In this document: positions 1 through 32,676 of the stretch, in pieces
Layout: each line of letters begins with the position of its first letter
Position numbering within the stretch: position 1 is the stretch's first letter
Virus record (IMG/VR): IMGVR_UViG_3300027754_000278
Coordinates: 1 to 32,676 of that record
Source: a virus
DNA: 32,676 nucleotides
Direction: 5' to 3' (one strand)
Made by a program: the position numbers and the translations under genes
Notes under the pieces: generated by a model
Told to the model about the DNA's origin: nothing
What the model saw: only the letters and a program-made list of their open reading frames with translations
Database searches by the model: none

Positions 1-1134
1 GGCGGTCTAAAGGGCAGCGTTGACCTGTTGCCGCTGGATACGCTCGCAGCGGCATTGATCCAATGCTACAACGCCAGGACCGAGATCAAGGCGCAGATTT
101 ACGAGATCACCGGCATATCTGACATCATCCGGGGCCAAACACGGGCCAGCGAAACGGCGACGGCGCAGCGCATCAAGGGTCAGTATGCCGGGCTGCGGTT
201 GCGATCCATGCAAGAGGATGTGGCGTTGTTCGCGACGGACCTGCTGCGGCTTAAAACGCAGATCATTTGCAGCAAATTCCAGCCGACAACCATTCTGGAA
301 TATGCGGCAGCCGGCCAGATGTCGGAAGCCGATCAGCAGATGATCCCTGCCGCGCTGGAATTGCTGCAAAACAATCCGATGCGCAGCTTCCGCGTTGAGG
401 TAGCCAGCGACAGCCTCGTGCAGCTTGACGAGGACGCCATGAAACAGGATCGCCTGCAATTCATCCAAACCTTCGGCGGCTTCATGCGTGAAGCCCTGCC
501 CGCTGGTCAAGCCAGTCCGCAACTGGTGCCGATCCTGTTCGAAGTGCTGCGTTTTGGCGTTGGCGCGTTCAAGGCGGCGCGGTCGCTTGAGGGCAGCATT
601 GACCAAGCCATGAAGCAATTCGTGGAAGCCGCCAAACAGCCTCAACCGCCTCCGCCCCCCAATCCTGAAATGCTGAAGCTGCAACAGGCCGGCCAGATCG
701 AACAGGCGCGCATGCAAGCCGACGGGCAGCGCGAGCAAATGCGGATGCAGGCAGATGGCCAGGCCATGCAGGCAAAGGCGCAATTCGACGCGCAAGCCCT
801 GCAAGCCCAACTGCAAGCGGATATGCAGATCGAGCAGCTAAAGGCCCAGGCGCAGCTTCAAATCGAGCAAATGAAAGCCGAGGCAACCGCCGCAATCGAG
901 CAACAGCGGATTGCCATGGAAGAGCAGGCCAAACTGCAAGAAATGGCGCAGGCCGAACAGTTTGACCGCTGGAAGGCTGAATTGGAAAGCGCGACGAAGA
1001 TCCGCGTTGCCGAGATTGCAGCCGGTGCGCGTCAGGATGCTGGGCCAGTTGCTCGGATGGAGCCGGTTCCGCCGCCTGGTGCAATCGCCGCGATTGCAGC
1101 CAACGCACAAATGAATATGGAGCCGATCGCATGA
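1..1134 (+). CDS. Portal protein, C-terminal part (5' end outside window)
   Basis: The frame is open to the window edge and gives 377 residues before the stop. The first 200 or so residues are helical and portal-like (for example LRLRSMQEDVALFATDLLRL), as in the stem and wing of podovirus portals. A proline run (PQPPPPPNP) leads into about 70 residues of Gln/Ala/Met-rich heptad-like sequence (around nt 660-960), predicted coiled coil, with repeated RMQADGQ units. In a P22-type virion this part would form the barrel that reaches into the capsid; that is inference. The matching N-terminus lies at 32514-32676, so this is very probably the same gene cut by the window. The next gene overlaps its stop by ATGA. 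The TTG at 28 is not the real start. Confidence 0.85.
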   Translation, partial: GGLKGSVDLLPLDTLAAALIQCYNARTEIKAQIYEITGISDIIRGQTRASETATAQRIKGQYAGLRLRSMQEDVALFATDLLRLKTQIICSKFQPTTILEYAAAGQMSEADQQMIPAALELLQNNPMRSFRVEVASDSLVQLDEDAMKQDRLQFIQTFGGFMREALPAGQASPQLVPILFEVLRFGVGAFKAARSLEGSIDQAMKQFVEAAKQPQPPPPPNPEMLKLQQAGQIEQARMQADGQREQMRMQADGQAMQAKAQFDAQALQAQLQADMQIEQLKAQAQLQIEQMKAEATAAIEQQRIAMEEQAKLQEMAQAEQFDRWKAELESATKIRVAEIAAGARQDAGPVARMEPVPPPGAIAAIAANAQMNMEPIA

Positions 1135-1460
1135 CTGTCTATGTTTTGGAAAATGGCGAGTTGGTGGTCAAGCGCGAGGGCGTGGAGCGGCGTATGCAGA
1201 TCGTGCGCGACATCCAACCTTATACCAGCATGATTGACGGTTCGACGATCAGCAGCCGATCACGCCACCGCGAGCATTTACAGGCCCACGGCTGCATTGA
1301 AGTCGGGAACGAAACGCAGGCAGCACCAAAGCCATACGAGACGCCCAAGGCTGGGCGCGATGCTCGCAAGCGGGCGCTTTACGGGCAGTTTGAAAACCTA
1401 AACCAGCGCCAGATTTCGCGGATTGCGCAAGAACTGCGCGAACACGCCAGCAGGAGATAG
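1131..1460 (+). CDS. Conserved small phage protein between portal and scaffold
   Basis: A 109-residue protein whose ATG overlaps the portal stop (ATGA). The central stretch SMIDGSTISSRSRHREHLQAHGC followed by IEVGNE resembles a conserved small protein I recall next to portal genes in many podovirus-like phages, where it has no assigned function. It has no signal peptide or membrane segment. The C-terminal 40 residues are basic and probably helical (RKRALYGQFENLNQRQISRIAQELREH). Position between portal and scaffold suggests a role in head assembly, but the sequence does not show one. The gene is real by coupling and by conservation of its neighbourhood. Confidence 0.75.
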   Translation: MTVYVLENGELVVKREGVERRMQIVRDIQPYTSMIDGSTISSRSRHREHLQAHGCIEVGNETQAAPKPYETPKAGRDARKRALYGQFENLNQRQISRIAQELREHASRR

Positions 1461-1461
1461 T

Positions 1462-2448
1462 ATGTCCGAAGCCCTCGACAACGATCCCACAGATCGCCGC
1501 GAGATACTTTCACAGCAGTTTGACGAGATCGCCGCCGCGCCCGTTGAGGCGGTTGCAGAAAAGCCTTCCGCGCCTCGCGATGCAGCCGGGAAGTTTGCCG
1601 GGCAGGCCGCGCCGGTTGAGGCTGCACCTGAGCCAGCCGCAGATCCTCCGGTATGGGAGCGTCCGCCGCAAAGTTGGAAAAAAGAGAAGCACGGACTTTG
1701 GGAAACCGCCGCGCCCGAACTACGCGAATATGCGTTTCAGCGCGAGGAAGAGATGCGCAACGGCGTGTTGCCGTTGCAGGAAAAAGCCCGGTTTGCCGAT
1801 GCCATGCAAGCGGCGGTTGATCCGTATTTGCCTACTATTCGAGGCCTTGGTGTTGACGCTCCAACGGCGGTCAAGGCGCTTTTAGAGGCAGATCGGATGC
1901 TGCGGTCAAGCGCGCCGCAAGAAAAGCTTGCATATTTGCAGAAACTTGCACAGAATTACGGCATTGACTTGTCTGGCGCGGCGGAATTGCCCGAAGGTAG
2001 CCCACAAGCTGACTATCGGTATAGCAATCTGGCAATCCAGATGAACGAGATACGGGGGCAGTTGCAGGCCGGTAAGGATGCAGCCCAAGCCGCTGAAGAC
2101 CGGACTATGCAGGCTGATATTTCGAAGTTTTCGTCCACACACGAACATTTTGACGCATTGAAGCCCGTGATGGTCCAATTGCTAAACAGCGGAGTTTCGG
2201 CATCGCTGGAAGACGCCTATTCGAAAGCGTTGCGCCTTGATGACGGATTGTTCCAGAGTTCGCAAAAATCCCAACAGGATGCGGCCATTGCTGAAAAGCG
2301 GGCGGCGGCGGACAAGGTAGCCAAGTCAGCGCGCGCTGCGGCGGTAAGCGTTCGAAGCTCCACACCCGGAGCCACTACGGCAACCAAAGCGACAGACCGG
2401 CGCTCCATCCTGGAGGATCAATTCTCGGGACTGAGTGAGCGCCTCTAG
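1462..2448 (+). CDS. Capsid scaffolding-like protein
   Basis: The ATG at 1462 is preceded by AGGAGAT (1452-1458), which favours it over the upstream in-frame start at 1423; it gives 328 residues. The protein is acidic, Ala/Glu/Gln-rich and mostly helical, with an Ala/Pro-rich linker at residues 25-65 and probable coiled coil around 195-230 and 270-300. It lies immediately upstream of the major capsid gene, the usual place of a scaffold. The motif DRREILSQQF (residues 11-20) recurs as DRRSILEDQF (312-321) at the very C-terminus, so both ends carry the same short helix. No protease motif is visible. The role is inferred from position and composition. Confidence 0.75.
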   Translation: MSEALDNDPTDRREILSQQFDEIAAAPVEAVAEKPSAPRDAAGKFAGQAAPVEAAPEPAADPPVWERPPQSWKKEKHGLWETAAPELREYAFQREEEMRNGVLPLQEKARFADAMQAAVDPYLPTIRGLGVDAPTAVKALLEADRMLRSSAPQEKLAYLQKLAQNYGIDLSGAAELPEGSPQADYRYSNLAIQMNEIRGQLQAGKDAAQAAEDRTMQADISKFSSTHEHFDALKPVMVQLLNSGVSASLEDAYSKALRLDDGLFQSSQKSQQDAAIAEKRAAADKVAKSARAAAVSVRSSTPGATTATKATDRRSILEDQFSGLSERL

Positions 2449-2468
2449 ATCATTTGGAGGCTGCCTTC

Positions 2469-3470
2469 ATGGCATTCGCAAACAGTTCGGTAAGCGACAT
2501 CATCGCTACCACCATTCAAAGCCGATCCGGCGCGCTCGCCGATAACGTCACAAACAACAACGCTCTACTTCGCCGGCTGAAAGAGCGCGGTAACGTCAAG
2601 ACCTTCTCGGGCGGCAACGTGATCTTGCAGGAGATCATGTATAACGACAGCACGACCAACAACACGAATTCGTATTCGGGTTACGAAGTGCTCGACGTCA
2701 GCCAGAACAGCCCGATCAGCGCGGCGCAGTTCAGCATCACGCAGTATGCTTCGGCGGTGTCGATTTCCGGGCTTGAAATGCTCCAGAACGACAGCAAAGA
2801 ACAGATCATCGATCTGCTTGACGGTCGCATGGAAGTGTCTGAAGCGCAGCTGATGAACCGCATCGGCAGCGACATCTATCTTGATGGCACTGGCAACGCG
2901 GGCAAGAACATCACCGGCCTGGCTGCGGCGATCCCCGATGCTCCGACCACCGGCACCTACGGCGGCATCAACCGCGCGTCGTTTACGTTCTGGCGTTCGA
3001 TCAAATACGGCGGCATTGCTGATGGCGGCGCCGCCGTAACTGCGGCCAATATCCAGACCTACATGGATGCGGTCGCGGTGCAGTTGATCCGGGGCACTGA
3101 CAAGCCGGATCTGATCGTCACCGATAACACCTATTACAAGCTGTATCTCAACTCGCTTCAGGCAATCCAGCGGATTACCGACAGCGGTTCGGGCGCGGCT
3201 GGTGCGGGCTTTGCGTCGCTCAAATACTACGGCGCGGGCATGGCCTCCGACGTGGTGCTTGATGGTGGCGTCGGTAGCGCGGCGACATCGGCTCACATGT
3301 GGTTTCTCAACACCAAATACCTCATGTTCCGGCCTCATGCGGCTCGCAATTTCGTCCCCATCGGCGGCGAGCGTCAGGCGGTCAATCAGGACGCGGTGGT
3401 CAAGCTTATCGGCTGGGCCGGCAACCTCACCTCAAGCGGTCCGCAGTTCTGCGGCGTCTTGATCGCTTAA
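2469..3470 (+). CDS. Major capsid protein
   Basis: 333 residues from the ATG at 2469, which has TTGGAGG (2454-2460) as ribosome site; the in-frame TTG at 2454 lies inside that site and is rejected. Family-typical segments are YSGYEVLDVSQ, ITQYASAVSISGLEMLQND, IGSDIYLDGTGN, INRASFTFWRS and RGTDKPDLIVTDNTYYKLYL, as in HK97-fold capsid proteins of BPP-1-like podoviruses and their relatives. The N-terminus is short, with no prohead protease or delta domain, so maturation by cleavage is not indicated and a separate scaffold (1462-2448) is consistent. It is followed 12 bp later by a decoration-like protein with a clear AAGGAG site. This is one of the safest calls in the window. Confidence 0.93.
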   Translation: MAFANSSVSDIIATTIQSRSGALADNVTNNNALLRRLKERGNVKTFSGGNVILQEIMYNDSTTNNTNSYSGYEVLDVSQNSPISAAQFSITQYASAVSISGLEMLQNDSKEQIIDLLDGRMEVSEAQLMNRIGSDIYLDGTGNAGKNITGLAAAIPDAPTTGTYGGINRASFTFWRSIKYGGIADGGAAVTAANIQTYMDAVAVQLIRGTDKPDLIVTDNTYYKLYLNSLQAIQRITDSGSGAAGAGFASLKYYGAGMASDVVLDGGVGSAATSAHMWFLNTKYLMFRPHAARNFVPIGGERQAVNQDAVVKLIGWAGNLTSSGPQFCGVLIA

Positions 3471-3482
3471 GGAGCGCAGCAC

Positions 3483-4019
3483 ATGGCTTATGTTTTCATC
3501 GAAAGCCGCATTGGTTATTTGCAAATTAACCAAACCGATGCGGGTGTAACGCCGGCAAATGCTACCAGTGCCATCCCAACTCCGCCGGCAACTCTTGGGC
3601 AGGTTGTTCGCGCGGTTGATCCAACCTACGGCGAGGGGGAGTTTATCCTGCTCCTCGGCGTTGCCAGCACTGCGATTGGGTCGCTGGTGACTTACAACGC
3701 CACGACTTACCAGACCGCGCTATCTGCCAACACGGCGGGCCTCGGTCAGCCGGTTGCGGTTGCGATGTCAGCCAATCTTGCCGGCACGTTTGGCTGGTAT
3801 CAGATCGGCGGTTTGGCTGTCATTGCCAAGACGGCGGTGCAGACGACAGCGCAGGTGGCCGTTTACCAGTCCGCAACCGCTGGCAGCATCATGCCTACCG
3901 CTGCCACTGGCCGACAAATCCTCGGGGCGCGATCTGCCAACCTCGCCACGGTCACCACTACGACCGCGACTTTGGTTGTTTCGCTTGATCGTCCTCATTT
4001 GCAAGGCCAGATCACCTAG
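3483..4019 (+). CDS. Head decoration / capsid-associated protein
   Basis: 178 residues starting at an ATG with AAGGAG about 8 bp upstream. The sequence is Ala/Thr/Gly-rich and beta-prone with few charges, and contains AMSANLAGTFGWYQIGGLAVIAK, a pattern I know from small conserved proteins directly downstream of phage capsid genes. It has no signal peptide. An external capsid decoration or stabilising protein is the likely role, by position and composition. Its TAG stop overlaps the GTG start of the next gene (TAGTG). It could instead be an internal head protein. Confidence 0.65.
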   Translation: MAYVFIESRIGYLQINQTDAGVTPANATSAIPTPPATLGQVVRAVDPTYGEGEFILLLGVASTAIGSLVTYNATTYQTALSANTAGLGQPVAVAMSANLAGTFGWYQIGGLAVIAKTAVQTTAQVAVYQSATAGSIMPTAATGRQILGARSANLATVTTTTATLVVSLDRPHLQGQIT

Positions 4020-4804
4020 TGATCCTGCCGAGCAACATTGACGAAACGCTACCTGTTGCTTGCAACACGGCGGCAACGGACGTGCTGGCAAATGTGAAGT
4101 TTGCCAGCACGCTTCCCTATCATTGGCTGCAACACGAGGCCAAAACCAATAGGCCGGCGCTACTAATTGGCGGCGGGCCATCGGTTGATGCGTTCTACGA
4201 GACCATCCGGCGCGAGCAAAAGGCCGGCGCTGCAATCTTTGCCATGAACGGCACCAGGGCCATGCTAGGCCGCGTCGGCATTGTGCCCGACTATTTCGTG
4301 CTTGTTGACGCGCAACCCGACGCTGCGGAGTTTGTCGGGCCGGCTTCGACCTATTTGCTGGCGTCAACGTGCAATCGCGCGGTTTTCGACAAGTTCGACG
4401 ATGCGGACGACGTGATCGTCTGGCATCCCAGTTTCCCCGGCGTCAGTGACATCCCGTGCGACCGTGAGCGCGTCTTGATCGGAGGCGGTTCCTCGGTTGG
4501 CATCCTGAGTATGTCCCTCGCCTATGTGCTGGGGTTCCGCGACATCCGGCTATTCGGGTTTGACAGCAGCTACGCCGGCACGCGCGGTCATGCCTACCCG
4601 CAACACCAGAACGATGGCGACGAAACCGAGCAATACACGGTCGGAGATCAGACCTTCACGGCAGCGCCTTGGATGGCGCGCCAGGCGGTCGAGTTCCAAT
4701 CCGCATCAACCCAACTGGCCGATCTAGGGGCGTCAATCAGCGTCTTTGGGAGCGGCCTATTGCCTGCCGTTGCTGCCATGATGGCGAGCGCGGCCACTCA
4801 TTAA
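4019..4804 (+). CDS. DUF115 / MptE-like protein in the head gene cluster
   Basis: 261 residues from a GTG that overlaps the previous stop (TAGTG). Two glycine-rich nucleotide-binding-like turns are visible: LLIGGGPSVD (residues 48-57) and VLIGGGSSVG (152-161). The first is followed by IFAMNGTRAMLGRVGIVPDY and VLVDAQP, the second by LGFRDIRLFGFDSSY. This order matches the DUF115 family (6-hydroxymethylpterin pyrophosphokinase MptE-like; also the fold of Maf flagellin-glycosylation proteins). The family suggests transfer of a nucleotide-activated group, possibly a sugar. Here the gene sits between a decoration protein and a head-tail protein, so modification of a virion protein or of a host surface glycan is possible but unproven. 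Confidence 0.8.
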   Translation: MILPSNIDETLPVACNTAATDVLANVKFASTLPYHWLQHEAKTNRPALLIGGGPSVDAFYETIRREQKAGAAIFAMNGTRAMLGRVGIVPDYFVLVDAQPDAAEFVGPASTYLLASTCNRAVFDKFDDADDVIVWHPSFPGVSDIPCDRERVLIGGGSSVGILSMSLAYVLGFRDIRLFGFDSSYAGTRGHAYPQHQNDGDETEQYTVGDQTFTAAPWMARQAVEFQSASTQLADLGASISVFGSGLLPAVAAMMASAATH

Positions 4805-4817
4805 CCGGAGACACCAC

Positions 4818-5342
4818 ATGCCTCTCGATAGCGATACCTCTGCCGCCGATAGCCACCTGAGCGTTGAGTTTTATACGCACAAATACGAGCCGCACATCGG
4901 GGAAGCGTTTATCCGCATCGCGGTGCCTGGCAACGATCTTAACGTGATCGATACGCCGGCTAAGGACTTCCACATGAAACGGTTCCCGTTGCAGTGGTTG
5001 AATTTCCAGCGCCAAAACAGCCCCGATGCAGCGGTCGGCACCAAGTTAAAAGACTGGCACTCGGCACAACCCGAGGCCCTCACTGAGCATATGATGGGCG
5101 AGTTGCAGATCCTCCACTTCGCCACGGTTGAACAGGTTGCCGGCGCGAGCGATGCGCAGTTGCAGCGTGTCGGCATGGGCGGGGCGGGCTTGCGCGAACG
5201 AGCGCGGGCGTTCCTGGCGCGGCAAAACATGTCGGAAACCGCGCTTGAATTGGAAAAAACGCGCGCCGAATTGGCAGAGTTGCGCGCGATGATTACCAGC
5301 ATGGCACCATCGGCGGGCCGGCCACGCGCGACGGTCGCCTAA
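4818..5342 (+). CDS. Conserved phage structural-region protein with HhH-like segment
   Basis: 174 residues; the ATG is preceded by CGGAG. The first 80 residues contain a well-ordered block (YEPHIGEAFIRIAVPGNDLN and FHMKRFPLQWLNFQRQ) that I recognise from unnamed proteins in capsid-to-tail regions of podovirus-like phages. Residues about 95-132 (HFATVEQVAGASDAQLQRVG, then GAGLRERARAFL) resemble a helix-hairpin-helix or SAP-like turn. Residues 135-160 look like coiled coil (ALELEKTRAELAELRAMI). It is probably a head-completion or minor head protein. No enzymatic motif is visible. Confidence 0.65.
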   Translation: MPLDSDTSAADSHLSVEFYTHKYEPHIGEAFIRIAVPGNDLNVIDTPAKDFHMKRFPLQWLNFQRQNSPDAAVGTKLKDWHSAQPEALTEHMMGELQILHFATVEQVAGASDAQLQRVGMGGAGLRERARAFLARQNMSETALELEKTRAELAELRAMITSMAPSAGRPRATVA

Positions 5343-5345
5343 TCC

Positions 5346-6254
5346 ATGTCGAGCACCATGCTGCAATTGATGACGCAGGTTACGGGAGAACTAGGCATTC
5401 CCGTGCCTGCTACCGTTGTCGGCAACGGCTCGGCAGATGTGACGCAGCTTCTCGCGCTGATGAATGCTTGCGGCTATGAACTGACCCGCGCGGCAGAATG
5501 GCGCGCAATGGCAGCGCAACACTTATTTTCGACGGAATACCTGACCACCACGGGCACATGGACCACGGCGGCTCGGACGATCAGCAGCATACCGACCACG
5601 GCGGCGCTTGACACCACGTATCAGGCAGTTGGCGACGGCATCGGGCAGAATGCGATGATCGTGTCTGTTGATAACGCCAATCAGGTTACGCTCAACCAAG
5701 ACATCACGGCAGCGGGCACGGCGGCAACCGTCTATTTCCAGAAGATGCAATACGCACTTCCAAGCGATTACGCGTCGATTACGCCGCGGACGCAGTGGGA
5801 TAAATCGAAGCATTGGGAGATGCTCGGGCCGGAAACCCCGCAGCAATGGGAATGGCTGATGTCGGGGTTTATCAGCACCGGGCCGCGCCTGCGTTGGCGG
5901 TTGTTTGGGTCATATTTCCAAATCTGGCCAGGCTACTCGAACGCGGAACAATTAGGTTACGAATACCGCAGCCTTGCATGGGCGCGGTCGTCAACCGACG
6001 CGGTGAAAAACAGTTTCACGCTTGATAGCGATACTTGCATCTTCCCCGACCGGCTGATGGTTCTGGCCACCAAGCTGAAGTATTTTGAGGCGAAGGGGTT
6101 TGACACGACGGCCATGTATCGGAACTACAGCCGCGAATTGGACATCGTGATTGCGCAAGACACCAGCGCGGCTAACCTGTCCTTCGCGCCTCGCCCGGGT
6201 TCCGTGCTGATCACCTATGAAAACATCCCCGACAGTGGCTATGGCGCGATATAG
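5346..6254 (+). CDS. Head-tail adaptor / tail tube-type protein
   Basis: 302 residues. It begins with a helical segment (LMTQVTGELGIPVP), then NACGYELTRAAEWRAM, a Thr/Ala-rich beta region, and the conserved-looking LPSDYASITPRTQWDKSKHW with GPETPQQWEWLMSG and GPRLRWRLFG. This resembles the adaptor proteins that attach to the portal in podoviruses (functional counterpart of P22 gp4 or tail tubular protein A). Its position, directly before the gp10-like protein, supports that. It overlaps the next gene. The match is by pattern memory and gene order only. Confidence 0.65.
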   Translation: MSSTMLQLMTQVTGELGIPVPATVVGNGSADVTQLLALMNACGYELTRAAEWRAMAAQHLFSTEYLTTTGTWTTAARTISSIPTTAALDTTYQAVGDGIGQNAMIVSVDNANQVTLNQDITAAGTAATVYFQKMQYALPSDYASITPRTQWDKSKHWEMLGPETPQQWEWLMSGFISTGPRLRWRLFGSYFQIWPGYSNAEQLGYEYRSLAWARSSTDAVKNSFTLDSDTCIFPDRLMVLATKLKYFEAKGFDTTAMYRNYSRELDIVIAQDTSAANLSFAPRPGSVLITYENIPDSGYGAI

Positions 6255-7809
6255 GCCCCCCGCGCTAGTCCAGGGCCGCGCTTCCAAGGCGGTCAGTCTG
6301 CCGGCTCCTGTCGGCGGTTGGAATGCGCGCGACAGCCTCGCAGACATGGCACCAGGCGACGCTGTGACGCTGGTCAATTTTTTTCCCGATGTAAACAGCG
6401 TCAACATTCGCGGCGGCTACACGGACCACGTTACAGGCATCACTGGCACGGTTGAAAGCCTAATGGCTTACACCAGCGGCACGGCTAGCAAGTTGTTTGC
6501 CGTCGCCAATACGCCTTCATCTATTTTTGATGTTACCACCGCAGGCGTGGTCGGGGCGGCTGTTGTCACCGGGCTAAGCAACGGCCGATGGGAATACACC
6601 AACGTCACCACGGCGGGCGGCAGCTACATCTATGCGGTCAATGGCGTCGATGCGCCTTTGCTCTATGACGGCGCAACATGGGCGGCGATCACTGGCATAT
6701 CGCCAATTGCCATCACGGGCGTTACCACCACCACGCTATCTAATGTGGCGCTGTTCAAAAACCGGGTCTGGTTCCTGCAAAAGCAAACGCTCAAGGCATG
6801 GTATCTGCCAACGTCGGCAGTTGGCGGTCTGGCAAACGTGCTTGACTTAAGTTCAATTGCACGGCTTGGCGGGTATCTTGTGGCCGTCGCGGCTTGGACG
6901 ATCGATGCCGGCTATGGGGTCGACGATAACCTTGTTTTTGTCACCAGCAAGGGCGAGGTCATTGTTTATCACGGCACCGATCCGGCAAGTTCGGCAACGT
7001 GGTCGCTGATTGGCATTTGGGCGTTGGGGCCTCCCATTGGCGCGCGCTGTCTGATGAAGTTTGGCGGCGATTTGGCAATACTCACGCTCAACGGGTTAGT
7101 TCCGCTGGCATCTGCGTTGCAGAGTTCGCGGCTCGATCCGCGCGTGGCATTATCCGACAAAATCAGCGGCGCATTCTCTGCGGCGGCAAGTTCCTACGGG
7201 TCGTCGTTCGGTTGGGAAATGCTGTTTTCCGCGCCCAATTCCGCGCTGATTGTCAACGTGCCGATCAGCAGCACGGCGCAAGAGCAATACGTGATGAACA
7301 CCAACACCCAGGCGTGGGGGCGGTTCACGGGGTGGGCGGCGAGTTGTTGGGAGAATTTCGGCGATCTGCCTTACTACGGCACGGCGGGCAAGGTGGTTAA
7401 GGCTTGGACTTCAACCTATCAGGACGGCAGCAACAACATCTTCACGCAGGCGTTGCAGGCGTTCAACTATTTCGGCTCACGCGGCTCGGTCAAATACTAC
7501 ACGCGCGCTCGGTTGAGCATCTTTACCAATGGCACGCCTGCGATCAATGCAGCCATCAACGTCGATTTTGATACATCGGCACCGACCGTGCCAATCGTGG
7601 TCGGCACTCCGCCGGCTGCGGCGCTGTGGGGAACGGGCCTGTGGGGTTCGTCCGTATGGGGGCAAAGTCTAGTGATTTCGAACAACTGGCAGGGCGTGAA
7701 CGGAATTGGATACAGCGCAGCCGTGTCGGTGGCCAGCTCAACGCGGGGGATCAATATCCAGTGGGCGGCGACTGACATCGTATATCAGGCCGGATGGCAG
7801 GGCATATAG
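6241..7809 (+). CDS. P22 gp10-like packaged-DNA stabilisation / tail hub protein
   Basis: 522 residues from ATG 6241, overlapping the previous gene by 14 nt; ATG 6217 is an alternative and neither start has a strong ribosome site. The sequence has the look of a beta-propeller tail protein: PVGGWNARDSLADMAPGDAV near the start, NFFPDVNSVNIRGGY, blades such as NVALFKNRVWFLQKQTLKAW and DNLVFVTSKGEVIVYHG, and NTNTQAWGRFTGWAASCWEN. Near the C-terminus is a triple Trp-Gly repeat, LWGTGLWGSSVWG, with period five. These match P22 gp10-type tail accessory factors that plug the portal-adaptor channel. Function is by family and order. Confidence 0.7.
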   Translation: MARYRPPALVQGRASKAVSLPAPVGGWNARDSLADMAPGDAVTLVNFFPDVNSVNIRGGYTDHVTGITGTVESLMAYTSGTASKLFAVANTPSSIFDVTTAGVVGAAVVTGLSNGRWEYTNVTTAGGSYIYAVNGVDAPLLYDGATWAAITGISPIAITGVTTTTLSNVALFKNRVWFLQKQTLKAWYLPTSAVGGLANVLDLSSIARLGGYLVAVAAWTIDAGYGVDDNLVFVTSKGEVIVYHGTDPASSATWSLIGIWALGPPIGARCLMKFGGDLAILTLNGLVPLASALQSSRLDPRVALSDKISGAFSAAASSYGSSFGWEMLFSAPNSALIVNVPISSTAQEQYVMNTNTQAWGRFTGWAASCWENFGDLPYYGTAGKVVKAWTSTYQDGSNNIFTQALQAFNYFGSRGSVKYYTRARLSIFTNGTPAINAAINVDFDTSAPTVPIVVGTPPAAALWGTGLWGSSVWGQSLVISNNWQGVNGIGYSAAVSVASSTRGINIQWAATDIVYQAGWQGI

Positions 7810-8216
7810 TTGCGGGGCACGATGTCGGGCGCTGGGTTTATGCTCAGATCGGCGGCATCTATCACCCGGAAGCGTCGGCAAGCATTGGGTTGGAGCGGGA
7901 CGGCGAGATTGTGGCGGGCGTGGTCTACTACAATTGGAATGGGGCATCAGCGATGGCAAGCATTGCGGCGGCGGCTCCATTAAGCCGGGAGTTTCTAGGG
8001 GCGATATTTCGCTACCCGTTTGATGTTGGCGGTTTGGCGCAAATCGTGGTAACGATAACAGGCAACAATCTGCGAAGTTTACGGTTAGCGGCTCGGATGG
8101 GATTTACGGAACAGGCAAGGTTGCCAGATGCGCATCCTGCCGGCGATTTGGTTTTCATGGTGCTGCGTCGTGAGGATTGCAGGTTTCTAGGGGCACGTTA
8201 TGGGCAAGCAGGCTGA
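7794..8216 (+). CDS. GNAT-like acetyltransferase-fold protein
   Basis: 140 residues whose ATG lies inside the end of the previous gene. The central strand EIVAGVVYYNWNG and the C-terminal NNLRSLRLAARMGFTEQARLPD match the acceptor and motif A/B parts of GNAT proteins; the RLAARMGF helix with the following acidic turn is the typical end of the fold. The canonical acetyl-CoA loop (Q/RxxGxG/A) is not clear, so catalytic activity is uncertain. GNAT-like genes recur at this place, between gp10-like and ejection genes, in BPP-1-like phages as I recall. It may modify a host or virion protein, or have a structural role. Confidence 0.7.
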   Translation: MAGHIVAGHDVGRWVYAQIGGIYHPEASASIGLERDGEIVAGVVYYNWNGASAMASIAAAAPLSREFLGAIFRYPFDVGGLAQIVVTITGNNLRSLRLAARMGFTEQARLPDAHPAGDLVFMVLRREDCRFLGARYGQAG

Positions 8217-9090
8217 CACACCACCGGCACCGGATTACGCGGCATCGGCTAGAGAACAGGGCGCGGCAAACGTTGAGACTGCGCGCGTCCAAGGCAAGAT
8301 GAACAACCCCAACGTGCATGGGCCGACTGGCAGCCAGTTCGTGACGTGGGACGGCGACCAGCCAACAATTCAGCAAGTTCTGACGCCAGACGCGCAGAAG
8401 GCGTTCAACTCGCAACAGCGTGTGCAGGCCGGCCTTGGCGCGCTTGGCGAACAGGGTATCGATACCGTTGGCAAGGCCATTGCGCAGCCGTTCGCGCCCG
8501 ATCTGCCGGGCCTACAGACCAGCATGCGCGACGTGGGCGACGCTCCGGTAAACCAGGGCATGACCGGGCAAGACGCCATCATGGCGCGCTTGGCGCCGCA
8601 GCAAGCGATGGAGGACAACGCCACACGCCAGCGCCTTGCCAATCAGGGGCTTGTTCCGGGCGGCGAGGCTTACGATAACGAGATGCGCATCCAGGGTCAG
8701 CAGCATACCGACCAGAAAACGCAGGCGGCGTTGCAGGGCCTCGGGCTTGATACCACAGCGCAAAACCAGCGGTTCAATCAGGAACAACAGCGGGCGCAGT
8801 TTGGTAACACCGCGCTTCAGCAATCGCTGTCCCAACAGACCCAGCTTCGCAATCAGCCATTGAACGAGGTTGCCGGCCTGATGTCGGGGTCTCAAATCCA
8901 GATGCCGCAATTTGGTGGGTATAACGGCGTCAACGTCGCGCCTCCGCCGATCTTTGCCGGGGCGCAGGCTCAGGATGCAGCGAACATGCAGCGTTACGGC
9001 ATTGCGCAATCGGGCAATAACGCGATGACTTCGGGATTGTTTGGTTTGGCTGGCAGTGCAGCTGGGGCTGTTGGAAGGAAATACTTCTAA
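8200..9090 (+). CDS. Internal virion / ejection-type protein 1
   Basis: 296 residues. The N-terminus reads ADTPPAPDYAASAREQGAAN, and the body is Gln/Ala-rich and helical (QNQRFNQEQQRAQFGNTALQ), with a glycine/alanine-rich hydrophobic tail (GLFGLAGSAAGAVG) that could insert into a membrane. This arrangement is typical of the first of three internal head proteins ejected with DNA in podoviruses (gp7/gp16/gp20 group in P22). No enzymatic motif is seen. Its TAA stop overlaps the ATG of the next ejection gene (TAATG). The call rests on composition and on the three-gene order. Confidence 0.6.
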   Translation: MGKQADTPPAPDYAASAREQGAANVETARVQGKMNNPNVHGPTGSQFVTWDGDQPTIQQVLTPDAQKAFNSQQRVQAGLGALGEQGIDTVGKAIAQPFAPDLPGLQTSMRDVGDAPVNQGMTGQDAIMARLAPQQAMEDNATRQRLANQGLVPGGEAYDNEMRIQGQQHTDQKTQAALQGLGLDTTAQNQRFNQEQQRAQFGNTALQQSLSQQTQLRNQPLNEVAGLMSGSQIQMPQFGGYNGVNVAPPPIFAGAQAQDAANMQRYGIAQSGNNAMTSGLFGLAGSAAGAVGRKYF

Positions 9091-10523
9091 TGTCAGGATC
9101 ACTTTCTGCCGCCGGCGGCGATCTCGATCTATTGGAGGCCATACGCGGGCGCGGCTATCGGTCGAAATCGCAAGCGCAGATGTTGCGCGAGCAATCAATG
9201 TCGCCGGTCGAGATCGGCAGCTACAACGGCATTCAGGGCAATTTCCCGGTCAGTCAGGGCTTTAACAAAATCGCGCAAGGTCTGCTTGCCGGCTACATGG
9301 AAAATCAGGACCGGGAAAAGGCTCAAGCGGCGTCCGATGCCCAGAAAGCCGAGGGGCTAGCGTTTGCCAAGGCGCTGCAAGGCCAGGAGGCAGTTGCAAC
9401 ACAGCCTGCCGTAGATGCGCAGATGGGCACCGCGCCAATTCCGGGCGATGTTGCGGCGGAAAGCCCGGACGCGGCACGGACGCGCATGGCTTTGTCGCGC
9501 GCGCTGATGACGACGCAGGGGCCTGATGGCCAGATGCCGCAAGGGCAGGGTCAGGGGCCGTTGCCCGCGCCGATGCAGGGGCAGCGCATGGAGGCTCTAC
9601 CGGGCCAAGGCGCGGCGGATGATCCGGGCATTATCGGGCAGGCTGCGGTTGCAGGGCAGGCTGCGGTTCCTTTGACGCAGGCGAAACGGACGGAGATGCT
9701 GTTGCAAGGTCAGCTTTCGGGCAATCCGCTTATGACTAAGGTTGCACAGCACGCTGCTGACCAAGACGCTATTGCACAGCAGAAGCAGGACGTCATTGCG
9801 AGCCGTGAGCATATCGCGGGAGAAAACGCGAAAGCTCGCGCTGCGGCATCCGCGGACGCGGCTGCGGCGCGCGCTACCCAGTTGCAGATTGCTCGTGATG
9901 ACAGACTGCAAGCAACCTATGTGAAAGCCGCCGATCTAACCATACCGAAATCTATTACCGTTAACTCTGCGTTCAATGCGGCTGGTGTTGCTACAGATGA
10001 AACACTTAGCCAGCTAAAAGCTTTACGCGACTCACCTGAGTTGACATCTCAAGTTGGCGGCTTGAAGGGGTGGCTTCCTACGATAACCGAGCCGGGTAAT
10101 AAGTTTGCCGCGCAACTTAAGCAAATCCAAGCAACGGGCGGATTTTCGGCGCTGAAAGACCTTAAGGCGTCAGGCGCAAGCCTTGGAGGGGTTTCAAATG
10201 CGGAAGGGTTGCGCCTTGAAAACAGTTACGCGGCGCTTTCCACAAAAATGAGTCCGGCTGACTTCAAAGCCGCACTGAATGACGTGATAGATCGAACAGA
10301 AAAATTCCGCGCAAATCTAACCGATGCGCATGGTAAAAATATGGATGAGTTTGGCCGTGTGATTAACCGCGCATATCCTGGGTTTATTCCATCGCGGGCG
10401 GCTCCTGGTGGTGCGCCGCCGGCACCGGGTTTGCCGCAAAAGGTTGATGCAACGGGATACGCGGCGCTGCCCAGTGGGGCGAAATTCATTGACCCGAACG
10501 GTCAATTAAGGACAAAACCATAA
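9090..10523 (+). CDS. Internal virion / ejection-type protein 2
   Basis: 477 residues, coupled at both ends by TAATG. Residues 40-90 are helical (QGFNKIAQGLLAGYMENQDR), then comes a long low-complexity Ala/Gln/Gly/Met region (about 95-200) followed by helical heptads (about 210-270). The C-terminal domain holds KDLKASGASLGGVSNAEGLR, DVIDRTEKFRANL and the final GYAALPSGAKFIDPNGQLRT, a pattern I associate with second ejection proteins of P22-like and BPP-1-like phages. It probably lies inside the mature head around the portal barrel and enters the host with DNA. No catalytic residues are visible. Confidence 0.62.
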   Translation: MSGSLSAAGGDLDLLEAIRGRGYRSKSQAQMLREQSMSPVEIGSYNGIQGNFPVSQGFNKIAQGLLAGYMENQDREKAQAASDAQKAEGLAFAKALQGQEAVATQPAVDAQMGTAPIPGDVAAESPDAARTRMALSRALMTTQGPDGQMPQGQGQGPLPAPMQGQRMEALPGQGAADDPGIIGQAAVAGQAAVPLTQAKRTEMLLQGQLSGNPLMTKVAQHAADQDAIAQQKQDVIASREHIAGENAKARAAASADAAAARATQLQIARDDRLQATYVKAADLTIPKSITVNSAFNAAGVATDETLSQLKALRDSPELTSQVGGLKGWLPTITEPGNKFAAQLKQIQATGGFSALKDLKASGASLGGVSNAEGLRLENSYAALSTKMSPADFKAALNDVIDRTEKFRANLTDAHGKNMDEFGRVINRAYPGFIPSRAAPGGAPPAPGLPQKVDATGYAALPSGAKFIDPNGQLRTKP

Positions 10524-12646
10524 TGGCTGACGCAGCAGCGAATTGGTGGGAGGCAGCGCCTCTTGTTAACCCCAAAAGCAGCAATTGGTGGGAAAATGCG
10601 TCTTTAGTGTCTCCCGCTGCACCGTCGCGCGCGGTTCGGGTTATGCCGGGGGAGCCAAGCCAATGGGCCGATCAACCACAGGCAGAAACCCAGCCAGCAG
10701 CACAACAGCCCATCCCGCCTTTAGATGGAAACCGCTTGCAGGTCTCGCCGGAAACGGAAAGCGCGTTGCAGCGATATGGCGTCTATAATAAGCCTGGTGA
10801 ATACAACCCGCTCAAGGGGCTAAACCGCGCCGTTATGAACCCAGCCATGGGCCTACTCGGCGGCGGACTGCAAACCATGGGCGACCTAGCCGGAAACGTC
10901 CTCAAAGGCGCTGGTATGGCTGGCGATGCCGTTAGCCCAGGTCTAGGCCGCGATCTTGCTGGCATGGGCGAGATGGCGTTGAATGCTGGTGGGTTTGGCA
11001 CTGCGGGCAAGATGGTCGGCACGGGGTTCAGCCGTCCTAATATGGGCTGGATGAACCCGGCAAAAACTGCTGCAAGTGGCGTTCGGGAGAACGCGATCGC
11101 AAGAAACCTAGCTGCGGTAAATGACGCGCAAACTGCCCGCGCCTCTGCAATTGCTGACGCAAGCAATAGCGTAGCCTCCGCTATTCGGTCAGAACGGCTA
11201 GCTTCTCAATTGGGGGGCGATGCTTCGCTGGCTTCGTCTGCGCAGTCGATTGCTGAAACACCACGTTTGCCGGTTTCATCGCCATTTGGCGCGCCGCCGT
11301 CAAGTATGGCAATGGGGCAGGCAACGCAAGATTCTGCGATAGCCCAAGAAGCAGCGTTGCGGTCAGCGCGGTCGTCTGCATATGATGCAGGCACGGCTAA
11401 GGTCAATGAAGCGGTTGCCTCACGCGAAGCCGCCGGTCAATTTCTAAAGAATGATCCTGATGCGCGGGCGATGCTAAGTCGGTCGCAAGACGCGCTGAAC
11501 GATACTCCGATCCCCGGCAGTCCTGCCACCATGCGTCTTAGTTCTTCTGATCGTATGGCGCATGAAGCCATTGTTTCAGCCCTAGAAGGCCGTCCCGTCG
11601 AAATCCCACAATCGGCAGTCGGGCAAGCCATCGCAGACGGACACCAAGTTAAGACGATCCCAGGCGATCCGCCGCGCTATCAGGTCACATTTAGTAATAC
11701 AGTTGATGGCTTGAATAATGTGCGCCGCATGTTTGGAGAGGCATTCAAATCGGATGTTCCGGGCTGGGGTGCGATCAATTCCGCCCTGAAAAAAGAGCTA
11801 TACGGTGGGTTGAATGATGTTCTCAAATCCTACGTTGGCGACGCGTACACAGCCCGCCAAGCGGCTTACCGCGATGCATCCCCGGCAATTGATGCCTATG
11901 GCACAAAAACAGCCAAGGCGCTGGTTGGCGACCAAAAAGGCACGCTGCAACCGTCGTCAACGCCGAATGCGCTGGCAGACGCCTTGCGTCAGGCTGATCC
12001 GTCCGTCCTATCTGAAGTTGCCAAGCTTTCTGGTCAGGACGTTCTGCCGGCGGTGGTAGCGCGGGCGTTTCACGATCCTGTTACTGGCATGAGCATACCG
12101 CTTGATGCTGCGCGCAAAGTTACTGCGCCCGGCACCAAACTGGCGGATGCCCTATCCTTGCATCCCGAATTGAACGCGGCAGTCGAAAAGCACATATCTG
12201 CATTAGCAGCAGAGGAAGCTGCAAAATCTCAACAGGCGCTTTTTGCTCAACAGCAAGGCGCAATCTCTGCGCAAAAGATGGCTGCTCAACTTGATGCAAC
12301 CAAATCAGCATCGGTAGCTCGGGCCGGTGCTGCGGATGCTACGGCGCTTGCCGCAGAGCATGGCGCGAACGCAACATCCTTGCAGCAGGACATCGCAAAC
12401 CTGCAAAATATGCCGAGTAAGGAAGTCCTTCCAGCCGCTCGCGCGATGCTAGAACGCATGTCGCCGGCCAAGGGTGGAACTATGTCCATGGCTGATTACG
12501 TCGCCGCTAAAGCGCAGTTGGATAAGGCTCAAAGCACCGCTGCAATCCAAAAGCGTCTTTTGCAAATTGTCGGTGCGGGCTTGGTTGTGAGCGGAACGCC
12601 ACCAGCAGGACGATTTATATATAACAGCATCACGGGAGGCCCATAA
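10523..12646 (+). CDS. Large internal virion / ejection-type protein 3
   Basis: 707 residues, started by a TAATG overlap. The N-terminus carries a tandem motif, NWWEAAPLV (residues 7-15) and NWWENASLV (21-29), with a 14-residue period. Residues about 100-170 are Gly/Ala/Met-rich and hydrophobic (MGLLGGGLQTMGDLAGNVLK), suggesting membrane contact. The rest is long Ala-rich helix, including AEEAAKSQQALFAQQQGAIS. The final 25 residues are again hydrophobic (LLQIVGAGLVVSGTPPAG). No lysozyme or transglycosylase domain is seen, unlike some large ejection proteins. It would be the third member of the ejection set, forming part of a trans-envelope channel; that is inference. Confidence 0.62.
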   Translation: MADAAANWWEAAPLVNPKSSNWWENASLVSPAAPSRAVRVMPGEPSQWADQPQAETQPAAQQPIPPLDGNRLQVSPETESALQRYGVYNKPGEYNPLKGLNRAVMNPAMGLLGGGLQTMGDLAGNVLKGAGMAGDAVSPGLGRDLAGMGEMALNAGGFGTAGKMVGTGFSRPNMGWMNPAKTAASGVRENAIARNLAAVNDAQTARASAIADASNSVASAIRSERLASQLGGDASLASSAQSIAETPRLPVSSPFGAPPSSMAMGQATQDSAIAQEAALRSARSSAYDAGTAKVNEAVASREAAGQFLKNDPDARAMLSRSQDALNDTPIPGSPATMRLSSSDRMAHEAIVSALEGRPVEIPQSAVGQAIADGHQVKTIPGDPPRYQVTFSNTVDGLNNVRRMFGEAFKSDVPGWGAINSALKKELYGGLNDVLKSYVGDAYTARQAAYRDASPAIDAYGTKTAKALVGDQKGTLQPSSTPNALADALRQADPSVLSEVAKLSGQDVLPAVVARAFHDPVTGMSIPLDAARKVTAPGTKLADALSLHPELNAAVEKHISALAAEEAAKSQQALFAQQQGAISAQKMAAQLDATKSASVARAGAADATALAAEHGANATSLQQDIANLQNMPSKEVLPAARAMLERMSPAKGGTMSMADYVAAKAQLDKAQSTAAIQKRLLQIVGAGLVVSGTPPAGRFIYNSITGGP

Positions 12647-12648
12647 CC

Positions 12649-14697
12649 ATGGCATACAACGGCGCTGGCACGTTCCTCATCAACTCCGCTGGGCAACCCG
12701 TTGTTGCGGCAACAATTATATCGGAAACGGTGTTCAACGCGCTCACGGCTGACCTGGCTACCGGGCTTTCAACGGCGCTCACCAAAGACGGCCAAACCAC
12801 GCCAACCGCAAATCTGCCCATGGGCGGGTTTAAGCTGACCGGCATGGCGGCAGGTAGCGCGGCAACCGACAGCGCGCGTCTAGGGCAGGTGCAGGGCGGC
12901 ACGGGCACGCTTATCACGGCGGCCGGCACTGATACCGTTACCGGGACTGTGACGCCAACGTTGACCGCGTATGTCGCCGGGCAGAGGTTTTCGTTTGTCG
13001 CAGCGGGCACGAATACCACATCGATGACGCTCAATATCGACAGCCTTGGGGCCAAGGCGATCACGCGAGCTGGTTCAACGGCGTTGGTTGCGGGCGACAT
13101 CACCAGCGGCGAATTGGTAACGGTAGTTTATGACGGGACGCGGTTTCAAACGGATAGCTCCAATAGCTTCAACTCGCTCAACGTCGCCAATCTGTTCAAG
13201 GTTTCGACCAGCAACACCGGGTCTAGCCGGCTTGGTTTGGTTGAAATTGTAGACGGGACATGGGCACCGTCCAGCACCACGGGCAATTACTATAATCGGT
13301 ATTTCAGCATCGAGTTGACAGCAGGCATGTCCCCGCGCGGCACTGTGTCGCAGCTTTGGAATACGCAGAACGTCATGATTTCCAGGGTGGTGAGCACCTC
13401 GGCGGCCATGGCAAATTCGCACACGATTATGGATTTGGCTTATTGCACCATCCCTGTCGGGGTGGGGGTCGGCGATGGTGGCGTGCTTGCAGGCACCCCT
13501 CCGTTGCCCGTCAATGCCGACTACCAGGAAATCGGCGGCTACGCTTACAACGCAATCATCCTGACAGCCGGGCATTACAACGAAGGTATTGCCAGTTATT
13601 TTTACGACAATACCGGCGGCGTTGGCGTGGCTGCCAAATCTTCTAATTTCCTGTCTGTTATGGTCAAGAACGCGGCATCAAACCTATATTTAACTTACGG
13701 TGTGCAAGCGTATTCAGCGGGCACACAACAGGCAACCTACGCGCCAACCGCAGCCTTTAGAGCTGATGGCGGTTGGTTGGCAGGGCTTGACTTAACCGGA
13801 CAGAGCGCCGGAAACTACGGCATTGACCTAAATGGAAATGGGGCAACCGCAGCGATCCGACTGCCCTATAATAAATCCATCGTCTCACGCGATTCCGGGG
13901 ATGCAAACGACGTGCCTCTTATGTCATTGGCAGGGACTAGCATTTACCTTGGAGCTGGCAGCGCGCTAACGACAGCAATTTTTGCAAATTCGTCAGCAAC
14001 TTTTGCGCCGGCGGCGGACAATACCATATCTTGCGGCCTTGGTGGTGCATCGCCACTTCGGTGGACTGCGGTTTGGGCCGTCAATGGCACCATTCAAACA
14101 TCTGACCCGAGCCTGAAAACTAACATCCAGCCGTTGCCGGATGCGCTACCGTTGGTGGCCGCGATTGACCCAGTGACTTTCACCTGGATTGAAGGCGGTA
14201 AGGAATATCAGGAAGTATGGGAAGAACAAACAGTTCAGGCCACAGAGGTCCAAAGCTACGAAGACACTGAGATTTCTATGATTGATGGCGTTGCTGTTCA
14301 GCGCACGCTGACAAAAACCCGCGAGGCGCTTCTCTGGGACGATCATCCGGTGATCGACGAAGAAAGCAACCCAGTGCTGTTGCGTTTGCAAAATGGTAAG
14401 GATGAGGATGGAAATCCGATATTCCGCATGACACCGAAAACCTACCAGACGCCGGTTATGGTGACGAAAATGGTTGCCGTGCAAAAGCTAGTCGGCAAGC
14501 CCGGCAAGCGCACCCATTGGGGATTTCTGGCCAATAACGTGCAAAAGGTCATGGAGGGCACCGGGCGCGACTTCGGTGGATACGTGGAGGACGAGGCTGG
14601 CACGAAGCATCTGCGGCCAGATCAGCTTGTGCCGATATTGTGGAAAGCCGTCCAAGAACTATCGCAGCAGATCGCTGCGTTGGAAGCCCGATCGTGA
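12649..14697 (+). CDS. Tail fibre with C-terminal S74 intramolecular chaperone
   Basis: 682 residues from ATG 12649, with GGGAGG 8-13 bp upstream. The N-terminal 80 residues (PMGGFKLTGMAAGSAATDSA) are typical of virion-attachment ends of phage fibres. A long beta-rich shaft and receptor region follows. The C-terminus is an S74 (endosialidase-type) chaperone: SDPSLK places Ser485 and Lys490 five residues apart, as in the self-cleaving dyad, then VAAIDPVTFTWI, and later HWGFLANNVQKVMEG and LVPILWKAVQELSQQI. Between these parts lies an insertion of roughly 100 acidic residues. The chaperone would trimerise the fibre and then cut itself off N-terminal to Ser485. It is the likely host-recognition protein. 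Confidence 0.85.
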   Translation: MAYNGAGTFLINSAGQPVVAATIISETVFNALTADLATGLSTALTKDGQTTPTANLPMGGFKLTGMAAGSAATDSARLGQVQGGTGTLITAAGTDTVTGTVTPTLTAYVAGQRFSFVAAGTNTTSMTLNIDSLGAKAITRAGSTALVAGDITSGELVTVVYDGTRFQTDSSNSFNSLNVANLFKVSTSNTGSSRLGLVEIVDGTWAPSSTTGNYYNRYFSIELTAGMSPRGTVSQLWNTQNVMISRVVSTSAAMANSHTIMDLAYCTIPVGVGVGDGGVLAGTPPLPVNADYQEIGGYAYNAIILTAGHYNEGIASYFYDNTGGVGVAAKSSNFLSVMVKNAASNLYLTYGVQAYSAGTQQATYAPTAAFRADGGWLAGLDLTGQSAGNYGIDLNGNGATAAIRLPYNKSIVSRDSGDANDVPLMSLAGTSIYLGAGSALTTAIFANSSATFAPAADNTISCGLGGASPLRWTAVWAVNGTIQTSDPSLKTNIQPLPDALPLVAAIDPVTFTWIEGGKEYQEVWEEQTVQATEVQSYEDTEISMIDGVAVQRTLTKTREALLWDDHPVIDEESNPVLLRLQNGKDEDGNPIFRMTPKTYQTPVMVTKMVAVQKLVGKPGKRTHWGFLANNVQKVMEGTGRDFGGYVEDEAGTKHLRPDQLVPILWKAVQELSQQIAALEARS

Positions 14698-15011
14698 GCG
14701 AACCAATCGACAATAACTGGCTGCGATGGGCGCTGGGCGGCATATCCGCCGTCGGTTCCGCAGTCGCGCTGCATTTTCATACCCGACAAACCGCGCACGA
14801 AAAGCGGCTTGACGACATCCGGCAGAAAATCAGCGACAGCCACAACAACGCGATGCGGGACATCTGGAAGGCATTGGAGGCGGACCGGAAAGCGTCGCAG
14901 CAATATCGCGAGGTTGTGCTAACCGGGCTGGCAAAGGCGGCGACAAAAGACGATTTGGCGGCGCTTGGGCGTGAGATTGCCACGCAGTTTCAACGCCGGA
15001 AGGACGCGTGA
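14694..15011 (+). CDS. Small membrane-anchored coiled-coil protein of the lysis cassette
   Basis: GTG 14694 overlaps the fibre stop (GTGA) and gives 105 residues; an upstream start at 14640 would run inside the fibre gene and is rejected. One N-terminal membrane segment (WLRWALGGISAVGSAVAL, residues 8-25) is followed by about 80 charged, helical residues (HEKRLDDIRQKISDS through REIATQFQRRKDA). This layout resembles an inner-membrane spanin-like or holin-accessory protein. No outer-membrane partner with a lipobox was found nearby. It is first in a run of three GTGA-coupled genes. Confidence 0.6.
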   Translation: MSEPIDNNWLRWALGGISAVGSAVALHFHTRQTAHEKRLDDIRQKISDSHNNAMRDIWKALEADRKASQQYREVVLTGLAKAATKDDLAALGREIATQFQRRKDA

Positions 15012-15607
15012 TCCTCCCCTTACTCTTGACGCTAATCCCGTCCATTGCCAGCTTGTTCGCCGGGCCGACAGCCGGGGCCATCGCGGCTCAGGTCGGATCG
15101 ATCGTCACCAGCGTTACCGGCGTTGCAGATCCTCACACCGACGCGGGCCAAGCCGCGTCGATGATCGCGTTGACCGGCAAGCCGGAATTGCAAGCGCAGT
15201 TGCAGGCCAAGATCATCGACGTGCATCTTGAAGAACTGCGGTTGCAGGCTGATGCCGCGAAAGCAGAGGCGGACGCTCGCACGGCGCAGATCGTGGCTGC
15301 GGTGGCGTCTCAGGACAGCGCGCGCAAGGCGATGCTGGCATTGTCGGCGGGGGGCAGTAAGCTCGCCCTCGGCGCACCGCTACTATCCGCAATCATTCTA
15401 GTGTCGTTTGGTGCGATGTTGTGGGTGGTGCTGACACAAGCGTTGCCGGTCGGTTCTGAAACTCTGGCAAATATCATGCTCGCCACACTGGCCGCGATGG
15501 CCACCCAGGTGGCAAACTACTGGCTCGGATCGAGCGCCGGCAGCGCGCGCAAAGACAACACCATTGCCACGCAAGCAGGAGGCGCTGCACCGCGCCCTTT
15601 GTCGTGA
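15008..15607 (+). CDS. Holin of the GTA_holin_3TM type
   Basis: 199 residues from GTG 15008 (GTGA overlap). It has a hydrophobic N-terminal helix (residues 1-18), an amphipathic helical middle (60-110), and two clear membrane segments at about 121-143 (LGAPLLSAIILVSFGAML) and 153-173. These are followed by the family-typical ending TQVANYWLGSSAGSARKD. This is the pattern of the three-TM holin family described from gene-transfer agents and phages of Alphaproteobacteria. It would make the inner-membrane lesion that starts lysis. It is flanked by a membrane coiled-coil protein and a peptidoglycan enzyme, forming a compact lysis cassette. Confidence 0.8.
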   Translation: MILPLLLTLIPSIASLFAGPTAGAIAAQVGSIVTSVTGVADPHTDAGQAASMIALTGKPELQAQLQAKIIDVHLEELRLQADAAKAEADARTAQIVAAVASQDSARKAMLALSAGGSKLALGAPLLSAIILVSFGAMLWVVLTQALPVGSETLANIMLATLAAMATQVANYWLGSSAGSARKDNTIATQAGGAAPRPLS

Positions 15608-15972
15608 CCTGGCGTTACTCGCAATCCACCGGCCAACTACTCGACCCATCCGGCGCGATTATCGCAGCCGGCTATTCCGGCCACGGCGACGGCGTGAACG
15701 ACCCCGACGATCAGGACATCCCCAACGTCGGGCCGATCCCGCGCGGGGCATACACCATCGGGCGGGCGTTTACCCATCAAACATGCGGGCCGGTCGCGAT
15801 GCGGTTGGAGCCTGATGCCGGCACCGACACGCGCGGGCGGTCCGGGTTCCTGATCCACGGCGACAGTGCGAGCCTTGACCGCACCGCCTCGCATGGCTGC
15901 ATCATCCTGCCGCGCGCTACCCGGTTGACGATTGATGCGTCGGACGTGCGGGCGTTGCTGGTGACGCCCTAG
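15604..15972 (+). CDS. DUF2778 (Tlde1-like) L,D-transpeptidase-fold peptidoglycan enzyme, putative lysin
   Basis: 122 residues from GTG 15604 (GTGA overlap with the holin). It reads as a complete DUF2778 domain: WRYSQSTGQL start, GYSGHGDGVNDPDDQ, NVGPIPRGAYTIG, GRSGFLIHGDS with His85, and ASHGCIILPR with Cys99. The His and the SHGC cysteine are the expected catalytic pair of the L,D-transpeptidase (YkuD-like) fold; Tlde1 effectors of this family cut or exchange peptidoglycan stems. It has no signal peptide, so export would depend on the holin. No lysozyme, amidase or SAR endolysin is visible, so this is the likely lysis enzyme. Its 3' end overlaps the convergent HTH gene by 56 bp. Confidence 0.78.
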   Translation: MTWRYSQSTGQLLDPSGAIIAAGYSGHGDGVNDPDDQDIPNVGPIPRGAYTIGRAFTHQTCGPVAMRLEPDAGTDTRGRSGFLIHGDSASLDRTASHGCIILPRATRLTIDASDVRALLVTP

Positions 15973-16159
15973 ACGGCGCCGGGTTGGCCTCGTGCCACTG
16001 CGCCGCACGCTCTAGCCACACGGCGATTGATGCCGGCATATCGTATTCGCCCGTTGCCCAGCGCCTCACCTGGCGCTCATTGGTGGCAAGGATGTCGGCA
16101 AGCCCGCGCTGCGACCAGTGCAGCGCGGTGAGGCATTCGCGGAGGCGTTCGGGGGTCAT
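15917..16159 (-). CDS. Small HTH (XRE-like) protein
   Basis: 80 residues from ATG 16159, which has no ribosome site of its own but overlaps (ATGA) a 10-codon ORF that does. Residues 12-45 (ALHWSQRGLADILATNERQV, RRWATGEYDM) form a helix-turn-helix with the typical residues of Cro/XRE-type proteins, then PASIAVWLERAAQWHEANP. The last 20 residues are Pro/Ala/Ser-rich and lie antisense to the end of the lysin gene. It is probably the regulator of this three-gene leftward cassette or of late genes. Family is clear from sequence; target is unknown. Confidence 0.7.
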   Translation of the reverse strand: MTPERLRECLTALHWSQRGLADILATNERQVRRWATGEYDMPASIAVWLERAAQWHEANPAPSRASPATPARPTHQSSTG

Positions 16160-16188
16160 TGGGCGTGAATGGAAAGCGGCTTGGACAT
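16156..16188 (-). CDS. Possible 10-codon leader ORF coupled to the HTH gene
   Basis: The reverse strand carries CAGGAGA seven bases before ATG 16188. This opens MSKPLSIHAQ and stops with TGA overlapping the ATG of the HTH gene (ATGA). The HTH gene lacks its own ribosome site, so this short ORF probably delivers ribosomes to it. It may have no function as a peptide. Confidence 0.4.
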   Translation of the reverse strand: MSKPLSIHAQ

Positions 16189-16210
16189 GGGCAAATCTCC
16201 TGTTCAGTGA

Positions 16211-16232
16211 CGGCGCCGGGGTTCCGGCGCCG
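16211..16232. repeat. GC-rich perfect inverted repeat
   Basis: CGGCGCCGG and CCGGCGCCG face each other across a 4-nt loop. The repeat lies between the stop of the 86-residue gene and the leader ORF of the HTH gene. No T-run follows on either strand, so it is not a standard intrinsic terminator. It may attenuate or stabilise the leftward message. A related 12-mer, GACGGCGCCGGG, occurs both here (16209) and at 15972, just after the lysin stop. Confidence 0.5.
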
Positions 16233-16248
16233 GGTGGGGTGAGGCTGC

Positions 16249-16509
16249 TTAGTCCGTCCAGACGGCACCAAGCTCGACCGCAAAAGCCTTGCCGGCATCG
16301 GTCGGCTTCACCCACATGCAGCCTTCGTAGCGGAACGTCGTCACCAATCCCGCCCGCTTAAGCTGAGTTAGGTTGCCGCGCGCTTCTTTGGAGCTATCGA
16401 CGTTGCTGCCTTCGCCAAGCAGCGGGGTGCCACTCCAATTTCCGCCGTCGCGGGCGTAGGCCAGGAAAAGGGCTTTTGACTGGTCGGTGATCGTGATCTG
16501 CTTGGTCAT
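16249..16509 (-). CDS. Small conserved winged-helix-like phage protein
   Basis: 86 residues; the reverse strand shows GGAGG about 8 bp before ATG 16509. The order QSKALFLAYARDGGNWSGTP, then EARGNLTQLKRAGLVTTFRYEG, then PTDAGKAFAVELG resembles a small winged helix (helix, recognition-type helix, beta wing). I recall similar unnamed proteins in phages and prophages of Proteobacteria. It is the middle gene of the leftward three-gene cassette between lysis and integrase. DNA binding is possible; no function is assigned. Confidence 0.65.
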   Translation of the reverse strand: MTKQITITDQSKALFLAYARDGGNWSGTPLLGEGSNVDSSKEARGNLTQLKRAGLVTTFRYEGCMWVKPTDAGKAFAVELGAVWTD

Positions 16510-16556
16510 GATGTGATCCTCCGTTGCGGCGAGGCCGAAACCCGGCCTGTTGTGGG

Positions 16557-16802
16557 TTAGGCTGCCCGGTGTTCGCTGGTGAATCCGATTTTATCGAGAT
16601 ACGCCAAAAAGCATGAAACGCGGTCGTTTTTAATTGCGTGAGCATTTTGCATCGGGCCGTGGCTGAGAGTGTCGAACGCGCCACGCTTCGCAAGATCGCC
16701 GAGGAATTTGGAAATCTTGGCCGATGATCCACGCGGTCCACCACCATTGAAAATCTTGGTATAGGTGCCTTCGCGTTCAAGAATGATATGTGGCTTTTCC
16801 AT
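16557..16802 (-). CDS. Unknown 81-residue protein, first gene of the leftward cassette
   Basis: ATG 16802 with GAGGGA about 8 bp upstream on the reverse strand gives 81 residues; longer versions in this frame start in AT-richer non-coding sequence and look wrong. The protein is basic with a beta-like start (HIILEREGTYTKIFNGGGPR) and a helical body (SSAKISKFLGDLAKRGAFDT). It has no membrane segment and no motif I recognise. It heads a small - strand cassette at the end of the late operon, a usual place for lysogenic accessory genes. Function unknown. Confidence 0.55.
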   Translation of the reverse strand: MEKPHIILEREGTYTKIFNGGGPRGSSAKISKFLGDLAKRGAFDTLSHGPMQNAHAIKNDRVSCFLAYLDKIGFTSEHRAA

Positions 16803-17130
16803 CTGGTTAATCCCTCGATCTGGCCGGGGCCTATCCCCTTGCCGGTAAAAGCATATTGAACGCAAAACGCGGACAACGCAACCCGTAATCTGCACCCGGC
16901 GCAATTTATTTTCGGCTCCAAATGATACACATTTCAGCCCCGTCTATCCGCCGTTTTTCGCGCCGTCTTTTGCCCGCTTTCGTGCAGCCAACTCCGATAT
17001 TTGCTCACATAACGTGTTGTTTTTACGCGGTATGTTTTTCTACAACGGAAAGCTGCAATCTGTATATGCTTGAAATCATTGGGAGTTTTAGGGGTGATTT
17101 TGCAAAACGGCCAAAGTTGGCAAAACAAAA
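16803..17130. other. Gene-free stretch next to integrase, probable attP region
   Basis: This is the only gap of more than 300 bp. It lies downstream of the integrase stop and upstream of the leftward cassette, and is more AT-rich than its surroundings, with poly-pyrimidine tracts (16960-16990). Three AACGC units occur at 16858-16882. Next to the integrase stop are the palindrome TTTTGCAAAA, a short inverted repeat GCCA/TGGC around 17110-17120, and GCAAAAC twice. The attP core cannot be fixed without a host attB. No tRNA or tRNA fragment was recognised, and no ORF with support was seen. Confidence 0.45.
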
Positions 17131-18066
17131 CTAAAAACGCTTTACGAGCCTGACAATCGCCGCCGTCGCCAGCTTTTTCTGGTCCGCCGATTTGGTGTAC
17201 AATTCCACCATGGCCAGGGTCGCGTGGCCGGTGATGGCGGCGATCTCATGGGCGGTGCATCCGGCATCGGCCAGATCGGCGGCTGCCAGCTTTCGCAGGC
17301 CATGGACGTTGAGATGCGGGCGGAAACCGTGCCGGTCGAGCAGGCGCGACATTGTTGTTGATAGGTGGTTTGCCGACCACATCTGCCCGCACTCGCTGGT
17401 CAATATGTGAGTGCTGGTGGCGTCGCGCTTCCACGCGTCCAGCTCGGCACGCAAAATCGGATGCGCCGGGATTTCCAATTCTGCGCCGGTTTTCTGCTGT
17501 TTGACCCTGATCATCGAGCCGTCGTAACTGCGCCAGGTCATCGCGATCAGATCCGCGCGCCGCTGCCCGGTGTAGCGCGCCAGGATCACGGCGCGGCGCA
17601 GGGCCTCGGGAAATACGGTCACGGCGTAGTCGGCCTCGGCAGGCGTCCAGGCGGGCAGGTGGCCACCGGGCAGGGCCTTGGCGCGCTCGATGGGGATATG
17701 GTCGATCCACTCGCGGTCAACCGCCCAGCGGAAAAGGACGGCGGCCGTCCGCATAAAAACGTTCGCCGCCCCGTTGCCTCGGGTTGCGGCGATCGCATCA
17801 CGGATTGCAAGCAGGTTTTTGCGTCGGATCGCTGAGGCCGGCAAATCGGCCAGGCCCTCTAGGTCGCGCAAATAATAGGTGCGGTTTTGGTGTGTGGCCG
17901 GCGCTAGGCCGAGCCATTCCGGGCTGAGGCGGTAGGCTGCGATCAGTGCGCCGAGGCTGTCGGGTGCCAGGCGGGGCGCGCGCTGTGGGGTCTTGCTATA
18001 TCGATACTCCCGCTCGGTTCCGTCCGCCAGTCGCCGTTTTACGACGCGCTCTTTCGATGATCGCAC
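17131..18066 (-). CDS. int: Tyrosine integrase
   Basis: 311 residues from GTG 18066; an in-frame TAA lies directly before it and AGGAG sits about 8 bp upstream, so the start is firm. The N-terminal part (residues 35-130) is a core-binding-type helical domain. The catalytic domain shows Arg169 (ARYTGQRRADL), Lys192 (QQKTG), His255-x-x-Arg258 (VHGLRKLAAADL), His281 (ITGHAT) and the nucleophile Tyr290 (MVELYTKSA), the full tyrosine-recombinase set. It would integrate and excise the phage. Its start lies within the excisionase-like gene (71-nt overlap), and it is last in the leftward operon. Confidence 0.95.
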   Translation of the reverse strand: MRSSKERVVKRRLADGTEREYRYSKTPQRAPRLAPDSLGALIAAYRLSPEWLGLAPATHQNRTYYLRDLEGLADLPASAIRRKNLLAIRDAIAATRGNGAANVFMRTAAVLFRWAVDREWIDHIPIERAKALPGGHLPAWTPAEADYAVTVFPEALRRAVILARYTGQRRADLIAMTWRSYDGSMIRVKQQKTGAELEIPAHPILRAELDAWKRDATSTHILTSECGQMWSANHLSTTMSRLLDRHGFRPHLNVHGLRKLAAADLADAGCTAHEIAAITGHATLAMVELYTKSADQKKLATAAIVRLVKRF

Positions 18067-18286
18067 TTACGGTCTCCTGGGTTGCTTGATCCGCCGACCT
18101 GACGGATTGCGCGCCGGACATGAGGGCGTCAAGGGCTAGGATGTCGTAGCGCGGCGTGCGGGGGCCGAGGTGCAGGGACGGGGCCGGGAGCTTGCCGGCG
18201 CGCACCATGCGGGGCAGTTGGTGCTCTTTCGCGCCGATCCTGGCCGCGCATTGCTCGGGGGATAGCCAGCGGTGCAGGGTGGTCAT
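17996..18286 (-). CDS. Excisionase-like small HTH protein
   Basis: 96 residues; AGGAG precedes ATG 18286. The N-terminal 55 residues (WLSPEQCAARIGAKEHQLPR, then MVRAGKLPAP) look like the winged-helix of MerR/AlpA/Xis-type proteins. The C-terminal 40 residues are basic (ERARRKTATGGRNR). It overlaps the integrase start by 71 nt and precedes it in the same operon, the classic place for a recombination directionality factor. It could instead be a transcription regulator. The start overlaps the previous stop (ATGA). Confidence 0.7.
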   Translation of the reverse strand: MTTLHRWLSPEQCAARIGAKEHQLPRMVRAGKLPAPSLHLGPRTPRYDILALDALMSGAQSVRSADQATQETVSAIIERARRKTATGGRNRAGVSI

Positions 18287-18411
18287 TCTGCGCTCCTCTC
18301 CACTTTGGCAATCAGCCTTGCCATTACCTCACGCCATTCTTCCGGTAACGGAAGCGCACCCCTGATTGCTTTTGCCAACAACAACAGCAACTCACGCTCT
18401 GCGTCGGTCAT
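18283..18411 (-). CDS. Unknown 42-residue protein
   Basis: A short ORF that reads MTDAERELLLLLAKAIRGAL and ends KVERSAE. GGAGG lies about 9 bp before ATG 18411. Its start overlaps the previous stop and its stop overlaps the excisionase start, both by ATGA, so it fills exactly the space between two genes. It is a charged Leu-rich helix with no known motif. The coupling at both ends and the ribosome site make translation likely. Function unknown. Confidence 0.65.
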   Translation of the reverse strand: MTDAERELLLLLAKAIRGALPLPEEWREVMARLIAKVERSAE

Positions 18412-18920
18412 CGCGCGGCCTCCTCCATAGCGGTTAATTTGGCGTTAACAGCCGTTTCTTCTTGGCGGAACGAAGCACTAGGTTTAGACCTCCATCCGGC
18501 GTTCACCAGTCCCCACAATACCTCCAGCAAATCCTCCCGCCGCACGGTCACGAGGCCGGGGTTAGGTGCCGCCGCAGCCAAAATAGCCGCGTCGATTTCC
18601 TCATGCGATCCGGCACCGAGCCGCAACATGTTGATGCGGAAAACTGCTTTCAACCGCGCAATATCGGCGTTGGCTTCGGTGACTTGGAGGCGAAGGTTTT
18701 CAATATTGTTTTCCAGCCGCTCTATTTTTTCGCCATCCCGTTCGATTTGTTTCCGCGCTTCCTCAACCTCCGCGTGCAGGGGGGTCGGGGTGCAGAGGTG
18801 TTTGCGGACCATATAAGCTGCGGTCATATAAGCGATGCTGCGGCCCTTTTCGTAAGGCATATCGCGCGCCACTTCGGTAGCCATTCTGGTAAACTCCGTC
18901 GCCAGTTCTTCCGGGGTCAT
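18408..18920 (-). CDS. Coiled-coil phage protein of unknown function
   Basis: 170 residues. The N-terminal 45 residues are helical with KGRSIAYMTAAYMV. Residues 50-92 (HAEVEEARKQIERDGEKIER and onwards) have clear heptads and form a coiled coil. The C-terminal part includes VTVRREDLLEVLWGLVNAGW and EETAVNAKLTAMEE. It is coupled by ATGA to genes on both sides. It carries no enzymatic motif, so it may be a scaffold or regulator in the leftward early operon. Family not recognised. Confidence 0.7.
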   Translation of the reverse strand: MTPEELATEFTRMATEVARDMPYEKGRSIAYMTAAYMVRKHLCTPTPLHAEVEEARKQIERDGEKIERLENNIENLRLQVTEANADIARLKAVFRINMLRLGAGSHEEIDAAILAAAAPNPGLVTVRREDLLEVLWGLVNAGWRSKPSASFRQEETAVNAKLTAMEEAAR

Positions 18921-19084
18921 GGCTTACCACCCCTCAGCGCCTTCGGAACGTCGCGGCGCAGGTGCATCGCTGGGCGCGGGGTTTTCGGCAACACCGCCCG
19001 GCGCTCATCTTGGTAAACATTAGATTTGTAGCCTGTAACGGCGATACGCTCTTGGCCGCTAAATGCGCCTGTCGATTTGTTCAT
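18917..19084 (-). CDS. Unknown 55-residue basic protein
   Basis: Read on the reverse strand from ATG 19084: it begins MNKSTGAFSGQERIAVTGYK and ends DVPKALRGGKP. GGAGG lies 7-11 bp upstream, and both ends overlap neighbours by ATGA (19084/19081 and 18920/18917). The protein is basic and Arg/Pro-rich, probably flexible. I do not recognise a family. It fills a gap that would otherwise be the only space in this part of the operon. Confidence 0.6.
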   Translation of the reverse strand: MNKSTGAFSGQERIAVTGYKSNVYQDERRAVLPKTPRPAMHLRRDVPKALRGGKP

Positions 19085-19440
19085 GTCCGTTCCTCCGCCT
19101 CAAGTTTGGCAAGCTCGGCTTCAACTGCAGCGCGTGAACCGGGAATACCTGCACCAATCCCATTTACCGCTTTCCGCAGCCCCGCATACATGCTCGGCGG
19201 GCGCTGGGCGGCAAGGAGGGCATCAACGGCAAAAGTCAATGCGCGGTTAGCGCTGATCGGAGGCACGCCCGCCACGATAGCCTTGTCTCTATTAAGCGCA
19301 GCCTCCACCACCGCATCCTTCAACGCCGCGTGCGGGTCGGGAGGGGGGATTGGGGCCGAATAACGCCCAACAGGAACCGTCACGATCATCCACTCTGGGT
19401 CGCGCTGCACAACGGTTACATCACCAACCTTGATGCTCAT
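19081..19440 (-). CDS. Unknown early protein, 119 residues
   Basis: A short beta-rich start (VGDVTVVQRDPEWMIVTVPV) is followed by a proline stretch (APIPPPDPHAALKD), helices, and a charged C-terminus (AAVEAELAKLEAEERT). No domain is recognised. Starts and stops overlap both neighbours by ATGA. Codon use and composition match the operon. It is probably a small phage accessory protein. Confidence 0.6.
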   Translation of the reverse strand: MSIKVGDVTVVQRDPEWMIVTVPVGRYSAPIPPPDPHAALKDAVVEAALNRDKAIVAGVPPISANRALTFAVDALLAAQRPPSMYAGLRKAVNGIGAGIPGSRAAVEAELAKLEAEERT

Positions 19441-19712
19441 GACTTCTTCTCCTTCGCTGCGTCAATTTCGTTGCGAATGCCATTGATAAGCTTGAGAATG
19501 TTTATCGAAACACCTTCTATTGCTTTGCTATCGAGACACCGAGGGACTTCCCTGCAAATAATTGCCGCCAATGCTGCCTCACACATGGCCGCTGCCGCTA
19601 ATGTGTTGCCGCGTGCCGCTGTAAGAATTGCGCTCAAGACGTTGGTAACCTCCGCATCAAAAATGGCTCCCGCTGCGGTCATAGATCGGTCGCCTGCTTT
19701 CCATTCAGTCAT
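19437..19712 (-). CDS. Unknown early protein, 91 residues, helical
   Basis: The protein is Ala-rich and helical (LSAILTAARGNTLAAAAMCE, then KLINGIRNEIDAAKEKK), with three Cys-containing segments that do not form a metal site. ATG 19712 follows the upstream gene by 11 bp, with AGGAAAATAA as ribosome site. The stop overlaps the next start (ATGA). No function can be given. Confidence 0.58.
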   Translation of the reverse strand: MTEWKAGDRSMTAAGAIFDAEVTNVLSAILTAARGNTLAAAAMCEAALAAIICREVPRCLDSKAIEGVSINILKLINGIRNEIDAAKEKKS

Positions 19713-19723
19713 GATTTATTTTC

Positions 19724-20134
19724 CTATGTTACCAATGGCGGGCGCGGCATCGGTGCCCACATCAGCCAATGATTGCGGGATGTTGCCCTGCCATGCACCA
19801 TGATGGCGTCTTCAATGCCATCGGCGATCAACCCGACGCTGACCATATCGCCATCGGTCACAAGGCAATCCCAGCCTTCCGGCATTGAGACGAGGGGACG
19901 CCAAACAATCGTCGATTTGCCGATCTCGCGTTTGCCCTCCTCGTCATCGAGGGCGCATTCGCCGTGAGTAGTGATGAAGCAGTCGTGCGGGTCATTCTTG
20001 CGGGCGCGGCTTTTTTGTATCCAACCCAGCGTTTCCATGTTCTTGAGCACCTTGGCACTAGGCCGGTCGGCATTTTTGGGGCGCGGCGTGCGGGGGGACA
20101 GAAACAGCAAATATCGTTTTTCGGTCGGGGTCAC
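19724..20134 (-). CDS. DUF551-like protein with N-terminal helical extension
   Basis: 136 residues. The first 60 look like a small winged-helix or helical segment (SAKVLKNMETLGWIQKSRAR). From residue 75 on, WRPLVSMPEGWDCLVTDGDM and HWLMWAPMPRPP match the pattern of DUF551 proteins: W-P-L-S-x-x-P at the start, V-x-D-G in the middle, and W-x-P-x-P-x-P at the end. These are common in phages and have no known function. ATG 20134 overlaps the RecT stop (ATGA). Family by pattern memory only. Confidence 0.65.
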   Translation of the reverse strand: MTPTEKRYLLFLSPRTPRPKNADRPSAKVLKNMETLGWIQKSRARKNDPHDCFITTHGECALDDEEGKREIGKSTIVWRPLVSMPEGWDCLVTDGDMVSVGLIADGIEDAIMVHGRATSRNHWLMWAPMPRPPLVT

Positions 20135-20931
20135 GTCATCATCTCCGCGCCCTGGTCCTCGTCCTCGGCTTGGGTTGCCGCAGTCCGGCGCAATGCCTGG
20201 GAAATCAGCGCATTAAGCCTGTCGCGCAGCCCGTTGGTAAATACGTCCAGGGCCTTTTGCACGTCGGGCCGGGCGGTGATTTCGTCCACCTGATCGGCGT
20301 CGGCAGCGGCTGCAAGATCGTGTTCCAGTTCGTCGAGAAACTGCTTAGCGGTGCGCTTCGGCGGCTCGGCAGGCTCCGGAACGGCTTCAATTGTCGGGCC
20401 GGCGGTATAGGGCGCGGCTTCGGCCATTTCTTCCGGCGCATAAACGCCAAGCAGCACGCTGGGCGTCCAGCGCCGCCCCCACACTCGCACGCCATGATAA
20501 ACAAGCTGCTGATCGGGCTGCTTCTTCCAAATGTCGTTTGCCGTCTGAGCATCCCGCAGCATGACATCGACGGTTTTCGCCACCGTTTCGCCGCGTCGTT
20601 TGCCAGAAACGCGAATGCCACGCCCGGCGCCTTCTCCGAAAAACTCATAATCGATCAGACCATCAATCGCGCCTGATGTTTCAATCGCCGCATGCACCAG
20701 CGTGCCCGCAAAAAGCAGCTTTCCCTTAATGCTGAACGTGTTCTGCGCGACGGCAAACGGGGACATGCCCCAGCGCATGGCTTGCTCCACCACCATCAGG
20801 CAGTCGCCTGGGGACTGTTGCAAGTGGGCCGGCAGCATCTTGCCGCGCGCCATCAAATCGGCCAAGCGCATCGCCTGATCCATGTTTTGCGGAATGAGGC
20901 CGGTTGCTTGGTTCGAAATCGTCATAGACAT
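20131..20931 (-). CDS. RecT-like single-strand annealing protein
   Basis: 266 residues. The N-terminal half shows the RecT pattern: NMDQAMRLADLMARGKMLPA, a helical EQAMRWGMSPFAVAQNTF, and KGKLLFAGTLVHAAIETSG, followed by a beta sheet region (YEFFGEGAGRGIRVSGKR). The C-terminus is acidic (EDEDQGAEMM), as is usual for annealing proteins. It would coat single-stranded DNA and pair complementary strands in phage recombination. No exonuclease partner (RecE or lambda Exo type) lies beside it; the VRR-NUC protein at 25083 is on the other operon. It is one base away from Gp157. Confidence 0.82.
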   Translation of the reverse strand: MSMTISNQATGLIPQNMDQAMRLADLMARGKMLPAHLQQSPGDCLMVVEQAMRWGMSPFAVAQNTFSIKGKLLFAGTLVHAAIETSGAIDGLIDYEFFGEGAGRGIRVSGKRRGETVAKTVDVMLRDAQTANDIWKKQPDQQLVYHGVRVWGRRWTPSVLLGVYAPEEMAEAAPYTAGPTIEAVPEPAEPPKRTAKQFLDELEHDLAAAADADQVDEITARPDVQKALDVFTNGLRDRLNALISQALRRTAATQAEDEDQGAEMMT

Positions 20932-20932
20932 G

Positions 20933-21436
20933 TCAATTGCTCCTGATTTGAACAGCCGGAAGGCCGTTCGATAAGACAGCGCCGGGAACGGCCAAGCCGT
21001 TGTTGAGCGCAGTGCGGATAGCGGCTTTGTCGGGTTCTCTTTTGGTCTTGATAAACCCTTCCGGTAATTCGGTTTCGTCGATGATTTGAACGCCGGGCTG
21101 CGGCGCTCGCATGGATATTGTGGCCTCGGGATATTCCCGTTTACGCCAGCCCATCGTATCCATCGCGGCCAGGATCAAACCCTTGTAGCGGTCGCGGCGG
21201 GCTTCAAATCGGCGGGCACGCTCGGTTGCCTCTGTGGCGCGATACCGGGCGGCGGTTGCCATGTCATCGGAGTCCTGAACCTGCCGCACGACCTGGCACA
21301 AAGCCTTGTCCACCGCCGCCAATTCGTCGGGCAGTTCGTCGAACGACAGGAACGCATCTTCATCTTCGGCCAGGATGGCGTTCGCGCCGGATCGCAGCGC
21401 CATTAGCGCCTGTTGCAGTTTCCAATCGGCGCTCAT
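20933..21436 (-). CDS. Gp157-family phage protein
   Basis: ATG 21436 overlaps the preceding stop (ATGA) and gives 167 residues; longer in-frame starts run through the next gene and are rejected. Residues 35-90 are helical coiled-coil-like (ELAAVDKALCQVVRQVQDSD), then YKGLILAAMDTMGWRKREYP, EATISMRAPQPGVQIIDETE and LPEGFIKTKREPDKAAIRTA. This is the full pattern of the Gp157 family from Streptococcus thermophilus phages, noted in Pfam as linked to phage resistance. In recombination operons it usually stands next to RecT or ERF proteins, as here. Function is unknown; a helper of annealing is likely. Confidence 0.88.
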   Translation of the reverse strand: MSADWKLQQALMALRSGANAILAEDEDAFLSFDELPDELAAVDKALCQVVRQVQDSDDMATAARYRATEATERARRFEARRDRYKGLILAAMDTMGWRKREYPEATISMRAPQPGVQIIDETELPEGFIKTKREPDKAAIRTALNNGLAVPGAVLSNGLPAVQIRSN

Positions 21437-21738
21437 AACCCGCCTCCAAACAACCGCCGCGCCCGGTCCTGCAACCCGGCAACCCGCCGCGCTCCCGCCG
21501 CGTCCGCATGGTTTTCCCGCACGTCGTCGGCGCACCCGATCAGCGCCATTTGCAGGCCGCGCAATTCGGTCTTGTCCAGCGCGTCCGCCGCGAGCATGCC
21601 GCCGAGCTGGTCCGACATCGTTTCCAGCCGCGCCACGATGTCGGGCAAGGTGCAGATCGCCAGCAGCTCGCCGGCCTGAATGTGGTCGATCGGTTCAACG
21701 CGGGCGGCTAGGCGGCGGAATTGGGCGAGGGGGGACAT
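21433..21738 (-). CDS. Unknown helical early protein, 101 residues
   Basis: The protein is Leu/Ala/Asp-rich and all-helical (LAICTLPDIVARLETMSDQL, then TELRGLQMALIGCADDVREN). ATG 21738 overlaps the previous stop (TAATG) and the TGA overlaps the Gp157 start (ATGA). I do not recognise a family. The C-terminus ends RARRLFGGGL. Its place just before Gp157 and RecT suggests a recombination accessory role, by position only. Confidence 0.6.
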   Translation of the reverse strand: MSPLAQFRRLAARVEPIDHIQAGELLAICTLPDIVARLETMSDQLGGMLAADALDKTELRGLQMALIGCADDVRENHADAAGARRVAGLQDRARRLFGGGL

Positions 21739-21953
21739 TATGCGGCCTCCTGCATGTCACAAGCCGCCAACGCGGCATCAAACTCCCGTTGCCGGGCGAG
21801 AAATTCGGCATCCCCAACGCGGGCAATCAGGACGCTGCGGGCGGCGCGGTAGGGGTTGTGGATGCTGACGATGCCCAACCAGTCATAGGCGCTGGTGCGG
21901 GCCACGCCGGACGCCACAAGCAGGGCGTCAACGGCGGCGCGACGGGCGATCAC
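21738..21953 (-). CDS. Unknown 71-residue early protein
   Basis: The GTG at 21953 overlaps the preceding stop (GTGA) and is preferred over in-frame starts further upstream, which lie inside that gene. Residues 1-35 (ARRAAVDALLVASGVARTSA then YDWLGI) look like a short HTH, followed by NPYRAARSVLIARVGDAEFL and a helical end. It may bind DNA. Family not recognised. Confidence 0.55.
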   Translation of the reverse strand: MIARRAAVDALLVASGVARTSAYDWLGIVSIHNPYRAARSVLIARVGDAEFLARQREFDAALAACDMQEAA

Positions 21954-22222
21954 GCTGCCACCTGCTCGGCAACGCGGGCGATGCTGGCGCTGTCGAAAGT
22001 CGGGGTGAGATCCCGCAGCATGTCCAGGAGGTCGGGGAAATCGTAACCGCGTGCCATGAGAGCGTCGGGCGCACCGATCAGCTCGATCTGCTTGCGGCAC
22101 GCGGTCAGCACGGCGGCAATGCGGCGGTTGTGGGCGATGATCTCGGCAACCGCATCGTCGCGCAGGTTGTCCAGGGCCTCGGTGCCGAAATACTGGGCTT
22201 CGGCGTGGGATACGAGTTGCAT
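21950..22222 (-). CDS. First gene of the leftward early operon, unknown, 90 residues
   Basis: ATG 22222 has TGGAG about 8 bp upstream and lies about 27 bp from the predicted leftward start site. The longer in-frame ORF from 22300 would start upstream of the promoter and run through operator O1, so it is rejected. The protein is helical (QYFGTEALDNLRDDAVAEII, then RRIAAVLTACRKQIELIG), with FPDLLDMLRDLTPTFDSASI. As the promoter-proximal gene of this operon it may be a regulator or host-takeover protein, but no domain is recognised. Confidence 0.62.
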   Translation of the reverse strand: MQLVSHAEAQYFGTEALDNLRDDAVAEIIAHNRRIAAVLTACRKQIELIGAPDALMARGYDFPDLLDMLRDLTPTFDSASIARVAEQVAA

Positions 22223-22255
22223 CGGGTTGGCTCCATCGGTTGCTTCGATGGATGG

Positions 22256-22284
22256 AATATCCACCGAATTGGTGGAGCGGTCAA
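22256..22284 (-). promoter_or_regulatory. Leftward early promoter with operator O1 in its spacer
   Basis: On the reverse strand TTGACC (22284-22279) and GATATT (22261-22256) stand 17 bp apart. Operator O1 (22260-22276) fills the spacer, so a bound repressor would block polymerase. The start site would be near 22249, with ATG 22222 as first codon. Confidence 0.65.
22260..22276. promoter_or_regulatory. Operator O1
   Basis: A 17-bp dyad with half-sites TCCACC and GGTGGA and a 5-bp centre, GAATT. Both half-sites match the consensus perfectly. It lies between the -35 and -10 of the leftward promoter. Confidence 0.8.
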
Positions 22285-22292
22285 CAAAAAAA

Positions 22293-22309
22293 ATCACCAT
22301 TTCGGTGGA
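22293..22309. promoter_or_regulatory. Operator O2
   Basis: ATCACC-ATTTC-GGTGGA: the right half is perfect and the left half has two changes. It begins 33 bp after the start of O1 (three helical turns), so the two sites face the same side of the helix. An A-tract (22285-22292) separates them. Confidence 0.72.
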
Positions 22310-22474
22310 TTATTTTGCAAGTCTATCTTGGTGGTCTCATTTGGTCCCTGATGGATAGACAGCGGTGTGATCGTGGCGCAGCATCAATACAAAAGGGCGC
22401 AAAAAATGCGAATTAAACACAACCGACGCGCTATTGATAACATATCTAACGGGGGGGGCGTTTTGAGCAATAAC

Positions 22475-22822
22475 TTATTGGTGGGAATTATCGGGATGCG
22501 CGAGGCGCAGCATAATCTTACGCTCGGCAACCGTCAGCCGCCGCCAAAGCCGCAACCAGGCCAACTCGTCCAAGTCATTGACGAACTCGGCGACGCCTGG
22601 GTTGCCGTCAGATTTCGTCGTTGGCAAAAGATCGCCGGGCGCAACGCCAAGGGCGACACTTAAAACACCCATCCATTTTTGAGTGAGTTGACGATCAGAC
22701 AATTCCAATCGTGATATTGTCTGGTTGCTCGTGTCGCACCGCGCGGCCAGCTCATCGAGTGTCAGCCCTAAAGTTAGGCGGATTTCTCGAATTCGGTTTT
22801 GCGATGCGCGCGGCTCATTCAT
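22475..22822 (-). CDS. CI-like repressor, HTH only
   Basis: 115 residues from ATG 22822. Residues 9-65 are an XRE-type helix-turn-helix (RIREIRLTLGLTLDELAARC, then DTSNQTISRLELSDRQLTQK), followed by ALGVAPGDLLP as in SinR/CI relatives. The C-terminal 45 residues are helical (EFVNDLDELAWLRLWRRLTV) and may dimerise. There is no S24/LexA-like protease domain, so RecA-stimulated self-cleavage is not expected. The gene lies between two operator pairs and is transcribed towards the leftward operon. Repressor role is inferred from layout. Confidence 0.8.
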   Translation of the reverse strand: MNEPRASQNRIREIRLTLGLTLDELAARCDTSNQTISRLELSDRQLTQKWMGVLSVALGVAPGDLLPTTKSDGNPGVAEFVNDLDELAWLRLWRRLTVAERKIMLRLAHPDNSHQ

Positions 22823-22845
22823 ATATTCGTTATCGCAAATTGAAG

Positions 22846-22875
22846 TTTAGAGCGGCAGCACCATTGTGGTGGAAA
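22846..22875 (-). promoter_or_regulatory. Possible repressor maintenance promoter
   Basis: On the reverse strand TTTCCA (22875-22870) and TCTAAA (22851-22846) are 18 bp apart, each matching four of six consensus bases. Operator O3 overlaps the -35 and spacer, which would allow self-repression. The start would lie about 17 bp before the repressor ATG. Confidence 0.35.
22857..22873. promoter_or_regulatory. Operator O3
   Basis: AGCACC-ATTGT-GGTGGA: the right half is perfect and the left half has two changes, as in O2. It starts 35 bp before O4 and overlaps the possible repressor promoter. Confidence 0.72.
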
Positions 22876-22881
22876 TAAAGC

Positions 22882-22910
22882 TTGACGAGGCTCCACCAAT
22901 ATGGTGGATT
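22882..22910 (+). promoter_or_regulatory. Rightward early promoter with operator O4 in its spacer
   Basis: TTGACG (22882-22887) is followed after 17 bp by TGGATT (22905-22910), a weak -10. O4 occupies the spacer, as O1 does in the leftward promoter. The predicted start falls at or next to ATG 22918, so the first message may have no leader. Confidence 0.5.
22892..22908. promoter_or_regulatory. Operator O4
   Basis: TCCACC-AATAT-GGTGGA, both half-sites perfect, as in O1. It lies in the spacer and -10 of the rightward promoter, just before the first codon of the Cro-like gene. Confidence 0.8.
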
Positions 22911-22917
22911 TGGCGGC

Positions 22918-23124
22918 ATGAACATTCAGGCATTCCTCGCTGAACAAAATCTAAGCACGGCGGCATTTGCCGCTGACATCGGCGTCTCTCAGGCGTCTCT
23001 GTATCGATACATGTCGGGCGACCGCCTACCGCGCCCGACAATTATGACGGCGATTGTCGAAAAAACCGCCGGCAAGGTCCAGCCGAACGACTTCTATTCG
23101 CTGCCCTCCCAGGCCGCAGCATGA
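22918..23124 (+). CDS. Cro-like small HTH regulator
   Basis: 68 residues from ATG 22918, with no ribosome site upstream. The in-frame TTG at 22882 lies in the promoter and is rejected. Residues 5-45 are a helix-turn-helix: FLAEQNLSTAAFAADIGVSQ, then ASLYRYMSGDRLPRP. It is the first gene of the rightward operon, divergent from the CI-like repressor, the place of Cro. It would be expected to bind the same dyads and promote lytic growth; that is inference. Its stop overlaps the next start (ATGA). Confidence 0.8.
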   Translation: MNIQAFLAEQNLSTAAFAADIGVSQASLYRYMSGDRLPRPTIMTAIVEKTAGKVQPNDFYSLPSQAAA

Positions 23125-23378
23125 CCGGCACCGCAACCCCGGCGCGCCTCCTGCGCCAGCTATCAGCGGATCACTGGTCCGTCGTCGCGATATGGGGTGC
23201 GGAAAGTTGGTTACGGATCGGCGGCTGGGAACGCGCTGAGATCGAGAGCGCCACAACCCACAAAGAAATTATCGTCATGCACCGGCACGATGGGCCGCGC
23301 GTAACGATCGAGGCCCGGCTTTATTCCCCGGCATGGCGGCGTGTTGAAGCCTCCGTTTCAAGGACACCCCTCTGGTGA
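23121..23378 (+). CDS. Unknown early protein, 85 residues
   Basis: It starts by ATGA overlap with the Cro-like gene. The protein has a beta-rich layout with several Trp residues (LSADHWSVVAIWGAESWLRI) and a basic second half (EIIVMHRHDGPRVTIEARLY). No family is recognised. Its stop overlaps the GTG of a small membrane peptide (GTGA). It is an early protein by position. Confidence 0.6.
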   Translation: MTGTATPARLLRQLSADHWSVVAIWGAESWLRIGGWERAEIESATTHKEIIVMHRHDGPRVTIEARLYSPAWRRVEASVSRTPLW

Positions 23379-23494
23379 TCAGCATGTTTGTCGATTTGGT
23401 CATTTGGCTGTCGCTCTTCTGGGCGGCTGTCTGCGTTGCTTTCGTTATTTGGGCGGCGTGCCTGAACGCGCGCCTCCCCGATCCTTATGAGTAG
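23375..23494 (+). CDS. Small single-pass membrane peptide
   Basis: GTG 23375 overlaps the preceding stop (GTGA) and gives 39 residues; ATG 23384 is an alternative start giving 36. It begins MISMFVDLVIWLSLFWAAVC and continues VAFVIWAACLNARL: one long hydrophobic segment with a short polar tail (PDPYE). It may be a toxin-like or superinfection-exclusion peptide, but nothing in it decides this. Coupling supports translation. Confidence 0.55.
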   Translation: MISMFVDLVIWLSLFWAAVCVAFVIWAACLNARLPDPYE

Positions 23495-23559
23495 TCCCTC
23501 CATGAGCCAACCTATGGGCTGCAACCCTTTGGCTCCGTTCATCTAACTGTCTCCCCCCC

Positions 23560-23588
23560 CCTGCTGCACGTCCACAACATGCAGCAGG
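23560..23588 (+). promoter_or_regulatory. Hairpin overlapping the ribosome site of the next gene
   Basis: CCTGCTGCA and TGCAGCAGG form a 9-bp stem with an 11-nt loop. A run of nine C residues (23553-23561) overlaps its left arm. The right arm covers part of the AGGAG (23586-23590) that serves ATG 23600. The hairpin lies in the only break of translational coupling in the rightward operon. Confidence 0.5.
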
Positions 23589-23599
23589 AGTTTCGGAAA

Positions 23600-23932
23600 A
23601 TGTTCTCTTTTTTTGGGAAAAAATTCGTGACGAGCGATCAACCAAATCAAACGCCAGCGCAGCAGGTCTTCCGCATCGTCTCTGATGCCGTCCATGCGCG
23701 GATTGATTTGGGGAAATGTCGCGCCATTGCCTCGGTCGCGCGCTCGCTGCGGATATCGGAAAGCCGGGTAACGGAAATTATGCGCGGCAAAGTCGCGCGC
23801 GTTTGGGCCGATGAGCTGGTCGCGGCGCAGGATTTTTATGCGCGGCATTGCGACGCTCAGGCCGCGAAACTCGCCCATGAGGCGGAAATCTACAAACAAA
23901 GGGCACAAGCCCTGAAAGACAGGATTGCGTGA
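23600..23932 (+). CDS. Putative HTH protein, 110 residues
   Basis: AGGAG (23586-23590) lies 9 bp before ATG 23600, which is preferred over ATG 23579 in the loop and arm of the hairpin. The N-terminus is basic and aromatic (FSFFGKKFV). Residues 40-65 (CRAIASVARSLRISESRVTE then IMRGKVARVW) fit a helix-turn-helix. A helical C-terminus follows (DAQAAKLAHEAEIYKQRAQA). It may be a regulator of the downstream genes. Family not recognised. Confidence 0.65.
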   Translation: MFSFFGKKFVTSDQPNQTPAQQVFRIVSDAVHARIDLGKCRAIASVARSLRISESRVTEIMRGKVARVWADELVAAQDFYARHCDAQAAKLAHEAEIYKQRAQALKDRIA

Positions 23933-24066
23933 TTTGGTTGGCATCGGCTCGCATGTTTCGTTTCGCCGCGCGTTGTCATCTTTTTTGGGGTGAGCGGTGC
24001 GCCGATCTGGCCGATTGGTGCGAGGGCAAGAAACCCGCGCCTCCGGTTCGGGGGATCGGGGCGTGA
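23929..24066 (+). CDS. Possible 45-residue linking ORF
   Basis: GTG 23929 overlaps the previous stop and TGA 24064 overlaps the next GTG, both as GTGA. It begins MIWLASARMFRFAARCHLFW and ends PPVRGIGA, with three Cys residues. It closes the gap exactly between two genes, in keeping with the rest of the operon. An in-frame alternative for the next gene at 23997 (with GGGGTGA upstream) would compete with this reading, so the call is tentative. Confidence 0.42.
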   Translation: MIWLASARMFRFAARCHLFWGERCADLADWCEGKKPAPPVRGIGA

Positions 24067-24560
24067 GAGGCATTTCGGCCAATAAGCGCGACCTAACTGC
24101 AAGGTTGTATGCGACAGCCGCGACAACGGCTCAAATATTAGCCGCCGTCAATCAACTTCCCGGCAAGACTGTGACTTGGGGCCAGGTTAAAAGCTTCGCG
24201 CGGCGGTCTGGTTTAGCCCGCACGGCACAACGTAAGCGCGGCGCTAATGTTTGGTCGGCGGAACGCGACGACGTGCTTGCCCGGCGATATGCCGACGCTC
24301 CAAACCCCGACGCAGTTCGCGCCATTATCAACGCGCTGCCGGGGCCGAAAGTCACCCACGACGCTATGAAAGTTCGCGCACGGCGCATTGGCGCGGCCAG
24401 GGCAGCACGGCTGCACCTGCCGATCGCCCGCGCCATCGGGGTGTCAAACCGCGATGCGCTCGATGCGCTGGCCTGGGCACGCAAGCGCGGCATACCTATC
24501 GACGGCAAGCCTCTCGCAGTCGCGGCACGGATCGCCGCTGCGGTGCAGCTCGCCGCATGA
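24063..24560 (+). CDS. DNA-binding-like protein with duplicated Myb/SANT-type domain
   Basis: GTG 24063 gives 165 residues; GTG 23997 would add 22. Two copies of one domain are visible: residues 9-54 (KRDLTARLYATAATTAQILA ... LPGKTVTWGQVKSFARRSGL) and 68-113 (ERDDVLARRYADAPNPDAVR ... LPGPKVTHDAMKVRARRIGA). Each has a helix, a spacer with LPG, and a basic recognition-type helix ending RARR-x-G, as in phage Myb/SANT-like and GcrA-like proteins. The C-terminal 45 residues form another small helical domain. It probably binds DNA and may control middle or late genes. Confidence 0.68.
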   Translation: MRGISANKRDLTARLYATAATTAQILAAVNQLPGKTVTWGQVKSFARRSGLARTAQRKRGANVWSAERDDVLARRYADAPNPDAVRAIINALPGPKVTHDAMKVRARRIGAARAARLHLPIARAIGVSNRDALDALAWARKRGIPIDGKPLAVAARIAAAVQLAA

Positions 24561-24889
24561 ATACCGGGGCCAACATTCCCACGATTGCCGGCGGGCAGTC
24601 GCAACGGCGTCCATCCCTAACCTGCGTGCCCGGTAGGGTGTATCACGCGCAGGAAGTGGGCAAAGCCAGTTGGCCGGCTGCACATGGTGCAGTCTTTTTG
24701 AGGCTAATGGACGCTACCCGCCAACCTTTCCCCCCAATCCCGCCCTATCCCCATGCGCGGCCTTCCGGTGCATCGGCGTGGGGCGCGATGCGGTCGCGTG
24801 CGATTTCCTCCCGCGCGTCGACACGCAAACTTGCCCGGCTGGCGCTGAGTATCGCGCCGGTCGGGTCTTTTGCCGGGGTGATCGCATGA
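24557..24889 (+). CDS. Unknown basic protein, 110 residues
   Basis: ATG 24557 overlaps the preceding stop and the TGA overlaps the next start (both ATGA), which selects this frame among several open ones. The protein is Arg/Pro/Ser-rich with a QPFPPIPPYPHARPS stretch and a basic helical end (ISSRASTRKLARLALSIAP). No domain is recognised. The composition is unusual, so it may be disordered; expression is supported mainly by coupling. Confidence 0.48.
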   Translation: MNTGANIPTIAGGQSQRRPSLTCVPGRVYHAQEVGKASWPAAHGAVFLRLMDATRQPFPPIPPYPHARPSGASAWGAMRSRAISSRASTRKLARLALSIAPVGSFAGVIA

Positions 24890-25083
24890 CCGACCTCCCC
24901 GACATCATCGCGCACCTGCGCCACGTCTGCACCGAAGCGGGCGGCGTCGAGGCTTGGTGCAACCGCAACCGCATCTACTTCCTGCTGGTGGAGCGTGCCC
25001 TTGACGGGGCGTGCGAGCCGGCTGCCGAGATTGTCGCGGCGCTCGGGTATCAGTCGAGGTTCCATTATGTGCGGGTGGCGTGA
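24886..25083 (+). CDS. Small HTH-like protein, 65 residues
   Basis: ATG 24886 overlaps the preceding stop (ATGA); longer in-frame starts overlap that gene in a second frame and are rejected. The layout IIAHLRHVCTEAGGVEAWCN, RNRIYFLLVERALDGACEPA, AEIVAALGY resembles a YdaS/Cro-type helix-turn-helix used in phages. The stop overlaps the nuclease start (TGATG). It is probably a small regulator. Confidence 0.6.
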   Translation: MTDLPDIIAHLRHVCTEAGGVEAWCNRNRIYFLLVERALDGACEPAAEIVAALGYQSRFHYVRVA

Positions 25084-25556
25084 TGCGAAATGAAGACGCA
25101 TTTCAAATTGCCGCCGTCAAATTTCTGCACCACGCTCTACCCGAGGGCGCGGTTTACACCGGCATCGAACACGCCGGGCAGATTTCCATGATCCAGGGCG
25201 CGATCCGCAAGGCAAAGGGCGTTCGGCGCGGGCTGTCGGATCTGATGATCTGGTGGTCGGGCCGGTTCATCGCAATCGAATTGAAAACCGCCAAGGGTGT
25301 CATGTCTGACAGCCAGCGCGAGTTTGCGGCGGGCATCGTCGGGGCGGGGTTTCAATACCACATTTGCCGCAGTTTGTCGGACGTGGAGGCCGCGCTACTC
25401 CATGCCGGGATGCCTCTGCGTGCGACGGCATACGGACGCGACGATCGGTTGCAGGCCCAGCTTGCCGCACCGAAGAAACGCTCGGGACCGCGCAAGGCCG
25501 CAGTGGATGCGTCGCCGGGGCGCAAGGCGTTTCAGCGGGCGCAATACGGGCTGTGA
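25083..25556 (+). CDS. VRR-NUC domain nuclease
   Basis: 157 residues from ATG 25083 (TGATG overlap); the start at 25011 lies within the previous gene. Residues 1-100 form a PD-(D/E)xK fold of the VRR-NUC type: EDAFQIAAVKFLHHALPEG, KAKGVRRGLSDLMIWWSG with Asp53, FIAIELKTAKG with Glu66 and Lys68, MSDSQREFAAGIVGAGFQYH with Gln78. The family includes phage Holliday-junction-type and structure-specific nucleases. The C-terminus is basic (APKKRSGPRKAAVD), suited to DNA contact. It probably resolves recombination or replication junctions, perhaps with the RecT-like protein. Confidence 0.85.
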   Translation: MRNEDAFQIAAVKFLHHALPEGAVYTGIEHAGQISMIQGAIRKAKGVRRGLSDLMIWWSGRFIAIELKTAKGVMSDSQREFAAGIVGAGFQYHICRSLSDVEAALLHAGMPLRATAYGRDDRLQAQLAAPKKRSGPRKAAVDASPGRKAFQRAQYGL

Positions 25557-25783
25557 CTATCGCAACCCCTCTCGCCACGCTCCTGTCGGTGCTCGTCTCC
25601 TGCCGCGATCTCGACGAGGTGGCGGCAACCTGGCGCGGCAATCAGGACACGATCAAGGGCCTGCCGCCGCACGATCTGGCGACGCTGATCCTGGCCAAGG
25701 ATCGCATCAAGGACACGCTCGATACGCTTTTGCCTGAGGGCCTCGATACCTGGGTCGCAGATTTCATGGAGGGCCGGATATGA
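25553..25783 (+). CDS. Unknown 76-residue protein
   Basis: GTG 25553 overlaps the nuclease stop (GTGA) and is preferred over 25364, which lies inside the nuclease gene. The protein is helical (LATLLSVLVSCRDLDEVAAT then WRGNQDTIKGLPPHDLATLI). It ends PEGLDTWVADFMEGRI and overlaps the next start (ATGA). Family not recognised; possibly a helicase accessory protein by position. Confidence 0.6.
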   Translation: MTIATPLATLLSVLVSCRDLDEVAATWRGNQDTIKGLPPHDLATLILAKDRIKDTLDTLLPEGLDTWVADFMEGRI

Positions 25784-26172
25784 AAGCCGCGCCATGGTTC
25801 CCGCGTTACTGCACCCAGGTCGTTGCCGCCTACGAGGCCGGCCATCTGACGTTCGACGACGCGGCGGAAATCTTCGCCAACACATGCGCCACGCACCCCG
25901 ACATGATCGTCATGGGCGAGCTACTCGAAAGCGTCGGGGATGCCGCGCTGGTCGTCGCCATGCGCGCGTTGACCGATGCCGCGCCGGTTATGGGCAGCGC
26001 CAAAATCGCCCGCGCCATCGCACCGCATATCCAGGCCGGCAAAGCGCGCGGCCACATCATGATTGCAGCCTATCGCGCGGCGGATGGGTCGATGTCGGCA
26101 CGCCAGGTCGAGCGGATTGTTCACGAGGAAATTACAGCAGCCGAGCGGGAGCTTCACCTTGTCGCAGCATGA
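25780..26172 (+). CDS. Unknown helical protein upstream of helicase, 130 residues
   Basis: It starts by ATGA overlap. Long amphipathic helices are visible: FPRYCTQVVAAYEAGHLTFD, DDAAEIFANTC, DAALVVAMRALTDAAPVMG, and a basic C-terminal part (GSMSARQVERIVHEEITAAE). It overlaps the helicase start by 14 bp. It may be a loader or partner of the RepA-like helicase, but no family is recognised and the role rests on position. Confidence 0.6.
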   Translation: MKAAPWFPRYCTQVVAAYEAGHLTFDDAAEIFANTCATHPDMIVMGELLESVGDAALVVAMRALTDAAPVMGSAKIARAIAPHIQAGKARGHIMIAAYRAADGSMSARQVERIVHEEITAAERELHLVAA

Positions 26173-27439
26173 GGACTTCACCAAGGCCGATGCGTTCCTG
26201 GCCAAGCGTCGGGCGGCTGTCGCTGCGGCGGAGGCAGAAGGCCAGGCCGCAATAGAGGTCGATGACGGCTACTGGCACGGTTTCGAGCAAGCCAACGAGG
26301 ATCAAGCGCCGGCCAAGGTCGTCGATATGCAAGGGCGGACGGTGGAACCAACGGATAAGCTGCCTCTCACCTATTTTGCCGACATCATGCCGTCCCTGGA
26401 AGCTAACGATTTTGTGCAGGGCCTCCTATTTGCCGGCACGTTCGGCGTATTCTACGGCGAGCCGGGCAGCGGCAAGACCTTTCTAGCGACCGATCTGGCG
26501 TTGAGCGTGGCAGCCGGCCTGGAATGGAACGGCAAGCGCGTTGACATCGGCGGCGTGATCTATTGCGCCCTGGAAGGCATCACCGGCTTTCGCAACCGCG
26601 TTGCCGCATGGAAGCTTGAACATGACACCCTAGACGGGCCGGTTCACTTCGCATCCATCCAATCCAGCATCAACATGCTCGCGCCCGGGGCCGATGTCGA
26701 AACCCTGATCGGGCGCGTCAAAGAAGCGGCGGCAAACCTCTGCATCCCGGTCAAGCTGGTGGTGATCGACACCCTATCCCGATCGCTCCAAGGCGGCGAC
26801 GAAAACAGCAGCGTCGATATGGGCGCGCTCATCGCCAACGTGCATCACGTCATCGCTGAAACCGGCGCAATGGTCTTGATGGTCCATCATAGCGGCAAGG
26901 ACGCTGCAAGAGGCGCACGCGGCTGGTCGGGCCTCAAGGGTGCCATCGATACCGAGGTCGAAATTACCCGGTCAGACGAAGGCCAGCGCGGCGCAAAAGT
27001 GGTCAAGCAGAAGGAGGGCGAGGATGGGGCCGATTTCCCGTTCAGCCTCGACATCGTGACCCTCGGCCAGAACCGACACGGCGAGGATGTCACGACGTGC
27101 GTGGTTAAATTCGACCAAGAGGCAACCCCGGCAGTCGTCGCAAATGCCAAAATAAAGGGCCACGCTGCCCGCGCTTTGTCCGTTCTGCATGATCTGATTG
27201 TCGAGAATGGTAGGACTGGTTTCCCAGGTGTTCCGTCAGGATGCCCGTCCATCCCCGAGGAATGGTGGCGGGAGCGGTTCTACGATCGCACGATTTCGGA
27301 CGGGAAAGCTGAAGTCAAGCAGGATAGCAAGCGCCATGCCTTCAACCGCGCCGCAGAAGAATTGACCGAAAAGCGACTTGTCGGGGTCAGCAAAGGCCGC
27401 GTTTGGTCCGTCCGACACCAGACAGGAGACCGGACATGA
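26159..27439 (+). CDS. RepA-like hexameric replicative helicase (AAA_25)
   Basis: TTG 26159 has GGGAG about 8 bp upstream and gives 426 residues. ORFs from 26063 would run far into the previous gene. The ATPase core shows Walker A GEPGSGKT (100-107), a strand with an acidic residue (VIYCALEG, 133-140), Walker B LVVIDTL (200-206), and MVHHSGKD (241-248) followed by RGWSGLKGAIDTEVEI. This is the pattern of RSF1010 RepA-type AAA_25 helicases. Residues 370-420 form a winged-helix-like C-terminus. It would unwind the phage origin; iterons overlap its last codons. Confidence 0.85.
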   Translation: MSQHEDFTKADAFLAKRRAAVAAAEAEGQAAIEVDDGYWHGFEQANEDQAPAKVVDMQGRTVEPTDKLPLTYFADIMPSLEANDFVQGLLFAGTFGVFYGEPGSGKTFLATDLALSVAAGLEWNGKRVDIGGVIYCALEGITGFRNRVAAWKLEHDTLDGPVHFASIQSSINMLAPGADVETLIGRVKEAAANLCIPVKLVVIDTLSRSLQGGDENSSVDMGALIANVHHVIAETGAMVLMVHHSGKDAARGARGWSGLKGAIDTEVEITRSDEGQRGAKVVKQKEGEDGADFPFSLDIVTLGQNRHGEDVTTCVVKFDQEATPAVVANAKIKGHAARALSVLHDLIVENGRTGFPGVPSGCPSIPEEWWRERFYDRTISDGKAEVKQDSKRHAFNRAAEELTEKRLVGVSKGRVWSVRHQTGDRT

Positions 27440-27564
27440 CCCCGGACATAACCGGACATAACCGGACACGGACGGGCGCAAGGCACCCGGACAAACCGGA
27501 CACGAAAGGGGGGGTATATATGTATCATATATCCCCTCCCGTGTCCGGCTTTGGTGCCCGGACA
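27430..27564. other. Putative replication origin: CCGGACA iterons and AT-rich hairpin
   Basis: CCGGACA occurs at 27430, 27442, 27452, 27462, 27487, 27496 and 27558, and inverted (TGTCCGG) at 27542. Copies two to four are exactly 10 bp apart. Two extensions are common: ATAA and ACGG/ACGA. Between copies lies an AT-rich stretch (27515-27532) inside a hairpin whose arms start GGGGTATATA and end ATATATCCCC (one bulge). This matches the layout of iteron origins: repeats beside an unwinding element, next to a RepA-type helicase gene. No dedicated initiator was identified; the small proteins around it are candidates. Confidence 0.65.
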
Positions 27565-27588
27565 TTTTTTGAAAAGAAGGGGAAGTGA
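27436..27588 (+). CDS. Possible 50-residue ORF spanning the iteron array
   Basis: ATG 27436 overlaps the helicase stop (ATGA), and its TGA (27586-27588) overlaps the next GTG (GTGA). The product begins MTPDITGHNRTRTGARHPDK and ends GARTFFEKKGK; its sequence is largely dictated by the repeats beneath it. Coupling at both ends argues for translation, while the repeat content argues that the DNA is the functional part. Either or both may hold. Confidence 0.42.
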   Translation: MTPDITGHNRTRTGARHPDKPDTKGGVYMYHISPPVSGFGARTFFEKKGK

Positions 27589-27830
27589 GAGTGTCGGCAA
27601 AAAAAGAGGCGATCGGATACGCTACGAAATTTAAAGGCCAGGAATATCGGTTCCTCGGGCCGACCACATACGTCAATCGTCGTGGAGATGAATTTCTTAC
27701 GTTTCACTGGGAGGCAAATTGCGCCGATTGTGGGGATAGGTTTGAAGTCCTAGTGAAACCGTTTTCCGAAAGCCCGCAAAAGCGCCGCTGCAACAACTGC
27801 AAAGCGCCAGGCAAGCGGGTGGCATCATGA
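27585..27830 (+). CDS. Zinc-ribbon protein, 81 residues
   Basis: GTG 27585 overlaps the previous stop, but AAGGGG (27577-27582) is better placed for the in-frame GTG at 27591 (79 residues). After a basic beta-rich half (EAIGYATKFKGQEYRFLGPT) come Cys-Ala-Asp-Cys and Cys-Asn-Asn-Cys pairs, 25 residues apart, forming a four-cysteine zinc ribbon with NCADCGDRFEVL and KRRCNNCKAP. Its place beside the origin suggests a DNA-binding replication protein or transcription factor. The stop overlaps the next start (ATGA). Confidence 0.72.
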   Translation: MRVSAKKEAIGYATKFKGQEYRFLGPTTYVNRRGDEFLTFHWEANCADCGDRFEVLVKPFSESPQKRRCNNCKAPGKRVAS

Positions 27831-28015
27831 CCGACGCCCCCATCACCTGCCGCGCCTGGGCCGGCGTTACCGTGCCTCTCCCAACCGTATCGCCATATGC
27901 GGCAGACTATCGGGCGGCGGGGTTGGTGCCTCACGACGACGTGCCCGGCGCTTGGGTCTCGGCGCGGCTCTACGATGTCGGGAAGCCGTGGTTTTGGTTG
28001 GGAGCGGAGGCGTGA
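27827..28015 (+). CDS. Unknown 62-residue protein
   Basis: It starts by ATGA overlap after the zinc-ribbon gene. It reads MTDAPITCRAWAGVTVPLPT, then ADYRAAGLVPHDDVPGAWVS, ARLYDVGKPWFWLG; it is Trp/Pro-rich and probably a small beta fold. No family recognised. Its stop overlaps the next GTG (GTGA). Confidence 0.55.
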   Translation: MTDAPITCRAWAGVTVPLPTVSPYAADYRAAGLVPHDDVPGAWVSARLYDVGKPWFWLGAEA

Positions 28016-28476
28016 ACGCCACCACCAACCCCGAAACATGCGCGCGCGCGTTGTCGGATGGGCCGCCAGACGGTTCTAGCGCGGTGGCCGGTAGCGTAGG
28101 TGCCGGCAACGGTCAAAACACGCTGGCAAGCCGTTCTACGCGATCCTGGCATCATGGCCGGGCCTGCATGTCCGACAACATCCGCGCGATATGGGCAGAG
28201 GGCGGCTACACGGCGCGCGAGATTGCGGATAAGCTGGGCATTAAGCTGCTGACCGTCGAAAACCTGCGACGCGGCGACCGGGCAAAACAGGATCGTATCG
28301 CGGCAAGGGATGCCGGGCCGGTTGAGCCGCCGTCGCTTGGCCCGCCGGAGACGATTGACACCAATAGCGCGGTTGCATGGGCCGATCGGCGTGGCGTTGC
28401 GCGCAATATAGCGGCGATCAATGTTGAGCGCGCGGGGTTGGGATTGACGGCATGGAGGATCGGACGCAGCGAATGA
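28012..28476 (+). CDS. HTH protein upstream of terminase
   Basis: GTG 28012 (GTGA overlap) gives 154 residues; ATG 28168 would give 102 and begin just at the folded part. The first 50 residues are low-complexity. Residues 53-90 are a clear helix-turn-helix: SDNIRAIWAEGGYTAREIAD, then KLGIKLLTVENLRRGDR, of the resolvase/GcrA type. This could be a late-gene activator or the DNA-binding half of a terminase small subunit. The stop overlaps the TerS candidate (ATGA). Confidence 0.62.
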   Translation: MNATTNPETCARALSDGPPDGSSAVAGSVGAGNGQNTLASRSTRSWHHGRACMSDNIRAIWAEGGYTAREIADKLGIKLLTVENLRRGDRAKQDRIAARDAGPVEPPSLGPPETIDTNSAVAWADRRGVARNIAAINVERAGLGLTAWRIGRSE

Positions 28477-28895
28477 CCGACAAACCACCGCGCCGGGGCA
28501 CGCCGCGCCCCAACCTGCGAACCATCACCGACCGAACCAAGCCGGCAAGCGGCAAGCCTGCAAGCGGCATCCCAGCGGGCGGCGAGGGCTACGGCGGACC
28601 GGCGCGACCGGGCAATCCGCCTGGCATCGGGCCTACCTCGGCACAAGTGTTGGACGGACGGGCGCGGAATGCGCTTATCAGCGACATGGCGCAGGCTCGG
28701 GTCAACGCGGCGTTCGCGCGCATCGATGCCGTGATGGCTGACGACATGCATCCACATGCTTTCAACGCGGCAAAATATGTGATTGACCGCATCGCCGGCA
28801 CGCCTGCCGCGTCGGTGACTGTGACCGAGGAAGCGCCGGCTGTAACCACGTATCGGTGGTTGCCTGACATCGATGGCGCGCCAGTTGACGATTGA
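28473..28895 (+). CDS. Putative terminase small subunit
   Basis: ATG 28473 overlaps the HTH gene stop (ATGA) and gives 140 residues. The N-terminal 55 residues are Pro/Gly/Arg-rich, with a short KPASGKPASG repeat. The C-terminal part (SDMAQARVNAAFARIDAVMA, FNAAKYVIDRIAGTP) resembles the helical oligomerisation end of phage small terminases. It lies directly before TerL and overlaps it by 23 nt. The missing HTH in this protein and its presence in the gene before may mean that the pair share the role. Call by position and helix pattern. Confidence 0.6.
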   Translation: MTDKPPRRGTPRPNLRTITDRTKPASGKPASGIPAGGEGYGGPARPGNPPGIGPTSAQVLDGRARNALISDMAQARVNAAFARIDAVMADDMHPHAFNAAKYVIDRIAGTPAASVTVTEEAPAVTTYRWLPDIDGAPVDD

Positions 28896-30231
28896 AACCC
28901 TCCCCTTCCGACCGCGCCCATGGCAGCGTCCGCTAATCAATGACGCCTCCCGCGACATCGTGGCCGTCGTGCATCGTCGGGCCGGCAAGACTGCGGGCCT
29001 AATGTGGCGCGGGCTAAAACGCGCGCTCACGATCCCGCGCCAATACCCGCCGCCTCGCGTGATCCATACCCTGCCGTATCAGGTGCAATGGGATCGGACC
29101 GGGCTATGGGATGAGCTGGCCCGAGCCGCAAAAGGCATCCGCGGCACTCGTGTCCTCAAATCCGATATGCGCGTGATCCTGCCCAATGGCGGCGTGTATC
29201 AAGCGGGCGGAATGGATCGGCCTGATAGCTGGCGCGGTGGGTATGCGGACGAGATAATTATCGACGAATACGACGACACAAGCGCCGAGGGCCAGGTGAC
29301 GGCGATCCTCCCCATGCTTTCCGACCACAACGGCACGCTGGTCAGATCGGGCACGCCAAAGGGCCTCGGTCAGCTAAAGGCAGCGTTTGACCGCGCCAAG
29401 GATGATCCGAGCGCGTCCGTCTACCTCCTGCGATATCAGGACACCGGCATTCTCGGCGACGACATCATCGCGCGCATGAAGGCGTCGATGAGCGAGGAGG
29501 AGTTTGCCCAGGAATACGAATGCAGTTTTGACGCGCCCAACTCAGGCGCATTCTGGGCACACCAGATCCGCATGGCCGAGGTCGAGGGCCGCATCCGCGT
29601 GGTGGACTATGACCAGGCGGCGCCGGTCTATACCGCATGGGACATCGGCCACCACGACGACACGGCTATCTGGTGGTATCAGGTGGTCGGCTTGGAAATC
29701 CACGTCATTGACTTCTGGAGCGCATCGGGGTCGACGCCGGAGTTCGTCGCCAATCTGGTCAACAGCCGCGGCTACCGATACGCCAAGCACTACCTGCCTC
29801 ACGACGGGCGCGCCAAGACCTTTGCGAGCGGCGGGCGATCCGTGTTGGAGCAGCTTGCCGGCATGATGGGCGGGCTTGGGATGTTCGAGATCGTCCCCGA
29901 CATCGGCGTGCAAGACGGCATTCAGGCGGTGCGAACGATGCTGCCTATGGTTTGGTTCGATGATGAGTTCACCAAGCCCGGCGTCAACGCGCTGCGGAAT
30001 TATCGGCGCAAATTCAACAGCGACACGGGCGCGTTTATGATGACGCCTCTCCACGACTGGTCAAGCCACGCAGCCGATGCTTTCCGCATGATGGCCGTGA
30101 TGTGGCAGCCCGAAAAAAAGCCAATTGCATCAAATACGAGCAATGTGCTAATGGTCGGGCCTCAAAATCAGGCTACGCTCAACGATATGTGGGCAATTCA
30201 CGCCGCTGCACAGAAAAAGGGCAGAGTATGA
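28873..30231 (+). CDS. Terminase large subunit
   Basis: 452 residues from ATG 28873. The ATPase domain shows Walker A HRRAGKT (34-40), Walker B IIIDEYDD (128-135) and the coupling motif SGTPKG (159-164). A typical linker FAQEYECSFD (211-220) leads to the nuclease domain with TAWDIGHHDD (Asp257), LPHDGR (Asp311) and SSHAADAFRMM near the C-terminus, all expected of the RNase-H-like nuclease. It cuts and pumps DNA into the prohead through the portal. The packaging mode (headful or cohesive) is not evident from the sequence. Its stop overlaps the next gene (ATGA). Confidence 0.95.
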   Translation: MARQLTIETLPFRPRPWQRPLINDASRDIVAVVHRRAGKTAGLMWRGLKRALTIPRQYPPPRVIHTLPYQVQWDRTGLWDELARAAKGIRGTRVLKSDMRVILPNGGVYQAGGMDRPDSWRGGYADEIIIDEYDDTSAEGQVTAILPMLSDHNGTLVRSGTPKGLGQLKAAFDRAKDDPSASVYLLRYQDTGILGDDIIARMKASMSEEEFAQEYECSFDAPNSGAFWAHQIRMAEVEGRIRVVDYDQAAPVYTAWDIGHHDDTAIWWYQVVGLEIHVIDFWSASGSTPEFVANLVNSRGYRYAKHYLPHDGRAKTFASGGRSVLEQLAGMMGGLGMFEIVPDIGVQDGIQAVRTMLPMVWFDDEFTKPGVNALRNYRRKFNSDTGAFMMTPLHDWSSHAADAFRMMAVMWQPEKKPIASNTSNVLMVGPQNQATLNDMWAIHAAAQKKGRV

Positions 30232-30491
30232 CGCCAGTTTCCGAGGCACAGAACTTCACAAACCTGACGGCCACCACGACCGTGCGAACCGGCGCGGGTG
30301 GTCTGACTGGCATCTTTTGCGCATCGGCTAGCGCGACGCCAACAATCAAGGTTGCAGACAACGCGACGACCATCGTCAACACCTTCACCCCGATAGGCGG
30401 CACCTTCTACCCGATGCCGGCGCGGTTCAGCACGTCGCTCGTCGTCACGATCAGCGGCACGGTTGACTGCACGGCTTTCTGGGCACCGTGA
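30228..30491 (+). CDS. Small virion-type protein after TerL, 87 residues
   Basis: ATG 30228 overlaps the TerL stop (ATGA); in-frame extension upstream is inside TerL. The product is Thr/Ala/Gly-rich with beta character (FTNLTATTTVRTGAGGLTGI, TIKVADNATTIVNTFTPIGG) and no charges to speak of. I recall similar small proteins in phage head-gene regions with fibre- or decoration-type neighbours. It is probably a structural protein. Function not known. Confidence 0.6.
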   Translation: MTPVSEAQNFTNLTATTTVRTGAGGLTGIFCASASATPTIKVADNATTIVNTFTPIGGTFYPMPARFSTSLVVTISGTVDCTAFWAP

Positions 30492-32167
30492 TTTCGCAAT
30501 GGGCCGGGCAGCGCGGGGCGTTGGTTTCTGACCTGACGGCATCGCTTCCGCCGTTGTGGACCTTCTCCCGCGCCAGTCAGGGCACGCAGGTGCAGAGCGG
30601 GGTGCTGAGTTACGCGCCGAATAACGTGCTGCTGCGATCTGGCGACCTGTCACAATCTGCCTGGGTTAAGCAGGCCGGCTTGTCTGCGCTCACACCAGTC
30701 ACAGGCCCGGATGGCAGCGCAACAGCTTCGCAGATGACGATTGCGGGGGCAGCCTCGGGGTTTTATCAACAAATCTCCGGGTTGCTTTCTGGCGCAAGAT
30801 ACGAACCGTCATTCTGGATAAATCCGACCTCGACTTCTGGAATCTTGGCTGTTACAAACCCCGCCAATCAAACGAACGGAGATTGGCGCGTAAACCTTGC
30901 TAGCCTGACGGCGGGCGTATGGACACGCATTACACGTTCTCATGCTTCGGTTTCAATACTTAATGAATTTACAGCCCTATCCGGTTCTTGCGGTATTTAT
31001 CCGTTCACCGTGGGCGGCGCATCCTACGTCATCGCGGTTTATGGCTTCCAGCTTGAGGCCGGCACCGCGACTACCACATACAACCCCACAACCACCGCCG
31101 TCTACTACGGCCCGCGCTTCGAGACCTCGCCGGCGGGGTGGCTGGGGGAGTCGCAGGCGACGAACCTGGTGCCGAACAACTCCAATACCGGCGCGGTCGT
31201 CGGCACTCCGGGAACGCTGCCAACGGGCTGGAGCGTCGCAACGGCAGCGGGTTTGACTACTAATGTCACCGGCGTTGGGACATCATCTGGCGGTTTGCCT
31301 TACGTCGATATTAGGATATTCGGCACGTCAACAGGCGTTAGCTACGAATTGAATGTCGTGTCGTTTATTACGATGACGCTATCGGTTCCTTACGTCACTA
31401 GCCTGTGGTCCGCGATTGTTGCCGGGTCAACGTCAGGAATCTCTGCATTTCTCGCATACATCGGCGGGAGCGGCGCGGCATACCGGGCTGACTTAAATCT
31501 TGCTTCGGCCTCATTGACCAGGACGCAAGGCACTGCCACGCAGGCGTTGGTGGGCGGCGGATTGAATATCCGATTAGCTCCGGCTGGGGCCGTCGCAATC
31601 GACATCACAGTCCGCATTGGCGGCTTGCAGTTCGAGCAATCGTCTTTTGCCACGTCGCTTATCGCCACCACCACCGCCGCAGCCACCCGAGCCGCCGACA
31701 ACCTGACGCTGGACCTGACGCAACTGCCGGGGCTGCAAACGGCGACGGGTTACGGGGTGGCGATGGATTTCTCGGTGATTTCCAACTCGCAGGCGAATAC
31801 CGTTGTTCTGGCCGCGTCGATTACCGGAGACGGAAATAACACGTGGTATCTCATCACTGACGGCGGCGGCAATGTAAGAGTAGTCAGTGTCGTGGCAGGC
31901 GTAACGCAGGTGTCGGCCTATCTCCCAATGCGCACCGCCGGCCTGACCAACCGACTTGCGCTGTCGGTAACGCCAGCCGGCATTCGGTGGACAATGAATG
32001 GCGCGGCGGTGATTGCAGCCACCAACGCCGGGCAGCCGCTTATGGGCACGCTGGCAGTGGGGCGGCTGGCGAATACCGCCGGCTACTACACCAACATGCA
32101 CGCCACCCTGGTCACGCTCACTCCCGGCCCGCAGTCTGACGCGGCGCTTATTGCGAGGGCTTACTGA
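30488..32167 (+). CDS. Large spike / receptor-binding-like protein with beta-sandwich domains
   Basis: 559 residues from GTG 30488 (GTGA overlap). Near the start is LWTFSRASQGTQ and LLRSGDLSQSAWVKQAGLSA, a pattern of phage head-spike and carbohydrate-binding proteins. The pattern recurs around residue 220 (RFETSPAGWLGESQATNLVP), indicating repeated sandwich domains. The C-terminal 150 residues (AMDFSVISNSQANTVVLAAS, NTWYLITDGGGN, LAVGRLANTAGYYTNMH) look like a concanavalin/LamG-type domain. It is rich in Thr/Ser/Ala/Gly with few charges. It may be a capsid spike or second adsorption protein; its place between terminase and portal is unusual for a tail fibre. Confidence 0.68.
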   Translation: MISQWAGQRGALVSDLTASLPPLWTFSRASQGTQVQSGVLSYAPNNVLLRSGDLSQSAWVKQAGLSALTPVTGPDGSATASQMTIAGAASGFYQQISGLLSGARYEPSFWINPTSTSGILAVTNPANQTNGDWRVNLASLTAGVWTRITRSHASVSILNEFTALSGSCGIYPFTVGGASYVIAVYGFQLEAGTATTTYNPTTTAVYYGPRFETSPAGWLGESQATNLVPNNSNTGAVVGTPGTLPTGWSVATAAGLTTNVTGVGTSSGGLPYVDIRIFGTSTGVSYELNVVSFITMTLSVPYVTSLWSAIVAGSTSGISAFLAYIGGSGAAYRADLNLASASLTRTQGTATQALVGGGLNIRLAPAGAVAIDITVRIGGLQFEQSSFATSLIATTTAAATRAADNLTLDLTQLPGLQTATGYGVAMDFSVISNSQANTVVLAASITGDGNNTWYLITDGGGNVRVVSVVAGVTQVSAYLPMRTAGLTNRLALSVTPAGIRWTMNGAAVIAATNAGQPLMGTLAVGRLANTAGYYTNMHATLVTLTPGPQSDAALIARAY

Positions 32168-32517
32168 TGGACTGGACCTATAAAGCCGCATCCCTGACCG
32201 TGATTGCAAAGGCGCTTGCAGCACTCCAAGCTTCTGGGCTAGTGGGCGCAGATAGCGGGCCGGCCAACATGTTAGGGCCGCTATCGGTTGACGACGCGCA
32301 AGGCAACCCGCTGTTTCGCTACGGCGTCGGGCGGGCCGCAGTGGGCGCGACAGCACCGGACGGCAGCAAGGTCACGATACCGGCCATTGGCGAGCCGAAC
32401 ATGGTTTATATTGCCATTCGTGCGCCTGCCGTTGATGTGCCGTTCGATCCCGCCGCGCTCGGTTTGATCGCCACCACGCCGGACGAAAGCGCGGCAGTGC
32501 TGGGCGTATGGGCATGA
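32167..32517 (+). CDS. Unknown small protein before portal, 116 residues
   Basis: ATG 32167 overlaps the preceding stop (TGATG). The product starts with MDWTYKAASLTVIAKALAAL, a short hydrophobic stretch, then a beta-prone Gly/Ala/Val-rich body (PLFRYGVGRAAVGATAPDGS) and a hydrophobic end (ESAAVLGVWA). It follows the spike-like gene and precedes portal by an ATGA overlap. It may be a partner or assembly factor for the spike. No family recognised. Confidence 0.58.
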   Translation: MDWTYKAASLTVIAKALAALQASGLVGADSGPANMLGPLSVDDAQGNPLFRYGVGRAAVGATAPDGSKVTIPAIGEPNMVYIAIRAPAVDVPFDPAALGLIATTPDESAAVLGVWA

Positions 32518-32676
32518 TCGAGCAGGTCAGCGAGGGCGTCCAGAAGTATCTTGCCATCATCGCGGCATACGATGCCGAGTTCAAGAAATGGGAAGCGCGC
32601 GCGACTAAGATCGTCAAGCGGTATCGCGACGATAATCGCAGCGGTTCGGGCAATGAGGCGGCGCGGTTCAACATCC
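32514..32676 (+). CDS. Portal protein, N-terminal part (3' end outside window)
   Basis: ATG 32514 overlaps the previous stop (ATGA). The 54 visible codons begin MIEQVSEGVQKYLAIIAAYD and include the typical portal beginning EFKKWEARATKIVKRYRDDN followed by a Ser/Gly/Asn stretch and AARFNI, then the window ends. Podovirus portals of this type start in the same way, with AARFNILWSN expected next. Together with 1-1134 it makes one interrupted gene. The missing centre is estimated at around 250-300 codons by comparison with P22-size portals (about 725 residues). Confidence 0.82.
   Translation, partial: MIEQVSEGVQKYLAIIAAYDAEFKKWEARATKIVKRYRDDNRSGSGNEAARFNI

Follow-up and report, generated by a model that had tools for sequence, protein, structure and literature searches.

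A dense cluster of short repeats at the 3' end of a phage helicase gene raises the question of whether the cluster is a replication origin and, if so, which protein recognizes it. The DNA analyzed here, referred to as the window, spans the whole of an IMG/VR virus record (32,676 nt). The original prediction for this locus was a plasmid-style iteron origin beside a RepA-like helicase, with a zinc-ribbon protein (27585) or a helix-turn-helix (HTH) protein (28012) as possible initiators. The window encodes portal, terminase, and tail proteins in addition to the following functions, based on which the phage is probably temperate and equipped with its own recombination functions.

17131-18066, minus strand: integrase
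20131-20931, minus strand: RecT-like annealing protein
20933-21535, minus strand: Mu Gam-like end-protection protein

No primase was identified in the window.

Organization of the repeat array

The predicted number of repeats was correct: eight copies of CCGGACA, seven direct and one inverted, are present within 135 bp (27430-27564).

27430-27436, plus strand: repeat 1, CCGGACA, overlapping the last codons of the helicase gene
27442-27448, plus strand: repeat 2, CCGGACA
27452-27458, plus strand: repeat 3, CCGGACA
27462-27468, plus strand: repeat 4, CCGGACA
27487-27493, plus strand: repeat 5, CCGGACA
27496-27502, plus strand: repeat 6, CCGGACA, left arm of the hairpin clamp
27542-27548, minus strand: repeat 7, inverted copy, right arm of the hairpin clamp
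27558-27564, plus strand: repeat 8, CCGGACA, followed by TTTTTT

Successive direct copies are 12, 10, 10, 25, 9, and 62 bp apart, so that copies 2 to 4 are the three described earlier as spaced at exactly 10 bp. The array indeed begins within the last codons of the helicase gene (GGA GAC CGG ACA TGA, with the stop codon at 27437-27439), its first copy being at position -10 relative to that stop codon. Outside the array, only two single copies of CCGGACA are found in the whole 32,676-base record. With eight copies in 300 bp, the array is the densest 7-mer cluster of the genome; the runner-up has four, and a cluster contained at most five copies in simulated genomes of the same dinucleotide statistics (n = 100).

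An AT-rich stem-loop had been proposed among the repeats. The stem-loop is present and larger than proposed, but it is AT-rich at its center only, and the array overall has a GC content of 60%. The hairpin core, GGGG-TATATATG / CATATAT-CCCC (27508-27540), is clamped by the arms CCGGACACG (27496-27504) and CGTGTCCGG (27540-27548), so that pairing between the inverted repeat at 27542 and the direct repeat at 27496 closes the hairpin. Folding of the 156-nt region is strong (z = -5.1 as RNA and -4.6 as DNA), and no shuffled sequence was equally stable.

27496-27548, no strand assigned: clamped hairpin with TATATATG/CATATAT center, candidate unwinding or extrusion site between two repeat sets

Alternatively, the copies at 27542 and 27558 can form a 7-bp GC hairpin (TGTCCGG-loop-CCGGACA) that is followed by TTTTTT (27542-27570). 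This is a possible terminator-like element built from the repeats.

A RepA-like helicase with a predicted C-terminal winged helix

26063-27439, plus strand: open reading frame of 458 codons, RepA-like (AAA_25) hexameric helicase (Pfam AAA_25, E 1.3e-37; PHROG 2850 / 906)
27149-27403, plus strand: C-terminal winged-helix domain, proposed to bind the origin (model residues 268-352; AlphaFold2), covarying with the repeat word
27329-27343, plus strand: K-R-H-A-F codons at the start of the recognition helix (model residues 328-332), identified by per-column analysis and in an independent set

Translation probably starts at the TTG at 26159, given that the open reading frame overlaps an upstream gene (25780-26172). 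RepA of RSF1010 is the sole match of the helicase in a sequence-profile search of the PDB, and the best Foldseek matches are structures of RSF1010 RepA (1nlf, 1olo, and 1g8y). An AlphaFold2 model built from ten relatives (me4b949cabae3, mean pLDDT 79) comprises a RecA-like core and a C-terminal winged helix with the elements H271-287, E301-303, H304-315, H325-341, E345-348, and E351-354, of which residues 325-341 are the predicted recognition helix. The RSF1010 RepA chain has 279 residues and is thus too short for such an additional C-terminal domain. None of the libraries searched recognized a fused primase domain in the window helicase.

The array accompanies the helicase gene in related phages and prophages

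We sampled relatives by protein, blind to the motif, and determined how often the most frequent 6-mer occurs in the 600 bp surrounding the stop codon of the helicase gene, with a threshold of at least seven copies. An array was present at the helicase 3' end in 74 of 78 viral and 46 of 79 bacterial loci. By comparison, the threshold was reached in 1/78 and 3/78 control regions located 1.2-1.8 kb downstream and in 12/78 and 3/79 in-gene controls. A later motif-blind sample gave 86 arrays in 157 loci, compared to 1 in 124 controls. The loss of the repeats from relatives that keep the helicase, named in the original prediction as evidence against an origin, is thus not seen in 74 of the 78 viral relatives, and a minority of more distant relatives have no recognizable array.

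In the reverse approach, 2.9 million viral contigs were scanned for three close copies of CCGGACA or GGGACA, and a helicase was then sought. Among the matches listed, a helicase 3' end was within 300 bp of 23/120 CCGGACA arrays and 35/120 GGGACA arrays, on the same strand in 21 and 31 cases, respectively. The reversed word, which was compared with the real words by helicase association and not by numbers of matches, gave 0/120 among the matches listed. Scans for relatives with the single protein retrieved no genomic locus and one viral locus, an alignment of distant helicases contained no block conserved enough for scanning, and a broader genome survey added few helicases. Overall, the array accompanies the helicase gene in hundreds of loci and is not particular to this phage, but common across the relatives of its helicase.

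The closest relative found (L005; 69% identical) has an array of TGGGACA in the same place with a spacing of 12, 10, 10, 26, and 9 bp. Arrays of GCGTGACA, TTTATACA, and CGGTACA are located there in Rhizobium phages 16-3 and RHph_X2_25, a Roseobacter phage, and an Idiomarinaceae phage. In 56 non-redundant loci retrieved by protein, the first copy starts a median of 5 bp past the helicase stop codon, there are about eight copies per array, and both orientations occur in 53. Spacing between successive copies of the same direction peaks at 9, 10, and 12 bp. Stems of at least 10 bp are present in 54 of 57 related arrays, compared to 9 of 57 control regions, and an AT-rich 20-mer is present in only 10 of the 57 arrays. 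Iterons in both directions around a palindrome or AT-rich region are therefore found in this family, the palindrome being clearer than the AT-rich part.

A palindrome core of the form CCC-TTTA/TATA/TAAA-GGG recurs in 26 of the 57 arrays, in combination with very different repeat words (for example, L005:1284-1316, L284, L313, and L393), and in none of the controls. It is possibly an extrusion or priming site. Because TTT follows within the next 14 nt in only 4 of these 26 arrays, the cores are not ordinary terminators. About 300 bp past its array, L005 additionally carries a 31-nt inverted repeat (L005:1624-1699; GCGTTATGTTATAACATAACACG...).

Among the arrays from the motif-first scan, many others adjoin genes of VapE, DUF5906, D5, DUF927, and DUF3987 primase-helicases; GGGACA or CCGGACA arrays with inverted copies are located beside such genes in L043, L064, L065, L142, L146, L157, L170, and others. 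These arrays are often oriented opposite to the gene, and ACA-ended words are shared by unrelated helicase classes.

Covariation of the repeat word with the recognition helix

The repeat words of the relatives vary (CCGGACA, CGGGACA, TGGGACA, CGTGACA, CGTAACA, and others) in their first four bases, with ACA as the usual ending (149 of the 172 words called, with a caller that favors ACA placement). Behind related helicases in L342, L358, L367, L371, L374, and L375, we observed words not ending in ACA (for example, ACTTTC in 18 copies, TCCGCA, and TACGGA), which may represent a different recognition class. Covariation was analyzed only for loci with a word ending in ACA.

For a training set of 76 non-redundant helicases (<90% identical), Mantel tests with 2000 permutations related distances between words to distances between protein domains. 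The correlation was r = 0.05 for the ATPase core (467 of 2000 permutations as high) and r = 0.25 for the winged helix (1 of 2000). Along the sequence, the word signal climbs up to the recognition helix, and the best-associated columns are 329, 332, 330, 326, and 331, which include residues 329 to 332 of the K-R-H-A-F segment. K329 was accompanied by G at base 2 in 29/29 training cases and Q329 by C in 11/11; K or R at position 330 was accompanied by G at base 3 in 57/59, and Q or V by other bases in 10/10.

These residue rules were written down before new loci were retrieved. In the resulting test set of 23 new helicases, K329 was paired with G at base 2 in 4/4 and Q329 with C in 1/1, K/R330 with G at base 3 in 6/7, and Q/V330 with a base other than G in 6/6. 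A rule for residue 332 was weak in this set (8/12 and 2/5). Mantel correlations for the 23 new helicases were 0.16 for the core and 0.43 for the winged helix. Across all 99 non-redundant helicases, the 12 residues at the start of the recognition helix correlated with the word at r = 0.58, compared to r = 0.06 for the ATPase core. Given the rest of the winged helix, the recognition-helix start retained r = 0.515 (0/2000 permutations as high), and the rest of the winged helix given those 12 residues had r = -0.03. The permutations model phylogeny incompletely, and the contrasts between domains within the same proteins are the safer part of these results.

Part of the association may reflect joint inheritance, because the array adjoins the codons of the winged helix. 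The signal is concentrated on one helix, however, and simple co-inheritance of neighboring DNA is therefore inadequate as an explanation. On a tree of the ATPase core, base 2 changes about 30 times, a number that is not reduced relative to shuffled labels. Among 18 disjoint closest pairs with different bases at position 2, 15 also have different residues at position 329. All 12 pairs with C versus G, a count that leaves aside pairs with other bases and the pair of the window and L005, change in the same direction, with Q, S, or R on the C side and K, R, or E on the G side. Columns other than 329 also differ in excess in those 18 pairs, so that the pair test supports residue 329 without singling it out; it is the Mantel and per-column tests that single out this residue.

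The window helicase has R329, the sole class with an ambiguous base 2, together with H330, and its word is therefore no strict test of the code. The exception formed by the window and L005, with the words CCGGACA and TGGGACA, R329 in both, and residue 330 being H and K, respectively, indicates that R329 alone does not set base 2.

Natural exchanges of the winged helix together with the array, between helicases with cores 87-97% identical, were observed among L233, L645, and L654 and between L009 and L213. L233, with the word CGGGACA, and L654, with TCCGACA, have helicases that are 97% identical in the core and 25% in the winged helix; those of L009 and L213 are 87% and 30% identical in these two domains.

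Taken as a whole, the sequences of about 100 related phages and prophages indicate recognition of the repeats by the helicase through a partly readable amino-acid-to-base code, and the covariation points to its own C-terminal domain as the part that recognizes the iterons.

Comparison with known origins

The window has the same layout as crr of satellite phage P4 (X51522), where short, ACA-ended iterons of the GGTGAACA type, some direct and some inverted, immediately follow the 3' end of the gene that encodes the helicase-initiator alpha. Our blind cluster method recovers both iteron regions of P4, crr and ori1. P4 alpha is described in the literature as combining origin binding, helicase, and primase in one protein, and it is of the AAA+/SF3 class. 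P4 differs in its protein, alpha instead of the RecA-fold RepA-like helicase of the window's relatives, in having two iteron sites instead of one array, and in its repeat words.

Likewise, the rep-ori regions of PICIs and SaPIs have the origin directly 3' of the initiator-helicase gene, with two sets of short iterons that flank a melting region and are recognized by the helicase C-terminal domain (PMC6092414; PMC7581432). SaPI Rep proteins are DUF927/D5-type helicases, by contrast to the RSF1010-RepA type found here in phages and prophages. Plasmid pRN1 and phage BIP-1 also have an origin directly downstream of a gene for a helicase with a C-terminal winged helix, including a large stem-loop, and the layout is kept among relatives although the sequence is not conserved (PMC4234260). 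Their helicase is of SF3 with an AEP primase, and no iteron array was identified as the origin there (PMC4234260).

The helicases of P4, PICIs/SaPIs, and pRN1/BIP-1 thus belong to AAA+/SF3-type families, whereas the core of the window helicase falls outside the class of alpha, D5, and DUF927 and is of the RecA-fold RepA-like type (AAA_25, 1nlf). The window array would work like an origin of the P4/PICI type without being a member by protein family. With the oriV of the IncQ plasmid RSF1010, the window shares a homologous helicase core and iterons as an origin element. In IncQ/RSF1010, iteron binding is the task of a separate RepC, and RepA serves as the helicase; RSF1010 RepA has no room for a winged helix, whereas helicase and DNA recognition are proposed to be fused here. 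In the open-access papers covered by our search, no such origins were described for AAA_25/RepA-type phage helicases.

Alternative interpretations

The original prediction combined an iteron-type origin beside a RepA-like helicase with a separate initiator. Linkage of the array to the helicase gene and a layout as in P4 crr and PICI origins (PMC6092414) support the former part, and it is the latter that lacks support. A classical plasmid-type origin, at which the zinc-ribbon protein, the HTH protein, or another initiator recruits the helicase as in RSF1010, would fit a helicase core that is closest to RSF1010 RepA and the presence of genes for zinc-ribbon and HTH-like proteins beside the array. 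Relatives of the zinc-ribbon protein are encoded in only 6 of 415 related loci, though, and relatives of the HTH protein in 0 of 415; the word tracks the helicase's own recognition helix, located in a domain for which RSF1010 RepA is too short. We consider a separate initiator improbable. In general profile scans, as opposed to a RepC-specific one, no window protein scanned matched a known replication initiator. Covariation with a helicase domain argues for recognition rather than firing, and the winged helix might accordingly bind the array as an accessory site that functions in incompatibility, copy control, autoregulation, or packaging. P4 provides a precedent in having two iteron regions, ori1 and crr, of which crr is annotated as a cis-required region with the origin marked elsewhere. 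By contrast, the array is the densest repeat cluster of the genome in the window as well as in Roseobacter phages CRP-831 and CRP-811, so that no second iteron site is apparent. Moreover, the functional origin of PICIs is the region 3' of rep (PMC6092414), and a position downstream of the gene is unlikely for an operator. An accessory site is unlikely on these grounds. GC skew was uninformative on the origin in both the window and the Roseobacter phages. The original prediction also included theta replication and possible copy-number control by handcuffing; the latter, in which the initiator pairs iteron arrays, carries no signature in the sequence that would set it apart from other iteron origins.

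The strong folding, the hairpin with TTTTTT at 27542-27570, and the enrichment of stems in related arrays could also be accounted for by an RNA element, that is, an intrinsic terminator or attenuator that ends the helicase transcript, with the repeats giving alternative hairpins. This is very unlikely considering the rarity of T-tracts behind the related hairpin cores and that eight direct copies at 9-12 bp, as well as a repeat word that covaries with a helix of a protein, would be superfluous for a terminator; an Rfam scan of the window gave no match near the array. A terminator could coexist with an origin. Even less credible are initiation sites for a primase or primase-polymerase with ACA as the start signal, for which one might cite the many relatives that are fused to, or encoded beside, primase domains and the comparison of SCCmec primase start sites with the iteron region (PMC7581432). 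It is the helicase winged helix that the four variable bases track, and the window helicase is itself without a recognized fused primase domain.

Proposed mechanism and implications

We therefore return to the interpretation of 27430-27564 as an origin. The array, its linkage to the helicase gene, the predicted winged-helix fold, and the covariation between residues and bases were observed computationally. This region is quite likely a phage replication origin with an iteron array recognized by a self-loading helicase encoded directly upstream, and based on sequence comparison and modeling the helicase itself is most likely the initiator. We infer physical binding, origin firing, ring loading at the palindrome, and directionality. 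The winged helix of the RepA-like helicase would bind 7-bp iterons (NNNN-ACA), in which bases 2 and 3 would be specified by residues 329 and 330, located where the recognition helix begins. With direct and inverted copies about 9-12 bp apart, several helicase subunits would be positioned around the central palindrome, where the RecA-fold ring would load on opened DNA without a separate initiator. Because its own winged helix covaries with the word, this helicase is nearer to the P4/PICI arrangement, in which the initiator is the helicase, than to plasmid iterons of the classical kind, which depend on a separate Rep protein.

RepA- and DnaB-type ring helicases are textbook examples of a need for a separate initiator and often a loader. 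It appears reasonably likely that widespread phage and prophage replicons use a RecA-fold helicase of the RSF1010-RepA type as their own origin-recognition protein. In these, a fused winged helix would read NNNN-ACA by a simple code, and winged helix and array would be exchanged as a specificity module through which close relatives gain new origin specificities. If this is true, the initiator-helicase fusion known from P4 and SaPIs evolved on a second, unrelated helicase fold, and many phage and prophage origins could be located from sequence alone by inspecting the region downstream of a single gene. With the residue-base rules and the natural swaps of winged helix and array, origin specificity, the incompatibility of co-infecting phages, and their evolution would become directly testable.
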